Shown piece by piece: positions 1-64,000 of a stretch of DNA of 64,000 nt (positions within the stretch are counted from its first letter, which is position 1; every line of letters begins with the position of its first letter). The position numbers and the translations under genes were made by a program. Under the pieces are notes generated by a model. That model saw nothing but the letters and a program-made list of their open reading frames with translations. It made no database searches and was not told the origin of the DNA. Source of the stretch: Chloroflexota bacterium (GTDB taxonomy: Bacteria; Chloroflexota; Anaerolineae; Anaerolineales; VGOW01); contig JACRBQ010000004.1 in assembly GCA_016213135.1 (NCBI GenBank), forward strand, positions 1 to 64,000, given 5' to 3'.

Positions 1-483
1 AAATTTCACTTCCACGATCAGTTCAGTATCGGCGGGGACATATCCAGCCAGTGGAGTCTCGCGCAACTCCGCGCCTTGCGTGACCACCGCCGCCTGCAAG
101 GCCAGCAGCGCCAGCAACATTTCCGGCGGGCCGTCGGGCGCAGTGAGCGCGCCGCCCACGGTAGCCAGTTGGCGCAGGCCGGGGTGCGCGGCGAGGTACG
201 CCGCTTGCGACAGCACCCCGCCGGCGAAAGTTTTGAAGCGCGGATAAGTGACGAGGTCTTGCAGCGAAGTGTGCGCGCCGAGGCGCACGGCGCTGCCGGT
301 TTCGGCCACGTAGCTTAAGTGCAGTTGACTCAAATCCACCACGGCTTGCGCCCCGGCATAAGGCTCCGCCGGCACGCGCGGCGCGCTCGCAATCGGCACG
401 GTGCGCACCGTGCTGCGTTTGAGCAAGGCCAGCGCGTCGGCAACGTCTGAAGGCCTATGGTATTCACGGATGCGATCGGTCAT
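1..483 (-). CDS. FAD-binding subunit of a xanthine/CO dehydrogenase-type molybdenum hydroxylase (3' end beyond window)
   Basis: Reading the minus strand from ATG at 483 gives about 161 residues with no stop, running off the window edge. The product starts MTDRIREYHRPSDVADALAL, the usual opening of the CoxM/XdhB FAD subunit, which passes electrons from the Mo/FeS subunits to FAD. A segment resembling the FAD-loop ATVGG (here LATVGGALTAPDG) is visible around residues 110-125. The expected length is about 280 residues, so the C-terminal part is missing. An AAGGGGA ribosome site lies 7 nt before the start. The yqeC and yqeB homologues directly upstream on the same strand suggest a selenium-dependent hydroxylase cluster. 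The family is clear; the substrate cannot be told. Confidence 0.85.
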   Translation of the reverse strand, partial: MTDRIREYHRPSDVADALALLKRSTVRTVPIASAPRVPAEPYAGAQAVVDLSQLHLSYVAETGSAVRLGAHTSLQDLVTYPRFKTFAGGVLSQAAYLAAHPGLRQLATVGGALTAPDGPPEMLLALLALQAAVVTQGAELRETPLAGYVPADTELIVEVKF

Positions 484-583
484 CGTGTCTCCCCTTGTCG
501 AAATAGTTTGATCCAGATTAGCACAAATCCCAACTCGATGCCAATAGTTTCATCTGTATGGACGGACGACGCCGCGCGGGCAT

Positions 584-1330
584 TCATCGGTGCTCTGTGT
601 AGTCAAGGATGGGGTTGTTTAGATGGGCGACTGCGCCGATAGCCACGCCGTCGATGCCCGGCCGGCTCAGCAACAATGTGGAAAGATGATCAGCCGCGCG
701 ACGTTGCGACTCAGTTTCGACTTTGTTGATCAGTGCGACACAGCGCGCGCCGGCGGGCACGTTCTTCCGCCCCCCGGCCGGATGAGCCAACACAGCCGCG
801 ATCATCTCCGGTGACACCACCTCGCCGGGAAACAGCCGGGCCACCCGCTCGGGCCGGTGCACGTGTTCGGCGGTCAGGGCTTGGCCCAACGCGTCAATGC
901 CCACGACGATAACGACGAGAGTGGTCGAGGCCGGGATGACCGGCTCGTGATCGGCGGGGGCTTTGAAGGGCCGCGTGCGCGAGCCGTCGGCTTCCACCAG
1001 CACTGCCTGCACGCCGGGGAGCGATCGCAGATTATCAACCTCCTCGGGCGCAAGCCCGTAGGCTTTGCCCTCCTGCCATTTCACTTCGCCGGTGATGAGC
1101 ACGTGCGGCGAAGTTTGCAGCGCGATCTGCAACGCGGCCAACGATTGCACGTGAACCGGGGCCAGGCGGCTCTGCGCGGCAAAGATGCGCGTGGTCGTGG
1201 TGGTGATGACTTTGCCGCCCGCCCGCACAAACTCATCGGCTAGGCAAAACATGGCGGTGGTTTTGCCCCCGCCGCCCACAAAGGCCACGACGCTGCCGGG
1301 GAGGATGCGGAGAGCGGTCGAAAACAGCAT
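584..1330 (-). CDS. yqeC: YqeC-like putative selenium-dependent hydroxylase accessory protein
   Basis: 248 residues. A P-loop GGGGKTT occupies residues 19-25, followed by a TTTTTRIF segment, then a conserved VEADGSR motif near residue 112 and INKVE near residue 202. This is the layout of YqeC, a P-loop protein found with selenium-dependent molybdenum hydroxylases; its reaction is not established. It lies between the FAD-subunit gene and yqeB on the same strand. A 64-nt spacer to yqeB is filled by a short-period TTTTGAGT repeat. The start at 1330 is the first ATG and leaves the P-loop at the usual distance from the N terminus. Confidence 0.85.
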   Translation of the reverse strand: MLFSTALRILPGSVVAFVGGGGKTTAMFCLADEFVRAGGKVITTTTTRIFAAQSRLAPVHVQSLAALQIALQTSPHVLITGEVKWQEGKAYGLAPEEVDNLRSLPGVQAVLVEADGSRTRPFKAPADHEPVIPASTTLVVIVVGIDALGQALTAEHVHRPERVARLFPGEVVSPEMIAAVLAHPAGGRKNVPAGARCVALINKVETESQRRAADHLSTLLLSRPGIDGVAIGAVAHLNNPILDYTEHR

Positions 1331-1400
1331 AAGTTTTGAGTTTCGAGTTTTGAGTTTTGAGTCAGGATCAACTCAACATTCAACACTCAAAACTCATAAC
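1331..1400. repeat. short-period TTTTGAGT repeat with inverted second half
   Basis: The left half repeats TTTTGAGT about three times. The right half carries the complementary ACTCAAAA-type units (CAACATTCAACACTCAAAAC), so the whole spacer between yqeC and yqeB can fold on itself. Similar spacers with different unit sequences recur elsewhere in the window. Confidence 0.7.
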
Positions 1401-2194
1401 TTTCCCAGCCACGTCAGCACCGCTTCCACTGCCCCGCCGCCCACGGCCAGCGATTTGTCGGAGATGGTGAAGCAGAATCGGCGTTGGCCGCGCGGGTCGA
1501 GGTCGCCAATTTTTTCGCGGGCGGCCACGGGAAGCCCGTCATGAATCAGCCCGCGCAGCACGCCCGGAAAGGGAGCGGCAATGGCCTGGCCGTCCACCGT
1601 GGCGATGAGATCGCCGGTGTGCAGCCTGTCGCCAATTTGCGCGTAAGCCTTCAGGCTGCCGGCTGCCGGGGCGCGCAGCACTCGCTCCCCCTCGAAGCCC
1701 AGCACTGGCTCGGGGCGGCCGGTGTCGGGCTGGGCAGCGCCTGCCCACAGCACCCGGCCCAGATCGTGCCCACGATTGGTTTCCACAACGGCGTGGCAAT
1801 TCTGCCCGACGACGAACCCCGGACCCAGCCCCACCACCAGCGAGGCGGCGTCCAGCGTCGAGTCGGCGGGGGCTTTGGTGAGTCGCGCGTCCACCACCAC
1901 CGAGGGCCGCAATGCGGCCATAGTTTCCCCGCCCGGATCCACCAGCACAGGGATGTCGCCTGCCAGTGCGGCAGGCAGGACATCCGGCAGTTCCGCCCGT
2001 CGGGCGCGCAAATCACCGATCACAAATTGGCCGTCGAACACGGCTTGCGCCACCGAGGCCATGCGGCGCACCACGCGCGGCTGGGGCAGTTCGAGCACCA
2101 CCACCGGAAAGCCCGATTGATGAAGGCGATGCGCCACGCCGGTGGCAAGGTCGCCGCCGCCGCGAATGAGGCAGAGCGTTTTTGGAAATAGCAT
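1394..2194 (-). CDS. yqeB: YqeB-like selenium-dependent molybdenum cofactor protein
   Basis: 266 residues from ATG 2194. The N terminus has a Rossmann-like IRGGGDLATGVAHRL signature, the middle has VVVDARLTK and GLGPGF, and the C terminus is a lipoyl-like barrel (GDLIATVDGQAIAAPFPGVLRGL). This matches the YqeB/EF2563 family of selenium-dependent molybdenum hydroxylase maturation proteins. Known for the family: genetic association with labile-selenium enzymes. Inferred here: the cluster yqeB-yqeC-FAD subunit continues past the window edge into the catalytic subunit. An upstream in-frame ATG at 2227 is possible but would lengthen the N terminus without homology support. Confidence 0.85.
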   Translation of the reverse strand: MLFPKTLCLIRGGGDLATGVAHRLHQSGFPVVVLELPQPRVVRRMASVAQAVFDGQFVIGDLRARRAELPDVLPAALAGDIPVLVDPGGETMAALRPSVVVDARLTKAPADSTLDAASLVVGLGPGFVVGQNCHAVVETNRGHDLGRVLWAGAAQPDTGRPEPVLGFEGERVLRAPAAGSLKAYAQIGDRLHTGDLIATVDGQAIAAPFPGVLRGLIHDGLPVAAREKIGDLDPRGQRRFCFTISDKSLAVGGGAVEAVLTWLGKL

Positions 2195-2286
2195 AAGGTG
2201 TGGAGGAGGATATAACATGCAGAACAATTATAAGCAAGGGGCAGTTGGAAGCGGGTACAATGCAGGGCCTCTCTCGCTGTTCACCT

Positions 2287-3534
2287 ATGATCTCTACTCG
2301 CTTTCCCGCATTCGCCTCGCGCGACTACCGGCTGTTTTGGTCCGGACAGGCAATCTCGCTCATCGGAACCTGGATGCAAAGCACCGTTCAGCCCTATCTG
2401 GCCTATCGCCTCACCGGCCAGCCGATTTTTCTGGGGGTGATCGGGTTTGCCACCACGCTGCCCGCGTTGCTGCTCACCCTGCCCGGCGGCGTGCTGGTGG
2501 AACGGATGGACAAGCGCCGGGTGGTGATTGTGATGCAAACGGTGATGATGCTGCAAGCGTTTGCGCTGGGGGCGCTGGCGCTCAGCGGCCACATTTCCAT
2601 CTGGCATATTGCGGCCCTGGCCTTTGTGCTGGGCGCGGCCAATTCCATTGAGATCATCGCGCGGCAATCGTTGATGATCGAACTGGTGGGCAAAGAGGCG
2701 CTGCCCAATGCCATCGCGCTGAACTCCACCATTTTCAACGCGGCGCGGGTGCTGGGGCCAATGGCCTCCGCGCCGTTTTTGGTGCTGCTGAAAGACAACG
2801 GCGAGGGCTGGGCATTCCTCGCCAACGGCGTCAGCTACCTATTTGTGATCGTGAGCCTGCTGCTCATCCGCACACGCACGCCCCCCGTCCCCGCGCCAAA
2901 GGGAGTCAGCGGCATGGCGCAGTTCCGCGAAGGGCAGCGCTATGTGGCCTGCACCCCGGTGGTGCGGCTGCTCATCGGCATGGCCGCCATGCTGGGGCTG
3001 GTGGGCGTGCCGTTCTCGCAACAGATTCCCGTGTTCGCGCGGGGCGTGCTGCGGCAAGCCGCCGACACGGCGGCCACAGTGGCCACGCGCAACAGTATGC
3101 TGGTCACTGCTGTGGGCGTGGGGGCGCTGGTGGCGGCGGTGTCGCTCACGCTGCTGAGCGGCACACGGCACAAGGGGCGGCTGCTCATCGCCGGGCAACT
3201 GATGTTTGCCTCCGGGCTGATGGCGCTGGCGCTGACCAAAACGCTGGCTGTCACCCTGCCGCTGCTGGCGCTGGTGGGTTGGGGGCTGGTGACGCAGCTC
3301 GCCATGACCAACACCCTCATTCAACTGGCGGCGCCCAACGAACTGCGCGGACGGGTGATAAGCACTTACCTTTGGGCGCTGCAAGGCGTCGCGCCCTTTG
3401 GCAGTCTGCTCATCGGCGGTCTGGCGCAATGGCTGGGCGCGCCGACGGCGGTGCTCATCGGCGGCGCTGTTTGTCTGCTGGCCACCGTGGGCATTCACAC
3501 CCTCACGCCCACGCTGCGTCAATTCAGGGAGTAG
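2287..3534 (+). CDS. MFS transporter, EntS/MFS_3-like exporter
   Basis: 415 residues from ATG 2287, with about 12 hydrophobic segments. The N terminus FPAFASRDYRLFWSGQAIS and the intracellular loop PGGVLVERMDKRRVV (loop 2-3 signature of MFS) identify an MFS_3/EntS-type drug or siderophore exporter. The C-terminal half has a second signature-like loop, APNELRGRVIS. The frame stays open upstream to 2200, but homology begins at about 2287 and a TACAAT -10 box lies at 2256-2261. The gene is divergent from yqeB. Its cargo is unknown. Confidence 0.85.
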   Translation: MISTRFPAFASRDYRLFWSGQAISLIGTWMQSTVQPYLAYRLTGQPIFLGVIGFATTLPALLLTLPGGVLVERMDKRRVVIVMQTVMMLQAFALGALALSGHISIWHIAALAFVLGAANSIEIIARQSLMIELVGKEALPNAIALNSTIFNAARVLGPMASAPFLVLLKDNGEGWAFLANGVSYLFVIVSLLLIRTRTPPVPAPKGVSGMAQFREGQRYVACTPVVRLLIGMAAMLGLVGVPFSQQIPVFARGVLRQAADTAATVATRNSMLVTAVGVGALVAAVSLTLLSGTRHKGRLLIAGQLMFASGLMALALTKTLAVTLPLLALVGWGLVTQLAMTNTLIQLAAPNELRGRVISTYLWALQGVAPFGSLLIGGLAQWLGAPTAVLIGGAVCLLATVGIHTLTPTLRQFRE

Positions 3535-3539
3535 TGGCA

Positions 3540-3545
3540 TATAAT
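3540..3545 (+). promoter_or_regulatory. -10 box (TATAAT) of a probably leaderless gene
   Basis: A perfect TATAAT with exactly 7 nt between its last base and the ATG at 3553 puts the expected +1 at the start codon. No Shine-Dalgarno sequence can fit. Confidence 0.6.
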
Positions 3546-3552
3546 CGCGCCG

Positions 3553-4482
3553 ATGATCAAACGACTGGCCCTCATTCTTTTTTTGACGGCGGGGTGCGCG
3601 GGGACGCCGACCCCGACCCCGACGCCCGCCCCGACGCCCGCGTTGAAGGCGCTGCCCACTCACCCGCCGCCAACGCTGGCGGCCGGCCCCACCGCCCTGC
3701 CCGCCGCGACCCCTGCCCCTGCGCCCACCGCGCGGGCGGCCCCCACGCCCGCACCCATCCCCTACGTGGTGCAGAGCGGCGACACGTTCATTGGCATTGC
3801 GGCGCAACACAACGTGACGCTGGAGGCGCTGGAGGCGTTGAACATGGGCATCGATCCGGCGAATCTCAAACCGGGGCAAACGATTCTGCTGCCGCCCGAG
3901 GCGGCCAATACCGCGCCGGCGTCCGCCGGGCCGCTAGCGGTGAGCGTGCCGCCGTTTGCCTGCAGGCCCACACCTGCCGCGAGTCTGTTGTGCCTCACGG
4001 AGTTTGTGAACACCACGGCTCAGCCCGTTGCCAATGTTTCGGTAAAGGCGACGCTGGAGTCGGGCGAGTGGGCGGTGGCGTATGCGCCGCTGGATGTGAT
4101 TCCGCCGGGCAGCGCCACGCCGCTGGCGGCGGTGTTTGCGGCCGGCAGCGCGGCCACGGCAGCGGCCACCGTGCTCACGGCAGACCCCGGCGGCGGGCTG
4201 GCAGCGCGGTTTGTGTGGCTCACGGTGAGTGAGGTGACCGGCGCGCCCGCTGCGGCGGGGTTCACGCTCAGCGGCGCGGTGACCAATCCGACCGCGAGCG
4301 CAGTGCGTTCGGTGACGGTGGTGGCAACCCTGTATAATGCGGCAGGCCAGGTCACGGGCTATCGCGCGGTAAGCCTGACCGGATCGCTAGAGGGCACGGC
4401 AAGTCAATCGTTTTCTGTGGCGCTGCCGGGCGTGAACAACGCGGCCCGGTGGGCCGTTGTCGCACAGGGACGGGCGCCATGA
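3553..4482 (+). CDS. LysM-domain lipoprotein with Pro/Thr-rich linker
   Basis: 309 residues. A short lipoprotein signal ends in TAGC (Cys15), followed by about 60 residues of Thr-Pro-Ala repeats. One LysM domain (YVVQSGDTFIGIAAQHN ... LKPGQTILLPP) occupies about residues 73-116. The C-terminal 180 residues are beta-rich and resemble FxLYD-type extracellular domains (EFVNTTAQPVANVSVKATL; SGAVTNPTASAVRSVTV). The product is probably anchored at the cell surface and binds a glycan such as peptidoglycan. A TATAAT box ends 7 nt before the ATG, so the mRNA is probably leaderless. The stop overlaps the start of the acyltransferase gene. Confidence 0.8.
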   Translation: MIKRLALILFLTAGCAGTPTPTPTPAPTPALKALPTHPPPTLAAGPTALPAATPAPAPTARAAPTPAPIPYVVQSGDTFIGIAAQHNVTLEALEALNMGIDPANLKPGQTILLPPEAANTAPASAGPLAVSVPPFACRPTPAASLLCLTEFVNTTAQPVANVSVKATLESGEWAVAYAPLDVIPPGSATPLAAVFAAGSAATAAATVLTADPGGGLAARFVWLTVSEVTGAPAAAGFTLSGAVTNPTASAVRSVTVVATLYNAAGQVTGYRAVSLTGSLEGTASQSFSVALPGVNNAARWAVVAQGRAP

Positions 4483-5177
4483 CTGAAAGACCCATCGTAA
4501 CGGCCATCATCACAGTTTTCGATTGGATTTTCCAGCTGCTATCGCACACTCGCTACGTGGGGCGCGAGAACATTCCGCAGCACGGGCCGTTCCTGATCGT
4601 AGTTAATCACCTGAGTTATACAGACGCGCCGTTGGTGGCGGTCGGGGTGCGCCACCCGGGCATGGTGGCGCTGGCCGCCGACACCTATCGCACCAACCCG
4701 TTTTTCCGGTGGCTGGTGGAAACGGTGGGCGGGGTGTGGATCAATCGCGGCTCGAGTGACCGGGGGGCCATCAAAGCGGCGGTGGAGGTGCTGGGCAAAG
4801 GCATGATTTTGGGCATATCGCCGGAGGGCACGCGCAGCAGGGTGACGCACGCGATGATGCAGGGCAAGACCGGCGCGGCGTTCATTGCCAGCAAAGTGGG
4901 CGTGCCGGTGTTGCCCATTGGCATCGCCGGCACCGATAAGGTATTCTCCGATCTCAGGCGGCTGCGGCGGCCGAAGATCGTTTTCAACATTGGCCCGACG
5001 TTCATGCTGCCGCCGCTCGAAGGCCCAAACAAGAGCAAGCTGCTGGAAGAGTTCACGCACGAGATTATGTGCCGCATTGGCGCACTGCTGCCGGAGCGAT
5101 ACCACGGGGTGTACACCGGCGACCCGCGCATTGAGGAGATTCGCAACGGCGCGGCCCGGTGGGAAGAACGCGGATAA
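4479..5177 (+). CDS. plsC: 1-acyl-sn-glycerol-3-phosphate acyltransferase (PlsC family)
   Basis: 232 residues. Acyltransferase motif I is NHLSYTD with the HX4D pair at His44/Asp49. Motif III is PEGTRSR, and a later VLPIGIAGTDKVF gives motif IV. The enzyme would acylate lysophosphatidate in the membrane during phospholipid synthesis. ATG 4479 overlaps the TGA of the LysM gene (ATGA), which implies translational coupling. An ORF extension to 4449 only reads the end of the previous gene. The exact acyl acceptor is not provable from the sequence. Confidence 0.85.
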   Translation: MTERPIVTAIITVFDWIFQLLSHTRYVGRENIPQHGPFLIVVNHLSYTDAPLVAVGVRHPGMVALAADTYRTNPFFRWLVETVGGVWINRGSSDRGAIKAAVEVLGKGMILGISPEGTRSRVTHAMMQGKTGAAFIASKVGVPVLPIGIAGTDKVFSDLRRLRRPKIVFNIGPTFMLPPLEGPNKSKLLEEFTHEIMCRIGALLPERYHGVYTGDPRIEEIRNGAARWEERG

Positions 5178-5207
5178 AAGCACCGGAAGAACCGGGAGTC
5201 ATTGCCC

Positions 5208-5441
5208 ATGCGCCTCATTCGCGCTTCTGAGATCGGGGAATACTTGTACTGCCGCCGCGCGTGGTGGCTGAGGCAGGTGCTGGGGCTGGCCTCGGTGAAC
5301 GTGCGCGAAATGGCGGCGGGCACGGCCGCCCACGCGGCCCACGGGCGGCGGGTGGGGATGGCGACGCTGATGCGCTGGGCGGCAATCGCGCTGGTGGCGC
5401 TGGCGATGGCCTGGGTGTTGCTCAACTGGGGCGGAAAATGA
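5208..5441 (+). CDS. N-terminal half of a membrane-anchored Cas4-like nuclease
   Basis: 77 residues from ATG 5208 (GGGAG ribosome site at 5194). The first 48 residues match the N terminus of Cas4/RecB-like (DUF83) nucleases: [18 protein letters not shown], with the first iron-sulfur Cys, then the GxxxH motif in [10 protein letters not shown] single transmembrane helix (about residues 52-73) follows and the ORF stops. The nuclease core (D, ExK) and the other three Cys lie in the next ORF, whose ATG overlaps this TGA. Positive residues before the helix put the N-terminal part in the cytoplasm. No cas genes or CRISPR repeats are nearby. See the findings for the split. Confidence 0.75.
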
Positions 5442-5950
5442 TCGCCGTCGTTTTCATCCTCCTCGCCATTGTGCTGTGGGTGCTGTCGCAGCGCACGCAG
5501 CAGGCCGCCGGGTTGCCCACGGGCGACGTGGTGTACACGGACGCCGGTGGATGGGGCCGTTTGCGGAGGCCGCTCGTGTCGCGCCGATTGCAGCTCACCG
5601 GCAAGCCCGATTATCTGGTGCGCGACGGCGCGACAATCATTCCGGTGGAAGTGAAAACGGGCCGCGCCCCGGCGGGCAGGCCGTACGACTCGCACGTGTA
5701 TCAGCTTGCGGCGTATTGCGCGCTGGTGACCGAGGCCTATGGTCGCCGCCCCACTCACGGTCTCATCAAATACAACGATCAAACAGTGGCCGTGGACTAC
5801 ACGCCCGAACTGGAAGCCGATTTGCTGAAAGTGCTGGAAGCCATGCGCGCCGACGAAACAGCGGAGCATGTGGAGCGCTCGCACCAATCGGCGGCGCGCT
5901 GTCGAGGCTGCGGCCTGCGCGAGGAATGCGACGAGAGGATAATCGGCTAG
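5438..5950 (+). CDS. C-terminal half of a membrane-anchored Cas4-like nuclease (PD-(D/E)XK)
   Basis: 170 residues from ATG 5438, overlapping the previous stop (ATGA). A transmembrane helix at residues 2-17 is followed by a PD-(D/E)XK core: GKPDYLV (Asp), PVEVKTG (Glu-x-Lys), and the RecB motif [14 protein letters not shown]. The C terminus [10 protein letters not shown] has the CxxC-x5-C spacing of the Cas4 iron-sulfur site. Together with the Cys in the upstream ORF this makes the four-Cys set of Cas4. It would cut or trim single-stranded DNA at the inner face of the membrane. The function outside CRISPR is unknown. Its stop codon lies in a long palindrome. Confidence 0.8.
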
Positions 5951-6057
5951 TAGTTCACCGAATTTGGATCGCATAGTCGTAGCCTAGCCCCTTGTGGGCG
6001 GCGCACGCGCACAAGGCGCTAAGCTACACAGCGTTCTAACATTGGCGGACTACTAGC
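5946..6057. repeat. about 112-bp imperfect palindrome between convergent genes (MITE-like)
   Basis: The arms begin with a perfect 9-bp inverted repeat, GCTAGTAGT (5946-5954) and ACTACTAGC (6049-6057), and stay complementary for most of about 47 bases. The innermost part, TAGCCTAGCCCCTTGTG versus CACAAGGCGCTAAGCTA, matches at 15 of 17 positions. Both flanking genes take their TAG stop codons from the arms. It could be a small non-autonomous element, a two-way terminator, or both. Confidence 0.75.
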
Positions 6058-6862
6058 TTGCCCTGCTGCGGTATAGCCGCAGCCACTCGGCCAGCGACAG
6101 CGTCTCGGCGCGGCGCGTGGGATCAATGCCCGCCTCGCGCAGCATGGCCTCCACGGCATCGCCTTTCAGCCCCAGCCCGGCCAGCAGCGAGTTTTTGAGC
6201 TGCTTGCGCTTTTGCCCGAACCCCGCCTTCACCACTCTGAAAAATTTATCCACCGCCGCGCCCGAAAGCGGCGGTTCGGCGAGATCGATTCGCACAATGG
6301 CCGAGTCCACATCGGGCGGCGGGTAAAACGCCCCGGCGGGAATATAGCCCATATGGCGCGGCGCGCCGTAGAATTGCACGCTCACCGCCAGCAAACTCAT
6401 GTCCGGCGGCGCGGCGCAAATGCGGTGCGCCACCTCCCGCTGCACCGTGAGCACAATCACCGAGGGCCGGGCATCGGCTTCCAGCAAATGGCGGATGAGG
6501 GTAGAGGTGAGGTAATAGGGAATGTTGGCGACGACTTTTCCCGGCGGCGCATAATCGCGCCCCGGTTGCAGCTTGAGAATGTCGCCGTGGATCACGGCGA
6601 CGTTGGGGCAATCGGCCAGCGTGTGAGCCAGCACCGGCAGCAACCGGTCGTCGAGTTCCACAGCCACCACGCGCCCGGCGGCGCGGGCCAACTGCCGCGT
6701 GAGGCTGCCCGCCCCCGGCCCCACCTCCAGCACCGTGTCGCCCTTCGTCACCTCGCCCGCGGCCACAATGCGGTCGAGCACCGCCTCGTCGAACAGAAAG
6801 TTCTGCCCCAGACTCTTTTTGGGAGTGACGCCAAAGCGGCGCAGTGTGGCCCGCCAATCCAT
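6053..6862 (-). CDS. rsmA: 16S rRNA dimethyladenosine transferase (RsmA/KsgA)
   Basis: 269 residues from ATG 6862. The N terminus has PKKSLGQNFL, a KsgA hallmark. The SAM site is EVGPGAGSLT, the acidic residue after beta-2 is in VAVELDD, and the catalytic motif is NIPYY. The C-terminal domain ends RRAETLSLAEWLRL. The enzyme dimethylates two adjacent adenosines near the 3' end of 16S rRNA during 30S maturation. The start overlaps the TAA of the upstream yabE-like gene (TAATG). The gene order matches the yabE-ksgA neighbourhood of Gram-positive bacteria. The long N-terminal extension of the open frame is a shadow of the upstream gene. Confidence 0.95.
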   Translation of the reverse strand: MDWRATLRRFGVTPKKSLGQNFLFDEAVLDRIVAAGEVTKGDTVLEVGPGAGSLTRQLARAAGRVVAVELDDRLLPVLAHTLADCPNVAVIHGDILKLQPGRDYAPPGKVVANIPYYLTSTLIRHLLEADARPSVIVLTVQREVAHRICAAPPDMSLLAVSVQFYGAPRHMGYIPAGAFYPPPDVDSAIVRIDLAEPPLSGAAVDKFFRVVKAGFGQKRKQLKNSLLAGLGLKGDAVEAMLREAGIDPTRRAETLSLAEWLRLYRSRAS

Positions 6863-8268
6863 TACGGCAACACCCATTTGATTTGATCCGCCGGCGGCAC
6901 CGGCGTCACAAAGTACACGGTCACGTAGCCGTGCCACGACATGTAGTTCCAATCGTCGTACCCCAAATCCACCCACTTGCCCTTCACCCCTCCGCCCGTG
7001 TCCTCGGCCGTCGCCATGCCGTAGCCGGGAATGTAGAGACGCGTGCCGAGCGGCATCACATTGAGGTCCACCGCCACCATGCCCACGGTGAGCACCTTGC
7101 CGGAGCGCGTGTGGCCGTACCACGGCGAACTGGGCGAGGTGCCCGAGCGCGACGCCGAATAGCTTGTGGCGCGCATTTGCACTGCGCGCCAATACTCCAC
7201 CGGGCCGTTGGACGTATCCACCGTGCGCAGCACAATGCGCGTGCCATAGCCGATGATGCGCGGCTGCGGCGCGGCCAACACCCACTGGTCTTCCGTCGCC
7301 CGGCTCACCTCTACGCCGTTCTCCAATCGCACCCGCACCCGCGAGGCCTGCGCGCCGTTCACCCCGCCCTGCACCAGTTGGGTGCTGTCTAGATCCAAAT
7401 CGGCCACCGGCTGATACTGCACCGGGTACGGCATAGGCTTCTGCTCGGTGACGATTTGCTCCACCACCCGCACCACCCGGATGGGCGAAGCGTCGGTCGG
7501 GGGCGCGGCAGTGAGATCGGGGACGGTGTAATCGAGGCCCACAAGCGCCACGCCCGCATCGGCCAGCACTTCGGAGACGGTCCCCCGGCGCGACCGTGTT
7601 TGCAAAGTGCGACCATCCACTTCCAGTGACACCGGGGCGGCCCGATTCAGAGCCACTGTCATCCCTGGTGTGAGCGGGGTAGCCAGGGGGGGCGTGGTCG
7701 CGTCGGCGGCGTATACCGCAATGCCCGCATCAGCCAACGCCTGCCCCACCGTGAGCGCCGAGGTCAGCACCGTGCGCAACTGCTCGCCTTCCATCACGGT
7801 AATGGTCATCGCCCGCCGGATATTGAGCGTGAGCGGCACGGCGCCGGGCGTATTCCACAGGTCGGGCGGAACCAGCACGCCATCGGCGTACACCGCATCG
7901 GCGGCGGCCAGCGTGTAACCCGCCTCGGTGAGAATGGCGGCGATCTTCTTTTGATGCGTGCGGACGGTAACGGAGACGCCACCCTCGGTGACCTGCACCG
8001 GCAGCGCCCGGTTGAGGGTGATGGTCTGGCCGGATTGCACGGCAGACGCGGCGGCGGGCTGCAAAATATCTTCGGGGTAAAGGGCAATGCCCGCCGAAGC
8101 CGCCGCCTCGCCCACGGTGGAGGCCTGGGTGTTGAACGTGATCGGCGGCGCGCCGTCTGCAACAACCGTGACGGTTTTTTGGGCCAGCGAGAGCAAAGCC
8201 AGTGGAATGACGCCCAGCGTGAGGAAGGCCGCCACGATGAGCCAGCGGGGAAGGGGGTAGCCAAACAT
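6862..8268 (-). CDS. yabE: YabE/resuscitation-promoting-factor-like protein (DUF348 repeats, G5, 3D domain)
   Basis: 468 residues. An N-terminal signal anchor (residues 9-27) is followed by four DUF348-type repeats (for example VTVRTHQKKIAAILTEAGYT), a G5 domain (VRVVEQIVTEQKPMPYPVQYQ) around residues 280-350, and a C-terminal 3D domain with the three Asp of VDLNVMPLGTRLYIPG, AEDTGGGVKG and VDLG. The 3D domain is the catalytic fold of MltA/YocH lytic enzymes, so this is probably an exported or membrane-tethered cell-wall hydrolase. A TACAAT box (8277-8282, minus) lies 8 nt before the ATG, so the transcript would be leaderless or nearly so. Coupled to rsmA downstream. Confidence 0.88.
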   Translation of the reverse strand: MFGYPLPRWLIVAAFLTLGVIPLALLSLAQKTVTVVADGAPPITFNTQASTVGEAAASAGIALYPEDILQPAAASAVQSGQTITLNRALPVQVTEGGVSVTVRTHQKKIAAILTEAGYTLAAADAVYADGVLVPPDLWNTPGAVPLTLNIRRAMTITVMEGEQLRTVLTSALTVGQALADAGIAVYAADATTPPLATPLTPGMTVALNRAAPVSLEVDGRTLQTRSRRGTVSEVLADAGVALVGLDYTVPDLTAAPPTDASPIRVVRVVEQIVTEQKPMPYPVQYQPVADLDLDSTQLVQGGVNGAQASRVRVRLENGVEVSRATEDQWVLAAPQPRIIGYGTRIVLRTVDTSNGPVEYWRAVQMRATSYSASRSGTSPSSPWYGHTRSGKVLTVGMVAVDLNVMPLGTRLYIPGYGMATAEDTGGGVKGKWVDLGYDDWNYMSWHGYVTVYFVTPVPPADQIKWVLP

Positions 8269-8362
8269 GGATGAGTATTGTACCGCCGAGTGCGCGCCGG
8301 GCGCAGAGTCGCCTCGTCAACGGACAGGGCCTTTCCAAAGTCGGCGGCACGCCATGAAATGG

Positions 8363-8432
8363 TAGGAGCGGCTTGCAGCCGCGAACAGGCATGCCGCAAT
8401 TCCATGCCGGTCGCGGGTGCAACCCGCTCCCA
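8363..8432. repeat. 70-bp near-perfect palindrome
   Basis: TAGGAGCGGCTTGCAGCCGC on the left mirrors GCGGGTGCAACCCGCTCCCA on the right with a few mismatches; the CATGCC-type centre also pairs. It lies inside a wider, weaker inverted repeat (GGACAGGGCCTTTCC near 8320 versus GGCAAGGCCCTGGGTC near 8470). It looks like a dispersed extragenic palindrome. Confidence 0.75.
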
Positions 8433-8554
8433 CGCGCAAAGGCATAGCCTCTTTTCGATGGACTCTGGCAAGGCCCTGGGTCAACAGACTGAACGGACGA
8501 TATGGAATATCCGTGCCCTCCGTTCAATCCGTTGAGCAGGCCTCGAGGTCTACG

Positions 8555-8592
8555 AAAAAAACCGCCGCTCACTTTGGAGCGGCGGTTGATTA
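8555..8592 (-). terminator. Rho-independent terminator of the SRP RNA gene
   Basis: On the minus strand AACCGCCGCTC pairs with GAGCGGCGGTT around a short loop and is followed directly by seven T. It lies just past the 3' end of the SRP RNA. Confidence 0.9.
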
Positions 8593-8608
8593 TTCCCGCG
8601 ACGGCGAA

Positions 8609-8748
8609 ACTCCGGTTAGGCGAACTGCGGCACCCCAGAATAATTCCGTACCGGTGCTCCCTCTCGGGCCTGGCGGGATTCGGGAAGTTCTGGCCGCGCA
8701 GGGCCAAACCTTCAACGCCTCACCGTCGCATGAGCATCATAACCGGAG
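8609..8748 (-). ncRNA. ffs: Signal recognition particle RNA (4.5S-like)
   Basis: The minus strand holds the conserved SRP apical loop CCAGGCCCGAGAGGGAGCA, which corresponds to CAGGTCCGGAAGGAAGCA of E. coli 4.5S RNA. The flanking stem GCGGCCAGAA pairs with TTCTG...GCCGC, AGGCG pairs with CGCCT, and the ends ACTCCGGTT and AACCGGAGT are perfectly complementary, which sets the limits used here. A strong terminator follows. The RNA binds Ffh and FtsY for co-translational targeting. The exact 5' end is uncertain by 10-20 nt. Confidence 0.85.
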
Positions 8749-8770
8749 TGAAGTGCACCGTCAAGGAAAC

Positions 8771-8848
8771 GATGAAGGAAGAAGGATGAACGATGAATCC
8801 TTCTGCCGCTCGCGGATTCATCATTCACCGTTCCGCGTTCATCGTTGC
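8771..8848. repeat. short-period GGATGAA/TTCATC repeat with inverted halves
   Basis: GATGAAGGAAGAAGGATGAA on the left and TTCATCATTCACCGTTCCGC on the right are complementary degenerate repeats between the SRP RNA and tRNA-Ser genes. Same architecture as the repeat at 1331-1400, with a different unit. Confidence 0.6.
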
Positions 8849-8857
8849 CGTTGGCGT

Positions 8858-8946
8858 TGGCGGAGAGGGCGGGATTCGAACCCGCGATGGTGTTACCCAT
8901 ACTCGCTTTCCAAGCGAGCGCACTAGACCAACTATGCGACCTCTCC
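8858..8946 (-). tRNA. tRNA-Ser (anticodon GGA), CCA encoded
   Basis: On the minus strand the acceptor arms GGAGAGG and CCTCTCC pair. The anticodon stem CTCGC/GCGAG encloses loop TTGGAAA, giving anticodon GGA (Ser, UCC/UCU). A variable arm (TATGGGTAACACCATC) and the T-loop GGTTCGAATCC are present. The discriminator base is G, as expected for tRNA-Ser, and CCA is encoded at 8860-8858. A TATAAT box lies at 8968-8963 on the minus strand, 16 nt upstream. Confidence 0.95.
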
Positions 8947-8978
8947 AAAGGTTGGCGGCGGGATTATACCATGAGCGT

Positions 8979-10313
8979 TTAGCCGGGGAACATAGCCGGA
9001 ACGACCTCCGGCGCGTAGCGCGCGGCCATTTCAGCGGTGAGCGTGTTGCTTTTGCAGATTTCGGCGTACAACTTGGCCGCCGCGCGCGGCGTGCGGGCCT
9101 GTGTTTCCAAATCCAACTCGTACAAGCCAAACCGCTGAGTCCAACCGCGCTCCCACTCAAAGTTGTCCACCAGCGACCAATAGAAATAGGCCTGCACCGG
9201 AAGGTTGAAGTTGACCGCCCGCCACAGTTGCCGGACGTGCCCCAGCATGGCCCGGGTGCGCCGCCCCTCGTCGTTATCGCCCCAACCGTTTTCGGTGATG
9301 GCAATGGGCTTGCCGAATCCGGCGGCCCACTTAATCACCCGGAACAAGCCTTCGGGGTACAATTCGTTCAATCCCATGTTGTCCACTTCCGCCTCCGCAG
9401 AATGAAACGTGCGCCCAAACAAAGTTCCCGGATGGTTCAAGTCAAACGCGGTCAACCGGCGGCCGTAATAGTTCACGCCAAAAAAGTCCATCGTGCCGGC
9501 CACGCCGGGCAAACGCTCGCGCCAGCCGCCCACCGGAAACAGCAACTTGCCCGTGTGCAATGCCTGCGGGATGGCCTCGTAAAACGATCGGGCCTGGAAA
9601 CTGGCAACACGGGCATCCAGCGCAAAATCGGGGCGGGCGGGGTCGAAAAGCAAAATGTTGGGGGCCACGCCCACGCGGGCATGCGGCTGAAGTTCGTGAA
9701 TGGCCCGGTACGCGGCGGCATGGGCCATCAGCATGTGGCGGATGGCGGTGAAGCACAGGCGAATGTCTTTCTTCCCCGGCGGCCAAATGCCCTCGGCGTA
9801 GCTGTTGTAGGCATACACGTTCATCTCGTTGATGGTGCACCACCAGTCCACGTGGTCGCCCAACACGCTCACCACCTTGCGGGCAAACCGCTCGAAGTGG
9901 CTCACCACCGCCGGGTTCTCCCACCCGCCCTTTTCCACCAGCCACAACGGGTTGGTGAAGTGGTGCAGCGTCACCATCGGCTCTATACCGCGCTCGCGCA
10001 GGCCGCTCACCATCTGCCGGTAATGGTCGAGGGCCTCGTCGTCCCACACCGCCGGGCGCGGCTCAATGCGGCTCCAGTCCACGCTGAGGCGATGCGTGGT
10101 CTGGCCGTCGGCGGCAGCCCGGTCAAAATCCTCGCGCCAGCGCCCGCCCCACCAGTCGCAGGCCACCGCCGCCGACCCGTTCTCTTTGATCTTGCCGGGC
10201 AGCGTTTCCCACTGCGCCCAATCGCTATTCTGGGCGTGGCCTTCCACTTGATGCGCCGCGGTGGCGCTGCCCCATTTGAACCCGCGCGGAAATGTGTGCG
10301 TGGCGCTAATCAT
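8979..10313 (-). CDS. bglB: Family 1 glycoside hydrolase (beta-glucosidase-like)
   Basis: 444 residues, the normal GH1 length. The N terminus FPRGFKWGSATAAHQVEG is the GH1 signature with the glycone-binding Gln. The acid/base Glu163 is in TINEMNVYA and the nucleophile Glu341 in ITENGWGDN. There is no signal peptide, so it acts in the cytoplasm, probably hydrolysing beta-glucosides or beta-galactosides. TINEM replaces the more usual TxNEP. GGGAGG precedes the ATG. No sugar transporter lies next to it. Confidence 0.92.
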   Translation of the reverse strand: MISATHTFPRGFKWGSATAAHQVEGHAQNSDWAQWETLPGKIKENGSAAVACDWWGGRWREDFDRAAADGQTTHRLSVDWSRIEPRPAVWDDEALDHYRQMVSGLRERGIEPMVTLHHFTNPLWLVEKGGWENPAVVSHFERFARKVVSVLGDHVDWWCTINEMNVYAYNSYAEGIWPPGKKDIRLCFTAIRHMLMAHAAAYRAIHELQPHARVGVAPNILLFDPARPDFALDARVASFQARSFYEAIPQALHTGKLLFPVGGWRERLPGVAGTMDFFGVNYYGRRLTAFDLNHPGTLFGRTFHSAEAEVDNMGLNELYPEGLFRVIKWAAGFGKPIAITENGWGDNDEGRRTRAMLGHVRQLWRAVNFNLPVQAYFYWSLVDNFEWERGWTQRFGLYELDLETQARTPRAAAKLYAEICKSNTLTAEMAARYAPEVVPAMFPG

Positions 10314-10376
10314 CTATGCAAATCCTCCCGGCGAAACACGGCAGACGAACGGCGAAAGCTGCCAATTCGCAATTCG

Positions 10377-11102
10377 CTAGTCGCTGCTCGTCACCCGCCT
10401 CACCGCCTGCCCGGCATACTCACGGGCGCCCGTGTCCACAAAGCCGACGCTCTCGGCCAGGGTGATGGACGGCGCGTTTTGATCGTTGACGACGTACAGC
10501 GGCGTGTGGCCGCTGCCCAATAGCGCCGACACCAGCGCCGACACCACCGCTTTGCCCCAGCCGCGTCCGCGGGCGGCCGGTTCGGTGTAAACATACACCT
10601 CGGCGAAATTGGGCGACCGCCAATTGACCCCGGCGGCAGCGTGCACAATGCCGTTGGAACCGATCTCGAAACGGGGCGACCCATCGGGCGCGGGGTTGGA
10701 GACGGTGAGGACGTTGAGCTGCGGCTCAAACCGGTTCGGGTCGAGCCGATAAACGCGCAACGCTTCGGCATCAGTCACCATGAGCACACGGTTGACCGTG
10801 GCCCCGAGCTGCAACGGGGCCACCAGATAGTAGGGCCGATTGGCGACCAATCCGGCCTGAAACAATTCGATCGCCGCGTCCTCCGTCTTCACCGACAGCA
10901 CCGCTACCGGTCTGAACAAATCCATCCCCGTCTGTGCGCGCACCAAAAATCCGTCGGGCCGGCCTGTGGCGGTGCGATGGATGAACAAGGCGGTGCGTCG
11001 AGGGTCGTGATGCAGGGCGTAATAGGCAGTGAAAGCCTGAGCCGGCGAGCGATCATCCACCAGCCGCCGAATCTCCTGCCGTTGTTGTTCGAGGGAGGGC
11101 AT
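10377..11102 (-). CDS. GNAT-family N-acetyltransferase-like protein
   Basis: 241 residues from ATG 11102. The N-terminal 120 residues are not recognised. The C-terminal half is a GNAT fold: RGRGWGKAVVSALVSALL is motif A (RGxGxG, acetyl-CoA pyrophosphate binding) and NAPSITLAESVGFVDTG is motif B. The start is supported by a TATACT box (minus, 11115-11110) exactly 7 nt upstream, implying a leaderless mRNA; an upstream in-frame ATG at 11183 is less likely. The acceptor substrate is unknown. Confidence 0.8.
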   Translation of the reverse strand: MPSLEQQRQEIRRLVDDRSPAQAFTAYYALHHDPRRTALFIHRTATGRPDGFLVRAQTGMDLFRPVAVLSVKTEDAAIELFQAGLVANRPYYLVAPLQLGATVNRVLMVTDAEALRVYRLDPNRFEPQLNVLTVSNPAPDGSPRFEIGSNGIVHAAAGVNWRSPNFAEVYVYTEPAARGRGWGKAVVSALVSALLGSGHTPLYVVNDQNAPSITLAESVGFVDTGAREYAGQAVRRVTSSD

Positions 11103-11109
11103 AGTCCGC

Positions 11110-11115
11110 AGTATA
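11110..11115 (-). promoter_or_regulatory. -10 box (TATACT) 7 nt before the GNAT start codon
   Basis: Spacing to the ATG is 7 nt, the same geometry as the boxes at 3540 and 26777. This is evidence for leaderless transcription and for the start at 11102. Confidence 0.55.
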
Positions 11116-11252
11116 ACGCCTGGGGCGCGAAACACAAAACCGGCCGGCCCCGTCGGCGGCTCACTGCATGCAAGAGACATCATGCATCTGCCTATGGATT
11201 GCCGCCCTTTCTTTATAAAACTTCAATACGGCGAGGATACAATAACCGGTGC

Positions 11253-12710
11253 ATGCAAAATCGATCAGTCACAGCCCTGCTAATCATCACCTCGCTGGTG
11301 CTGGCTGCCTGCGGCGGAGCAACCGACGCCCGCGCCACTCTCGCTCGCCCCGAATTTGCCGTTAGCCCGTTGTTCGCCGACTACTATGCCGCCCACAACG
11401 GCTTGAAGCTCATGGGCTTTGCCATTGGCCCGGAGACGGTGGAGAACGGAGTAAAGGTTCAGTATTTTCAGAATGCCCGTTTGGAATATCGCCCGCAGCG
11501 ACCGGAGGGGCAACAAGTAATTCCTTCAAGCCTGGGCCAGCAACTTTACGGCGGCTCGCCAACCTGTTTGCAGCCGCAGCAGGCGGCTTCGGGCGCGCTG
11601 TACTTTGCCGAAAGCTGCCACTCGGTCAGCCCGCAGTTTCGCCCGTTCTTCGAGAACAACGGCGGCTTGCCGGTATTTGGATACCCCATCTCAGAAGCTT
11701 ACATCGTCGGCGGCCAATACTTCGTGCAGGTTTACGAGCGCGCGGTGATTGTGTGGGATAGCGCCCGCCCGGTGCAACAGCAATTTCAACTGGCGAATCT
11801 GGGAAGCCGGGCATGCCCGCCTGCACAGTGCACAGGCTCCAACCGCAGCAACGGATGGGCGCCTCCGTTGCCCAGCCCCACCGCCCAGCCAACCCAGGCC
11901 AACGTCCTGTCGCGCTTTTACGAAGCCCACGGCGGCGCGCGGGTGTGGGGGCCGGCCATGTCCGAGCCGCGCATCGGCGCCGACGGCGCGCTGGAGCAGG
12001 TATTCGCCAACGGCATTCTCTATGAGAACCCATCCGCGCCCGAGGGCGTGAGCGTGCGCCCGCTGGGCCTCAAGGCCCTGGGCGGCGTGGAACCGGCCGT
12101 CCCTCAAACCGACGACGCAAACTCCATATACTTTTATCAGACCGGGCACAACGTCGCGCCGGTGATTTCCAAATTCTATCAGTTCAACGGCGGCGTGTCG
12201 GCGTTTGGCCAACCCGTCTCCGAACTCAGGCCCGACGCCGGCGGCGAACTAGTACAGTATTTTGAAAACGTAGCGATGGCACTCAGCCTCAACCAATCCG
12301 CCGATCAGGCTGTGCGCCTGCTCAACCTGGGGCAACAGACTCTCGAAACTGCACCGTCGGCCCCGGCGGGACTGCGTACTACGCCCGTGCAGTCCATCTC
12401 CGTGGTCTCCGAACCCGCGCACACCATTCTGCGGCCAAATGTGGAGAAGCAGGTGCTCAAGGCCTGGGTTTACGATCAGGCCAAGCTGCCCGTGTCCGGC
12501 GCCACCGTGATCTTCACCGTAGGCGCACCCGGCAGCGAAACGAAGTACGTCACGGCCACAGATTTCAGCGGCTTCGCTGCGGCGGAGTTCACCGTCAAGT
12601 CTTTCGTGTACGGCAATTTCATTCTCTACCGCGCCGACGCCAGTTACGGCGGCCTGACGGCGAGCGCCAGTAAAGCGTTTGTGCCGTGGCAAAGCGGCGG
12701 GCAACCATAA
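11253..12710 (+). CDS. Lipoprotein with FGxPxSE repeats and a C-terminal Ig-like domain
   Basis: 485 residues. The signal peptide ends in LAAC (lipobox). Four repeats of about 60-110 residues then follow, each with a pattern of F-Y-x-x-N/H-G-G ... FG-x-P-x-SE ... QYF/VF: LMGFAIGPE, VFGYPISEAY, VWGPAMSEPR and AFGQPVSELR. The layout is reminiscent of LGFP repeats of cell-wall proteins, but family membership is inference. The last about 110 residues (VEKQVLKAWVYDQAKLPVSGATVIFTV) look like a bacterial Ig-like domain. It is probably a surface-exposed adhesive or glycan-binding lipoprotein. TACAAT at 11238-11243 lies 9 nt before the ATG, and a strong terminator follows the gene. Confidence 0.75.
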   Translation: MQNRSVTALLIITSLVLAACGGATDARATLARPEFAVSPLFADYYAAHNGLKLMGFAIGPETVENGVKVQYFQNARLEYRPQRPEGQQVIPSSLGQQLYGGSPTCLQPQQAASGALYFAESCHSVSPQFRPFFENNGGLPVFGYPISEAYIVGGQYFVQVYERAVIVWDSARPVQQQFQLANLGSRACPPAQCTGSNRSNGWAPPLPSPTAQPTQANVLSRFYEAHGGARVWGPAMSEPRIGADGALEQVFANGILYENPSAPEGVSVRPLGLKALGGVEPAVPQTDDANSIYFYQTGHNVAPVISKFYQFNGGVSAFGQPVSELRPDAGGELVQYFENVAMALSLNQSADQAVRLLNLGQQTLETAPSAPAGLRTTPVQSISVVSEPAHTILRPNVEKQVLKAWVYDQAKLPVSGATVIFTVGAPGSETKYVTATDFSGFAAAEFTVKSFVYGNFILYRADASYGGLTASASKAFVPWQSGGQP

Positions 12711-12733
12711 CCGGCCCTGACAATTAAGCAACA

Positions 12734-12770
12734 GCGGCGCACGATTATCCATCGTGCGCCGCTTTTATTT
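12734..12770 (+). terminator. Rho-independent terminator
   Basis: GCGGCGCACGAT and ATCGTGCGCCGC form a perfect 12-bp stem with a 5-nt loop, followed by TTTTATTTT. It ends the lipoprotein transcript and separates it from the convergent dedA gene. Confidence 0.92.
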
Positions 12771-12787
12771 TCTCGAAACGCCCGGGG

Positions 12788-13441
12788 CTATTCGGCGTCG
12801 GCGGAAGCCCCGCCCATCCGGTGCTTGACCCAGGCAAATACCTCGTGCCGGTTTTCCTGCCACAGGTGGATTGCCGTGGGCATGACGGAAATGACAATCA
12901 CGGCAATCACGATAACGAGAAAGTACTTGTCAAGCACCTCGGGCGCGAACAGACTGCCCAGCCAGTAGCCCGCCACCGTCACCCCGATGCCCCACAACAA
13001 TCCGCCCACGGTGTTGAAAAACATGAAGCGGCGGTAATCCATTTCCACCGCCCCGGCCACGATGGGCGCGAAGGTGCGAATGAACGGCATGAAGCGGGCG
13101 AGAATGATGGTTTTGCCGCCATGCTTGTCGTAAAACGCCTTGGCCGCCAACAAATTCTTGCGCTTGAATAGCAGCGAGTTTTCGCGGTTGAACAGCGGCG
13201 GGCCGGTCTTGCGCCCGAACCAGTAGCCGACATTGTCGCCAAGCACCGCGGCCACAAACACCAGCGGCAGCACCACCCAGATATTCAACTCGCCTTTAAA
13301 TGCAAACAGGCCGGCGGTCAACAGCAAACTGTCGCCCGGCAAAAAGAAACCAAAGAACAACCCGGATTCGGCAAACACAATCACCGCCAGGCCCACATAG
13401 CCAAAGGTTTCTATGAGTGTTCGTGGATCTAGAAATTGCAT
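12788..13441 (-). CDS. dedA: DedA-family membrane protein
   Basis: 217 residues with about five hydrophobic segments. The hallmark FFLPGDSLLLTAG (residues 32-44) and the RFMPFIRTFAPIVAG motif (about 115-129) are those of DedA/SNARE-associated proteins, which are implicated in undecaprenyl-phosphate or phospholipid flipping and membrane homeostasis. GGGAAGG lies upstream of the ATG. Monocistronic and convergent with the lipoprotein gene. The transported lipid cannot be told from the sequence. Confidence 0.92.
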   Translation of the reverse strand: MQFLDPRTLIETFGYVGLAVIVFAESGLFFGFFLPGDSLLLTAGLFAFKGELNIWVVLPLVFVAAVLGDNVGYWFGRKTGPPLFNRENSLLFKRKNLLAAKAFYDKHGGKTIILARFMPFIRTFAPIVAGAVEMDYRRFMFFNTVGGLLWGIGVTVAGYWLGSLFAPEVLDKYFLVIVIAVIVISVMPTAIHLWQENRHEVFAWVKHRMGGASADAE

Positions 13442-13544
13442 TGAGCAACCTTCCCTTTACAAGTAATCAGTGGGCGCAACTTTACCACAAAAGCAGATTC
13501 CACTGCATAAGCCCTACGTTAAAGCCACCGCCGCCCCTGTTTGC

Positions 13545-13573
13545 TTGACAAGGGTATAGCGTTATGCTAAATT
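13545..13573 (+). promoter_or_regulatory. Strong promoter: TTGACA - 17 nt - TG-n-TAAATT (extended -10)
   Basis: A consensus -35 box at 13545-13550, a 17-nt spacer, a TG dinucleotide one base before the -10 box, and TAAATT at 13568-13573. It drives the roadblock-V4R-response regulator operon and leaves a leader of about 40 nt with an AAGGAG ribosome site. Unlike many genes here, this operon is not leaderless. Confidence 0.75.
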
Positions 13574-13621
13574 ACTCGGCGTTAGCCCCGAGTATTGCCG
13601 ATCCAGCGAAGGAGAGTGGCC

Positions 13622-13993
13622 TTGAGTAAATCCCGCACTGAAACAATGGTGGATCGACTGCGTGACCTGCAAAGCAGCTCGCCGGATGTCGAAGCCGCCG
13701 CGGTCGTCAGCGTGGACGGCCTCACGATGGCCTCCGCACTGCCCCGGGAGGTTGAGGAGGATCGGGTCTCGGCGATGTCGGCGGCCATGCTCTCGTTGGG
13801 CGAGCGAATCGCCACCGAGTTGGGCCGGGGCAACCTGGATCAGGTGTACATCAAGGGCGAAAACGGCTACGTCTTTTTGATGGCCGTCGGCTCCGAAGCA
13901 GTGCTGACCGTATTAGCTCGCAAAGATGCGCGCTTGGGATTGCTATTGCTGGACATGCGCCGGGCCGTAGCCGACCTGGTCAAGATGATCTGA
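13622..13993 (+). CDS. Roadblock/LC7-domain protein (MglB-like)
   Basis: 123 residues from TTG 13622, chosen because AAGGAGAG sits 7 nt upstream; an open frame to 13595 lacks a ribosome site. The whole protein is one roadblock/LC7 domain: VEAAAVVSVDGLTMASALP, a central helix with AMSAAMLSLGERIATELG, and strands QVYIKGENGYVFLMAVGSEAVLTVLA. Such domains act as dimeric regulators of small Ras-like GTPases (MglB with MglA) or as scaffolds. No GTPase gene is adjacent. First gene of a three-gene operon with V4R and receiver proteins. Confidence 0.88.
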   Translation: MSKSRTETMVDRLRDLQSSSPDVEAAAVVSVDGLTMASALPREVEEDRVSAMSAAMLSLGERIATELGRGNLDQVYIKGENGYVFLMAVGSEAVLTVLARKDARLGLLLLDMRRAVADLVKMI

Positions 13994-14016
13994 CAGACGG
14001 GTTCTCGGAGGCGACG

Positions 14017-14655
14017 GTGGCAATTCCTGCGATTCCAAAAAGCAGCCTGTACTATCCCAATAAATTCGGCCTCATTACCATCAATGCCATGGAAGAGGTG
14101 ATGGGCAAGAACGGTCTCAACGCCATCCTCAACATGGCCGGCATGTCCCACTTCATCGACCACTACCCGCCGGACAACCTCGACCGCCAATTCGATTTTG
14201 CCGATTACTCCTCGTTGCACGCCGCCCTCGAAGAAATGTACGGCCCGCGCGGCGGGCGCGGCCTAGCCCTGCGCGCCGGCCGCGCGGTGTTTGCCTCGGC
14301 CCTCAAAAACTTTGGCGCCCTGGCCGGCGTGGGCGACATGGCTTTCAAAGTCCTTCCGCTCCCGGTGAAAATCAAAATCGGCCTGCCGGCCATGGCCAAA
14401 ATCTTCACCCAGGTTTCCGATCAGCATTCCGTCGTCGAGGAATTCGACAACGAATACGTATACACCATTCACAAATGCCCCTGCTGCTGGGGACGCCACA
14501 GCGACAAGGCCGTGTGCTACACGGCCACCGGCCTGCTGCAAGAAGCCTTCAAATGGGTCTCCGGCGGGCACGAGTTTCGCGTCAACGAAGAGAAGTGCGT
14601 GGCTGTGGGCGATCCGGTCTGCGCCTTCGTCATCCAAAAAGAACCGATCAACTGA
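14017..14655 (+). CDS. V4R-domain protein
   Basis: 212 residues from GTG 14017 (CGGAG upstream). The N-terminal 90 residues include GLITINAMEEVMGKNGLNAILNMAG, a helical segment found in V4R proteins of other Chloroflexota and cyanobacteria (recalled, not checked). The C-terminal half holds the V4R core with paired Cys: HKCPCCWGRHSDKAVCYTATG and EEKCVAVGDPVCAFVI. V4R domains bind small hydrophobic ligands or are predicted to bind metal through these Cys. Placed between a roadblock protein and a response regulator, it is probably the sensory input of the operon. Confidence 0.85.
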   Translation: MAIPAIPKSSLYYPNKFGLITINAMEEVMGKNGLNAILNMAGMSHFIDHYPPDNLDRQFDFADYSSLHAALEEMYGPRGGRGLALRAGRAVFASALKNFGALAGVGDMAFKVLPLPVKIKIGLPAMAKIFTQVSDQHSVVEEFDNEYVYTIHKCPCCWGRHSDKAVCYTATGLLQEAFKWVSGGHEFRVNEEKCVAVGDPVCAFVIQKEPIN

Positions 14656-14680
14656 TCGCGCCAACGAGCATCCAACACCA

Positions 14681-15538
14681 ATGGCTGAAAAACAGTCCAT
14701 CCTGATCGTGGAGGACGATGGCGATTTGGCCGAGATGCTGAACGCCTACTTTCGCGTGCAGGGTTACGACGTTCTAACGGCCGCCTGGGGTGAGGATGCG
14801 ATCAAGCTCTCCCAACAATCTGCGCCGGACATCATTTTGCTCGACATCCGCCTGCCCGACATTGACGGCTACGAAGTCTGCCGCCGGCTGCGCTCCAACC
14901 GCCGCACCGAAAGCCTGCCCATCATTTTCCTCACCGAGCGCCGCGACCGCGTGGACAAGTTGCAGGGCCTTGAGCTTGGCGTGGTGGATTACATTACCAA
15001 GCCCTTCGACATACAGGAACTCCGCCTGCGCGTGCGCAACGCCCTGCGGCGGGCCAAGCTGGAAACGCTCGTCAACCCCGTCACCGGCCTGCCCGAAGGC
15101 AAACTGGTGGACGAGCAGCTCCAGAAGATCGTCGCCTCACCCGGCTGGACGGCCCTCGTGGTCGCCGTCCGGGGCTTGCAGTCGTTCCGCGAGTTGTACG
15201 GCTTCGTGGCCGCCGACGATGTGTTGCGCGCCGTAAGTCTGATGATCAATAACGTGGTGCGCGAGGTCGGCGGCGAGGGCGATTTTGTCGGGCACTTTTC
15301 CAACGAAGATTTCATCGTCATCACGCCCAACGCGCGCGCCCGCGAAATCAACGAGCGCATTCAGTCGCGGGTCACACAGAGCATGGACTATTTCTACCCG
15401 CTCCGCGACCGCGAGCCAGAGTCGCCCCCCGGCAATGCCGAGCGGCTGTCGCTTACCCTCAAAGGGATCAATGCCGCCCAGGGGTCGTTTGAGGATCTCA
15501 AATCGCTCAAGGCGGTCATCCAGCGCATCATCGGCTAG
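14681..15538 (+). CDS. Response regulator with receiver and degenerate GGDEF-like domain
   Basis: 285 residues. The receiver domain spans residues 6-120, with Asp12/Asp13, phospho-acceptor Asp55 in ILLDIRLPD, and Lys107 in YITKPFD. The C-terminal half has GGDEF-like structure ([19 protein letters not shown], then [20 protein letters not shown]), but the active-site position reads FSNEDF instead of GGDEF. Diguanylate cyclase activity is therefore unlikely, and it may bind GTP or partners only. Third gene of the operon, 25 nt after V4R; a T-rich hairpin follows. Confidence 0.88.
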
Positions 15539-15582
15539 CCGCCTGCCGCCGACGCCGGGGCCGCTGTCGCCGGGGAGTATTG

Positions 15583-15612
15583 CCCGCGCGGCTCGCGGCC
15601 CTTTTTTATTTT
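15583..15612 (+). terminator. Probable terminator after the response-regulator operon
   Basis: A short GC stem (CCGCG/CGCGG) is followed by CCCTTTTTTATTTT. The stem is only 5 bp, but the T tract is clear. It lies between the response regulator and the glycosyltransferase and argues that the latter starts after it. Confidence 0.45.
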
Positions 15613-15615
15613 GCC

Positions 15616-16353
15616 TTGACTATCACCGTTGTAGTGCCCACCTATAACGAGGCGGACAACCTGCCGGCGCTGGCCGCTGCTCTGTTTGCCTTGCCCGGCC
15701 TCACCGTGCTAGTGGTAGACGACAACTCGCCCGACGGCACCGGTCAGATGGCCGATGCCCTGGCCTCCCAATACCCGGCGCGGTTGTCCGTGCTGCACCG
15801 CACGGGCAAAGGCGGGCTGGGCACAGCCTATATTGAAGGCTTCAGCCGCGCCATTCAGGCCGGGGCAAACACCATCGTCCAGATGGACGCCGATTTTTCG
15901 CACTCGCCCGACTACATTCCCTCGATGATCGACCGGCTGGCGGACTACGATGTGGTCGTCGGCTCGCGCTACGTGGCCGGCGGTAAGCTGGACGAGCATT
16001 GGGAGTGGGGCCGTTACCTGTTGAGCTGGTTTGCCAACAGCCTCTACACCCGCGCCTTGCTCAACCTGCGCACTCGCGACTCCACCGCCGGGTTCAAGGT
16101 ATGGCGGCGAGAGACTCTGTTGGGCATCGGCCTCGACCGTGTCCGATCCAACGGCTACATCTTTCAAGTAGAGATGGCCTATCTGGCGGAAAAGCTCGGC
16201 TACCGCGTGCTCGAAATCCCGATTTACTTTGAAGATCGCCGCATCGGCCAATCCAAGATGACCGTGCCCATCAAGCTCGAAGCCGCCCTGCGAACGTGGC
16301 AAGTCCGCGCGCGGCACGGGCGGTTGACGCCGAAGGACAGAAGAGCTTTTTAG
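15616..16353 (+). CDS. Polyprenol-phosphate mannosyl/glucosyltransferase (DPM1-like GT2)
   Basis: 245 residues if it starts at TTG 15616, which places the conserved [16 protein letters not shown] at the N terminus; a TTG at 15580 would overlap the terminator. GT2 features: [22 protein letters not shown] (the DxD region), GSRYVAGGK, and the C-terminal RRIGQSKMT motif. It would transfer a sugar from a nucleotide sugar to polyprenyl phosphate at the inner face of the membrane. It ends 5 nt before the YfhO-flippase gene, so the two probably form one operon for glycan export. Confidence 0.88.
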
Positions 16354-16358
16354 GCGCC

Positions 16359-19300
16359 ATGTCTCGCTTCCGCTCCGACCTCTTCGCCGCCCTCGGCTTT
16401 CTGCTCCTGCCGTTTGTCCTCTTCTGGCCGGTCACCTTCGGCAGCCGCACCCTCGTTCCGGCAGACAACCTCTTCTTCTTCCAGCCGTGGTCTGCTGTCC
16501 GCGAGCAGTTCCACGCCTTGCCGCCGGAAGTTCCCCACAACGACCTCGTCTCCGATCTGCTGCTCGAAAACTACCCCTGGAAACGATTCATCCTCAACGC
16601 CCTGCGCTCGGGTGAGCTGCCTCTGTGGAATCCCTACCAGTTCGCCGGGGTGCCGTTTCTCGCCTCCGGCCAGCACTCCGGGCTGTACCCGTTCAGCATC
16701 CTGTTCTACATTCTCCCCATCCCCAGCGCCTACGGCTGGTTCATCGTCATGCAATTTTTCCTGGCCGGCCTGTTCACCTACATTTTCCTCCGCGCCCTCG
16801 GCCAGAGCCGCACCGCCGCCTTCCTCGGCGGCCTCGTGTACGAATTCGGCCTGTTCATGATCGTCAGCGTCGTCTTCCCGATGATCGTGGCCGGAGCCGT
16901 ATGGCTGCCGCTGATTTTGGCCTGTGTGGAATGGATTATCCAACAGCGCCCCGCTCTTGGGGGTCGCCCGGCCACTCTGCCCTGGGTGGCCTTGGGCGGC
17001 ATCGCCCTCGGTTGTCAAATCCTCGCCGGGCACCCGGAAGTCGTTTACTACACCCTCCTCATCGCCGGCGCATACAGCCTCTTTGCCCTCGTCAATCGTT
17101 CACACTTGCACCTGCGGCAAGTGCAGATGTCCTTCATCGTTCATCGTTCATCCTTCATCCGCCCGTCATTCTTTCTTCTCAGCATGGTCGCCCTCGGCCT
17201 CGCGCTGGGCGCAGTGCAACTCGCTCCGCTATTCGACGTCACCCGGTTCAACTTCCGCGCCGGAGCCGCCACGTTGGAACAGGTGCGCTACTGGGGGTAC
17301 CCGCCCCGGCAACTACTGGCCTTCTTCGTCCCCAACGTCTTCGGCAACCCCAGCCATCACACCTACTTCGACTTTTTCACTCTCCACTGGACTCCCGCCA
17401 CCGTCAACGCCCTCGGCGAGTCCATCACCAAAATAGATTGGGGTCCGCCCATCACCAACTACGTCGAAGGCGGCGCATACGTTGGCATCCTGCCATTGCT
17501 ATTGGCTGCCTTCGGCATCCTCTCGATTTTGACTCCCCCTCTCCCATTAGGGAGAGGGGGCCGGGGGGTGAGGGTCTTCTTCGCCGCCCTCGCCGCGGCC
17601 GCGCTGGCCTTCGCCTTCGGCACGCCGCTCTACGCCCTCGTCTACTACCTGCCCTTCTTCAACCAACTGCACTCGCCCTTCCGCTGGGTGTGGCCCTTCA
17701 GCCTCGCCATCGCCGTCCTCGCCGGATTCGGCCTCGACACCATTCGCGCCCGCGCCTCCCGCCTCACCACCCTCGCCGGCCTGGCCGTCATCGCCTCGGG
17801 CCTCGGCCTCCTCGCCGGCCTCGTCGCCATCCGCTTCAACTTCCCGCGCTTCGAACCGGCCATCACTCAGGCTCTCAACGACCTCGCTCTAGCGAACAAA
17901 GCTTTCGCCGATGCGCGCATGTTCTTCTCATACGAAGCCCGGTGGTTTGGACAACTGGGTGTGATACTGATCGCCACGGGCCTCGTCCTCGCCCTGGCCG
18001 CCCGGTTCGCCTCCCGGCCTTTGTGGGGGGCCGCCACCGTGGCCCTCGTCACCTTTGATCTCCTCCTCGCCGGCGCAGGCTTCAACGCCGCCGCCGACCC
18101 GGCCATCCTCGCCTACACTCCCCCCGTCATCAGCTTCCTCAAGCAAGACACCGGCTACTGGCGCTTCACCACCTACGACCCCGCCGGAGACAAACCCCTC
18201 AACGCCAACCTGGGCTGGCTCTTCGACCTCTACGACATACGCGGCTACGACTCGATCATCTCCAAACAATATGCCGAGTACATGAACCTCATCGAGCCGC
18301 AGGGCGAACTGCAATACAACCGCATCGCCCCTCTCAGCAACCCGGCCAGCCTCGATTCGCCCCTGCTCGATGTGCTCAACGTCAAATACGTCCTCAGCCT
18401 CCAAAAGATCGACAGCCCCAAATACAAATTGGTATACGACGACGGAATGAAAGTGTACGAAAATCTCGGCGTGGCCCCTCGCGCTTTCACCCTCCCCGCC
18501 GGGTGCGCCCTGGCTGCATCGGACCTGCCCACCGCCCTCCGTACCTACGACCCCCGCCGCTTCGCCATCTTCGGCGCCGGGACACAGGGCGCCCCACCCG
18601 CGCCCACTCTCGCCTCCGCCGATTGCTCCCCCGACCCCGCCGATATCGTAGCCTACGGCATTAACGAAGTCACCCTCAACGTCGGCCCCATTGCCCCATC
18701 CACTCTCATCCTTGCCGACTCATACACCAAAGACTGGCGCGCCTTCGTGCGCCCCGTGGGTGCCGACGCCAAAATGGAACAGGAAGTGCCATTGCTCCGC
18801 GTGGGCGGCAACTTCCGCGCCGTGCGGCTGGACGCCACCGAGCAGGGCTGGACGATCCGGATCAAATACAGCCCCAACGCCGTCAAGTTCGGGGGCTTTA
18901 CCACGGCCATTGCCGCGCTGGCGCTGGCATTGGCGTTGGGCATGTGGCTGTGGCGCTACTTCTACCGCGAAAGCGCCGAAGACTCCACCGCCCGCCGCGT
19001 TGCCAAAAACAGCGTGGCCCCCATGGCGCTCAGCCTGATGAACCGCGTCATCGATCTGGTGTTCGCGGCCTTCATGCTTCGCCTGTTGGGGCCGGGCGAC
19101 GCCGGCAAGTATTACTTTGCGGGCGTGCTCATCGCATGGTTTGAAATCTGGACGAACTTCGGCCTCAACACCTACCTCACCCGCGAGGTCTCGCACGACC
19201 GCACCCACGCCAACCGCTACCTCTCGAACACCACCCTGCTGCGGCTGGCGCTGGGCGCAGTGTCATTCCCGGCGCTGGCGCTCATCATCGTCGCCCTCGG

Positions 19301-20453
19301 GCAGTTCTCCAACCTCGGCAGCGACACCGCGCTAGCCATTGTGCTGCTGGCTATCGGCCTCGCGCCGTCCTCCATCTCCACCGGCCTCACCGCGCTCTTT
19401 TACGCCTACGAAAAAGCGGAATACCCCGCCGCCATCACCACCGTCACCACTCTGCTCAAAGTGACCTTCGGCGCGTTGGCCTTGTTGCTGGGCTATAGCT
19501 TTGTGGGTCTGGCCGCCGTGTCCATCCTCGTCAACACCATCACCATGGTCATCCTGATCGTGCTGGTGGTGCGTTTCTTCTTCGTGCCGCGCTTTGAATT
19601 CGAAATGCCGCTTCAGCGCACCATGCTGCGCGAGTCGTGGCCGCTGATGATCAACCACCTGCTCGCCACCCTGTTCTTCAAAGTGGACGTGACCCTGCTG
19701 GGACCGATACGCGGCGAAGTGGAAGTGGGCTGGTACAGCACCGGCTACAAATTTATCGAGGCCTACAACATCATCCCCTCGTTCTTCACCTTTGCCCTTT
19801 TCCCGGTGATGAGCCGGCAGGCGCGCGAAGACCGCCCCGCCCTCTCCCGCTCGTACACGCTGGCCGTCAAACTGCTGGTCGCGGTGGCCCTGCCGCTGGC
19901 CGTGGTCACCACCTTCATCTCGCGCGGCCTCATCGGCCTGCTGGCCGGCGACGCCTATTTGCCGCAGGGCGCAATCGCCCTCACGCTCATGGTGTGGTCA
20001 ATACCCGTCGGCTGGATCAACAGTGTGACCAACTACGTGCTGATTGCCCTGGGGCAGCAGCGCGCCCTCACCCGGGCCTTTGTCATCGGCCTCACCTTCA
20101 ACGTGATTGCCAACCTCATCTTTATTCCCATCTACGGCTACCCGGCGGCGGCGGTCATCACCATTCTGTCGGAAGTGGTGGAGGGTCTGCCGTTTTACTA
20201 CACCCTGCACCGCGCCCTCGCCCCCATCCCGTGGTTCAAACTGTTGTGGCGGCTTGCCGTCAGCGCGGCGGTCATGTTTGGCGTGACATGGGCCGGGTGG
20301 CAGTTGCACCCGCTGGTCGGGCTGGCGCTCGGCGGCGCGGCCTACGTTGGATTGATTGCAGTTCTGCGCGCGTTTGACGACGACGAGCGGGCGCAGTTCG
20401 TCGGCGTGCTTCCGGCAGGAATCAGGAATCGATTAAACAAGGTGATAGAATAA
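16359..20453 (+). CDS. Giant fusion: YfhO-like membrane glycosyltransferase plus polysaccharide flippase (Wzx/MOP)
   Basis: 1364 residues from ATG 16359. Residues 1 to about 870 resemble YfhO/GT-C proteins: LVPADNLFFFQPWSA near the N terminus, many transmembrane segments, an ExxD-like loop (DLVSDLLLENYPWKRFIL), and a C-terminal soluble part (YDSIISKQYAEYMNL; LADSYTKDWRAFV) ending in a membrane helix. Residues from about 880 to the end are a complete MOP-superfamily flippase (SVAPMALSLMNRVIDLVFAAFMLRLLG; WPLMINHLLATLFFKVDVTLLG), with about 12 more helices. A polyprenol-linked sugar made by the upstream GT2 may be handled by the YfhO part and translocated by the flippase part. The coding region carries two in-frame dispersed repeats. 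Confidence 0.85.
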   Translation: MSRFRSDLFAALGFLLLPFVLFWPVTFGSRTLVPADNLFFFQPWSAVREQFHALPPEVPHNDLVSDLLLENYPWKRFILNALRSGELPLWNPYQFAGVPFLASGQHSGLYPFSILFYILPIPSAYGWFIVMQFFLAGLFTYIFLRALGQSRTAAFLGGLVYEFGLFMIVSVVFPMIVAGAVWLPLILACVEWIIQQRPALGGRPATLPWVALGGIALGCQILAGHPEVVYYTLLIAGAYSLFALVNRSHLHLRQVQMSFIVHRSSFIRPSFFLLSMVALGLALGAVQLAPLFDVTRFNFRAGAATLEQVRYWGYPPRQLLAFFVPNVFGNPSHHTYFDFFTLHWTPATVNALGESITKIDWGPPITNYVEGGAYVGILPLLLAAFGILSILTPPLPLGRGGRGVRVFFAALAAAALAFAFGTPLYALVYYLPFFNQLHSPFRWVWPFSLAIAVLAGFGLDTIRARASRLTTLAGLAVIASGLGLLAGLVAIRFNFPRFEPAITQALNDLALANKAFADARMFFSYEARWFGQLGVILIATGLVLALAARFASRPLWGAATVALVTFDLLLAGAGFNAAADPAILAYTPPVISFLKQDTGYWRFTTYDPAGDKPLNANLGWLFDLYDIRGYDSIISKQYAEYMNLIEPQGELQYNRIAPLSNPASLDSPLLDVLNVKYVLSLQKIDSPKYKLVYDDGMKVYENLGVAPRAFTLPAGCALAASDLPTALRTYDPRRFAIFGAGTQGAPPAPTLASADCSPDPADIVAYGINEVTLNVGPIAPSTLILADSYTKDWRAFVRPVGADAKMEQEVPLLRVGGNFRAVRLDATEQGWTIRIKYSPNAVKFGGFTTAIAALALALALGMWLWRYFYRESAEDSTARRVAKNSVAPMALSLMNRVIDLVFAAFMLRLLGPGDAGKYYFAGVLIAWFEIWTNFGLNTYLTREVSHDRTHANRYLSNTTLLRLALGAVSFPALALIIVALGQFSNLGSDTALAIVLLAIGLAPSSISTGLTALFYAYEKAEYPAAITTVTTLLKVTFGALALLLGYSFVGLAAVSILVNTITMVILIVLVVRFFFVPRFEFEMPLQRTMLRESWPLMINHLLATLFFKVDVTLLGPIRGEVEVGWYSTGYKFIEAYNIIPSFFTFALFPVMSRQAREDRPALSRSYTLAVKLLVAVALPLAVVTTFISRGLIGLLAGDAYLPQGAIALTLMVWSIPVGWINSVTNYVLIALGQQRALTRAFVIGLTFNVIANLIFIPIYGYPAAAVITILSEVVEGLPFYYTLHRALAPIPWFKLLWRLAVSAAVMFGVTWAGWQLHPLVGLALGGAAYVGLIAVLRAFDDDERAQFVGVLPAGIRNRLNKVIE
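17537..17574. repeat. in-frame dispersed palindrome inside the YfhO part
   Basis: CCCCTCTCCC and GGGAGAGGGG flank a 5-nt loop and are followed by GCCGGGGGGTGAGGG. Read in frame it encodes PLPLGRGGRGVRV between two membrane segments, an unlikely native sequence. A commonly seen intergenic repeat has apparently been kept in frame. Confidence 0.6.
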
Positions 20454-20527
20454 AGTGGTAGCGCGCTCCGAGCATTCTGAATGATTTGAAGTCTGCTGAA
20501 ATTCAAAGAAAGGCGGACGTAGAAACT

Positions 20528-21388
20528 ATGCCTGAAAGCATTGCGACTCAATCATCTAACGCTCTGCAGAAAATCGCAGACGCTTATGAGGGCAGTCCCC
20601 TTGTGCGCGGATTGGTGCAACTGCTGATGTCTCCAGTCCCCTATGGTATCGGCAGCGCCATTGACGCCGCCTTGACATCGAAAATCGAAAATATGCGCGA
20701 AGAGCGGCTAAGGGTTTTCTTTAAAGAGTTGGCGGCAGGAACGCGCGACTTGAGTGAAGATACGATTCAACAAGAAGACTTCCTGCACGCCTACTTCGCC
20801 ACATTGAAGGCGGCAGTCAATACGCGGCAAAAAGAGAAGATCGGATTATTCGCACGCCTCCTCAGCAACGCGGCACGGATGGAACAAACAGGCAGCGAAA
20901 CCTACGAGGAGTTCTTGCGTATCCTGGAAGACCTGTCGTTGCGGGAACTTCATATCCTATCAATCCTCAAACGGCTTGAAGATGCCCACCCCAATTTACC
21001 TAAAGTAATGAGGGACGGGGAATTGGCAGAGACCGATCTGCAGCGCGCAAATCGTTTTTGGGATGATTTTGAAAAAGCAGTGGAGTCGGAAGTGGACATC
21101 CACCCTGACGAACTCAGAGCTATTCTCAACCGCCTAAATAGAACCGGCTTATATGAATCAATCGTTGGCACGTATTTTGATTACGGGGGGGGGAAAGGGA
21201 AACTAACCCCGTTATTCGAGCAATTCACGACTTGGCTGCAATTGCAGGAGGAGCAGTCACACAAACCATCAAGCACATTTCAAACCAAAGAGTGGCTGGT
21301 GAAGCTGCAGCGCTTGGCAGAAGAAGTCGCGCGCAAGTGGGACAGCGACAAGAGCGCAACTGAAACTGTGGCAGAGATGCGAAGATGA
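20528..21388 (+). CDS. Unknown protein paired with a PIN-domain gene
   Basis: 286 residues from ATG 20528 (GAAAGG upstream; TTG 20486 is possible). I do not recognise it. It has a small hydrophobic stretch (VRGLVQLLMSPVPYGIGSAID, about residues 25-45) and is otherwise helical and charged (REERLRVFFKELAAGTRDLSED; NTRQKEKIGLFARLLSNAAR). The pattern is loosely like DUF4393-type proteins, but that is not established. Base composition is clearly less GC-rich than its neighbours. The stop overlaps the start of the PIN gene (ATGA), suggesting a translationally coupled, horizontally acquired pair. Confidence 0.7.
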   Translation: MPESIATQSSNALQKIADAYEGSPLVRGLVQLLMSPVPYGIGSAIDAALTSKIENMREERLRVFFKELAAGTRDLSEDTIQQEDFLHAYFATLKAAVNTRQKEKIGLFARLLSNAARMEQTGSETYEEFLRILEDLSLRELHILSILKRLEDAHPNLPKVMRDGELAETDLQRANRFWDDFEKAVESEVDIHPDELRAILNRLNRTGLYESIVGTYFDYGGGKGKLTPLFEQFTTWLQLQEEQSHKPSSTFQTKEWLVKLQRLAEEVARKWDSDKSATETVAEMRR

Positions 21389-21855
21389 ATTACGTCATCG
21401 ACGCAAGCGTCTTTGTGTCCGCCGCACAAGCATCGGACGTTCATTACGCTGAAAGCGTATTGTTATTTGGTCGGCTAGAAAAGACTCCCAATGCGAATGT
21501 ATTCTGCCCTACGCTCCTGCTCGCAGAGTATTCGGCTTCGATTGCTCGACGCACCGGCGATGCTTCTCTCGCCGAAAGCCTTGTTGATCTCCTGTACACA
21601 CTACAAGGGTTAAAGTTGGAGCCGCTTACGGAAAGCCGCGCTCGACGCGCCGCCCGGACGGCGGCAATGCATCGCCTCCGGGGCGCCGATGCGGTATATG
21701 TCGCGCTCGCAGAGGAAACTAGCGCAACGCTTGTTACGTGGGATATTGAGATGATTCAACGCAGCGCCGCAGTTGTGCCATTGCTTACCCCATCCGCATG
21801 GATTGAAACCCAAAAAAACGAAAACGACGAAACAGATACCGAGGCCTCTTCTTGA
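21385..21855 (+). CDS. PIN-domain ribonuclease (VapC-like)
   Basis: 156 residues with the four acidic positions of a PIN domain: Asp6 in VIDASVF, Glu in LLLAEYSA (about residue 50), Asp in [13 protein letters not shown] (about 101) and Asp in LVTWDIEM (about 118). PIN domains are Mg-dependent RNases, often toxins. The coupled upstream gene is much larger than any VapB antitoxin, so a classical VapBC call is not justified. The stop overlaps the asnS start (TTGA), placing it in the asnS transcript. Confidence 0.85.
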
Positions 21856-23189
21856 CCCCCATCATCCGCATTCAAGACATCGCCGCCCACCTGGGCGAAA
21901 CCGTGACATTACAGGGCTGGCTCTACGCCCGCACCGACAAAGGCAAACTGCAATTCCTGCAGGTGCGCGACGGCACGGGCGTCGTGCAATGCGTCGTATT
22001 CAAGAAGGATGTGCCCGAAGAGGTTTTTGAGGCCGCTGCCAGGCTCACCCAGGAGTCGTCGCTGGAAGTGACCGGCACGGTGCGGGCCGATCCCCGCGCC
22101 CCCGGCACGCCCGGCGGCTTTGAGTTGGGCGTGAGCGACGTGCGCCCGGTGCAAGTGGCTACCGAGTACCCCATCACGCCCAAGGAGCACGGCGTTGAAT
22201 TCCTGATGGACTGGCGCCACCTGTGGATTCGCTCATCGCGGCAGTGGGCCATTTTGCGAATCCGCGCCACCATCATGCGCGCCATCCGCGAGTGGCTAGA
22301 CGGTAACGGCTTCCTCGAAATGTCCACGCCCATCATCACCCCCTCGGCGGCGGAGGGCACCAGCACCTTGTTTGCGCTGGATTACTTTGGCGAGAACGCC
22401 TACCTGGCCCAGAGCGGGCAACTCTACAACGAGGCCAACATCGGCGCATTCGGCAAAGTGTATTGCTTCGGCCCCACGTTTCGCGCCGAGAAGTCGAAGA
22501 CCCGCCGCCACCTCACCGAATTCTGGATGGTGGAGCCGGAGATCGCCTATTGCGATCTCGATCAACTGCTGGTGATTGAAGAGAATTTCGTCTCGCACAT
22601 TGTGCAGACGGTTCTGCGCGAGCGGGCCGCCGAACTCAAGGCGCTGGGCCGCGACACCTCGGCGCTGGAAAAAATGATCCCACCCTTCCCGCGCATCACC
22701 TATGATGACGCCGTCGAGCGCCTGCGCAAGCTGGCCGCCGAAACGGATGACCCGGAACAGAAGGAATTGTTGAAGATCGAATGGGGCGACGACTTCGGCT
22801 CGCCGCACGAGACGGCGCTCACGAAACAATTCGAGAAGCCGGTGTTCATCGTCGGCTATCCCACCGTCGTGAAAGCCTTTTATATGGAGCCGTGGCCGGG
22901 CCGGCCCGAAGTGTGCAAGTCCGCCGACCTGCTGGCCCCCGAAGGCTACGGCGAGATCATCGGCGGCTCCGAGCGCATTTCCGATCACGACACGCTGCTC
23001 CAGCGCATCCACGATCACAAGCTGCCGGTGGAGAACTACAAGTGGTATCTCGACCTGCGCAAATACGGTACCGTGCCCCACTCCGGTTTTGGCCTCGGCG
23101 TGGAGCGCACCGTGGCCTGGATTTGTGGCACGGAGCATATCCGGGAGACGAACCCATTTCCGAGGATGTTGCAGAGGAGCTATCCATAG
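21852..23189 (+). CDS. asnS: Asparaginyl-tRNA synthetase
   Basis: 445 residues from TTG 21852, overlapping the PIN gene stop. The N-terminal OB-fold anticodon-binding domain begins [21 protein letters not shown]. Class II motif 1 lies around [17 protein letters not shown], motif 2 is [21 protein letters not shown], and motif 3 is [12 protein letters not shown]. The [11 protein letters not shown] and [12 protein letters not shown] segments are those of AsnRS rather than AspRS. It charges tRNA-Asn in the cytoplasm. A terminator follows. Confidence 0.95.
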
Positions 23190-23218
23190 GACAGTTCACC
23201 CCACATCGCGCCATGTCT

Positions 23219-23257
23219 GACCCTGAAGGCTTTGAAACCCTTCGGGGTCTTTTTTTG
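23219..23257 (+). terminator. Rho-independent terminator of asnS
   Basis: GACCCTGAAGG pairs with CCTTCGGGGTC across a short loop and is followed by eight T, 29 nt after the stop codon. The rest of the spacer up to 23471 shows no gene. Confidence 0.88.
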
Positions 23258-23471
23258 TCCCGCCCCCTGCCCTGACCTCATCGGGACAATAATCGGGACA
23301 CCGGCCCCGTGACAGCGGGACACCTGAGAGTGTACTGTTGCCTGTGATGCTTGTGCCATCGCCATCTATTATTTCGGAGTTGCTGCCATGTGCGTGTTTG
23401 GGCTGCTCCTGACGATGCGAGACTTCTTCTCGAGAAGATAGCTATCCACACGATGTATTAAGGAGCTTTTC

Positions 23472-24473
23472 ATGTTCGACACTCTTGGAGTTCTCATTCT
23501 TGTTGTAGTGATCGCCTTGTTCGGCTTCCTGGCCACTCGCGCCTGGAAGTTGAAAAACGCCCTCCTGAAATGGGGCGGCGTAGTCATCACTGGCCTGCTG
23601 ACGCTGATACCGACGGCTCTGCTTGTATTGGGGTTGATTGGTTTTTACAAGCTGAACGGACGGCACAATAACCCGGTCACTGACATCCAGGTGGCCGGTA
23701 CCCCTGCCCAAATCGCCCGCGGCGAGAAACTGGCTCAAATCTGCGTGAGCTGCCATACGTCGGATGGCCAACTGCCGCTCTCTGGCACGAACTTCGCGGC
23801 GAAGTTTGACTTTCCGCCCCTCGGCACGCTCTACGCCCCCAACCTCACGCCCACCGGCGACATCACCGATTGGAGCGACGGTGAGGTCATTCGCGCCATC
23901 CGCGAGGGAGTGCACAAAAATGGCCGCTCACTGCTCATCATGCCGGCGGAGAATTTCCGGAACTTGAGCGACGACGATGTGCAGGCCCTGGTCGCCTACT
24001 TGCGCTCGCAGCCCGCCACCGGCGGACCCACCCCGACCAATCAGTTCAACCTGCTCGGCGCGGTGTTCAACAACCTGTCTGATTTTCGGACCGCGCAGCA
24101 GCCGGTGGGCAGCGTAACCGCGCCCCAACCGGGAACGCCGGAATATGGCAAGTATATGGTGGATGTCATCGGGTGCCGGTCGTGCCACGGCGACCAACTG
24201 CAAGGCAAGGTGGACAATGGACAGCCCGGCCCGCCCCCCGGCCCGAACCTCACCCAGATTGTGCCGCAGTGGACTGAAGAGCAATTCATGACCTTCTTCA
24301 ACACCGGCCAATTGCCCGATGGCAGTACGGTGCCGATCCTCACATTGCCCAGCGGGTTTACAGAGCCAATCATGCCTTGGCCGGAGGTACGGGCCGTCGC
24401 AAGCGACGACGAACTGAAAGCCATGTACGCCTATCTGCACGGCCTGCCGCCCGTGGAAGGCCCGGCCAAGTGA
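23472..24473 (+). CDS. Membrane-anchored diheme cytochrome c
   Basis: 333 residues. Two N-terminal transmembrane helices (residues 5-22 and 36-58) anchor it, with the rest outside. Two heme c sites occur: CVSCH (about residue 94) and CRSCH (about 236), each followed by a mono-heme cytochrome c domain with distal Met candidates (SLLIMPAENF; TEPIMPWPEV). It resembles cytochromes that pass electrons from dehydrogenases to a terminal acceptor. GGAG 8 nt before the ATG. The VOC gene overlaps its 3' end. Confidence 0.85.
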   Translation: MFDTLGVLILVVVIALFGFLATRAWKLKNALLKWGGVVITGLLTLIPTALLVLGLIGFYKLNGRHNNPVTDIQVAGTPAQIARGEKLAQICVSCHTSDGQLPLSGTNFAAKFDFPPLGTLYAPNLTPTGDITDWSDGEVIRAIREGVHKNGRSLLIMPAENFRNLSDDDVQALVAYLRSQPATGGPTPTNQFNLLGAVFNNLSDFRTAQQPVGSVTAPQPGTPEYGKYMVDVIGCRSCHGDQLQGKVDNGQPGPPPGPNLTQIVPQWTEEQFMTFFNTGQLPDGSTVPILTLPSGFTEPIMPWPEVRAVASDDELKAMYAYLHGLPPVEGPAK

Positions 24474-24931
24474 AATTGACGGTTAGTTCTCTGAGACATA
24501 TCGCCGTGTTTGTTCCCGATCTGCGGGCGGCTGAACGCTATTACCAAACGGTATTCGATATGGAGTTAATCGGACGCGAGGCTGAACTTGCGGACGGCCT
24601 GTGGTATACGCTTCCCTTCGACAAAGGTTGGGGCGAGGCAGAAGCGGCTGGTATTGAGCTAGGCATGCTCGCTCTTCGTAAGGATGAGTTCGTTCTGGCC
24701 TTGTTCAGAGGCGATGCTCCTCCGGGACAGATCTATGTGATTGGCCTTGCGATGCCCACGGAGGAGATGGCCAGGGTTCGAGCTCGATTGCCGGAGGAGG
24801 CGCAAGTCAGTGAAGATGCGCCTGATCGCCTTGAATTCCGTGGCCCTTACCAGATCATGTGGCAGATTTCAGTTCCTGGAGACGTATTCCGCACAGCCGG
24901 GGATTTCGCAAACCGTTGGCTCAAGCTTTGA
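24470..24931 (+). CDS. VOC-superfamily (glyoxalase-like) protein
   Basis: 153 residues from GTG 24470, which overlaps the TGA of the cytochrome gene. The N terminus LRHIAVFVPDLRAAERYYQTVFDMEL is the classic first beta-alpha-beta module of the vicinal oxygen chelate fold, with the first metal His. The second half (VIGLAMPTEEMARVRARLPEE ... EFRGPYQIMWQIS) gives the paired module, but the fourth metal ligand, usually Glu in a DPDGN-type motif, is not obvious. Enzymatic activity is uncertain; a binding or resistance role is possible. Confidence 0.75.
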   Translation: MKLTVSSLRHIAVFVPDLRAAERYYQTVFDMELIGREAELADGLWYTLPFDKGWGEAEAAGIELGMLALRKDEFVLALFRGDAPPGQIYVIGLAMPTEEMARVRARLPEEAQVSEDAPDRLEFRGPYQIMWQISVPGDVFRTAGDFANRWLKL

Positions 24932-25033
24932 CTGCCGACTACTTCCCCATAAACCCGTAAAGAATGGTGTAGCACACAAAGACAACCCGGTTCCCCTCAC
25001 TACAGACCCATAATTGCGATTCTGGAGATCCCC

Positions 25034-25642
25034 ATGGCAACCCTCGACATTTCTTTCTTCCAACTCGCCGGAGGCATCCTGTTCTTCGGCTGTATGCTTT
25101 TCATTTATGCTTTCTCGGCGCCCAACTCCAAAGCTTTCTCCGCCTCCGATCCGCTCGAAAAGCTGCAAGCCGTCGCCAGTAATGTGAAGGGCTGGCGGCT
25201 GCATTCCATTTTCTCAGTCCCCACGTTTTTTCTATGGACAATCGGATTGGGGGTGCTGGCCGGGGGGCTATCTGAAACTGCGCCTCGCGGGCTGGCATTC
25301 CTGGCGACCGGATTGAGCTTTGCGGCAGGTGTTTCCTGGTCATTTCTGGCGGCCAAGCGGTTGCGGGTTGGGCGAGAGATAGAGAATCTGATCCGAAACT
25401 ACCCGGCGGAACCCGCACGTACCCATCAGTGGGCTTTCCCAACCTACACGGTAACTACCCTGCTCTCGCTCGCAGCCGGGGGCCTGGCGGTGGCATTGAG
25501 CGGCTTTTGGGTGGGGTGGGTGGCCGCAGGGCTGGCTCTCATTGCATTGCTGGTGGTGTACCCGCTGCGGCGGGATTTGCCGCCGTTTGTCAGCGGGTTT
25601 TTGGCATTGATCTTGGCGATTGGCTTATTGTTCATTGGGTGA
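25034..25642 (+). CDS. Six-helix membrane protein of unknown function
   Basis: 202 residues, with hydrophobic segments at about 8-28, 60-80, 86-105, 133-152, 155-175 and 183-201. A soluble loop (SAPNSKAFSASDPLEKLQAV) follows the first helix. GGAGATCCCC precedes the ATG. I do not recognise the family. Same strand as, but 100 nt from, its neighbours. Confidence 0.65.
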   Translation: MATLDISFFQLAGGILFFGCMLFIYAFSAPNSKAFSASDPLEKLQAVASNVKGWRLHSIFSVPTFFLWTIGLGVLAGGLSETAPRGLAFLATGLSFAAGVSWSFLAAKRLRVGREIENLIRNYPAEPARTHQWAFPTYTVTTLLSLAAGGLAVALSGFWVGWVAAGLALIALLVVYPLRRDLPPFVSGFLALILAIGLLFIG

Positions 25643-25738
25643 ACCGTGCATGTCTTGTCTGCTTCGCCGGAGGCAGTCCGCTGGAAGTCAAGGCAACGGT
25701 GCTGGTCTCAAGAAGTTGAAGGAGATTTTGGAAAAGAA

Positions 25739-26338
25739 ATGAAATGGTTCTACGAACTCGTCTATGGCCGCTTCCGCGCCCCGTGGGACATCGGGCCGCG
25801 CAAGGAACTCGTCGAGTTGGTCGAGTCTGGGCGGATCAAACCGTGCAAGGCGATTGACCTCGGCAGCGGCACAGCCAGCAACGTCGTCTTCCTCGCGCAA
25901 CGCGGCTTCGACGTGACCGGCGTGGACTTCGCGGCGGCGGCCGTCGAACTCGGGCGCAAGCGCGCGGCAGAGGCCGGCGTAAGAGCGGATTTCATCCGCG
26001 ACGACCTCACCGACCTGCGCCACGTCAGCGGCACGTTTGATCTGCTGGTGGACTATGGCACGCTCGACGATCTGTCCCCGCCCAAACGCGACCAGTATTT
26101 ACGGAGCGTTCTACCGCTGACGCATCCGAAGAGTCAGTTCGTGCTCTACTGCTTCGAATGGAAGCCGCGCTGGTGGGAGCGGCCTTTCTTCCACAGCTTC
26201 GCGTGCGAGCCTGGCGAGATCGAGCGCCGTTTCGGGCCGCACTTCGACATTGAGTGTCATTCGAGAAGCGTGGATTACTCGCAGTGGCCGGCAGGGCAGG
26301 CGGTGTATTTGATGACAAGAAAAGGAGAATCAAAATGA
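25739..26338 (+). CDS. Class I SAM-dependent methyltransferase
   Basis: 199 residues from ATG 25739 (AAGGAG at 25718). Motif I is IDLGSGTASNVVFLA, the acidic end of beta-2 is VTGVDFA, and motif post-I is FIRDDLTDL, giving a Rossmann methyltransferase similar to TehB/TPMT-type enzymes. The substrate is unknown. Its stop overlaps the start of a small membrane protein gene, so the two are translated together. Confidence 0.8.
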   Translation: MKWFYELVYGRFRAPWDIGPRKELVELVESGRIKPCKAIDLGSGTASNVVFLAQRGFDVTGVDFAAAAVELGRKRAAEAGVRADFIRDDLTDLRHVSGTFDLLVDYGTLDDLSPPKRDQYLRSVLPLTHPKSQFVLYCFEWKPRWWERPFFHSFACEPGEIERRFGPHFDIECHSRSVDYSQWPAGQAVYLMTRKGESK

Positions 26339-26748
26339 AGCCCTGGTTCACATCACTCAACGGAGCGATCATGCTCTCGGCCGTCGCGTTGCTCTCCATG
26401 TTGGCGCGCACGTTTCTGGATTTCCAGTTCGTCTTCAACGAATTTGCCCCAAGCCCCGGTCAGGCGGGGTTGGCAATATTGGTGATGACTGCCATCTTCG
26501 GCGGGTGGCTGTGGGCGCTGCTCGCGGCTGTGCAGAACAGCCGGGCCGGATTGATCGGGGCGCTGGGCTTCTCGCTGCTTGGGTTCGGAGGTGGTCTGGC
26601 CACAATGTTTGCCTTGTGCCCCTCGCCGTGCCCCACTGCCGGAGGGCTGATGGAGATCGCCAACTGGACGCATCTGATTACCGGCTTGCTGGCGGCGGCC
26701 TCGGTGGGTTTGTATCTCCGGCAGAGCGGCAAAGCGCAAATGGCGTGA
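26335..26748 (+). CDS. Small four-helix membrane protein
   Basis: 137 residues from ATG 26335, with AAAGGAG 8 nt upstream and overlap with the methyltransferase stop. Four hydrophobic segments (about 10-28, 44-65, 72-92 and 112-128). A CPSPCP motif lies between helices 3 and 4. Not recognised. Confidence 0.65.
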   Translation: MKPWFTSLNGAIMLSAVALLSMLARTFLDFQFVFNEFAPSPGQAGLAILVMTAIFGGWLWALLAAVQNSRAGLIGALGFSLLGFGGGLATMFALCPSPCPTAGGLMEIANWTHLITGLLAAASVGLYLRQSGKAQMA

Positions 26749-26776
26749 ATTGAATTGCGGCCGGCGCGGCGCAATC

Positions 26777-26782
26777 TATAAT
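26777..26782 (+). promoter_or_regulatory. -10 box (TATAAT) fixing a leaderless start at 26790
   Basis: TATAAT ends 7 nt before ATG 26790. The earlier in-frame ATG at 26781 overlaps the box itself and so cannot be the start of an mRNA made from it. Confidence 0.6.
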
Positions 26783-26789
26783 GGGGGGC

Positions 26790-29063
26790 ATGAAGCTTCC
26801 CAACCGCGCCCCGCTCGTCGTTCTGTTGGTGGCGCTCGTCGCTCTCTCGCCGGCCGCCGCGTTCTTGTGGCGACACGTCGTCACTCCGTCCGACGGCGCG
26901 CGGCTGGCGCCGGGCCAATCAGTCTGGCGGTCGGAAGGAGTCGCCGTCTCGGTTTTGGAAAATCGTCCCGGTGGTCTGCAATCGGGAGATGTGGTGGTGG
27001 CGGTCGAGGGCCGGAGCATCGAAGCCTGGGTGCGGCTGATGCTGGATCCCGGCGCGGCGCGTCCGCGTTGGCAGGAGGGGCAGGGCGTCACGTACACCGT
27101 ACGGCGCGATGGCCGCCTGCAAACGCTGTCCCCTCCGCTGGGGACGTATCCGTGGCAGACTGCGCTCGCGCGTGATTGGAGCACCATCCTCTTCGCGCTG
27201 GCGGCGGAAGTGGTGGCGGGCTACGTTTTTCTGCGGCGGCCCGGAGACGCGGCGGCGCGGCTGTTGTTCCTGTGGGCCTCCTGCATCCTCAGCGCGACCA
27301 CGTGGTCGCTCGGCCTGCGCGTGAGCGATCTGGTGGACGGTATCGGCCTGTTGCTATTCTTGCTTAGCTCGCACGTCGTGTTCGTGTTGTTTTGGATTGC
27401 CGGTGTGCACTTCGCGCTCGTCTTTCCGGTGCGCAGCCCACTGATTGCCGCGCGCCCGCGGGCGCTGCTGTGGATATACGCCGCGCCCTACGCGATCTAC
27501 GCGGCTTATCTGGCGGCCGTGTGGCCGGCGTCCGGCTCGAATGTGCTGGTCTGGTTGGGCCGGTGGGGAACGGTGGAGGCGGTCATTGCCGCGATCTATA
27601 GCGCGTTGCTGCTGGCCGCGTCCGTCCATTCCTACCGCGCCAGCCCCGGCCGCGCCGCCCGGCAGAAAATCCGCTGGGTGTTGTTCGCCGCCCTGCTCTC
27701 CGGCGGCGGTGGATTGGTCGTGAACATTCTGCCGACGATAGTGTTGGGGCATTCATTGATCAGCCCCGGCGTTCTGGGGTTGTTGCTGCTGCCGTTTCCG
27801 TTGGCCATCGCCGTCGCTATCATGCGCCACCACCTGTTCGAAATCGAAACCCTCCTCAACCGCGCGATGGTGTACGGCGCGCTCACGGCCGGCACGATGG
27901 GAATCTACGTGCTTCTCGTAGGGTATCTCGGCGATCTGTTGCAGGCGCGCGACCGTTCGGTTATTGCCTTCCTCACCACCGGGCTGGTGGCCGTGCTCTT
28001 CCAACCCATGCGTGAACGCCTCCAACGCGCCGTCAACCGTTTGATGTACGGCGAGCGCGACGATCCGTATGCGGTGCTGTCGCGGCTCGGCCAGCAGTTG
28101 GAATCGACTCTCGCCCCGGACTCGGTTCTGCCCACCATCGTCGAAACCGTAGCCCAGACTCTCAAACTGCCCTATGCCGCGATCTCTTTCGAGGACGCCG
28201 ACTCTCAAACCATTGCCGCCGCTTACGGGTTGCCTCAAGCGGACACCCTCGCCCTGCCTCTCAGATACCAACACGATCTCATCGGCCACCTCCTTGTCGC
28301 CCCGCGCTCGTCGGACGAACCTTTCATCCCCGCCGAGCGCCGCCTGCTCGAAGACATCGCGCGACGAGCCGAAGTCGCCGTGCATAACGTGCGCCTCACC
28401 GCCGAACTGCAGCACTCGCGCGAGCGGCTGGTGACCGCGCGCGAAGAAGAACGCCGCCGCTTGCGCCGCGACCTGCACGACGGGCTTGGCCCCGCCCTGG
28501 CGGCGCAAACGCTGAAGGTCGGCGCGGCCCGCGCCCTTGCTGCCCGCGACCCTGCCGCCGCCGATGCGCTGCTGGCCGGCCTCGAACGCGACATCGACTC
28601 TTCGTTAGCCGACATCCGCCGCCTGGTATACAACCTGCGCCCGCCCGCTCTCGACGAACTGGGACTGGTGGGCGCTATCCGTGAGAGCATCACCCGTTTG
28701 AGCCAGGAGGGCGGTAGCGAGAACCGGCCCCTGCATATTTCGCTCGACGCGCCCGAGCTTTTGCCGCTGCTGCCTGCCGCAGTTGAGGTAGCCGTGTATC
28801 GCATTACGCAAGAGGCATTGGCTAACGCGGTGCGCTATTCGCAGGGGCGGGCCTGTATGGTGCGCCTCAAAGTGGCGGAGTCGCTGCAAGCCATGCAACT
28901 GGAAATCATCGACGATGGAACGGGGCTGCCCGCCGAACGCCACGCCGGGGTGGGCCTGTCGTCGATGCGCGAGCGCGCCGAGGAGCTTGGCGGGACGTGC
29001 GCGATCGAGAATAGGCCCGAAGGGGGAACGCGAGTAGTAGCGCGGTTGCCGATCAATTACTGA
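26790..29063 (+). CDS. Sensor histidine kinase (PDZ-like, 8-TM, GAF-like, HisKA_3/HATPase)
   Basis: 757 residues from ATG 26790. A signal anchor is followed by a PDZ-like extracytoplasmic segment (residues about 30-110, GLQSGDVVVAVEGRSI), then about eight transmembrane helices, a GAF-like region (about 430-540), a coiled segment and the HisKA_3 box RRRLRRDLHDGLGP with phospho-acceptor His. The HATPase has AVYRITQEALANAVRYS (N box), DDGTGLP (G1) and GVGLSSMRERAEELGG (G2). The layout recalls ComP/NarX-type kinases. The NarL-type regulator follows 55 nt later and is the expected partner. The signal is unknown. Confidence 0.9.
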   Translation: MKLPNRAPLVVLLVALVALSPAAAFLWRHVVTPSDGARLAPGQSVWRSEGVAVSVLENRPGGLQSGDVVVAVEGRSIEAWVRLMLDPGAARPRWQEGQGVTYTVRRDGRLQTLSPPLGTYPWQTALARDWSTILFALAAEVVAGYVFLRRPGDAAARLLFLWASCILSATTWSLGLRVSDLVDGIGLLLFLLSSHVVFVLFWIAGVHFALVFPVRSPLIAARPRALLWIYAAPYAIYAAYLAAVWPASGSNVLVWLGRWGTVEAVIAAIYSALLLAASVHSYRASPGRAARQKIRWVLFAALLSGGGGLVVNILPTIVLGHSLISPGVLGLLLLPFPLAIAVAIMRHHLFEIETLLNRAMVYGALTAGTMGIYVLLVGYLGDLLQARDRSVIAFLTTGLVAVLFQPMRERLQRAVNRLMYGERDDPYAVLSRLGQQLESTLAPDSVLPTIVETVAQTLKLPYAAISFEDADSQTIAAAYGLPQADTLALPLRYQHDLIGHLLVAPRSSDEPFIPAERRLLEDIARRAEVAVHNVRLTAELQHSRERLVTAREEERRRLRRDLHDGLGPALAAQTLKVGAARALAARDPAAADALLAGLERDIDSSLADIRRLVYNLRPPALDELGLVGAIRESITRLSQEGGSENRPLHISLDAPELLPLLPAAVEVAVYRITQEALANAVRYSQGRACMVRLKVAESLQAMQLEIIDDGTGLPAERHAGVGLSSMRERAEELGGTCAIENRPEGGTRVVARLPINY

Positions 29064-29118
29064 TTGGCGATTGCTGATTTCTGATTGAGCGCGTTCAATC
29101 AGCAATCACAAATCAACA
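29059..29118. repeat. short-period GATTGCTGATTT repeat with inverted halves
   Basis: CTGATTGGCGATTGCTGATT and AATCAGCAATCACAAATCAA are complementary degenerate repeats filling the kinase-regulator spacer. Confidence 0.65.
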
Positions 29119-29763
29119 ATGGACAAAATCCGCATCCTCATCGCCGACGATCACCCCATCTTTCGAGAGGGGCTGCGCGCGCTGCTGGCCTCCGCGCCCG
29201 AAACCGAACTGGTGGGCGAAGCTACCACGGGAGACGAAGCGGTGGCCCTCGCCAACACACACCAGCCCGATGTCATCATCATGGACATTCAAATGCCGGG
29301 CATCAACGGCATCGAGGCCACACGCCGCATCGTGCGCATGAGCCCCCATATCGGCATCCTCATGGTCACCATGTTCGACGACGATCCGTCGGTGTTTTCG
29401 GCCATGCGCGCCGGAGCGCGCGGGTACATTCTCAAAGGCGCAAAACACGCCGAGATGGTGCGCGCCATTCGCGCCGTGAGCAACGGCGAGGCCATCTTCA
29501 GCCCGACCATCGCCGCCCGCATGATGGAGTTTTTCAGCGGCGCGAGACCGGCGGCGGCTCTGCAAGTCTTCCCCGAGCTGACCGACCGGGAGCGCGAAAT
29601 TCTGGGCTTGATTGCTCAGGGTTTCAAGAATGCCGAGATCGCCGAAAAGCTGGTGCTCAGCGGCAAGACCGTGCGCAACCACGTCAGCAACGTCCTCAGT
29701 AAGTTGCAGGTGGCCGACCGGGCCGAGGCTATCATCCGGGCGCGCGAGGCGGGGATGGGTTAA
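29119..29763 (+). CDS. NarL/FixJ-family response regulator
   Basis: 214 residues. The receiver domain has Asp10/Asp11, phospho-acceptor Asp56 in IIMDIQMPG, and Lys in YILKGA. The C-terminal LuxR-type HTH starts LTDREREILGLIAQGFKNAEIAEKL and ends VRNHVSNVLSKLQVADR. It should be phosphorylated by the upstream kinase and bind DNA as a dimer. Targets cannot be deduced; the operon itself is a plausible one. Confidence 0.93.
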   Translation: MDKIRILIADDHPIFREGLRALLASAPETELVGEATTGDEAVALANTHQPDVIIMDIQMPGINGIEATRRIVRMSPHIGILMVTMFDDDPSVFSAMRAGARGYILKGAKHAEMVRAIRAVSNGEAIFSPTIAARMMEFFSGARPAAALQVFPELTDREREILGLIAQGFKNAEIAEKLVLSGKTVRNHVSNVLSKLQVADRAEAIIRAREAGMG

Positions 29764-29765
29764 CG

Positions 29766-29794
29766 GTAGAGACGTTCCGCTGGAACGTCTCTAC
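29766..29794. repeat. 29-bp perfect palindrome GTAGAGACG...CGTCTCTAC between convergent genes
   Basis: The two 13-base arms are perfectly complementary around a 3-nt loop. The terminal GTAGAGACG is shared with the REP copies at 48-50 kb, but the inner arm is different (TTCC instead of CAAA). The cyclophilin stop codon lies in its end. It may act as a two-way terminator without a T tract. Confidence 0.8.
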
Positions 29795-30534
29795 TTCTCC
29801 TCAATCGTCACGCTCTCAATCGCATCGCCCGCAAAGGTGGGGTTCGTGTTCGGGTCGCGGAGGGTGATGCCGTTCACCACGTCCATGCCGCTGACCACTT
29901 GCCCGAAGATAGTGTAGTCGCTTTCGGACAAGCCATAGGCCCCAAACATGATGAAGAATTGGCTGCCGTTGGTATTCGGTCCGGCATTCGCCATGGCGAC
30001 GACACCGGCTTTGTCGAACGCCAGGTCGTTTTTCTCGTTGACAAACTCATATCCGGGGTCTCCCCCGCCCGTGCCGGTGGGGTCGCCGCCCTGCGCCATA
30101 AACCCTTCCAACACGCGGTGGAACGTGACGCCGTCAAAGTAATGCTGCCGCGCCAGAAACACAAAGCTGTTCACCGTGATGGGCGCTTTATCGGCGTAAA
30201 GCTGAACGACGAACTCGCCGCCCTTCGCCATTTTGAACGTGGCCGTGTATTGTTTCGCTGGGTCAATCGTCATCGGCGGCGCGGAGGCATATTGCTTGGT
30301 GCCCACCAGCGCGGGCGCAGCCGCGTTGCCCCCGCCGGCCGCGGCCACCGTTGGCGCAGCCGACGGAGTAGTGGATGCCGCCTTCGGCTGCGAGGCGGTA
30401 TACCACACAATCGCGCCGAGGATGATCACCGCCGCGCCCACCATCAGCCAGCTTGCGGGCACGGGGTTGTTGGGCTTGCCGCCGCCCCCCGCCCCGCCTT
30501 TGTTCTTCCATGCTTGTTTGCGTTTATTCGACAT
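29791..30534 (-). CDS. Membrane-anchored cyclophilin-type peptidyl-prolyl isomerase
   Basis: 247 residues. A basic N terminus (KRKQAWKNKGG) and one transmembrane helix (about 28-45) are followed by an Ala/Pro-rich linker and a cyclophilin domain from about residue 95. Signatures: FHRVLEGFMAQGGDPTGTGGGDPGYEF and AMANAGPNTNGSQFFIM. Catalytic Arg and the FMAQ/QFFI positions are kept, so it should be active, folding proteins outside the membrane. AAGGAG before the ATG. It follows selB by 13 nt and is probably in its operon. Confidence 0.92.
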   Translation of the reverse strand: MSNKRKQAWKNKGGAGGGGKPNNPVPASWLMVGAAVIILGAIVWYTASQPKAASTTPSAAPTVAAAGGGNAAAPALVGTKQYASAPPMTIDPAKQYTATFKMAKGGEFVVQLYADKAPITVNSFVFLARQHYFDGVTFHRVLEGFMAQGGDPTGTGGGDPGYEFVNEKNDLAFDKAGVVAMANAGPNTNGSQFFIMFGAYGLSESDYTIFGQVVSGMDVVNGITLRDPNTNPTFAGDAIESVTIEEK

Positions 30535-30547
30535 GATGTCTCCTTGA

Positions 30548-32440
30548 TTATTTCAACACTCGTTCATCACCGCGCCGCAGTGTGACGCCCACCGCGTCGG
30601 TGTGCTCCAAAAAAGCCAGCGCGTATTTGCGCGAAGTGCCGAACAGGTCGCGGAATTGGGCGACGGTGAGCGAGCCGTTGGCACGAATGTGATCGCGCAC
30701 GGCTTTCAACGTCGTCTCGTAAGTCTCGCGCAGAAACAGCACCTCCGGCGACACCGGCACCAGTTCGCCCCGCTCCACCAACACGGCCAGCACCTCGTCG
30801 CCCACCGACGCGGCGGCCTCCTTCACCGACGGGGTGTTGCGCGGGTCGCGCCGGAACACAGCGAGCAACGACTCCGCGCCGGCCTGCTGCGCGGGCGTCA
30901 GCCGCACTTCGTGCGTTGCCAGCCGCACCAACGCCCCGGCCTCGGCCACCCGCCCCCCGGCCACAATGCGGGTCAGCACAGCGTTGAACACTTTGGGCGA
31001 GAGCTTGAGCCGGCTCTTGAGTTCCTCGCGCGGCAGTCCGGCCCGCAGCGGGTGCGCGGCGTGATGCGCCGATAAAATTTCCACGGTGGATTGGGTGAAA
31101 CGGGCCACCGCCGCACGCGAGGCCACCAGCGATCCGGGCAACGGCGGTGAGGCTTCGGAATCCAAAGTCACCAGATCGCCAGTGGCCGCCGCCTCGGCCA
31201 CCGCCTCACCCGCGGCGGCGGCATCCAACCCCGACTTTGCCACCGCCGCCGATAGCAGCCCCGGCCCCAGCGCTTCCACCGCTTGCAACAACACCTCGGC
31301 GGGCGAGCCGCGCAGCAGCGTTTCTAAATGGCTCACGGTGGCCGCGTCGCTGCGCTTATGCCGTTGGCGCGGGTGTGGGTCCACAATTACGCCGCCGCCG
31401 AGCGTAGTTCCGGGCGAAGGCCGACGCAGGATGAAACGGTCGCCTTTGGCGGCCACCACCGGCGCGGTGAGCGCCAGTTGCAGCCAGCCCGTGTCGCCCG
31501 GCTGCAGGGCCTCGCCCGCCAACACCCGCACCCGGGCCACTCTTTCGGCGGCCCCCACAAACAGCTTCACTTCGGCATGATGTTTCAGCGGCGCTTCGGC
31601 GTCGGTCAAATGGCGGAACTGCACATCGAGCAAGCCGGTGGCCTTGAGTGTGCCGGAATGCCCCAGCACGTCGCCGCGCTGAACGTCGGCCACTTGCAGG
31701 CCGGTGAGGTTGACCGCCACGCGGCTGCCCGGCACGGCAACGTCCACTTTGGTTTTGTGCGTTTGCAGACCGCGCACACGGGCGGGCCGGTCGGCGGGCA
31801 ATACGCTGACCTCGTCGCCCACCGCCAACGAACCGTCGAGCAGCGTGCCGGTCACCACGGTGCCGAACCCGGCGATGGTGAACACCCGGTCAATGGGCAA
31901 ACGCGGGCGACCGTGGTCGGGCCGGGCTGGTCGGGCGGCGAGGCAAGTTGCCAGGGCGATCCTGAGCCCTTCCAGTCCCTGCCCGGTGCGGGCCGACACG
32001 GGCAGGATGGGGGCGGCGGCCAGTGCGGTGCCGCGAGTCAGTTGTGATATATCATTGGACACCAGTTCGAGCCACTCCGACGAGTCGGCCAAGTCTGCTT
32101 TGGTGAGAGCAATGACGCCGCTGTTGATTTGCAGCAGATCGAGGATGGCGAGGTGCTCGCGCGTTTGCGGCATCACGCCCTCGTCGGCGGCGACGACGAA
32201 CAGCGCGGCGTCGATGCCGCCCACCCCGGCCAACATGTTTTCGATGAAGTCGCGGTGGCCCGGCACGTCAATCACGCCCACCGGTTCGCCATTGGGCAAC
32301 GTGAACCACGCGAAGCCGAGATCGATGGTCATCTCGCGCTCGCGCTCTTCTTTCAATCGGTCGGGGTGAATGCCGGTGAGGGCTTGCACCAGCGTGGATT
32401 TGCCGTGATCCACGTGGCCGGCGGTGCCAATGACACGCAT
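30548..32440 (-). CDS. selB: Selenocysteine-specific translation elongation factor SelB
   Basis: 630 residues. The GTPase domain has G1 GHVDHGKST (residues 8-16), G3 DVPGH and G4 TKAD. Three EF-Tu-like barrels run to about residue 370, and winged-helix repeats form the C-terminal 250 residues (LPREELKSRLKLSPKVFNAVL; TVAQFRDLFGTSRKYALAFLEH). This is the SelB layout, not EF-Tu or a plain GTPase. It delivers Sec-tRNA to UGA codons through the SECIS hairpin. selA, selC and selD are not in the window. It ties in with the selenium-hydroxylase genes at the left end. Confidence 0.93.
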   Translation of the reverse strand: MRVIGTAGHVDHGKSTLVQALTGIHPDRLKEEREREMTIDLGFAWFTLPNGEPVGVIDVPGHRDFIENMLAGVGGIDAALFVVAADEGVMPQTREHLAILDLLQINSGVIALTKADLADSSEWLELVSNDISQLTRGTALAAAPILPVSARTGQGLEGLRIALATCLAARPARPDHGRPRLPIDRVFTIAGFGTVVTGTLLDGSLAVGDEVSVLPADRPARVRGLQTHKTKVDVAVPGSRVAVNLTGLQVADVQRGDVLGHSGTLKATGLLDVQFRHLTDAEAPLKHHAEVKLFVGAAERVARVRVLAGEALQPGDTGWLQLALTAPVVAAKGDRFILRRPSPGTTLGGGVIVDPHPRQRHKRSDAATVSHLETLLRGSPAEVLLQAVEALGPGLLSAAVAKSGLDAAAAGEAVAEAAATGDLVTLDSEASPPLPGSLVASRAAVARFTQSTVEILSAHHAAHPLRAGLPREELKSRLKLSPKVFNAVLTRIVAGGRVAEAGALVRLATHEVRLTPAQQAGAESLLAVFRRDPRNTPSVKEAAASVGDEVLAVLVERGELVPVSPEVLFLRETYETTLKAVRDHIRANGSLTVAQFRDLFGTSRKYALAFLEHTDAVGVTLRRGDERVLK

Positions 32441-32467
32441 GAGGGTGTGAGGAATGCGGCGCGGGCG

Positions 32468-33646
32468 TTATCGCACTTTGGTCAGGGTCTGATCGTACTC
32501 GGCCAACAACTCGCGCACGACGTTGAAGAGGGATTGCAGGCGGGCCTGATCGAGGGCTTGCAAGGCGCGCAAGGTTTCGCGCAAGTCGGGCACTTCGTCT
32601 TCCACCACGGTCACGCGCTCGGCCAGTTTAGCCGATTGGCGGTCATGGTCGCGCCACTGCTCGTCGCGCAGCAGCATGTGGGTCGTCCACCGTTTCTGCT
32701 CGTCGGCCAAAAAGGCGGCCCACTCCTGCTTGAAGCGCTCGTCGGTGAGGCGTTGGATTTCGGCGGCCTCGGCAATGCGCCGCTCGATGCGCTCGAAGTT
32801 GACGTACGATTCCTCGATGGCCTTCTTCATCTGGCGGTGGGTTTCGCTGTACGTTTCCATGCGGCGGCTGAAGTCTTCCGTGTCGCGGATGACGGCTTCG
32901 GCGCGCTGGCGCAGGTCGGCCCACGCGCGGTCGCGCTCGGCGGTGGTCATGGCCTGAGTTTCCATCCACGCCATTTGGCTCAGGCGGCGATCGTTTTCCA
33001 GCGTGAGCATTTCGCCCACTTTCACGTCGTTGCGGCGCACCAGGTCTTCCAAAATTTCCAACTTGGTGCGGTGCTCGTCGGCCTTCTTGCGCAGGTCGGG
33101 CACTTCGGCTTGCAGGTCGGTCACCCGCTTGGCGTCCTGCCGCCGCCCTTCCTCCAGCGCGGCCGTGGCCCGGATGCGCTCGTCGTCGCGCCGCAGGGCG
33201 TCGCTCACTTTGGTCTGCAAGTCCGTCAGCAGCTTGCTCACCCGGCGCTCTTCCTCTTTGCGCCCCGCCATGTCCTGCTCCAACCGCGGCACGGCATCGA
33301 GCGTCTTTTGCATTTTGCCCAGCTCGCGATTCGCCGCCTCGCGCTCCACCTGCCGCAGCCGATCCTGCTCGCGGTCGGCCTCGGCGCGGCGGGCTTCCAG
33401 CGTTTCAATCTGCTTGTTCACATCGGCCCGCACCTGGTCCAGCATGGTGTTCACCGCCGTCACCCGACCGGCAATCGTCATGGCCTTAGTCAGGTCGCTT
33501 TCCAATTCCTTGATGCGCTGCTGAAGGGCGGTATTTTCGTTTGCCAGCGTCGCCAGGCGCTCGTTGAACACGGCCAGTTTTTGCTGGTCTTTCTGGCGCT
33601 CTTTATCCAGCCAGTCCACGGTTTGGGTGAGTTGGTCGATGTCCAT
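32468..33646 (-). CDS. Long coiled-coil protein of unknown function
   Basis: 392 residues, almost entirely charged helix with heptads (for example LANENTALQQRIKELESDL; RRAEADREQDRLRQVEREA). No transmembrane segment or enzymatic motif. TATAAT at 33684-33679 (minus) and AAGGGA before the ATG give a clear start. It lies 27 nt upstream of selB on the same strand, though a link to selenocysteine is only positional. It might be a structural or scaffold protein. Confidence 0.75.
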   Translation of the reverse strand: MDIDQLTQTVDWLDKERQKDQQKLAVFNERLATLANENTALQQRIKELESDLTKAMTIAGRVTAVNTMLDQVRADVNKQIETLEARRAEADREQDRLRQVEREAANRELGKMQKTLDAVPRLEQDMAGRKEEERRVSKLLTDLQTKVSDALRRDDERIRATAALEEGRRQDAKRVTDLQAEVPDLRKKADEHRTKLEILEDLVRRNDVKVGEMLTLENDRRLSQMAWMETQAMTTAERDRAWADLRQRAEAVIRDTEDFSRRMETYSETHRQMKKAIEESYVNFERIERRIAEAAEIQRLTDERFKQEWAAFLADEQKRWTTHMLLRDEQWRDHDRQSAKLAERVTVVEDEVPDLRETLRALQALDQARLQSLFNVVRELLAEYDQTLTKVR

Positions 33647-33731
33647 AGAGTTTCCCTTAAAAGTGACGGGTGACAGCGATTATAGCCCAGACCGACCGGC
33701 CCGGTCAAAAACTGGTATCATCCTGTGTGCC

Positions 33732-34850
33732 ATGGCTCCACGTTTCCGAATCGGCCTCGATGCGCGGCTCACGTTTTACACCCGGGGCGGCATTGCCGCC
33801 TACATCCGCCAACTGGCAGCCCTTCTGCCCGCGCTCGACGCTGAAAACGAATACATTATTATCCATTCGCGCAAAGCCCGCGACACGCTGCCCATGCCGG
33901 CGAACGCCCGCCGCCTGAGCAGCATCACCCCGGCCCACCACCGGTGGGAGCGGCTGGCGCTGGGCGCGGAACTGTGGCCGCACCGCCTGAGCTTGCTGCA
34001 CTCGCCCGATTTCATTGCTCCGCACGGCGCGTTTCGCTCGGTCATCACCATTCACGATCTCACCTTTCTGCGCTACCCGCAATTTCTCACCGCCGAGAGC
34101 CGCCGCTATTATAACGATCAGGTTGTCGCCGCCGCGCAACGGGCCGATGCCATCCTGGCCGACTCCGAGACCACCCGCACCGATGTGATCAACTTGCTGG
34201 ACGCGCCCTCGCACAAAGTCACCACCGTGCACCTGGCCGCCGACTCGCGCTTCGCCCCCCTGCCCGCCGAGGCCGTGGCCGCCGACCGTGCCCGATTGGG
34301 CTTGCCTTCCGACTACTTGCTTTTCGTAGGCACGTTCGAGCCGCGCAAAAACGTCTCCGGTTTACTTAATGCCTACGCGATCTTGCCGCCCGACGCGCCG
34401 CCGCTGATGCTGGCGGGCAACACCGGCTGGCTGTTCGACGAAGTGGAAGCTTTGGTGACACAACTGGGCCTCTCCGACCGTGTGCGCTTTGTGCCTGACG
34501 TTCCCGCCGACGACCTGCCCGCGCTCTACCGGGGGGCCTCGGCGCTGGTGTTGCCTTCGCACTACGAGGGCTTTGGCCTGCCGGTGCTGGAGGCCTTTGC
34601 CTGCGGCACGCCCGTGATCGCCGCCGACCGCGCCTCGCTGCCCGAAATTGCCGGCGACGCCGCCGCCCTGTGCGACCCCGACGACCCGGCCGGCATCGCC
34701 CACGCCATACAAACTGTGCTATCCGATTCAGCCTACAGCGCCGCGCTCATCGCCAAAGGCTTTACCCGCGCCAAGAGTTTTTCGTGGGACAAATGCGCCA
34801 GGGAAACGCTGAACGTCTATCGACGAACGATTAAGAATGAACACGAATAG
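33732..34850 (+). CDS. GT4-family glycosyltransferase
   Basis: 372 residues from ATG 33732; TATCAT lies 10 nt upstream, so the leader is almost absent. GT-B fold: the N-terminal domain has IGLDARLTFYTRGGIAAYIR (acceptor loop) and HDLTFLRYPQ. The donor domain has LFVGTFEPRKNVSGLL, DVPADDLPALYRGASALVLPS and EGFGLPVLEAFACGTPVIA with the E-x7-E pair. It probably transfers a hexose from a nucleotide sugar to a surface glycan. Divergent from the coiled-coil gene. Confidence 0.9.
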   Translation: MAPRFRIGLDARLTFYTRGGIAAYIRQLAALLPALDAENEYIIIHSRKARDTLPMPANARRLSSITPAHHRWERLALGAELWPHRLSLLHSPDFIAPHGAFRSVITIHDLTFLRYPQFLTAESRRYYNDQVVAAAQRADAILADSETTRTDVINLLDAPSHKVTTVHLAADSRFAPLPAEAVAADRARLGLPSDYLLFVGTFEPRKNVSGLLNAYAILPPDAPPLMLAGNTGWLFDEVEALVTQLGLSDRVRFVPDVPADDLPALYRGASALVLPSHYEGFGLPVLEAFACGTPVIAADRASLPEIAGDAAALCDPDDPAGIAHAIQTVLSDSAYSAALIAKGFTRAKSFSWDKCARETLNVYRRTIKNEHE

Positions 34851-34884
34851 TATGACCGGCATTCATCATTCATCATTTGTCATG
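34828..34884. repeat. short-period ATTCATC-type repeat between the two glycosyltransferase genes
   Basis: AAGAATGAACACGAATAGTATGA and CATTCATCATTCATCATTTG form complementary degenerate halves. The end of the first gene and the region up to the next ATG are made of it. Confidence 0.5.
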
Positions 34885-36171
34885 AACTTGTTGTTCCTCG
34901 TCCCGCAACTCCCCCACCCGCCGCGACAGGGCACGGCCATTCGTAACTGGGGATTGATCAAAAGCCTCTCGGCGCGCCACCGCATCACCCTCCTGACTTT
35001 CGCCGAACCGGACGCCGCCCTCAGCCCCGAGCTGCGCGCCGCGTGCCGGCGCATCGAAACCGTACCCCCGCCCCGCCGGACGCTGGCCGCCCGCCTGTGG
35101 CAACTGGCCGCCTCGCCCCTGCCCGACCTGGCGCACCGGCTGGCGTCGAGGGCATTGGCCGGGCGACTGGCCGCGCTGCTGCAATCGGAAACGTTCGACG
35201 CAGTGTTCTGTGAGGGCTTAGAACTCGCGCCGTTTCTATTCACCGCAGAGAACTCAAAGCACACGGAGAAAAGTAATAAAGACTCGGTGTTCTCGGCGTT
35301 CTCCGTGGTGAGAATCTTCGACGCGCACAACTGCGAAACCATGTTGCAGAGCCGCGCGTTCGAGAGCGATTTGCGCCAGCCGCGACGTTGGCCGGCCGCG
35401 CTGTACTCGCTCATCCAATCGCGCCGCCTCGCGCGGTACGAGACTCAAGTGTGCCAGTCCGCCCAGCGCGTGCTGTGTGTTTCCGGCGAAGACGCCGCCG
35501 CCCTGCGCAGCTTGTGGCCGGGCGTTGACCCGGTGATTGTGCCGAACGGGATTTTTCTCGACGAATATGGCTCAGACTTCCAACCTCAAAATTCAAAATT
35601 CAAAATTCAAAATTCAAAATTGCAACTCGTCTTCACCGGCAAGATGGATTACCGCCCGAACGTAGACGCGGCAGTCTGGTTCGCTCGCGATATCTTTCCG
35701 GCCATTCGCCGCGAGGCGCCGGAGGCTGAGTTTGTGGTGGTGGGGCAAAGCCCCACGAAGGCGGTGCGGCAACTGGCGAGCGGGCCGGGGGTGAGGGTGA
35801 CGGGCGCGGTGGACGATGCCCGGCCGTTCATCGCCGGTGCGGCAGTGTACGTGGCCCCCCTGCGCATGGGCGGCGGCACGCGTTTCAAATTGCTGGAGGC
35901 CATGGCGCTGCGCCGCGCCATCGTGTCCACCCGCGCGGGCGCGGAAGGGTTTGGAGTGACTAACGGGCGCGAACTGCGGCTGGCCGACACGCCCGAGGCT
36001 TTTGCGCGCGCAGTGGTGGCGCTGCTGCACAACGAGGAGCAACGCGCCGCGCTGGGCGCAGCGGGCTATGAATTTGCGAAGCGGTACGATTGGAGGAAAA
36101 TTGTGCCGAGGGTAGAGGAGGTGTTGAAAGAAGTGGGAAGTGAGAGGTGGGAAGTGAGAGGTGGGAAGTGA
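34882..36171 (+). CDS. GT4-family glycosyltransferase with in-frame repeats
   Basis: 429 residues from ATG 34882. MNLLFLVPQLPHPPRQGTAIRN is the start of a sugar-transferase PEP-CTERM/EpsH1-like GT4. The donor site holds VFTGKMDYRPNVDAAVWF, APLRMGGGTRFKLLEAMALRRAIVST and GAEGF. Two insertions look non-native: ENSKHTEKSNKDSVFSAFSV (from an inverted repeat) and a run of NSKFKIQ units (from AAATTCAA repeats). The C terminus is extended by GGGAAGTGAGAGGT repeats. The catalytic half is intact, so it may still work. Confidence 0.85.
   Translation: MNLLFLVPQLPHPPRQGTAIRNWGLIKSLSARHRITLLTFAEPDAALSPELRAACRRIETVPPPRRTLAARLWQLAASPLPDLAHRLASRALAGRLAALLQSETFDAVFCEGLELAPFLFTAENSKHTEKSNKDSVFSAFSVVRIFDAHNCETMLQSRAFESDLRQPRRWPAALYSLIQSRRLARYETQVCQSAQRVLCVSGEDAAALRSLWPGVDPVIVPNGIFLDEYGSDFQPQNSKFKIQNSKLQLVFTGKMDYRPNVDAAVWFARDIFPAIRREAPEAEFVVVGQSPTKAVRQLASGPGVRVTGAVDDARPFIAGAAVYVAPLRMGGGTRFKLLEAMALRRAIVSTRAGAEGFGVTNGRELRLADTPEAFARAVVALLHNEEQRAALGAAGYEFAKRYDWRKIVPRVEEVLKEVGSERWEVRGGK
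35240..35320. repeat. in-frame inverted repeat inside the second glycosyltransferase gene
   Basis: CACCGCAGAGAACTCAAAGC on the left mirrors TTCTCGGCGTTCTCCGTGGTG on the right with mismatches. This resembles a widespread ACGGAGAAC-type dispersed repeat and here adds about 25 residues without breaking the frame. Confidence 0.55.
35580..35625. repeat. in-frame tandem AAATTCAA repeat
   Basis: Five near-identical units of AATTCAA(AA) in a row encode NSKFKIQNSK inside the glycosyltransferase, directly before the donor-domain strand QLVFTGKMDYRP. Low complexity and AT-rich in a GC-rich gene. Confidence 0.8.
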
Positions 36172-36262
36172 GAGGTGGGAAGTGAGAGGTGAGAGGTGAG
36201 AGGTATAGTCTCAGATCACGGGCTGATCACTATCCACTATCCACCAGCCACTAACCACTTTC
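36128..36262. repeat. GGGAAGTGAGAGGT tandem repeat with inverted CCACTATCCACT half
   Basis: At least five purine-rich units (GTGGGAAGTGAGAG) on the left, and pyrimidine-rich CCACTATCCACTATCCACC units on the right, span the end of the glycosyltransferase gene and the convergent intergenic space. Confidence 0.75.
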
Positions 36263-37691
36263 ACTGTGACAGCACTTTGAACGCCTCGGCAGCGGTGGAC
36301 ACGGCAGGCAATATCCACTGCGGGAACAGTCCCACCAGCAACAAGCCCAGCACGCCAATTGCCAACATCACCACGGCCACCGGCCCTTCCTGAATGCTGA
36401 CGTTGGCGAGCAGCCCCTCGGCGCCTTCGGCGCGCTGGCCGCCGCCACGGAATAGAGCCGCCATGGTGCGCGCGCTAGCCAGGCCCACGCTGGCGCTTGC
36501 CAGCAGCAGCGCCAATGCCAGCCCCACATTGCCCGGCGCCAGCAGCCGATAAAGCGCCCACCGCCCGGCAAACCCGGCGGTGAGCGGGAACCCCGCCAAC
36601 GACAGCCCGCCGACGATCACGGCGGCGGTGGCAAAGGGCATTTGCCACGCTTTGCCGGCTAGGTCATCGAGATCGGTGGCGCCGGTATGCGCCGAGAGCC
36701 AGTTCAGGCCCAGCCCCCACACGGCCAGCCCGGCCCCGCGCAGCGCCACAATCAGCAGCGCAGCGCGCAGGGCATCGGGGGTGCCGAGGCCCACGGCAAT
36801 CAACGACGCCCCGGTGTCGATCATCACGGCATAGCCCATCAACCGGCCCATGCGGCGCTGGGCAAAAGCAAACGCCCCCCCGGCCACGACCATCACCGTG
36901 CCGGCCACCCGCAGCAGCGCAAATTCGTTGGGATTGCTGCGCAGCCATTCGTACTGGCCGAAGAACTTGAGCATGAAAAACATCACCGCCGTTTGCACCA
37001 CGGTAAACACAAAAGCGGCGGCAAAAGGGGAAGAGTTATCGGCCACGGTGGGTATCCACGAGTGGAAGGGCACAATGGCGAGCAGGATCATGAAGCCGAT
37101 GTTCAGCAGCCCGGTGGCCCGGACGAGCAGCGTGGGGTCGTCGGGGCTGGTGGCCACACCTTCCAGTTGCCACCCGGCCATCAAAATAAACGGCACGGCC
37201 AGCGTCACGAATACCAGCAAGCGCATTGCGCCACGGGTGTCCGGGTGGTCGTCGTCGGCCAGCATGAGGGCGGCGGCGGCGGCGATCATTTCGAGGAACA
37301 GCGCGGCAAACAAAAACGGTTGGACGAAAATGGTGGCCGCCAGCAATGACAGCATGAGCAGGCCCACCGGCGCAAATGTGCGCGAAGTTCCAGCGGCCGC
37401 GGCCCCGGCAAAAAAGAAGAACATCGAAGCCAGGTAGATGAACGCCAGCGCGGGGCGATCGTCGGAGACAAAGGTGAACGAACGGCCCAGCACCGTCCAC
37501 ACGCCGTTGAAGGCCACATCGCGCCCGGCAAACACCGCCACGTGATCCAGCGGAATTTGCAGCGCCAGCAGCGCCAGCACCGCCGCCGTGGCCGCGGCCA
37601 CAATGGCTTGCACCCAGGGCCAGCGACGCAGGAAATAAACGATGATCGCCACCGCCAGCGGAGTGGCCATCATAAACTGCGGAACGATCAT
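36261..37691 (-). CDS. NuoN/HyfF/MrpD-like proton-translocating membrane subunit
   Basis: 476 residues from ATG 37691, which overlaps the stop of the upstream gene. About 14 hydrophobic segments. The antiporter-like core has FHSWIPTVADNSSPFAAAFVFTVVQTAVMFFMLKF, the proton-channel helix pair of NuoL/M/N, and a later SLAGFPLTAGFAGRWAL. It belongs to the complex-I/Mrp/hydrogenase-4 membrane-arm family. Only three membrane genes are present here, so which complex it serves is unclear. Confidence 0.85.
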   Translation of the reverse strand: MIVPQFMMATPLAVAIIVYFLRRWPWVQAIVAAATAAVLALLALQIPLDHVAVFAGRDVAFNGVWTVLGRSFTFVSDDRPALAFIYLASMFFFFAGAAAAGTSRTFAPVGLLMLSLLAATIFVQPFLFAALFLEMIAAAAALMLADDDHPDTRGAMRLLVFVTLAVPFILMAGWQLEGVATSPDDPTLLVRATGLLNIGFMILLAIVPFHSWIPTVADNSSPFAAAFVFTVVQTAVMFFMLKFFGQYEWLRSNPNEFALLRVAGTVMVVAGGAFAFAQRRMGRLMGYAVMIDTGASLIAVGLGTPDALRAALLIVALRGAGLAVWGLGLNWLSAHTGATDLDDLAGKAWQMPFATAAVIVGGLSLAGFPLTAGFAGRWALYRLLAPGNVGLALALLLASASVGLASARTMAALFRGGGQRAEGAEGLLANVSIQEGPVAVVMLAIGVLGLLLVGLFPQWILPAVSTAAEAFKVLSQ

Positions 37692-38380
37692 CCGGCGGCG
37701 CTCCTTTGCGGCAGCGAACGCACGACGGCCAGATAACACGCGCCAAGCGACACCGCGAAGTCCATCACCGCCAGCAATGCCATCACCGCCAGCGCCGGTT
37801 CCACGGCGGCGTAATACAACTCAAAGCCGGTGAGCACCGTGATGAGGCACATACCCACTCGCAGCGGCTCTTCGGTGAGGCCCAGACCCAACAACCCCAG
37901 CGCGATCAGCCCATAGACGGCCAGCCCCACCGGCGCGGTCACTTCGGACAGTTGCAGAGCGGGCGAGGTGGAGGCCTGCCAACTCACCACGGCCACCATG
38001 AGCGTGGCCACCACCCGGAACGGCGCCCCGACCGACACGCCCAGCGTCTTGCGAGCGTTTTTGCGAGCGTCTTTGCGAGCAACGGATTTTCCTACCGGCT
38101 CACCTTCGACGGCGGGCGGCGCGGCATAAGCCGTGCGCGCGGTGATGAACAACTGCACGCAGATGAGCAGGCCCACCATCATTTTGACCCCGGCCACTTG
38201 CGGCGGGAGAATCTGCGAATAGAGCAGCCCGGCCAGGATGCTTTGCGCGGCCAGCGCCAGCACCGAGATGCGCCAATCGGCAAAGATGACGATGAGCGCC
38301 GCCGTGAGCAGCACACCCACCGACGCAGGCCCGGAAGCCAGAAACGAAAATTGCGCGAGCAATTCGGCAAAGGTCGGCAT
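37688..38380 (-). CDS. HyfE-like membrane subunit
   Basis: 230 residues with about seven hydrophobic segments. The order between a NuoL/M-like and a NuoN-like gene, and the length, are those of HyfE (hydrogenase-4 component E). A basic cytoplasmic loop, KSVARKDARKNARK, is encoded by three tandem TTGCGAGCG-type units (38049-38085) and may be a local expansion. ATGA overlap with the downstream NuoN-like gene. Confidence 0.7.
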   Translation of the reverse strand: MPTFAELLAQFSFLASGPASVGVLLTAALIVIFADWRISVLALAAQSILAGLLYSQILPPQVAGVKMMVGLLICVQLFITARTAYAAPPAVEGEPVGKSVARKDARKNARKTLGVSVGAPFRVVATLMVAVVSWQASTSPALQLSEVTAPVGLAVYGLIALGLLGLGLTEEPLRVGMCLITVLTGFELYYAAVEPALAVMALLAVMDFAVSLGACYLAVVRSLPQRSAAG

Positions 38381-38386
38381 GAGAAC

Positions 38387-40009
38387 TTATCGACTCCGGA
38401 ATAACAGCCACACCAGCAGCGCGGCCACCAGCGTCCACAGCACGCCGCCTTCGCCTTCAATGATCCCGGCGGTGGTGCGCAGCGTGCGCCCGATGAAACG
38501 GTACACTTCCCAGAAGGCGAAATACAGCCAATCGAGGCGGGCCACCGAGGTGATAGCCGCCCACGCCGATTCGCCGGGGGCGCGCACCAGGTTTTCGTAG
38601 CGCCACAGGCCAAACCCGGCCAACGCCGCGACGGCGCCCGCCAGCAGCGCAGGCAGGGCGGCAGCCGATAGCATGGAGGGAACGGCCAACCCGGCCAACG
38701 CGCCTGAGAACATCGGCCCTAGCCCACTGATGACGGCAAAGGTCAACGGCAGGGCCAGGCCAAAGAGGTACGCCACTTGCGCCAAAGGCTCGCCCTGGGG
38801 CAACGGCTCACCGGGCCACCATGCCACCCGCAGGCACGAAGCCGCCACGAGGCACTGGCCCACGAGGCACACCGCCAACAGCACCCAGCTGCCGCTGGCG
38901 ACCAGGCCGCCATACAGAGCAAAAGCGGCCACAAATCCTACCGTGGCCGGCAGCCCCACCAGCGCCAGAGTCGCCACGAGGGGCGCGGCCGCCCATCGCC
39001 GTTCAGTCTCGCTGTAACCGTTATAGAGGAACAGCACGCCGCCGCCGAGCAAGAGCGACAATCCAAAGGCCAGCACCCCGGCGCCGGCCGCCGGGCCGCC
39101 CCACAGCGCAACCAGCACGGCCAGGCCGGATTGGGCCAGCACCACAAAGGCGAGACCTTGCCTCGGGTCTGCCGCTTGCCACCACTGCACGGCCCCCACC
39201 AACAAGCCAATGGCCGCCGCGGCGCTGAGCCACGGCTTGAGGGGCAGCGCCGACTCCAAATCGCCAAGGTGCGCCAGCAGGCTGAGGGCTACGGCGGCGG
39301 GGGCCAGCTTGAGCAGCGCGCCCAGCCCCTGCCGGATGTTGGCCTGCGCGGGCAGGCCGAGATGAAATGGAAACACTCCCAACCGGAACACGGCCGCCAG
39401 CAACAAAAACAACGTGCCGTTTTGAGTAAGGGGCGATTGCCCAATGCGGAAGGCAATCTGCCCGGCGTGCAGGGTGTCGAGGGCGGCGGCCACAGCCATA
39501 AACGTGGCTGCCGAATTCAGCCCCACGCTAAGCACGGCCTGTTTTTCCAACGCTTCGCCCCGCGCCAGCAAAACGATGCTGACAAAATAGGCCAGGTCCA
39601 ACACGGCCCAGGTGATTGCCAGCGTGACGAGGTCCTGCGCCTGAATGGCGGCCAGCGCCGCGGCGGTGATCATGAGACTGGCCGTGCGCGCACCCAGCCG
39701 GAGACCACCGGGGCGCGACAGGCCGGTGAGGAACGCCGCCAGCGCCAACAGCAATACCGCCACCGAAAACGTCCATGCGATGCGGTCGGTCTTTAAGGCC
39801 AGCCCGCCGCCATAAAGCGCGTCGGCCCCCCAGTTGGAAAGCACGGTTTCGGCGGGCAGGCGCAAGCCCAACACCAGCGTGGCCGCCAGCGCCAGCGCAG
39901 CCACGCCCACCGGAACCAGCACCAACAGCCGAAATCGCGGCACAAACAGGCCCGTGGCCGTGACGCCCGCCCCCAGTAGCAGGACGAGTATGGGAAACAG
40001 GGGTGTCAT
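38387..40009 (-). CDS. NuoL/NuoM/HyfB-like proton-translocating membrane subunit
   Basis: 540 residues from ATG 40009, with about 14-16 hydrophobic segments. The antiporter-family core shows ALKTDRIAWTFSVAVLLLA, ITWAVLDLAYFVSIVLLA and FRLGVFPFHLGLPAQANIRQGLGALLKL. The C terminus extends into a helix resembling the NuoL/HyfB tail (ARLDWLYFAFWEVYRFIGRTL). First gene of the three-gene operon, 6 nt before the HyfE-like gene. The catalytic Glu of NuoL/M TM5 cannot be assigned confidently here. Confidence 0.82.
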   Translation of the reverse strand: MTPLFPILVLLLGAGVTATGLFVPRFRLLVLVPVGVAALALAATLVLGLRLPAETVLSNWGADALYGGGLALKTDRIAWTFSVAVLLLALAAFLTGLSRPGGLRLGARTASLMITAAALAAIQAQDLVTLAITWAVLDLAYFVSIVLLARGEALEKQAVLSVGLNSAATFMAVAAALDTLHAGQIAFRIGQSPLTQNGTLFLLLAAVFRLGVFPFHLGLPAQANIRQGLGALLKLAPAAVALSLLAHLGDLESALPLKPWLSAAAAIGLLVGAVQWWQAADPRQGLAFVVLAQSGLAVLVALWGGPAAGAGVLAFGLSLLLGGGVLFLYNGYSETERRWAAAPLVATLALVGLPATVGFVAAFALYGGLVASGSWVLLAVCLVGQCLVAASCLRVAWWPGEPLPQGEPLAQVAYLFGLALPLTFAVISGLGPMFSGALAGLAVPSMLSAAALPALLAGAVAALAGFGLWRYENLVRAPGESAWAAITSVARLDWLYFAFWEVYRFIGRTLRTTAGIIEGEGGVLWTLVAALLVWLLFRSR

Positions 40010-40058
40010 AGGTGCGAAGATTGTAACACAGCCGCCCAACGGGCCGCCCCGCCTCCAC

Positions 40059-40064
40059 TATAAT
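40059..40064 (+). promoter_or_regulatory. -10 box (TATAAT) 6 nt before a start codon
   Basis: A perfect TATAAT ends 6 nt before ATG 40071, with no room for a ribosome site. It supports a leaderless start for the DUF309 gene. Confidence 0.6.
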
Positions 40065-40070
40065 TACCCC

Positions 40071-40913
40071 ATGCCCAAGCTTCTCTCGCTCGTTTCTGAT
40101 CTGTTTTTCTCAGTGCAGATTCAAAGCGCCGCCCGCGCCCTGGGTTGGGATTGGGTGAACGTCGAAACGGCGACTCAGATTCCGCCGCAGCCGCCCATGG
40201 CGCACCGCCCCGGCTCGCCTGTGAGCGATCAAACCGATCCGGTGGGCCGCAGCTTTGTGGCCTATGTGGTGGAGATTCAGCCGGTGTTGATCGTGGTCGA
40301 ACTGAACAGCGAGACGTTGCCGTGGGAAACGTGGGTAGTGGCGGCCAAAACCTCCCCGGCGGTGCGCCGGATTCCGATTGTGGGCTTTGGGAGCCATACC
40401 GATCTGGAGCAACGCGGGCGCGCGCTGGCCGCCGGGTGCGATGCGGTGCTGGCGCAGGGGCGCTTCTCGTCGGCCATGCCGGAGCTTCTGCAAAAATACG
40501 CCCGCCTGCCCGACCCGGCAATCGCGCAGGCCGCCGCCGAGGGGGCGCTCTCGGCGCTGGCGCGGCAGGGCATTGCGTTGTTCAACCGCGCCGAGTATTT
40601 TGAGGCGCACGAGGCGCTGGAGCATGCGTGGAATGACGAGTCGGGGCCGGGGCGCGAACTATACCGGGGGCTGCTGCAAATTGCGGTGGCCTATTTTCAG
40701 ATTACACGGGGCAACTACAACGGGGCCATCAAAATTTTCCTGCGCTCCCGCCAGTGGCTCGACCCCCTGCCCGACCAGTGCCGGGGGGTGAACGTGGCCG
40801 CCCTGCGGCACGACGCGGCGGCCGTCCGCGCCGCGCTCGAAACGCTGGGGCCGGAGCGGGTTGGCGAGTTTGATCTATCCTTGCTCAGACCGATTGACTC
40901 CGCCAACGGATGA
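40071..40913 (+). CDS. Receiver-like domain fused to DUF309
   Basis: 280 residues. The N-terminal about 130 residues have alternating strands and helices like a response-regulator receiver (VLIVVELNSETLPWETWV; RIPIVGFGSHTDLEQRGRALAAGCDAVLAQG), but no phospho-acceptor Asp is seen at the expected place. The C-terminal domain from about residue 155 is DUF309: LFNRAEYFEAHEALEHAWN, then RGLLQIAVAYFQITRGN. The role of DUF309 is unknown. Leaderless start as noted. Divergent from the complex-I-like operon. Confidence 0.8.
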   Translation: MPKLLSLVSDLFFSVQIQSAARALGWDWVNVETATQIPPQPPMAHRPGSPVSDQTDPVGRSFVAYVVEIQPVLIVVELNSETLPWETWVVAAKTSPAVRRIPIVGFGSHTDLEQRGRALAAGCDAVLAQGRFSSAMPELLQKYARLPDPAIAQAAAEGALSALARQGIALFNRAEYFEAHEALEHAWNDESGPGRELYRGLLQIAVAYFQITRGNYNGAIKIFLRSRQWLDPLPDQCRGVNVAALRHDAAAVRAALETLGPERVGEFDLSLLRPIDSANG

Positions 40914-40969
40914 AACCACTTCCGCGGTATGCGGGTACAATACCGTTAGTCAAGTTGAAAGGAACACCC

Positions 40970-41353
40970 ATGCCCGTCAAAACGCAAACCGATTTCCCCG
41001 CCGTTCACGCCAGCCTGCGAGCCATCATGCAGAAATACGAAGGCGGCTCGTTGCAAGTCACTGCCGACACACCCGACAACTTCGAGCTGGTCGGCCCGGC
41101 CACCGAACTCAGCCGGGGCCGGGAGCTTTGGTTCGGCGCGGTGCAAACGCGGAAGAAGTACGTGTCGTACCACCTCATGGCCGTCTACGCGTTTCCCGAA
41201 CTGCTGGAAGGGATATCGCCCGCGCTGAAAAAGCGGATGCAGGGCAAAGCCTGCTTCAATTTCAAAACCGTGGACGACAAGCTCTTCAAAGAACTGGCGC
41301 GGCTCACCGGCCGGGGCTACCGCCGATTCATGAAAGCAAAGATGATCGACTGA
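40970..41353 (+). CDS. Small protein, DUF1801-like
   Basis: 127 residues from ATG 40970 (GAAAGGAAC upstream; TACAAT at 40935). Sequence such as ELWFGAVQTRKKYVSYHLMAVYAFPELL and ACFNFKTVDDKLFKELARLTGRGYRRF has the feel of the YdhG/DUF1801 fold, but I cannot confirm it. Followed 11 nt later by the HEAT-like gene. Confidence 0.65.
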   Translation: MPVKTQTDFPAVHASLRAIMQKYEGGSLQVTADTPDNFELVGPATELSRGRELWFGAVQTRKKYVSYHLMAVYAFPELLEGISPALKKRMQGKACFNFKTVDDKLFKELARLTGRGYRRFMKAKMID

Positions 41354-41364
41354 AGAGGCCGGCC

Positions 41365-41667
41365 ATGACTGTTTTGAATCGCATTGCCTACTTTCAGAAT
41401 CGCCGCGACGAAGTTCCCAATCAGGAACTTGCCGGCGAGCTGGCGGCGACCAAAAACAAAAAGGGCATCAAAGAGATCGCCGTCAATCTTTGGAGCGACA
41501 ACCGCAACGTGCAGAGCAATTGCCTGAAGGTGCTCTACGAGATTGGGTATCTCGAGCCCGCGCTCATCGCCGATTACGCCGACGATTTTTTGCGGCTGCT
41601 GCAGAACCGCAACAACCGGCTGGTATGGGGCAGCAATTGGCGGCGCTGGCCGCAATTGCCGAATTGA
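41365..41667 (+). pseudogene. HEAT-repeat-like protein, N-terminal fragment (frameshifted)
   Basis: 100 residues in this frame. Sense sequence runs to NRNNRLVWG (about nt 41630), after which the frame gives an unrelated tail and a stop at 41667. The protein continues in the +1 frame (next entry). One additional G in the GGGG run at 41627-41630 would join them into a protein of about 210 residues made of helical pairs (EIAVNLWSDNRNVQSNCLKVLYEIG). It is either a real frameshift or a homopolymer error. Confidence 0.7.
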
Positions 41668-41996
41668 AAGCCAAAGAGTTGTTTCCCCGCATGGCCGAGA
41701 TAGAGCAGGCGATGGAAAACGGCTCGGTGATTACCGTGGATAACGGGGTGCTGGCGCTGGCGCGCATTGCCTCAACGGATGCCAAACGCCGAAAAGCGAT
41801 CTTCCCTTACTTGCTGAAGCACCTCGCCACCTGCCGCCTCAAGGAAGTGCCCCAGCACGCCGAAAAGACTCTGGTGGCAGTCAATGCCGCCAACAAGCAG
41901 GAGTTCATTGCGGCGCTGGAGGCGCGGCTGGGCGGCATGACCGGTTCACAAGCAGCGCGAGCGAGGCGGGTGATCAAAGCCGCTTCTATCCGTTAG
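41625..41996 (+). pseudogene. HEAT-repeat-like protein, C-terminal fragment (frameshifted)
   Basis: Continuation of the previous gene in another frame: QQLAALAAIAELKAKELFPRM, DNGVLALARIASTDAKRRKAI and HAEKTLVAVNAANKQEFIAAL are typical HEAT-like helices. The only local start is ATG 41625, which has no ribosome site. A hairpin terminator for the convergent carD gene follows the stop. Confidence 0.7.
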
Positions 41997-42018
41997 CGCG
42001 CCAACAACGCGGAACGCA

Positions 42019-42052
42019 CAAAAAACGGGGGCGACTTGTGTCGCCCCCGTTC
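42019..42052 (-). terminator. Rho-independent terminator of carD
   Basis: AACGGGGGCGAC and GTCGCCCCCGTT form a perfect stem; on the minus strand it is followed by TTTTTT. The plus strand has no good T tract, so it mainly serves carD. Confidence 0.88.
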
Positions 42053-42101
42053 CATTTGAGCCATGTGCGGCGCGCGATGCGCCGTAGCAGTATTCAGCCA
42101 C

Positions 42102-42614
42102 TCAGGCGGCGGGACGGATGCTCTCGCCGTGGGCCTGTCGCGCTTCGCGAAGCAGGTTTTCAACTTCCTGCATGGCTTCGACCAGCGTCACCCCCTGCAC
42201 CATCGCCCATTCCTGGCACAATTTGTCGCGGGTCACGCGCAGCAACGCGGCATCCGGCTCGCTCAACGGTTTAATCCAGCCGAGCGCAGCCAGATCGCGC
42301 ACTACTTCGCACCGGGCCTGAAACGTGCCGGGCTGCAACCTCTCGATCAACTCCAGGCGGCGCTGGCGGTGATCTTTGTTCACAGGTTTGGGCTTGCTCT
42401 TGAGCAACCCGCCATAGCGCGGCAGATCGCGTTTGGCCGTCAGCGGCCGCAATGCGCCGGCCGCCGAATCCACCGGCACCCAAACGGTGCTCTTGGGGAC
42501 CGCGACTTCGTAGTACAGCCGCGCAGCAGGCCCAAACTGCTTGGTCTCTAACTTGGTGACACGCCCCACGCCGTGCTGAGGGTGTACCACCCATTCACCG
42601 ACTTCAAATGCCAT
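42102..42614 (-). CDS. carD: CarD/CdnL-family RNA polymerase-binding regulator
   Basis: 170 residues from ATG 42614. MAFEVGEWVVHPQHGVGRVTKLE is the N-terminal Tudor-like RNA-polymerase-interacting domain of CarD/CdnL; the C-terminal helical DNA-binding domain includes RRLELIERLQPGTFQARCEVVRDL. CarD stabilises open complexes at rRNA and other promoters. It starts 7 nt after the stop of the RRM gene, so the two are probably co-transcribed; a terminator follows. Confidence 0.9.
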   Translation of the reverse strand: MAFEVGEWVVHPQHGVGRVTKLETKQFGPAARLYYEVAVPKSTVWVPVDSAAGALRPLTAKRDLPRYGGLLKSKPKPVNKDHRQRRLELIERLQPGTFQARCEVVRDLAALGWIKPLSEPDAALLRVTRDKLCQEWAMVQGVTLVEAMQEVENLLREARQAHGESIRPAA

Positions 42615-42621
42615 GCCAGGA

Positions 42622-42921
42622 CTAGCGGCGACCACCGCCACGCTGCCTGCCGCCGAAGCCGCCGCTGCGCTCCTCTTTCGGACGCGCCAGGTTCACCGTG
42701 AGATCGCGGTCCTTGAATGCTTTGGCATTGAACATGCCGATGGCCTTCTGGGCCTCGGCCTGTGTGCCCATTTCGACAAAGGCAAAGCCCTTGGATCGAT
42801 CGGTGTCACGATCTTTGATTACAGCCACCGATGCCACCGTGCCGGCCTGCGCGAACAGCGTGCGCAGATCATCTTCGGTGGTGTCGTACGACAAATTTCC
42901 AACATACAGTTTTACGTCCAT
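42622..42921 (-). CDS. RRM-domain RNA-binding protein
   Basis: 99 residues. One RRM: RNP2 LYVGNL at residues 5-10 and RNP1 KGFAFVEM at about 44-51, then a Gly/Arg-rich tail (GGFGGRQRGGGRR). Similar to the small, often cold-induced Rbp proteins of cyanobacteria. TACAAT at 43033-43028 (minus) gives a leader of about 105 nt with a hairpin, unlike the leaderless genes here. CAGGAG before the ATG. Confidence 0.92.
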   Translation of the reverse strand: MDVKLYVGNLSYDTTEDDLRTLFAQAGTVASVAVIKDRDTDRSKGFAFVEMGTQAEAQKAIGMFNAKAFKDRDLTVNLARPKEERSGGFGGRQRGGGRR

Positions 42922-42944
42922 GTTCGCGACTCCTGAAAGGGCCA

Positions 42945-42995
42945 GCCCCGCCGAAAAAAGTCGCCGTCAACCCCTGCGGGGTCTGACGGCATCTG
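42945..42995 (-). promoter_or_regulatory. Hairpin plus T6 in the long leader of the RRM gene
   Basis: On the minus strand GTCAGACCCC pairs with GGGGTTGAC around GCA, followed by GGCGACTTTTTT. It could be an attenuator or a structured 5' UTR controlling this RNA-binding protein. The T tract is 6 nt off the stem, so termination efficiency is doubtful. Confidence 0.4.
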
Positions 42996-43104
42996 ATGCG
43001 CGTTGAACCGGCTATACGATTGACAGTATTGTACCACAGAGTGCCCGTTTCACGCGGCTATGTTAGACTCCAAAATGACTCAAAACCGTCACGGGAGGTC
43101 AAAG

Positions 43105-43938
43105 ATGAAATACGGCATAGTGTTTCCCGGCGGGCCGGCACGCGCCGCCGCCGAATTCGCCGCCGAGGCCGAGGCCGCCGGTTGGGACGGCTTTTTTGTT
43201 TCGGAGCCGGTGTGGGGTATCGACGCCTGGGTGACGCTCGCCGCTGTCGCGATGCGCACTGAGCGCATCCGGCTGGGCACCATGCTCTCGCCCCTGTCGC
43301 GTATGCGCCCGTGGAAACTAGCCGGCGAGACGGTCGCCCTCGACCATCTTTCAAATGGGCGGCTGATTCTCTCCGTCGGGCTGGGCGCGACGGGTACCGG
43401 CTTCGGGGCCTTTGGCGAGGCCGTCGACCGCAAAACCCGCGCCGAACTGCTTGACGAAGGGCTGGACATTCTCACCGGGCTGTGGCGCGGCCAACCCTTT
43501 CGCTACGACGGCAAACACTATCATGTCCGAGAGACGGCCTTCTTTCCACCGCCGCCGCCCGTGCAGCAACCGCGCATCCCGATCTGGGTGGCGGCGGGAT
43601 GGCCCCGCGCAAAATCGGTTCGGCGGGCGCTGCGCTACGACGGCTTGCTGCCCATCGTCATCGAAGAAGGCGGCCAGTGGCGCACCAGCACGCCCGCCGA
43701 CATCACCGCAATGAAGACGTTCGTCGAAGCCAACCGCGCGGACGCCGCCCCGTTCGATATCGTGATCGAAGGGACAACACCGGGCGAACATCCGCAACGG
43801 GCGGGGGCCGCTGCACGCACGTGGGCGGACGCCGGGGCCACATGGTGGATCGAGTCGATGTGGAGCGCCCTCGACCACCCCGACGGGTTGCGCAGCGTCC
43901 TGCAGCGCATCCGGCAAGGGCCGCCGCGATTCGAATGA
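43105..43938 (+). CDS. Luciferase-like (LLM) flavin/F420-dependent oxidoreductase
   Basis: 277 residues from ATG 43105, with GGGAGGT 7 nt upstream; an ATG at 43060 lacks this. The TIM-barrel LLM signatures are AAEFAAEAEAAGWDGFFVSEP, IRLGTMLSPLSRMRPWKLA and LDHLSNGRLILSVGLGATGTGF. Whether it uses FMN or F420 cannot be decided. Stands alone on the plus strand. Confidence 0.88.
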   Translation: MKYGIVFPGGPARAAAEFAAEAEAAGWDGFFVSEPVWGIDAWVTLAAVAMRTERIRLGTMLSPLSRMRPWKLAGETVALDHLSNGRLILSVGLGATGTGFGAFGEAVDRKTRAELLDEGLDILTGLWRGQPFRYDGKHYHVRETAFFPPPPPVQQPRIPIWVAAGWPRAKSVRRALRYDGLLPIVIEEGGQWRTSTPADITAMKTFVEANRADAAPFDIVIEGTTPGEHPQRAGAAARTWADAGATWWIESMWSALDHPDGLRSVLQRIRQGPPRFE

Positions 43939-44042
43939 CCTCACCCCGCCCCGCCGCAGGGTTTCTTTCTCCGCTGAGTGGCCCTTGGCTGCGCCGATGA
44001 TAAAAATGTGGCTCTTCCGGGTTCAACGGGAAACCAATGATG

Positions 44043-44099
44043 TGTCATGCTGAGCGAAGCATCCCGGCGGGAGACCCTTCGCTTCACTCAGGGTGACAA
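44043..44099. repeat. 57-bp palindrome, TGTCATGCTGAGCGAAG type
   Basis: The left arm TGTCATGCTGAGCGAAG mirrors CTTCACTCAGGGTGACA with few mismatches, and the inner CCCGGCGGG is the loop. The spacer 43939-44171 contains this element and no gene. The sequence type is frequent as an extragenic repeat in Chloroflexota and other phyla (recalled, not checked). Confidence 0.75.
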
Positions 44100-44171
44100 T
44101 AATCCCGCCAAAGCCTGGAGAGCCAAAAATGTTGGTGTCAAGGAATAGACGAGCGGGCGGCTCACTCAATG

Positions 44172-44888
44172 TCAGTAGCTCCACTTCTCTTGTCGAACCG
44201 GCAGACGATTGAGCACCTGGCGATGAAACTGCCACTGGGGCATGAAGCGGTCCATCAGTGCGACGAAGCGGGGGCTGTGGGTTGGCTCCAGCAAATGAAC
44301 CAGTTCGTGAACAACCACATATTCGAGGCACTCCGCCGGCTTCTTGGCCAGCTCGGTGTTGAGGCGAATCGTGCGTGCCGTGTGGTTGCAGCTCCCCCAC
44401 CGGGTCTTCATCCGTTGCACGAAGAACCGCTCCACCCTCACGCCCAACAGCAGCTGCCAGCGCAAAAGCAATAGAGGCACAGCCTCCTTCAACTGCTCCC
44501 GATACCATTCCTCTACAATGGCCTGCCTCCTGTTCTCATGTGTTCGCGGCCGCACCCGTAGAAGCAAACGGCTGTGCTTAAGCTCGATAGCCGGCGGCTC
44601 ATCGCTCTCGGAGAGCGTGAGCAAATAGCGCCTGCCCCAAACGAAGTGGCTTTCCCGCTCCACGTATTCTCGAGGCGTTTCGCGTTCCTGTTCCCGCAGC
44701 TTCATCTGCTGCTTTTTGATCCAATCCAGCTTCGAAATGGCGAAGGCGCGGATGGTGTCCATGCTCATGCGCTTCGGGGCAGAGATGCGCACCCGGCCCG
44801 TCGGGGGATAGACACTGAGATGGACGTTCTTGATGTCCTTCAAGACCACGTCCACCGCGATGTCACCCAATTTGATCTGCGACGCCAT
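44172..44888 (-). CDS. YgjP-like metallopeptidase (DUF45), attached to the type I R-M operon
   Basis: 238 residues. Zinc site HELVH in YVVVHELVHLLEPTHSPRF with the third ligand His, and upstream RWGSC (typical of YgjP/SprT-like proteins). The last gene of the hsdM-hsdS-hsdR block; its ATG overlaps the hsdR stop. YgjP-like genes are often found next to type I R-M systems; their substrate is unknown. It is probably cytoplasmic. Confidence 0.88.
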   Translation of the reverse strand: MASQIKLGDIAVDVVLKDIKNVHLSVYPPTGRVRISAPKRMSMDTIRAFAISKLDWIKKQQMKLREQERETPREYVERESHFVWGRRYLLTLSESDEPPAIELKHSRLLLRVRPRTHENRRQAIVEEWYREQLKEAVPLLLLRWQLLLGVRVERFFVQRMKTRWGSCNHTARTIRLNTELAKKPAECLEYVVVHELVHLLEPTHSPRFVALMDRFMPQWQFHRQVLNRLPVRQEKWSY

Positions 44889-47800
44889 CAGTACTCGCCC
44901 CGCGCCTTGATGATGAGAAAGAGTCGTTCCACCTCGATCTCATCTTTCAGAATCCCATACAGCGCCGCTTTGATGACTTGCTCGCGGGCCTGGACACCGC
45001 GCCATCCGTCCGGCCGCACCCGCTTCACCGCGGCGTCGATCTTGACGGCCAGATCCAGCGCCTGGTCGCCGGAGACCGCGTACTCGCCTGGCACTTCGGC
45101 CACGCGATCCGTCCGCGTAGGTGTCCCGCCGTCCCGCTTCAGGTTGTTGTAAAGTGCCCGGAGCGCCGGATTGCTCTGCAACTGCTCGGGCGTATCCTCC
45201 GCCAGCCCTGCCTCTACGCTCCGCGCCAAGTCCGCGATGCGCTTCAGGTATGCCTCGTACTCGATGGCCCTGGCCTTCCGGGCGGTGATGATCTCGTCGA
45301 GCAGGGTCGACATCTTCTCGTAGTAGGCGGGGTCGCTCAGGTGCTCCTTGATGATCTTGCGGCGGACGTTGTTTTCTATGGTCTCCGCGATGGCGTTCCT
45401 GTTGCCCTTCAAGCCACCGAGCTGCGACGTGATGGCAGTCGCGATGCCCGTCTTCACGATTAACTCCAGCAAGCCCATATTGTCGAAGGGCGATATCGTC
45501 CTCGGCTCGTCGGCCTCGATGTAGGTGTCGATGAGGTGCCGCATGTCGGCCTCGTAGGCTTTCAAGTCCAGGGTTTCGCCGCTGGCCTTGCGGATGATCT
45601 CGCGCACGTTCAGGTAATGCTCAAGTTGCTTCTTAAGGCGGCCGACATCGGCCGCGCTATAACCGGCAGGCTCCAATTCGTCGGCGATATTGGCATAGAC
45701 GCGCACCAGGGCCACAGTCGCCTTGTAGAGCGCCGCCCGCTGCGGCTCCCGTTCCTGAAGGTCTGCCGGAATCTCCGTATTGCCGCAGAAATGGTGGATG
45801 TGCTCCAACTCGCCTTTGGGCGGTTCCACCGGCTCGCACAGCAGAGCGAGTGTTTCAATGGCAGTATCGAGACGCACGCGACCCTTTTGCAGGCGGTTCT
45901 GCATCAACACTTCGGGTTCAGCGCCAGGGGCACTGTGATCCAGTTCGGAGGTGTAGACCGCGATGGCGCTCTCAACTTTGGGGAACAAGTTCTTATAGTC
46001 CACGATGTAGCCGAAGTCCTTGTCTTCGCCGTCCAGGCGGTTGACGCGGCAGATGGCCTGGAACAGGCCGTGGTCCTTCATGGATTTGTCAATGTAGAGA
46101 TAGGTGCAAGGGGGCGCGTCGAAGCCGGTCAACAGCTTATCCACCACCACCAGCAGCTTCATGTTCGCCGGCTCCTTGGTGAACAGCGCCTTCGCCCAGT
46201 CCTCGTAGGTCTCGGTCTGGGTCATGCCCGGCTTGGCGTCGACGTCCTTCAGCAGCTCGGTGTAGGTGTTGTAGATGAACTGCTTGTCGGTCTCGGTGTT
46301 GGCGCCCGTTTCCTCCAGCGTCACGTCCTTCGCCAGCGGGTTGTAGGACGTCACCACGGCGCACTTGCCCTTGAACGGGGTCTTCTGGAAGAGCGCGAAG
46401 TACTTGCACGCCTCGTAGATGCTGGAGGCCACCAGAATGGCATTGCCGCGTTCGCTGGACAGGCGCGGCTTCACGCTGAAATCGAAGACGATGTCACTCA
46501 CCACCCGTTCCATACGCGAACGGGAGCTGAGCACGATCTGCATCGTGCCCCATTGCTTCTTCAGCTCGTCCCTTTGCCAGTCGTTCAGCCCCTTCGTCTT
46601 GGCTTCGAACCAGGCGTCGATCTTGTCCTCCGAGCCGAGCCGCTGGTCGATGTCCCGCGCTTCATAGACGAGGTCGAGCACGACCCCGTCATTGACGCCC
46701 TCGCTGAATTTGTAGGTGTGGATGTAGCCGCCGAACACTTCCAGGCTGGTCTGCGCGTCCTGTTTGAGCAAGGGGGTGCCGGTGAAGCCGATAAATACCG
46801 CATTGGGCATCATCGCCTTCATCACGCGGTGCAGCTTGCCGCTTTGCGTGCGGTGGCACTCGTCCACGAACACGAACACCTCGCCCACGGTGGGGCTGCG
46901 TTGGGCTTCCAACTCCTTGATGAAAGCGTCGAAGTCGTCCACGTCCCTACGCCCGAACTTGTGCACCAGCGAGCAGAGCAGGCGCGGCCTGGCTTGGCCG
47001 AGCTGGCTCATTAGGTCACGGCCGCTGCTGGTGCGCTTGATGGGTTGGCCCGCCTCGGTGAAGACGTGCTCGATCTGTTTGTCCAGCTCGTCGCGGTCAG
47101 TGATGATGGCGACTCGGGCGTTGGGGTTGTTCTCCAGGATCCACTTGGCCAGCAGCACCATCACGATGCTTTTGCCGCTCCCCTGCGTGTGCCAGATGAT
47201 GCCGCCCTTCTTCTCTCGCGCGTGCGCTTGCGCGGCCTTGACGCCGAAGTACTGGTGCGCCCGCGGCAGCTTCTTCACGCCGCCGTCGAAGAGCACGAAG
47301 TAGTGCATCAGCTCGATCAGCCGCTCCTTGCGGCACATCTTGAGCAGGTACTTGTCCATCTTGAAGCGGCTGTCGTCGGCTTCGTCCTCCTTCCACTTGA
47401 GGAAGTACTTTTCCTCCGTTTTTATCGCGCCGTATTGCAGTCCTTCGGAGTCGTTGCCAGCGAAAACGATCTGAACTGTGGAGAAGAACCACTCGTTGAA
47501 TTCTTTGAGCTGGTTGGAGAGCAACTGCCGGATGCCTTCACCGATGCTCACAATGCTCCTCTTCAGCTCCACCACGCCCAAGGCAATGCCGTTCACATAC
47601 AGCACGATATCGGGCCGCCGCTCATGGTTCCCCTTGAGCGTTACCTCCTCTGCGATGGCAAAGTCGTTCTTCTCCGGCTCCCGCCAGTTGATGAGGTGGA
47701 CCGTCTCCGTCACCTTGCCCGCCTCGGTCTTCACGGGCACGCCGTAGCGCAGCAGGTTGTAGACGGCCTGGTTGTTGCCGTAGAGCGTGCGGCTGTGGTT

Positions 47801-48013
47801 GTCTGCCTCGGTGCGGAGCTTGTGCAGGGCCGCGCTAATCTGCGCCGGGGTGTACCCGCTTTTCGCCAGCCAGGCCGAAAGCAGACCCTCCTCGATGTTG
47901 CTGTTGCCGTCGCGGTCGGTCCAATCGCCCAGGTAGCGGTAATGCAATTCATCGCGGAACAGGGCGATGACCCGATCTTGCGTGGCGCGTTCAGGTTGGC
48001 CAACAGTGCTCAT
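44888..48013 (-). CDS. hsdR: Type I restriction enzyme, R subunit (HsdR)
   Basis: 1041 residues. The N-terminal nuclease has the PD-(D/E)XK residues in RRPDIVLYVNGIALGVVELKR. The motor has Walker A TQGSGKS (about residue 284), the DECH box in VFVDECHRTQ, and later SF2 motifs (FIGFTGTPL; LLVVVDKLLTGFDAPPCTYLY). The C-terminal 200 residues form the helical region that contacts HsdM. It cuts DNA lacking the cognate methylation after ATP-driven translocation. A RAYT gene and repeats separate it from hsdS, so expression from the hsdMS promoter may be affected. Confidence 0.95.
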   Translation of the reverse strand: MSTVGQPERATQDRVIALFRDELHYRYLGDWTDRDGNSNIEEGLLSAWLAKSGYTPAQISAALHKLRTEADNHSRTLYGNNQAVYNLLRYGVPVKTEAGKVTETVHLINWREPEKNDFAIAEEVTLKGNHERRPDIVLYVNGIALGVVELKRSIVSIGEGIRQLLSNQLKEFNEWFFSTVQIVFAGNDSEGLQYGAIKTEEKYFLKWKEDEADDSRFKMDKYLLKMCRKERLIELMHYFVLFDGGVKKLPRAHQYFGVKAAQAHAREKKGGIIWHTQGSGKSIVMVLLAKWILENNPNARVAIITDRDELDKQIEHVFTEAGQPIKRTSSGRDLMSQLGQARPRLLCSLVHKFGRRDVDDFDAFIKELEAQRSPTVGEVFVFVDECHRTQSGKLHRVMKAMMPNAVFIGFTGTPLLKQDAQTSLEVFGGYIHTYKFSEGVNDGVVLDLVYEARDIDQRLGSEDKIDAWFEAKTKGLNDWQRDELKKQWGTMQIVLSSRSRMERVVSDIVFDFSVKPRLSSERGNAILVASSIYEACKYFALFQKTPFKGKCAVVTSYNPLAKDVTLEETGANTETDKQFIYNTYTELLKDVDAKPGMTQTETYEDWAKALFTKEPANMKLLVVVDKLLTGFDAPPCTYLYIDKSMKDHGLFQAICRVNRLDGEDKDFGYIVDYKNLFPKVESAIAVYTSELDHSAPGAEPEVLMQNRLQKGRVRLDTAIETLALLCEPVEPPKGELEHIHHFCGNTEIPADLQEREPQRAALYKATVALVRVYANIADELEPAGYSAADVGRLKKQLEHYLNVREIIRKASGETLDLKAYEADMRHLIDTYIEADEPRTISPFDNMGLLELIVKTGIATAITSQLGGLKGNRNAIAETIENNVRRKIIKEHLSDPAYYEKMSTLLDEIITARKARAIEYEAYLKRIADLARSVEAGLAEDTPEQLQSNPALRALYNNLKRDGGTPTRTDRVAEVPGEYAVSGDQALDLAVKIDAAVKRVRPDGWRGVQAREQVIKAALYGILKDEIEVERLFLIIKARGEY

Positions 48014-48022
48014 GGCGTCTGC

Positions 48023-48616
48023 CTATTTTGATTGGGCGGCGTAGAAATCATCTTTTTCCCAATTCTGCGGGTTGGACAGGATGTATTGCTGAATACGGTA
48101 ATGTTCTTCGGCGTTACGAATTACGCGGTCATGATACCGCGCCTGCCATTCAAAGGGAATACCATTCTGGCGTGCGAATTTGGTTACACCGATTTTGTAT
48201 CCGCGTATGATTGATGCGAGGTTTTGCGATTGGGGTCCAAAACGGTTGCGCGGTAGAGACGCAAAATATTGCGTCTCTTCACCAGATGCAATATTTTGCG
48301 TCCCCACAGGTACCGTTGCGCCATCGGGTTTGTTGATCGTCAAAACCCCATGCATATGGTTTGGCATGACCATACGTTCGCCCAATTCGACAAATGGAAA
48401 ATGGGCGGGGATTTCGTCCCAACAATCCTGCGCGGACTGGCCCAGGGGGGACAAAATCATTTTTCCGCCCGCGATCCTGCCAAAATCGTGGGCGCGGTTC
48501 GCAACACAGAGGGTGACGAAATAGGCGGCGTTGCTGGAATAATCCCATGCCGCCCAGCGCGCGCTGGCGATGCGGTATTTGTTTTTGAATTTGCCCGCGT
48601 TATTTTCGGTGTCCAT
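48023..48616 (-). mobile_element. REP-associated tyrosine transposase (RAYT, Y1/HUH)
   Basis: 197 residues, the length usual for RAYTs. The HUH motif is MPNHMHGVL (about residue 85), preceded by AAYFVTLCVANRAHDFG; the C-terminal helix YHDRVIRNAEEHYRIQQYILSNPQNW carries the catalytic Tyr candidates. Y1/HUH enzymes nick single-stranded DNA at REP hairpins. The coding region has two copies of the neighbouring palindrome read in frame (ETQYFASL and VGTQNIAS, at 48253-48278 and 48285-48306), which lie between HUH and Tyr motifs. Three more copies lie just upstream. The gene looks intact. It is located between hsdS and hsdR. Confidence 0.85.
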
Positions 48617-48877
48617 AAATGATCATGCCGATGTTGTATAACCGTCGCCGTAGAGACGCAATATTTTGCGTCTCTACAGGTACCGTTGCGCCCTGTCGTG
48701 TGGCCGCCTACGATATCGGATTTTGAGACGCAAAATATTGCGTCTCTACAGGTGCCGTTGCGCCATCGGGTTTGTTGATCGTCAATGCCCCATGCACATG
48801 GTTTGGCATGACCATGCCGATGTTGTATGACCGTCGCGTAGAGACGCAAAATTTTGCGTCTCTACAGATAACGTACC
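48617..48877. repeat. REP array and partial duplication upstream of the RAYT gene
   Basis: Three palindromes with arms GTAGAGACGCAA and TTGCGTCTCTAC lie at 48651-48678, 48725-48749 (left end short) and 48838-48865. Between them, 48748-48815 is a near copy of 48306-48373 inside the RAYT gene, and two copies of GATGTTGTATRACCGTCGC precede the first and third palindromes. The spacer therefore holds remnants of RAYT duplication and no separate gene. Confidence 0.85.
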
Positions 48878-50128
48878 CTACACCAGCCTGATTTTACCTG
48901 TCAGCAATTCCTGCATCATGCCCTGTTTGATGCTGCGGGCTTTGGCGAGCTTGGCTTCCTGCGCGGCGATCTCGGCGTCCATGTCGGAGAGAATGGCGGC
49001 GATCGCAGTTTGTTCACTGACTGATGGCACTGGCAGAGTGACTCTTGCGATGTTTGCCTTGCTGATTCCCGAAACCTTGGTTCCGACTGCAAAAAATCGA
49101 AACTGATCCTGTACCGCGGTGGTTTGAAAGCAGTAGCGCCGATACCGATGCTCCAGCACGTCGGCCTTGCTCTTGGCAACAATAGTGTGCAGACCCGAGA
49201 TGAATGGAATTCCATCTGGGTTGATGATTACAACATGCCTGCTCGTGCCCTCGACGTCCTCAGAAGCATCAACAAAGACAACGTCGCCGTCGACCAGCAG
49301 CGAGGCGGACGACACTCCTTGTAATGAAATGTTGAGCTTCGGAATGTCCGGGTACTCGGAGCGCACGTCAACAAATGACTTCTTCGACCCGTGAATGTCA
49401 CCATAATGGAGGTAGCAATAGCCTTCAGAAGAGAGCTGGTCTCGCGACGCAGTGAAGCCGCCACTGAAGTCGAACAGGTCACTGAGTGGCTTCACTTCCC
49501 ACTCCCCGCTGAAGCCCGGCAGGCGCTTCTTCCCAGCGAGCAACTCCTGCATCGCGCCTTGCTTGATCTGGCGCTTCTTAACGAGGAGTTGCTCCAAGGT
49601 CTCGATGAGGGCATCCGCATCGCTCAACGCATCGGCGATGGCTTCTTGTTCGACTTTGGAGGGTGGGAGTATTAGAGCTAAACGCCTGAGATTGTCTTGA
49701 TTAATGTTGGTGTTGGCGCTCACAGAACTTGCGCCAATCACCCTTCTTCGAAAGCCTTCCTCATAAAAACAGTGCTGTTTAAAACTATCGGACAGTTTGC
49801 CGTTGTCGCGATATCGAATTAGAAACCCTGAGTACACGGTCCCCGGAAGATCCTTTTCAACTACCGCTGTCAAACCAACGCCAGAAGGCTTAACTGATGT
49901 CTGTTGTTCCACAGCATTCGTAGCAACTAGACCGAGCGCTTCATTGGAAACGATTCGCGATACACCAAAAACATCCATTAGATTCACAAACGGCGAGCCA
50001 TAACCAAAGGACTCACGGTTCTTATTGATTCCGTTCTTGAACTTGCCGAGATCCCCAAGAGGAACAGCATTCCAATCCTCCGGGATCACCCCCACCTCGG
50101 TTTGCTTGTAGCCGGGCCTCACTTCCAT
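48878..50128 (-). CDS. hsdS: Type I restriction enzyme, specificity subunit (HsdS)
   Basis: 416 residues from ATG 50128; the open frame further upstream is a shadow of hsdM. Two target-recognition domains are each followed by the conserved helix: EQEAIADALSDADALIETLEQLL...IKQGAMQELLAGKKRL and EQTAIAAILSDMDAEIAAQEAKL...IKQGMMQELLTGKIRL. This gives a bipartite recognition site. The recognition domains are less GC-rich than the rest of the operon, typical of exchanged TRDs. It overlaps hsdM by 10 nt. Confidence 0.95.
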   Translation of the reverse strand: MEVRPGYKQTEVGVIPEDWNAVPLGDLGKFKNGINKNRESFGYGSPFVNLMDVFGVSRIVSNEALGLVATNAVEQQTSVKPSGVGLTAVVEKDLPGTVYSGFLIRYRDNGKLSDSFKQHCFYEEGFRRRVIGASSVSANTNINQDNLRRLALILPPSKVEQEAIADALSDADALIETLEQLLVKKRQIKQGAMQELLAGKKRLPGFSGEWEVKPLSDLFDFSGGFTASRDQLSSEGYCYLHYGDIHGSKKSFVDVRSEYPDIPKLNISLQGVSSASLLVDGDVVFVDASEDVEGTSRHVVIINPDGIPFISGLHTIVAKSKADVLEHRYRRYCFQTTAVQDQFRFFAVGTKVSGISKANIARVTLPVPSVSEQTAIAAILSDMDAEIAAQEAKLAKARSIKQGMMQELLTGKIRLV

Positions 50129-52524
50129 GAGAACCCCATCTTTGCCAGGTGGAGGTTCACTTTGGCTTCCAGTTCGGCCACGCGACCGACCATCTGCGGC
50201 AGCGGGGTTTCGTAGCGCTCGGCCAGTTCCTTCACGCGCTGGGTGAGCTGCTGGCTCACGCGATCCATCTCGCCGTGGATGGCGGCGTCGAGCGCGGCCA
50301 GCCATTTGTCGTCCACCACCAGCGTCTTGATCTCGGTCTCGGTGAGCTTCGGATACCTGGCGTAGGCCTGGGCGTCGAGCGCCGCCTCGGCCTCCTTGAG
50401 GCGCTTCTTGAAGTCGGCCTCCTCGCCGTTGAGTTTCAGCCAGTCGTTCAGTAGAGACGCAAAATTTTGCGTCTCTGCATCTGGGTCATCGGCAATCTCC
50501 TTCAGCCGGGCGGTGACGCTGGCTTTGTTCACCTTGTCGAAGTCGGCGAATGCCCCCTCCTCGCCGCTGTGTTCTTCTTCCATCTCGGTGAGGCGGGCGG
50601 TGACGCCCTCCAGCTCGGCGGCGAGCTGGTCGATGGCCGCTTGCTCGTTGGCGAAGTAGCGGGCTACGATCAGGGCCTTGGGGATGAGGTCGCAGGTCCA
50701 GCCCTTGTCCTTCTCCTTGCCCTTCTTGTCCTTCTGGATGATGCGTGCCGTCTCAGCCTTCCAGCCGTCGGCGGCGGTCAGGTAGCAGTCGTCCTGCATG
50801 GTCTCGGCCCAGTAGTCCATCAGGTGCTGATAGACGTCGTAGGGGTCGATGAGCGGCCGGCCGGCGTAGTGGGCCAGCAGGCCCTCGGCCAGCGCCGTGA
50901 TGACCTCCTTGGGATGGCAGCCGGCCTTGAGACCCTTGAGAGTTTTCGCGCTCTTCTCACGCCACGCGGCGAAATGGGCGTTCATGCCGGCGATGAAGGC
51001 AGTGAACTCCGGATGCTCGTAGATGGCAGGCTTGAGGGCCGACTTCTCCACGGCGAGATCGACGTAGCCGGGACGGTTTCCCTTGAACAGCGTGTGCCGG
51101 AGCTGCGGGCAGACGTCCCAATAGCGCTGGAGCGCATCGACATCGGCGAGGGGGATGCCGCCCTGCAGGTGGCCCGCAATGTCCTGCCGGTCCTCGGGCG
51201 TCTGGCTGTCGATGTAGCGCGGCAGGTTGAGGTTGAACTCGTTCTTCTCAATCTCCGCGAAAGGGACCATGCGTGAGTATTTCGGAACCTCCAGCCGCCG
51301 GTTGAAGACGTCTACGATCTTGTGGATGTCCTGGTCGCGCAGGCGGTTCTTGGGGCCGTCCTTCATGAAGCCGCCGCTGGCGTCAATCATGAAGATACCC
51401 TTGCGGGCCTGGGCGTCCTCCTTGTCGATGACCACGATGCAGGCGGGGATGCCGGTGCCGTAGAAAAGGTTGGCGGGCAGGCCGATGATGCCTTTGATGT
51501 AGCCCTTACGCACCAGTGCGCGGCGGATGTCGGCCTCGGCGTTGCCGCGAAACAGCACGCCGTGCGGCAGGATGCACGCACCTTTGCCGGTGCTCTTGAG
51601 CGATCGGACGATGTGCAGCAGGTAGGCGTAGTCGCCCTGCCTGGCGGGCGGCGTGCCGAAGGGCTTGAAGCGCTCGTAGGGGTCGTTCAGCGGATCGAGG
51701 CCGGTGCTCCAGCGCTTGTCGGAAAAGGGCGGATTGGCGACGACGTAGTCGAAGGTCTTGAGTGCCTCGCCGTCCTTGAATTTGGGATCGGCCAGCGTGT
51801 TGCCCTGTAAGACGAGCGCCCCGGCGTTGTCGTGCAGGATCATGTTCATCCGCGCCAGGGCGCTCGTGGCGGCATCTTTTTCCTGCCCGTAGAGCGTGAC
51901 GGGGGTGCCGGCCTCGTCGCCCACCTTGAGCAGGAGCGAGCCGGAGCCGCAGGTGGGGTCGTACACGGTGGTAGCGGCATTGGTCTTCGCGCGGCGGATT
52001 CCGCTGATCTGCGCCATGATGCGGCTGACCTCGGCCGGGGTGTAGAACTGCCCCTTGCTCTTGCCACTCTCGGTGGCGAAGTGCCGCATCAGGTATTCGT
52101 AGGCGTCGCCCAGGATGTCGTCGCCCTCGGCGCGGTTCTTCGAGAAGTCGAGGGCCGGGTTCTCGAAGATGGCGATCAGGTTGGTGAGCCGGTCCACCAT
52201 TTCCTTGCCGCTGCCGAGCTTGGCGGGGTCGTTGAAGTCCGGGAAATCCGAGAGCTTGTTGGCTTTGGCCAGCGGGGCGATGATCTTCTTGTTGATCTGG
52301 TCGCCGATGTCGCTCTTGCCCTTGAGGGCGACCATGTCCTTGAAGCCAGCCCCTTTGGGGATGGTGATCGGGGCATAGGCCACACCGGCGTATTTGTCGC
52401 TGACGTACTTGATGAACAGCAGGACGAGGACATAGTCCTTGTACTGACTTGCGTCCATGCCCCCGCGCAGTTCGTCGCAGCCGGCCCAAAGCGTGCTATA
52501 GAGTTCGGATTTCTTGATAGCCAA
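50119..52524 (-). CDS. hsdM: Type I restriction enzyme, methyltransferase subunit (HsdM), with extended C terminus
   Basis: 801 residues, longer than the usual about 500. HsdM_N is at the N terminus (YSTLWAGCDELRGGMDASQYKDYVLVLLFIKY). The N6-adenine methylase core has DPTCGSGSLLLKVG (SAM) and VVANPPFSDKRW (NPPF). The C-terminal about 300 residues are helical and charged, with CDLIPKALIVARYFANEQAAI followed by coiled coil; this is known from some long HsdM types. A REP palindrome lies in frame at 50451-50478, adding about AETQNFASL. It methylates adenine with HsdS. Confidence 0.95.
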   Translation of the reverse strand: MAIKKSELYSTLWAGCDELRGGMDASQYKDYVLVLLFIKYVSDKYAGVAYAPITIPKGAGFKDMVALKGKSDIGDQINKKIIAPLAKANKLSDFPDFNDPAKLGSGKEMVDRLTNLIAIFENPALDFSKNRAEGDDILGDAYEYLMRHFATESGKSKGQFYTPAEVSRIMAQISGIRRAKTNAATTVYDPTCGSGSLLLKVGDEAGTPVTLYGQEKDAATSALARMNMILHDNAGALVLQGNTLADPKFKDGEALKTFDYVVANPPFSDKRWSTGLDPLNDPYERFKPFGTPPARQGDYAYLLHIVRSLKSTGKGACILPHGVLFRGNAEADIRRALVRKGYIKGIIGLPANLFYGTGIPACIVVIDKEDAQARKGIFMIDASGGFMKDGPKNRLRDQDIHKIVDVFNRRLEVPKYSRMVPFAEIEKNEFNLNLPRYIDSQTPEDRQDIAGHLQGGIPLADVDALQRYWDVCPQLRHTLFKGNRPGYVDLAVEKSALKPAIYEHPEFTAFIAGMNAHFAAWREKSAKTLKGLKAGCHPKEVITALAEGLLAHYAGRPLIDPYDVYQHLMDYWAETMQDDCYLTAADGWKAETARIIQKDKKGKEKDKGWTCDLIPKALIVARYFANEQAAIDQLAAELEGVTARLTEMEEEHSGEEGAFADFDKVNKASVTARLKEIADDPDAETQNFASLLNDWLKLNGEEADFKKRLKEAEAALDAQAYARYPKLTETEIKTLVVDDKWLAALDAAIHGEMDRVSQQLTQRVKELAERYETPLPQMVGRVAELEAKVNLHLAKMGFSWK
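50451..50478. repeat. REP palindrome read in frame inside hsdM
   Basis: Arms GTAGAGACGCAA and TTGCGTCTCTGC (one mismatch to the RAYT-associated copies) around AAAT/TT. On the coding strand it gives (A)ETQNFASL inside a coiled-coil part of HsdM. Distance from the RAYT gene is about 1.8 kb. Confidence 0.85.
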
Positions 52525-52578
52525 TTTGTCGAAGCTCGATTCTGCGGGTTGGTGATATGCAGGCGGGTTAGCGCTGGC

Positions 52579-52704
52579 GCCTAATGGCGGAGTTCAGCGG
52601 CGCGGCGATGATAGCCGAAAACGATTGCCAACCCAAACGTTTGCGAATGAGACCGGCCAGCTACACCGCGGCGTAGCCGCGTCCGGTGCAGCGAGTTGTT
52701 AGCC
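52579..52704. repeat. attC-like imperfect palindrome next to a toxin-antitoxin pair
   Basis: GCCTAAT at 52579 and GTTAGCC at 52698 resemble the outer core sites of integron attC (RYYYAAC...GTTRRRY), and the inner part GCTACACCGCGGCGTAGC is a strong hairpin. Length (126 nt) is within the attC range, but the core sites are imperfect and no integrase is near. It fills the space upstream of hsdM. Confidence 0.4.
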
Positions 52705-52747
52705 CGCACTTGGTTGTGATAGATGAGAGATGCCCCCGTGCGGTGTT

Positions 52748-53014
52748 TCATAACCCGCGATAGACCTCGCGGCGATGTCGAACGTAATGGATTGTAATTA
52801 ACTTGGCCCCAACATCAACCCCATAGATGATTCGATAATCTCCGGTACGAAGACGATACAACTGTTCCGCGCCAGCCAACTTAATCGACTGACGCGGAAA
52901 CGGGTTTTCCTTCAATTGTTCGATTTGCTCAAGTGCACGGGCAATCATGGGCTTGGGCAAGGAGCGCAGATCCCTCTCAACAGAGGGCTTGGCGACGAGC
53001 TTATAAGAGGCCAT
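52748..53014 (-). CDS. relE: RelE/ParE-superfamily toxin
   Basis: 88 residues. Typical RelE shape: YKLVAKPSVERDLRSLPKPMIARALEQIEQL, then LRTGDYRIIYGVD and ITIHYVRHRREVY, with the C-terminal basic/Tyr residues of an RNase-type toxin. It overlaps the antitoxin gene by 14 nt, antitoxin first. It would cleave mRNA on the ribosome if freed. Confidence 0.9.
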   Translation of the reverse strand: MASYKLVAKPSVERDLRSLPKPMIARALEQIEQLKENPFPRQSIKLAGAEQLYRLRTGDYRIIYGVDVGAKLITIHYVRHRREVYRGL

Positions 53015-53192
53015 CTTTCCTCAGCTGACGCTTCAACTCGTCGAAAGCGACCGATTTTTCCTTACGGCGTTCGGCTATGACGGCCAGGTCGTGCAAGTCT
53101 TCCATCAGCTTCCGATACTGCCGTAGCGACAACACTACACCGGTTTTCTTGCCCTTGGAGTCAACGATGAACTGTTCCTGTGGGGTCGTCAT
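53001..53192 (-). CDS. relB: Antitoxin of the RelBE-type module (Phd/YefM or RelB-like)
   Basis: 63 residues. The N terminus EQFIVDSKGKKTGVVLSLRQYRKLMEDLHDL is the beta-strand and helix of Phd/YefM-like antitoxins; the C-terminal half (EKSVAFDELKRQLRKDGLL) wraps the toxin. It sits directly upstream of and overlaps the toxin gene. GAGAAA before the ATG is weak. Autoregulation is expected but no operator is evident. Confidence 0.85.
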   Translation of the reverse strand: MTTPQEQFIVDSKGKKTGVVLSLRQYRKLMEDLHDLAVIAERRKEKSVAFDELKRQLRKDGLL

Positions 53193-53511
53193 TTCTCTTT
53201 TCTCCTTCGCTCTCCCAATCGGACAATCTGTTAACCATTATACGATGGGTGGTCCGTCGCGCCGACCAAATACGGCATCACGGTGCCGCGCTGCGTTGGA
53301 GTATACATCGCGTGGCGATACACCGCCAACAGGTTTACCGCCGCCGGCGTTGTGGCCTAACTCTTCGAGGTAGAGTAGGTACTCGCGCAAGAGTCCGTTG
53401 TTCTTCAATCGTCGCGGCCATGTGTCACGTCCTTTCAATGATGTGACGCGAGCGGCAGAAAAACTGCGAATCGACGTGGAATCGTCGGGTGTGGTAGAAT
53501 CCCCACCGCAC
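53193..53511. other. Spacer of 319 nt without a supported gene
   Basis: A 66-codon minus-strand frame (53238-53438) exists, but it has no ribosome site or recognised motif. A TAGAAT box at 53495-53500 lies 12 nt before tRNA-Gln and is its likely -10 element. Nothing else is seen. Confidence 0.6.
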
Positions 53512-53585
53512 TGGGGGATAGTTTAGTGGCAGAACAGCGGATTCTGGATCCGTGAGCCGTGGTTCGACTCCACGTCCCCCAGCCA
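53512..53585 (+). tRNA. tRNA-Gln (anticodon CTG), CCA encoded
   Basis: The acceptor arms TGGGGGA and TCCCCCA pair, the anticodon stem GCGGA/TCCGT encloses TTCTGGA (anticodon CTG, Gln CAG), the T-loop is GGTTCGACTCC, and the end GCCA is encoded. The U1-A72 pair is a known feature of tRNA-Gln. Confidence 0.95.
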
Positions 53586-53660
53586 TTTCGACAAAGCACC
53601 CGGCCCGGCTCATGCGGCGGGTGTTTTTGTTTCCCTTGCTCAAAAGGCGCGGGGTGTGGA

Positions 53661-54566
53661 TCAGGGCGCGGCCAGCACGGCCATGTTGCCCAGCACCGCC
53701 CACGAGGCAAGGAAATCATTCAGGGAGCGGCCATAGGTTTTGCTGCCGTCGAGGACGGTCACGGTGTCGGGCGAATAGCCGGTGACCATGACCGTATGCT
53801 CGCGCGATGCCACGATGGTGGTTTGCCCGTCGGAGGCAGTGTAGGCCACCGGCTCGCTCGTGGTTGCCACGTGTCCCACCACCCACACGATCACCGGGCG
53901 ACCGGCTGCAATTTCGGCGGCCACTGTTTCCCACGGCAGGCCTTTGGCCGCTTGCGCGCTCAGCCCGTAGTCGCGCAGCAGCGCAGCCACCGGCCCGGCG
54001 TGCACGCCATAATCGCCGGGAGGGGTTTGACCCCACGCTCCGTTCACGTCGCCCACAAAGCCCGCTTCGGGATCGTCTGACACCGGCAATCGACTGAGGA
54101 ATTCGAGTTCGTCGATGGGCACGCCAAAGTATCCCGCCCAGTCGGCGGCGGAACGGGCTTCGCAACTAAGCGGCAGTGATTGGGTATGGCCGACGATGCC
54201 GGTGATGTGCGCCTGACCGCTGGGAGTGGGGGTGGCGGTAATGGTAGGCGGCGGTGTGGGCGAAAGCACCGGCGTAGGGGTGCGAGAGGGTTTGAGTTTG
54301 GCGAGCCGGGGCGGCGGCGCGGTGGGCGGCGGCGCCGCGGGCGCAACGGTTTGGGTGAACGTGGGAGCCGGCGCGGCGGGGGTCAGGGCAATGTGCGCCA
54401 CTGGCGACCCGGTGGGGGTGGCGCCGGCGGCCGGCGCGGCCGATGCCCTGCTGTAAAATGCGAAGGCCGAATGGGAGAACGCGAGCAATCCCCATGAGGC
54501 AAAGAGGGCGACGTTGGCGAGCAGCAAAACTTCGAGGATGATCCATTGACGCGTGCTGAGGCGCAT
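53661..54566 (-). CDS. Membrane-anchored C39-like cysteine peptidase
   Basis: 301 residues from ATG 54566. An N-terminal helix (about 8-30) is followed by a Pro/Thr-rich linker of about 110 residues and a papain-fold domain: Cys in LPLSCEARSAADWAGYFG, His in REHTVMVTGYSP, Asp in VLDGSKTYGRS. This is peptidase_C39_2 architecture (BtrH/Ykvl-like), acting outside the membrane. Divergent from the HAD gene. Confidence 0.85.
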   Translation of the reverse strand: MRLSTRQWIILEVLLLANVALFASWGLLAFSHSAFAFYSRASAAPAAGATPTGSPVAHIALTPAAPAPTFTQTVAPAAPPPTAPPPRLAKLKPSRTPTPVLSPTPPPTITATPTPSGQAHITGIVGHTQSLPLSCEARSAADWAGYFGVPIDELEFLSRLPVSDDPEAGFVGDVNGAWGQTPPGDYGVHAGPVAALLRDYGLSAQAAKGLPWETVAAEIAAGRPVIVWVVGHVATTSEPVAYTASDGQTTIVASREHTVMVTGYSPDTVTVLDGSKTYGRSLNDFLASWAVLGNMAVLAAP

Positions 54567-54602
54567 GGGCACAGTATGGCCGAGACGAAAGGAAAGTCAA
54601 GC

Positions 54603-55322
54603 ATGATTTTCAACGTTCCGGGGTTCACTCCGGCGCTGGTGATTTTTGACAAGGATGGCACGCTGATTGATTTTGACGCGATGTGGGGCGAATGGGTGGT
54701 GAACCTGGCCGGGCGGCTGACGCGGCTGACCGGGCGGCGCACGGAGGGGCCGCTGTTTGCGGCCATGGGGTACGATGCGGCGACGAAGCGGGTGCTGGCG
54801 GAGCAGCCGCTGGCAGTGGCGCACATGTCTGCATTGTATGAATTGACGATTGAGGCGGTGGCCGCCACGGGCCTGACTCTGGGGGAGGCCCGTTCGGCTG
54901 TGGCGCGTGGGTGGGATGTGCCCGACCCGGTGACGCTGGCCCGACCGTTGGCCGATTTGCCGGCGCTGTTCGGCGCGCTGCGGCAACACGGGCTGAAGAT
55001 TGCCATTGCCACCAGCGACGACCGCGCGCCGACGGAGGCCACGGCGGCCAATCTGGGGGTGGCGGCGATGGTGGATGCAATGGTGTGCGCCGACGACGGG
55101 CTGCCGGCCAAGCCCGCGCCCGATGCGGCGCTGGCGCTGTGCCGCAGGCTGGGGGTGTCGCCCGCGCAGGCGGCCATGGTGGGCGACTCGCTGGCCGATT
55201 TGCGAATGGGCCGCGCCGCCGGAGTGGGGCTGCTGGTGGGGGTGAGTTCGGGCCTGAGCGACGCAGAGGCGCTACGGGCCGAGGCCGATGTGGTGCTGGG
55301 TTCGGTGGCAGAACTGGTTTAG
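54603..55322 (+). CDS. HAD-superfamily phosphatase (phosphoglycolate phosphatase-like)
   Basis: 239 residues from ATG 54603, with AAAGGA 10 nt upstream (ATG 54576 is an alternative). HAD motif I is FDKDGTLIDFD with both catalytic Asp, motif II IATSDD, motif III Lys in PAKPAPD, and motif IV GDSLADL. A helical cap sits between I and II. Cytoplasmic small-molecule phosphatase; the substrate is not evident. Confidence 0.9.
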   Translation: MIFNVPGFTPALVIFDKDGTLIDFDAMWGEWVVNLAGRLTRLTGRRTEGPLFAAMGYDAATKRVLAEQPLAVAHMSALYELTIEAVAATGLTLGEARSAVARGWDVPDPVTLARPLADLPALFGALRQHGLKIAIATSDDRAPTEATAANLGVAAMVDAMVCADDGLPAKPAPDAALALCRRLGVSPAQAAMVGDSLADLRMGRAAGVGLLVGVSSGLSDAEALRAEADVVLGSVAELV

Positions 55323-55355
55323 AGCCGATTCCCAATTAATTGATGGCGCGAAGTT

Positions 55356-55422
55356 GGGGCGAAGCATTCGCCGCACAGATATTTGTGGCTCTGGGTGTCG
55401 GAGGCGAATGCTTCGCCCGTAC
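55356..55422. repeat. Extragenic palindrome GGGGCGAAGCATTCGCC...GGCGAATGCTTCGCCC
   Basis: Perfect 16-base arms flank about 33 nt in the convergent space between the HAD and L,D-transpeptidase genes. A sequence of this type is common as an extragenic repeat (recalled, not checked). Confidence 0.8.
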
Positions 55423-55451
55423 ACCGAAGAGGAATCTGCTGTAGGCAAACG

Positions 55452-56285
55452 CTACCACTGGATGTCGACCGCGGTGCCCAGTTGGACCCATTGGAACAGC
55501 GTGGCCGCCTCGTCCAAACCGAGGATGACACACCCGAACGACACGGGCGTGCCCAGCCACCCGGCCCACAACTGTTCGCCGTTGGACAGAATGGGCAGCG
55601 CGTGAATTCCGTTTTGCAGCGGCCCGGCCCAGTAAATGCCCAGCCAGTACGGCATTTGCAAATCCCAGGTGGCGGCGTAAGCCATAGAAATCTTGTTGAG
55701 CACGCTGTAATGGCCGGGGGCCGTTTCGCGCCCCGGCTCACCGGTGGAGATCACCCACGACCAGAGCAGCACCCCGCCGTCGTAAACGTACATGTGCTGC
55801 TCGGAGATGTCCACCAGAATCCGTTGGCTGCCGCCGGTGACCGCCTGCGCGGCGGGCGCGGGGGAGGCCGTGCCGCCGGGGATGGCGAGCACTTGCCCGG
55901 CGTAAATCAGGTTGGGGTTCCAGAGGCCGTTGGCCGAAGCCAGTGCGCCAGTGGTGAGGCCATAGCGAATGGCGATGTTGAAAAGCGTGTCGCCACGCGC
56001 CACGGTGTACGTGGCCGGGAGCGGGGGTGTCGGGACGGGCGGCGAACTGACTACGGTGCCCGCGCCCGGAATCCGCAAAACTTGTCCGGCATAAATACGA
56101 GTGGAGGTCAGCCCGTTGGCCTGCATCAATTCCTGCCACGTCAGCCCGTAGCGCATGCCGATTCTGAACAGCGTGTCGCCCGGCTGAACGGTGACGTAGA
56201 TGTCGTCGGCCCGCGCATCTCCCACCGCTGCCCACGCCGACAGTACCAGCGCCAGCACCAGTGCCCGTTGCCACGTTTTACCCAT
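55452..56285 (-). CDS. L,D-transpeptidase (YkuD) with two LysM domains
   Basis: 277 residues. Signal peptide to about residue 26 (ends ADARA-like), LysM 1 (YVTVQPGDTLFRIGMRYGL...IYAGQVLRIPG), LysM 2 (YTVARGDTLFNIAIRYGL), then the YkuD catalytic domain (RILVDISEQHMYVYDGG; TSF-type SFGCVILG with the active-site Cys). The usual SHGC reads SFGC. It cross-links peptidoglycan outside the membrane. GGAGG before the ATG. Confidence 0.9.
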   Translation of the reverse strand: MGKTWQRALVLALVLSAWAAVGDARADDIYVTVQPGDTLFRIGMRYGLTWQELMQANGLTSTRIYAGQVLRIPGAGTVVSSPPVPTPPLPATYTVARGDTLFNIAIRYGLTTGALASANGLWNPNLIYAGQVLAIPGGTASPAPAAQAVTGGSQRILVDISEQHMYVYDGGVLLWSWVISTGEPGRETAPGHYSVLNKISMAYAATWDLQMPYWLGIYWAGPLQNGIHALPILSNGEQLWAGWLGTPVSFGCVILGLDEAATLFQWVQLGTAVDIQW

Positions 56286-56457
56286 TGCCTGTCCTCCCTC
56301 TCCCCCTACCCGCTGCCCACTATTCTATCCGTTCCGCCGCCGGCGCGGTATAGCCCGTCCGCCATGCCCCACGGACGCCAACTTGCCCCGCGCATCCGCC
56401 GCAAGTTGTCGTAAAATGGAGACTGGAAAGAGGCGCTTGCAAAGCCCCGACCAATAC

Positions 56458-56781
56458 ATGAGCACACAAAACATCAGTCAGAATGACATCATAGAAATAG
56501 TCAAACGGATCACCTCTGACGGTAAGCCGGTCAAAGTGATTCTGTTCGGCTCGCGTGCCCGTGGGGATGCCCCGGCGAGTAGCGACGTCGATCTACTCAT
56601 TATCGAGCGCGACCCGGTCTTGCATCGCACAGAATCTGTGCGGCTGAGAAGACTGGTGCGCGATTTCAAAGTCCCGATCGATATTGTGGTCATCGGACAG
56701 GCGTTCGCCGAACGATATTGGGATATTCCCGGTTCCGTGTTGTACCCTGCCTATCGGGAAGGAATAGTGTTATATGGATAG
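56458..56781 (+). CDS. mntA: MNT-type nucleotidyltransferase (antitoxin of a HEPN/MNT pair)
   Basis: 107 residues from ATG 56458 (an ATG at 56416 is possible). The minimal nucleotidyltransferase signature GSRARGDAPASSDVDLLI has G-S-x10-D-x-D, and the third Asp is in VPIDIVVI. In MntA/HepT systems the MNT protein AMPylates the HEPN toxin. The stop overlaps an ATG at 56774 that opens the HEPN frame. Confidence 0.85.
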   Translation: MSTQNISQNDIIEIVKRITSDGKPVKVILFGSRARGDAPASSDVDLLIIERDPVLHRTESVRLRRLVRDFKVPIDIVVIGQAFAERYWDIPGSVLYPAYREGIVLYG

Positions 56782-56818
56782 TGACAAGGACAAGCGGCAA
56801 TAGGAGCTTGCCCATTTG

Positions 56819-57178
56819 ATGTTGCATAAAGCGCGCCAGGATTACGACGCGGCGCAGAATTTTGGCAACTCAAGAGCAATCGCCGATGAGATCATCGGGT
56901 TTCATGCTCAACAGGCAATTGAGAAGACCTTGAAGGCGGTTTTGACCCGCGCCGGAGCCGAATACGAATTCACCCACGACCTGGTGACCCTCTTTGAGGA
57001 GGTCACAAAGGGCGGCTTTGTTCCACCCGCCGCCGTCGACGAAGTTGAAGAGTTGACCCCATTTGCGGTGCAGTTTCGCTACGCCATTTTCAGCGACGTG
57101 GAGCCCCTCGATCGTCAGTCCGCCATTCAACTTGCAGCGAAGTTTATCCATTGGGCGCATGCCGTTATTGAGAAATGA
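56819..57178 (+). CDS. hepT: HEPN-domain protein (HepT-like toxin), 5' end interrupted by an amber codon
   Basis: 119 residues from ATG 56819. HEPN features: KARQDYDAAQNF, FHAQQAIEKTLKAVLTRAG, THDLVTLFEEV and the C-terminal RYAIFSDVEPL helix. The natural start should be ATG 56774, overlapping the MNT stop, but codon 10 of that frame (56801-56803) is TAG. Past it the frame continues without a break into this protein. Translation may restart at TTG 56816 or ATG 56819, or the toxin may be inactive. Confidence 0.75.
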   Translation: MLHKARQDYDAAQNFGNSRAIADEIIGFHAQQAIEKTLKAVLTRAGAEYEFTHDLVTLFEEVTKGGFVPPAAVDEVEELTPFAVQFRYAIFSDVEPLDRQSAIQLAAKFIHWAHAVIEK

Positions 57179-57248
57179 AATCGCCTGATACCCCGAGCCT
57201 GCGCCGGCTGGCTTCCTGCAACTCAAGGCGCAGACTGCATCGGCCACC

Positions 57249-57285
57249 GAGGCTCTGGATAAACACCAGAGCCTCTTGTGTTTTT
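57249..57285 (+). terminator. Rho-independent terminator after the HEPN gene
   Basis: GAGGCTCTGG and CCAGAGCCTC form a perfect 10-bp stem around 7 nt, followed by TTGTGTTTTT. It separates the toxin pair from smc. Confidence 0.9.
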
Positions 57286-57317
57286 GGGCAATCGCCCATG
57301 CTATAATCCCGCCGCTA

Positions 57318-57397
57318 TCCCGTTCAGCATTCAGCTTTCAGCCGTCAGCGTTCAGCCCATCCTCTTTCGCCCTTCATCCTTCATCCTTCATCATTCC
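57318..57397. repeat. short-period TTCAGC/TTCATCC repeat in the smc leader
   Basis: Pyrimidine-rich units GTTCAGCATTCAGC and then TTCATCCTTCATCCTTCATC run almost up to the smc ATG. TATAAT at 57300-57305 would start a transcript containing this whole stretch. Period about 7 nt. Confidence 0.65.
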
Positions 57398-57400
57398 CCC

Positions 57401-60400
57401 ATGCCTTCCCGCCTCAAGTCCCTTGAACTCACCGGCTACAAAACGTTTGCCAGCAAAACGCTCTTTGCTTTTGGCGACCAGATCACCGCCATCGTCGGCC
57501 CCAACGGCTCGGGCAAATCCAACGTCGCCGACAGCATCCGCTGGGTCCTCGGCGAGCAATCCTTCTCCCTCCTGCGCGGCAAGAAAACCGAAGACATGAT
57601 CTTCGCCGGCTCCGAACTGCGCCCCCGCGCCGGCATGGCCCAGGCCAGCGTCACCTTCGACAACACCGACGGCTGGCTGCCGCTCGAGTTCGCCGAGATC
57701 AGCATTGCCCGCCGCGCCTACCGCGACGGCACCAACGAATACCTGCTCAATGGGCAGCGCACGCGCCTGCGCGACATTGCCGAGCTGCTGGGCAAAGTGG
57801 GCCTGGCCGAGCGCACGTATACCATCGTCGGCCAGGGCCTCATCGACAACGCCCTCTCGCTCAAAGCCGACGAGCGCCGCGCCCTGTTCGAGGAAGCCGC
57901 CGGCATCGGCCTCTACCGCGCCAAGCGCGAAGACTCCCTGCGCAAACTGGAGCAAACGCAGCGCAACCTTGAGCGCGTGCACGACATCCTCGCCGAAATC
58001 GGCCCGCGCGTGCGCACCCTCGAACGGCAGGCCCAGCGCGCCCGCGACTACAATCAGGTCAAAACCGAACTCGATGGCGTGCTAAAAACGTGGTACGGCT
58101 ACCACTGGCACGCCTCCAACGCCGCGTTGGCCGCCGCCCGCGCCGTCGCCGAGGCGCACGCCGCCACCCTGTCTGCCCTGCAACAAGAGCAGCAAACGCT
58201 CGACCACTCGCTGACCGGCCTGCGCGCCAGACTCGCCGCCCAGCGCAACCAACTCACGCAGTGGCAGCGCGAGTCTGCCCGCCTGCGCGCCGACGCCGAA
58301 AGCCTCGCCCGCAACCGCGCCGTGGCCGACGAACGGCTGCGCTCGCTGGCCGAGCAGCGCGAGGCCCTCACCGCCGAACTCGCCGCCCTCGAAACCGACC
58401 TTACCGCCCAAACCGGACAGTTCAACGCCGCCAAAGCGGAACTGGAACGGCTCGAAGCCGAGCGCAACGCCGCCCGCGCCCAACTCGACTCCATCGAAAC
58501 CCTCCGCCAACAGCGCGACACCGATCGCAAAACACTGGCCGACCGCGAGGCCGAAGCGCGCCACCGCGTCGCCGCCCTCGCCGCCCAAATTGCCGACCGC
58601 ACCCTGCGCCGCGAACGCCTGGCCGCCGACCGCGAACGGCTGGCCGCCGCCACCGCCGAGCACACCGCCGCCCTCGAACAGGCCCGGCCTCTCATGGCCG
58701 AAAAACAAACCGCCCACGCCGCCCGCGAGGCCGAAGCCGCCGACGCCCACACCCGCCACAACGACTCCGAAAGCCGCCTCAACGACCTCGCCGCCCGCAT
58801 CCGCCAGACCGAAACCGACCTCGCCGCCGCCGCCGCGCAACTGGCCGACGCCGGCGCCGCCGAGGGCAAACTCGCCGCTCGCGCCGACGTGCTCGCCCAA
58901 ACCCGCGCCGGTCTCGCCGGCGACGCCTCCGGCCTCGCCGTCCTCCGCCGCGCCGCGCAGGAAAACCGCCTCACCCTGCACGCCGAACTGGCCGACGTGC
59001 TCACCGTCCCGCCCGAACTCGACACCGCCATTGCCGCCGCCCTCGGGCAATTCCTCAACGCCGTCCTCACCGACGATCACGATCCAACGCTCGACCTCAT
59101 TGCCCATGCCGAGGCCCGCGCATCTTTGTTGCCGATGGATCGACTGCGGCCGAACCCGCTCGACCTTTCGACCCTTCCCCCCGGTGACGCCCTCGTTGGA
59201 CTTGCCGCCGACCTGGTGACCTGCCCCCCAACTTACCGCCCTGCAGTCCACGCCCTCCTCGGACGCACCGTCATCGTCCGCACCCGTGACGCCGCTCGCC
59301 AACTCGCGCCGCTGCTGCCTCCCGGCGCTGCCGCCATCACCCTGACCGGCGAAACCTTTTTCGCCAATGGCGGCATCCTCGCCGGACGCGACGCCTCCAA
59401 CACCACCCTGGCCCTGGCCCGCGAATGGCGCGACCTGCCCATCGAGATCGAACGCGCCCGCGCGCGCCGCCGCTCTTTTGAAACCCGCCGCGACCAACTC
59501 GACGACTCTCTGCGCCGACTGCGCGCCGACCGCGACGCCGCCGCCGAAGCGCACCGCGCCCTGCAAACTGCGGAGCGCGCCGCCGCCGCCGCGCGCGACA
59601 CCGCCCGCCTCGAACTCGAACGCGCCCGGCAAGCGGCAGACCTCCAGCAAAACCAATTGGACGCCCTCAGCGCGCAAATCGCGCAAACCTTTGCCGACGA
59701 CGCCGGGCTGGCCGCCGAACTCGACTCGCTGGCCGCCGGACTTGCCGCGGCCGAGCAAACCGCTCATACCCTCGCCGCCCAAACCGGCCAACTCACCACC
59801 GCCGACCTCGCCGACACGCGAAGTGTGGCCGAATGGCAAACCGCCGCCGCCGTGGCCGGCCGCGCCGCCGCCGACGCCCAAACCCGGTTGGGCGAAATGC
59901 AAACCGCGCTGGATCGCGCCACCGTGATGGTAGCCGCCCGCCGCGCCCGGCTGCACACCCTCGAAACCGACAGCCAGGATATTGTGGCCGCCTCCGCCGC
60001 CGACCGGGGCAAGCTGGAGGCCCTCAACGCCCAGCAAACCGCGCTGGCCGCGCTCATAGCCCCGTCGGAAAAACAGTTCTCTCATCACGAAACCGAACTG
60101 GCCGCCATCGAAACCGCCGAGGCCGAATTGCGCGCCGAACTGCACAACGCCGAGCGCCACCACGCCGACGCACAACTGGATTTTGCCCGCAAGAAAGACG
60201 AGCTCGAATCCCTGCGCCGCCACATCTCCGACGACTTCGGGCTGGTGGCCCTCGACTACGCCGAGGACGACATGCCCAGCGCCACGCCGCTGCCGCTCGA
60301 GGGCGTGGTGGAACATTTGCCCCACGTGGAAACGTTGCCCGAGGGCGTGCAAGAGTCGCTCGAACGTTACCGCCGCCAGTTGCGCCGCATGGGCGCCATC

Positions 60401-61003
60401 AACCCGGATGCCCTCAACGAATTCACCGAGGTCAAAGAGCGGCACACCTTCCTCACCGCGCAAGTGGCCGACCTCGAAGCCGCCGCCGCCCAACTACGCG
60501 AGATCATTGCCGAGTTGGATTTGCTGATGGAGCGCGAGTTCCGCAAGACGTTTGACGCCGTGGCCGAGCAGTTCAAAGACACCTTTGCCCGGCTGTTCGG
60601 CGGCGGCACGGCCAGGCTGCTGCTCACCGAGCCGGACGATCCCAACAACTCCGGCATCGATATTCTGGCTCGGCTGCCGGGGCGCAAGCAACAGGGGCTG
60701 GCCCTGCTCTCCGGCGGCGAGCGCGCCCTCACCGCCTCGGCTCTCATCTTTGCCCTGCTGCGAGTGAACCCCCCGCCCTTTGCCATGCTGGACGAAGTGG
60801 ACGCCGCCCTCGACGAAGCCAACGTGGGCCGCTTCCGCGACCTGCTCGTCGAAATGAGCCGGCAGACCCAGTTCGTCGTCATCACCCACAACCGCTACAC
60901 TGTGCAAGCCGCCGACACCGTCTACGGCATCTCCATGGGCGCCGACAGCGTCAGCCAGGCCATCAGCCTCAAGCTCGACGGGGAAACCGTCGCGAAGGCA
61001 TAG
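57401..61003 (+). CDS. smc: Chromosome segregation protein SMC
   Basis: 1200 residues from ATG 57401. Walker A is GPNGSGKSN (about 33-41) in the N-terminal head. Long coiled coils flank the hinge at about residues 515-660 (LADVLTVPPELDTAIAAALGQFLNAVLTDD). The C-terminal head carries the signature LSGGERALTASALIFA and Walker B PPFAMLDEVDAALDEANVG. The dimer forms a ring with ScpA/ScpB to organise the chromosome. The start follows a pyrimidine-rich repeat, without a clear ribosome site. Confidence 0.96.
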   Translation: MPSRLKSLELTGYKTFASKTLFAFGDQITAIVGPNGSGKSNVADSIRWVLGEQSFSLLRGKKTEDMIFAGSELRPRAGMAQASVTFDNTDGWLPLEFAEISIARRAYRDGTNEYLLNGQRTRLRDIAELLGKVGLAERTYTIVGQGLIDNALSLKADERRALFEEAAGIGLYRAKREDSLRKLEQTQRNLERVHDILAEIGPRVRTLERQAQRARDYNQVKTELDGVLKTWYGYHWHASNAALAAARAVAEAHAATLSALQQEQQTLDHSLTGLRARLAAQRNQLTQWQRESARLRADAESLARNRAVADERLRSLAEQREALTAELAALETDLTAQTGQFNAAKAELERLEAERNAARAQLDSIETLRQQRDTDRKTLADREAEARHRVAALAAQIADRTLRRERLAADRERLAAATAEHTAALEQARPLMAEKQTAHAAREAEAADAHTRHNDSESRLNDLAARIRQTETDLAAAAAQLADAGAAEGKLAARADVLAQTRAGLAGDASGLAVLRRAAQENRLTLHAELADVLTVPPELDTAIAAALGQFLNAVLTDDHDPTLDLIAHAEARASLLPMDRLRPNPLDLSTLPPGDALVGLAADLVTCPPTYRPAVHALLGRTVIVRTRDAARQLAPLLPPGAAAITLTGETFFANGGILAGRDASNTTLALAREWRDLPIEIERARARRRSFETRRDQLDDSLRRLRADRDAAAEAHRALQTAERAAAAARDTARLELERARQAADLQQNQLDALSAQIAQTFADDAGLAAELDSLAAGLAAAEQTAHTLAAQTGQLTTADLADTRSVAEWQTAAAVAGRAAADAQTRLGEMQTALDRATVMVAARRARLHTLETDSQDIVAASAADRGKLEALNAQQTALAALIAPSEKQFSHHETELAAIETAEAELRAELHNAERHHADAQLDFARKKDELESLRRHISDDFGLVALDYAEDDMPSATPLPLEGVVEHLPHVETLPEGVQESLERYRRQLRRMGAINPDALNEFTEVKERHTFLTAQVADLEAAAAQLREIIAELDLLMEREFRKTFDAVAEQFKDTFARLFGGGTARLLLTEPDDPNNSGIDILARLPGRKQQGLALLSGGERALTASALIFALLRVNPPPFAMLDEVDAALDEANVGRFRDLLVEMSRQTQFVVITHNRYTVQAADTVYGISMGADSVSQAISLKLDGETVAKA

Positions 61004-61036
61004 CGCCCCGCCCTACCCCGTTCGCCAGGAATCAAA

Positions 61037-61076
61037 CAGGGCGGCCACCCGATTGGGGTGGCCGCCCTGTGCTTTT
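61037..61076 (+). terminator. Rho-independent terminator of smc
   Basis: CAGGGCGGCCACCC and GGGTGGCCGCCCTG form a perfect 14-bp stem, then GTGCTTTTCT. It is strong as a hairpin, with a modest T tract. Confidence 0.85.
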
Positions 61077-61167
61077 CTGATCGTTGTTGCACCTGGACGC
61101 GGATTAGCAGCAAGTCAATTCCGCGCAGATTACACGGCGCGCGCCAGCGACTTTGCCTAATTAGCTC

Positions 61168-61521
61168 TCATCGTAACGGCAGGTAACGCACCTGGCCTTC
61201 CCATTCGTCATCCAAACTACACCCGGCGAGCCAGAGGATATCTTCAATCACTTCACCGATTGAGGCTGAACGACTGACTTCGAAAACTCCGGGCATGTGC
61301 TTGCCGGCGCGGCTACGGTCGTAAGCGTATTTCGTAATCGTCGTTACGTCATGCGTCAGCAAAACGCGATTTTGTTGCGCCGCCAATTCCAAAACAGCCG
61401 GGTCGTCTGCGCCTGATAATCCTATGTCTTGAATGCGGACAATGTCCAGATCGGGCTTGCGGCGCAGGAGGCCGCGCACTATGTCGTTGTTGAAGTTTTC
61501 ATCGGCGGCAAACAGAAGCAT
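61168..61521 (-). CDS. DUF5615 PIN-like protein (probable toxin)
   Basis: 117 residues. FAADENFNNDIVRGLLRRKPDLDIV with Asp/Glu near the N terminus and VLLTHDVTTITKYA match the DUF5615/Mut7-C-like PIN fold, a predicted RNase. It follows a DUF433 gene by 3 nt; the DUF433/DUF5615 pairing is a known predicted toxin-antitoxin couple. Confidence 0.85.
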   Translation of the reverse strand: MLLFAADENFNNDIVRGLLRRKPDLDIVRIQDIGLSGADDPAVLELAAQQNRVLLTHDVTTITKYAYDRSRAGKHMPGVFEVSRSASIGEVIEDILWLAGCSLDDEWEGQVRYLPLR

Positions 61522-61524
61522 TGT

Positions 61525-61860
61525 TCATGCTTTCCGGCTAACCTGACGTGCTGTCAATCGCTCGCGCACACCGCTGGGGCTGAAGCGAGATTCATTCTCT
61601 TTCCGCACCTGCTCAGCTTGTTCGCGTCGTCGGCTGAGATAAGCTTCCACTTCGGCGTATCGTCGGAGATGGTAGCCGATGACAGAATAGACATCGGCGA
61701 GGGGTAGAGTGGGAAATTGCTGGGCAATCTCTTCGGCAGTCGCGCCGTCATTGAATGCGGCGACAACTGTATCGAGCGTTACCCGCGTTTTACTCACGCG
61801 CATTACGCCGTCCGCGTCTGTCTCGATAGGGATAGTCTCAGTAATAGAGAGAATACTCAT
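61525..61860 (-). CDS. DUF433 protein (probable antitoxin)
   Basis: 111 residues. DUF433 core: MRVSKTRVTLDTVVAAFNDGATAEEIAQQFPTLPLADVYSVIGYHLR, a winged-helix DNA-binding fold. The charged C-terminal tail may bind the DUF5615 partner. It is the first gene of the pair and the likely autorepressor. Confidence 0.85.
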   Translation of the reverse strand: MSILSITETIPIETDADGVMRVSKTRVTLDTVVAAFNDGATAEEIAQQFPTLPLADVYSVIGYHLRRYAEVEAYLSRRREQAEQVRKENESRFSPSGVRERLTARQVSRKA

Positions 61861-61941
61861 GGCTCGACCTCCAAACAGACCGAATTCAGGTCTGCGAGGG
61901 CAGGCTTTGGGACAGCTGCCATGTAATCGAAGCGAACGCGA

Positions 61942-62517
61942 TTAGCCGCGCGATCGCTCCAGCATGAGCATCATGATCACGGAAGGCATCAGCAGGTTTT
62001 CATCGGCGGCGGAGAAATCACCCCGCTTTTCGACGATGAACTTGCCCTCGAACATCGCCGGTTGCTTCTTGAGATATAGCACCGTCTGCCCGCGCAGATC
62101 GACCAAATACGCCGGGTTGATGAACATGCCGACAAACGGTATGTCGCTCACCAGGCCGTCGAGCACTTTGAGCCAAGGGTTCTCTTCGTGAATCAACCCC
62201 GCGTCGCCGCCGCCGGCATCCACGACATTATAAGACGCCTTCCACAGCGAGCGCATGCCCTGTCGTTTGACTGCGCCCACCGATGCCCCACCAGCGGCAG
62301 TAATGTTGTATTGCGCCGAGAAATCGATGATCTTGTTGGCCTTGATTTGGTACAACAGATTCTGCTGACCCTCATCGGCGAACACCTTGATATCTTCTTT
62401 CAGCGCCAGCGCCTTCTGCTTGACGTACAGAACTGTCTGGCCGGAAGCATCGGTCACTTTCACTTGCGGATTAAAGGCAATGATCTTGAAAGAGAGGTTG
62501 AGCGGGTAGTTCAGCAT
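61942..62517 (-). CDS. LURP-one/scramblase-like protein
   Basis: 191 residues. Beta-rich sequence with the repeated pattern QVKVTDASGQTVLYVKQKALALKEDIKVFAD and AYLVDLRGQTVLYLKKQPAMFEGKFIVEK, as in LURP-one-related (Tubby-like) proteins, which are related to phospholipid scramblases. The last 15 residues are hydrophobic (LMPSVIMMLMLE). The function in bacteria is unknown. GGAGG-like AGGAAAC before the ATG. Confidence 0.75.
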   Translation of the reverse strand: MLNYPLNLSFKIIAFNPQVKVTDASGQTVLYVKQKALALKEDIKVFADEGQQNLLYQIKANKIIDFSAQYNITAAGGASVGAVKRQGMRSLWKASYNVVDAGGGDAGLIHEENPWLKVLDGLVSDIPFVGMFINPAYLVDLRGQTVLYLKKQPAMFEGKFIVEKRGDFSAADENLLMPSVIMMLMLERSRG

Positions 62518-62559
62518 AGTTTCCTCCGTGAGACATGGGTTGATGCGGCTACTTTAGCC

Positions 62560-62943
62560 TCAAGTGGGCTTTGAGTCAACTCCCGCCGCGTCACTGGCAC
62601 ATAAGCCGCACAGCAAGCCGAGGAGCAACCGCCCTGGAGCGAGGCCCCAGGCATAAAGGTCAAAGGCGTTCGCCACCAGCAAGCCAAGCGCCAGGGCCAC
62701 GCCGACGGCGGCGGCAGGGTCTGCCCGCGCCCGCCACGCCAGCCATATTACTCGCGCATACAGCCCGACCACTAACACGCCGCCCATCAGCCCCAACTCG
62801 CCGAGCGCCATCGCCATTAAGTTGTGCACTGGCGCCTTAACCCGCCCCGACAAATGCTCAACCGCGCCCTGCATATAATTACCAAGTCCCACTCCGAGAG
62901 CCGGCTGCGCCCGAAACAGTTCCCACGCCCCCTCTGCCACCAA
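62560..62943 (-). pseudogene. O-antigen ligase-like protein, C-terminal part after an in-frame amber codon
   Basis: 127 residues in the same frame as the next gene, separated from it only by TAG and three codons. ALVAEGAWELFRAQPALGVGLGNY with the following LSGRVKAPVHNLMAMALGELGLMGG is the periplasmic loop and end of Wzy/WaaL-type proteins. Removing the TAG at 62955-62953 would give one protein of about 439 residues. No start codon with a ribosome site is seen here, so this part is probably not made alone. Confidence 0.75.
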
Positions 62944-62952
62944 GGCCCGATC

Positions 62953-63879
62953 CTACAAAGACTTGATCTCCACCCACGCCGCCTCTGACGGGGCAATGCG
63001 CTGGGCGATCCACGGCCCGAACCCAAAAAAGAAAAGCGACGCCGTAGCGGTCATCAACCCGACCGCCGCCACGACTCGCCCTCGGCCCTCGCGTAGACCG
63101 CAGATGAGCACATAGACCGCCGCCAGGCCAAATGCGATCCAGCCGCCGCGCGAAAACGTAATGCCCAGCAGCAGCACGCTTAGCGCCAGCCCCCCGCCCG
63201 CTTGCCAGCGCCCTGCCCGGCTCTCAGGCCCGGCCAACCACACGCCTAAAAGAATTAGCGCCAGTACACCTGCGAAACCGGCGAGATGATTCGGATGCTC
63301 GGTTGTCCCGTAAGCGCGCAGTAATGGCCGGCCCACAGCGTTGAGCAAATAACTTGCCCCGGGGTCGCCCACCCGAAAATCTTGGCCCCATCTTAGCAGC
63401 AGGCCGTTCGTCAAAGTCGAGCCGGTCGCCATTTGTGATGCGCCGATCATCAACTCCACCACAAGCAGTGGGCCAACAACAGGGAGCAAAGTGCGCCACG
63501 CCGGAGGGCGTTCGCCGCTGTTGACGACGCTCAGATACACCGCGACGACCACCCACCATTCCGCCGCCGTCCACAGCGCCAGGCCTGCGTTCAATGCCCA
63601 CAAAGCGCTCAGTGTCCCCCATAAAGCAATGCCGATCAAAACCGGCGTGAGGATCGGATCGCCCCAGCGCCACTTGCGTTTTTTGGCAACCGTTTCCAGA
63701 AACATTGCCACGCACAACATCAACCCAAAAGCTGTCGACAGATGCAGTGTAAAGCTGTTGAAAGGAGTCGAGATGGGGCGGTCATCCAGAACTTGGCGCC
63801 AGAGCCAGATCGGCCAGAATGCGCCGGCAAATGTCAGCAGGAAGAGAAGCCGTCGAGTGCGTGAGAGAATGCGTGTCAT
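62953..63879 (-). CDS. O-antigen ligase/polymerase-like membrane protein, N-terminal part
   Basis: 308 residues with about nine hydrophobic segments. Features of O-antigen ligase (Wzy_C) proteins: LWALNAGLALWTAAEWW, GTTEHPNHLAGFAGVLAL and GITFSRGGWIAFGLAAVYV. A TAG (62955-62953) ends it just before the conserved GVGLGNY loop. Without readthrough the product lacks the last helices and is probably inactive. ATG 63879 overlaps the stop of the preceding gene. Confidence 0.8.
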   Translation of the reverse strand: MTRILSRTRRLLFLLTFAGAFWPIWLWRQVLDDRPISTPFNSFTLHLSTAFGLMLCVAMFLETVAKKRKWRWGDPILTPVLIGIALWGTLSALWALNAGLALWTAAEWWVVVAVYLSVVNSGERPPAWRTLLPVVGPLLVVELMIGASQMATGSTLTNGLLLRWGQDFRVGDPGASYLLNAVGRPLLRAYGTTEHPNHLAGFAGVLALILLGVWLAGPESRAGRWQAGGGLALSVLLLGITFSRGGWIAFGLAAVYVLICGLREGRGRVVAAVGLMTATASLFFFGFGPWIAQRIAPSEAAWVEIKSL

Positions 63880-64000
63880 GGGTTCCGGCCCAGCCAGCGT
63901 CGCGCTCCCTGCAACCAGTCCAGCAGAGCAAATTGCAGGCGTAATTTTCTGCTCAGATGACGGCGGCGCGTAAAAAAGTCGTGGTTGCGCTTGCGGGCCT
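63876..64000 (-). CDS. C-terminal end of an unidentified protein (5' part beyond window)
   Basis: A minus-strand frame open to the window edge ends with TGA overlapping the ATG of the O-antigen-ligase-like gene. The visible 40 residues are basic (RKRNHDFFTRRRHLSRKLRL...ARRWLGRNP), like the cytoplasmic tail of a membrane or glycosyltransferase protein. No family can be named. Confidence 0.55.
   Translation of the reverse strand, partial: ARKRNHDFFTRRRHLSRKLRLQFALLDWLQGARRWLGRNP

Follow-up and report, generated by a model that had tools for sequence, protein, structure and literature searches.

A variant of solo-Cas4 in Chloroflexota probably built from two membrane-anchored subunits

Cas4 nucleases and the gene pair of the window

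Cas4 has been much studied as a one-chain nuclease of the CRISPR systems. The CAS-Cas4 proteins, seen in the Cas4-Cas1-Cas2 complexes (8d3l, and the Cas4/Cas1 fusion 7mi4), are single chains without a membrane segment, which adjoin Cas1 or are fused to it. The solo-Cas4 proteins (COG1468/PF01930), such as SSO0001 and Pcal_0546, are found outside the cas loci; a monophyletic clade of them has been described in many Chloroflexi (Hudaiberdiev 2017; PMC5704561), in a study that discarded short or disrupted sequences and whose text mentions neither transmembrane nor split forms of Cas4. The Fe-S PD-(D/E)XK nucleases EXO5, Dna2, AdnA and AddB have the fold in common with Cas4 and also consist of one chain, Dna2, AdnA and AddB being fused to helicases. 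A full-text literature search, with subscription papers thinly covered, brought up no Cas4 described as split, membrane-bound or transmembrane, and no biochemistry was found in the literature searched for any member of the family presented here.

The window, i.e. the whole stretch of 64,000 nucleotides from a Chloroflexota bacterium analysed in this work, contains two genes on the forward strand, ORF1 (77 aa; 5208..5441) and ORF2 (170 aa; 5438..5950), which overlap by the start-stop sequence ATGA (5438..5441), just as the preliminary description had stated. ORF1, the N half, covers the N-terminal helices of Cas4 followed by a C-terminal transmembrane helix (TM1, residues 54-71, 5367..5420; mean KD 2.0), its profile matching in all paired relatives. 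It carries Cys15 (5250..5252), the first of the four Fe-S cysteines, and His42 of the GxxxH motif (5331..5333), a predicted metal ligand that corresponds to His62 of SSO0001 (PMC4176176). ORF2, the C half, begins with its own transmembrane helix (TM2, residues 1-18, 5438..5491; mean KD 2.7) and continues with a PD-(D/E)XK core, in which conservation in the relatives marks Asp58 of GKPDY (5609..5611) and the E-x-K stretch Glu71-Val-Lys73 (5648..5656) as the predicted active site, together with the QxxxY motif Gln89-xxx-Tyr93 (5702..5716) and the remaining three Fe-S cysteines, Cys155, Cys158 and Cys164 (CxxCx5C; 5900..5929).

The equivalents in SSO0001 are Cys32, His62, Asp99, Glu113 and Cys188/191/197 (PMC4176176), the last three having the same spacing as those of ORF2. 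Judged by these positions, the break falls between the metal-ligand histidine and the aspartate, and the Fe-S site is divided 1+3 over the two ORFs, so the division of the four cysteines that had been proposed for this locus is borne out.

Concerning the profile searches, ORF2 exceeds the cut-offs of both Cas4 models, PF01930 of Pfam (35.9 bits, cut-off 22.7) and TIGR00372 of NCBIfam (67.6 bits, cut-off 65), and PADLOC, too, assigns the C half to Cas4. ORF1 alone stays below both thresholds, giving a weak but consistent match to the start of the same models (profile positions 2-44). No helicase domain was detected in either ORF by profile search. The earlier assignment of ORF1 to the Cas4 N terminus with a transmembrane helix, and of ORF2 to a transmembrane helix with the PD-(D/E)XK and CxxCx5C residues, can thus be retained.

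The pair has in common with solo-Cas4 the predicted fold, the His/Asp/Glu-x-Lys residues, the QxxxY motif, the CxxCx5C cluster with the fourth cysteine and the location away from cas genes; the C half scores as Cas4, there is no adjacency to cas1 or cas2, and the sequences stand apart from CAS-Cas4. It differs from solo-Cas4 in being made of two polypeptides, with one transmembrane helix in each and a membrane hairpin between the histidine and the aspartate. The typical Cas4 is a single soluble chain, a property not required for membership; since there are two genes here, each with a transmembrane helix, the pair is regarded as a variant of Cas4 and not as a typical member.

Membrane topology could be evaluated over 140 pairs, in which a transmembrane helix was predicted for all N halves (140/140) and for 98% of the C halves. 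Counted over the 12 residues flanking each helix, lysines and arginines average 2.2 on the N-terminal and 0.4 on the C-terminal side of TM1, as against 0.1 and 2.9, respectively, for TM2; because of this bias, both soluble parts are placed in the cytoplasm, and the positive-inside argument originally made from one locus holds statistically. For the structure, the chain modelled was that of a relative (L002), whose C half is 57% identical to that of the window, with both ORFs read as one frame, the sole stop read as glycine and the alignment containing 28 similar read-through rows. The AlphaFold2 model of this single read-through chain (pLDDT 93.2, pTM 0.87) has the helix of the histidine extending into TM1 (residues 35-82) and TM2 coming back (residues 93-117), i.e. 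a Cas4 with a helical hairpin, in agreement with the previous proposal that the split sits at the turn of such a hairpin. In VIA-align the best structural matches of this model were the CAS-Cas4 proteins (7mi4, Z 19.4, rmsd 2.8 over 179 residues; 8d3l, Z 18.6); AdnA, EXO5, SSO0001 and Dna2 scored below these two, the values for EXO5, Dna2, AdnA and AddB, Z 10-15, being clearly below Cas4. A naturally uninterrupted archaeal homologue with a two-helix hairpin (L282) models alike (pLDDT 91.5, pTM 0.85, Z 20.7 to 7mi4). A Cas4 fold of the split family is supported by the predicted structure of L002, a relative of the window pair.

Conservation of the split in Chloroflexota

Matches to the C half were found in 75 of the 101 related genomes (56 of the 69 good-quality ones), nearly all with open frames without an internal stop, and in 158 of 400 Chloroflexota genomes sampled across the phylum, the weakest matches of both searches including ordinary CRISPR Cas4. 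About 140 distinct Chloroflexota pairs have the N half as a separate upstream ORF with the break at the same site; closed genomes are among those carrying the split pair, the cultured Anaerolinea thermolimosa and Pelolinea submarina have the pair as well, and none of the relatives examined in the window's order had a one-piece version. The residues named above are conserved throughout 141 aligned sequences: Cys15 in 138 of the 138 rows with a letter at that position, H42 in 133, D58 in 136, E71 in 133, K73 in 138, Q89 in 136, Y93 in 133, C155 in 140, C158 in 141 and C164 in 140. With the two-ORF layout repeated in 140 distinct pairs and the residues near-invariant, chance is excluded. The retention of D58, E71 and K73 in 133-138 of the 141 sequences indicates, at the level of the alignment, selection for catalysis in most lineages, including that of the window.

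The arrangement of the two halves is, by contrast with the break itself, variable. Over 74 loci, a few of which represent the same genome counted twice, the relative frames are distributed 33/26/15 across the three offsets, and the gap between the halves ranges from -10 to more than 200 nt, with -4 as the commonest value and +3 as the second. In several genomes of the family f11 (L137, L139, L059 and others), a HEAT-like gene of ~210 aa separates the N and C halves. A frame-disrupted relative of this gene is also present in the window (~41370-41680), distant from the pair. In 15 of the 15 Chloroflexota genomes without an N half near the C half, a profile search located it elsewhere (E 1e-18 to 1e-28); the halves are far apart in 14-15 genomes, L012 (G480) being counted without a comparison of contigs, and in three of them (G295, G430 and G373) both are on one contig at a distance of 0.2 to 2.8 Mb. 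The N half was absent by profile search from all 23 well-assembled genomes that have no C half, the search of the 15 genomes serving as the positive control. The two halves thus appear to have been gained and lost together with their adjacency dispensable, which is the pattern that subunits of a single complex should show. True single chains with the hairpin in the middle occur in two genomes of the family f41 (L171 and L178; 330 and 353 codons). In the tree of the C domain they fall within the clade of the split forms, L171 at a poorly resolved position there; they look like secondary fusions and suggest two halves acting as one protein.

Two explanations would make the break in the window less than a real division into subunits, and both are judged against the same comparison. 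Short overlapping ORFs can resemble a broken gene, and true decay does exist among the relatives, as in L181 and in L210, a copy on a plasmid, so that a single real cas4 gene interrupted by an indel, i.e. a sequencing error or a pseudogene, had to be considered; yet each half has its own transmembrane helix, start and stop, the one-piece version was not found in the window's order, and the identical break in the ~140 pairs, closed genomes included, rules out sequencing error behind the split and leaves the probability of this explanation negligible. The other, already offered in the preliminary description as an alternative to two proteins assembling in the membrane, is programmed -1 ribosomal frameshifting at GGAAAATGA, by which both ORFs would yield one fused chain. 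The ATGA overlap with the run of A in the window, the real fusions in the family f41 and some archaeal pairs lacking a standard start codon (see below) speak for it, but the constant offset and conserved slippery site that define such frameshifting are not what is seen in Chloroflexota, where three offsets, spacers of up to 200 nt, intervening genes and sometimes unlinked halves contradict it. Obligatory frameshifting is ruled out by the variable frames and by the layouts with a HEAT-like or, on a plasmid, a DUF4326 gene between the halves, and frameshifting at the window pair itself is very improbable. The three frames, the spacers, the intervening genes and the unlinked halves—the latter in 14-15 genomes—lead instead to N and C as separately encoded subunits, which favours the option of assembly in the membrane.

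Relatives in archaea and on plasmids and the gene neighbourhood

The N profile matches in 146 of 293 genomes of Thermoplasmatota. At the loci with a short ORF, the C half follows immediately downstream in 18 of 19, the remaining one (L244) being cut by the contig end. At the loci with a long ORF (L263-L282), 19 of 20 encode single chains with transmembrane helices between the histidine and the aspartate, two of them in five proteins, four in twelve and eight in two, the number thus being even in 19 of 19. As to the junction of the split archaeal forms (L243-L261, L014), a Shine-Dalgarno-like GAGGTG or GGGGTG was observed in 18 of 19 loci; most have, ~7 nt past it, an ATA overlapping the stop of the N half (ATAG/ATAA), with TTGA at this place in L252. 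Six of 18 have no ATG, GTG or TTG ahead of TM2 of the C half; to judge from the nucleotide sequence, translation of the C half in these six pairs may begin at a conserved AUA codon or depend on a -1 frameshift.

Split pairs are also present on plasmids of Singulisphaera, Paludisphaera, Bacillus subtilis, Marinobacter, Pseudomonas, Aeromonas, Vibrio and Thioalkalivibrio, spanning three other phyla—Planctomycetota, Bacillota and Gammaproteobacteria. In the Thioalkalivibrio plasmid, the two halves are separated by a DUF4326 gene. The gammaproteobacterial plasmid pairs have the same position of the split as the window pair, an N half with the cysteine and histidine of Cas4 and a C half starting with its transmembrane helix; they differ in that the N half has a CFI_box_CTERM domain (NF041770) instead of a simple transmembrane tail, and the annotation treats the two genes as unrelated. 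Such a CFI-box tail is found in most of these N halves, in one by profile and in the others by annotation or similarity. Among the pairs from planctomycete and gammaproteobacterial plasmids (L205, L206, L209, L211, L212, L214), some are carried by conjugative plasmids (MOBH or MOBF) and some have DNA methyltransferases nearby. Viral relatives of the C half were found neither in the phage collection (three queries) nor in IMG/VR (pattern scan), and a viral origin was rejected on this basis. Seen over the sequences compared, the split is kept across the phylum Chloroflexota, in archaea and on plasmids.

Clustering of the neighbours of 157 loci revealed a co-linear cluster in Anaerolineae, usually in the order ssb-translin-N-C-nadK-recN and all on one strand, the counts being 36 for SSB, 22 for DUF3467, 44 for the translin family, 60 for NAD kinase, 55 for a B-box-like membrane protein and 49 for RecN. 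Many Anaerolineae (L064, L082, L088 and others) have the translin-family gene (PF01997, 27.7 bits; haloacid dehalogenase by the names of the best NCBIfam models) in the stretch from ssb to nadK-recN. This company resembles housekeeping and DNA-repair genes, and as gene context it points to DNA repair at least as much as to the processing of incoming DNA that had been put forward at first and stays conjectural. The link remains suggestive, because the ssb-translin-nadK-recN cluster was absent by neighbour clustering at the window pair and in many other lineages, and because translin is kept in genomes without the N-C pair, that of the window's genome being on another contig. The persistence of translin where the pair has been lost weakens the case for the pair being strictly tied in function to translin or RecN. 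Elsewhere in the window, on the reverse strand, ORFs resembling a type I restriction-modification system were noticed by eye (44172-52524), namely HsdM-like (50119-52524), HsdS-like (48878-50305) and HsdR-like (44888-48013) ones, with an M48-type metalloprotease-like ORF beside them (44172-44888).

Proposed assembly and possible roles of the pair

Based on the above results, ORF1 and ORF2 very probably encode a solo-Cas4 Fe-S DNA nuclease that is anchored in the membrane and consists of two subunits, one from each gene. The conserved split, the separate genes, the residues, the transmembrane helices, their predicted orientation and the Cas4 fold are supported by the comparisons and the modelling; Fe-S binding, DNA cleavage and a 1:1 heterodimer would follow by analogy, from the Cas4 biochemistry in PMC3466216 and PMC4176176. 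Subunit N would supply the first cysteine of the cluster and the metal-ligand histidine, and subunit C the D/E-x-K core, the QxxxY motif and the other three cysteines. Each would be inserted by a single span, N-in/C-out for subunit N and N-out/C-in for subunit C, and their helices would pair as a hairpin at the site where the single-chain kin have two, four or eight transmembrane helices, so that a single Cas4 active site and a single Fe-S cluster would be completed only where N and C come together, on the cytoplasmic side of the membrane. Where the start-stop overlap is present, as in some members of the family, it would couple the synthesis of N and C, and the complex might then trim or nick DNA ends beneath the membrane. 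A role in repair or recombination, through the processing of DNA ends at the membrane, is proposed tentatively, as a possibility somewhat short of even chances, the plasmid forms acting likewise on transferred DNA.

Several other roles have to be weighed against this one. The pair could act in trans, trimming prespacers for the genome's own Cas1-Cas2, given that it is present in 31 of 32 Cas1-bearing relatives versus 43 of 69 Cas1-lacking ones (Fisher p 0.0002) and that the solo-Cas4 of P. furiosus has been reported to process the non-PAM end (cited in PMC12538437). The 43 genomes with the pair but without Cas1 argue against it, the pair needing no CRISPR, and the positive association may simply track the lineage or the completeness of the assemblies and MAGs. 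Moreover, in the C-domain tree the CRISPR Cas4 proteins of these genomes form, with an archaeal Cas4 (L015), a starred group of their own (99/94) apart from the C half. The window's genome has CRISPR-Cas with two Cas1 genes, both on other contigs, and an ordinary one-piece Cas4 of 204 aa beside one of them; the earlier statement that the window has no cas gene therefore stands and the pair is stand-alone as a locus, but the genome as such does have CRISPR-Cas and a one-piece Cas4. Adaptation in trans is thus considered quite improbable.

Degradation of incoming phage or plasmid DNA by a defence nuclease of the membrane would fit the membrane location, the homologous pairs on conjugative plasmids, some of them near methyltransferases, and the solo-Cas4 of DPANN archaea near restriction-modification genes (PMC5704561). 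It fits less well with a pair that is near-universal in the order to which the window belongs and in neighbouring ones (the 56 of 69 good genomes) and usually co-linear with housekeeping genes in Anaerolineae; in PADLOC the only models matched are those of Cas4 and DruK, none having been found that describes the pair as a system, and defence is judged unlikely. An Fe-S scaffold of the membrane, for which the cluster and DNA binding would matter and cleavage would not, recalls the C halves of L186, L187 and L190, which have lost D/E-x-K and kept the transmembrane helix and the cysteines, as well as the several members of the family f41 that have lost D or E (partial loss; also L173-L178). To go by these sequences, some members may act without cutting, and catalysis is perhaps not the sole function; the near-invariance of D58, E71 and K73 elsewhere makes a pure scaffold improbable for the family.

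For the nuclease of two subunits favoured here, the consequences concern above all the solo-Cas4 lineage, which in these organisms is membrane-bound and encoded by two genes in most of the members sampled. Its split, two-part membrane form looks like an overlooked one. The pair is hard to recognise, the small half being usually named a hypothetical protein and the large one a short Cas4-like or PD-(D/E)XK protein, and, if the assignment is correct, many Cas4 genes regarded as fragmentary in the databases would be real subunits. More speculatively, and with doubts that prevail at present, the pairs may represent a widespread class of membrane-assembled split nucleases, in which the transmembrane module guides or senses DNA and couples cleavage to DNA passage or to membrane-tethered repair. 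The conserved break between the metal-ligand histidine and the aspartate is a naturally occurring case of a split active site, and the membrane would, if the above holds true, become a testable site for the action of solo-Cas4 in repair or DNA transfer.
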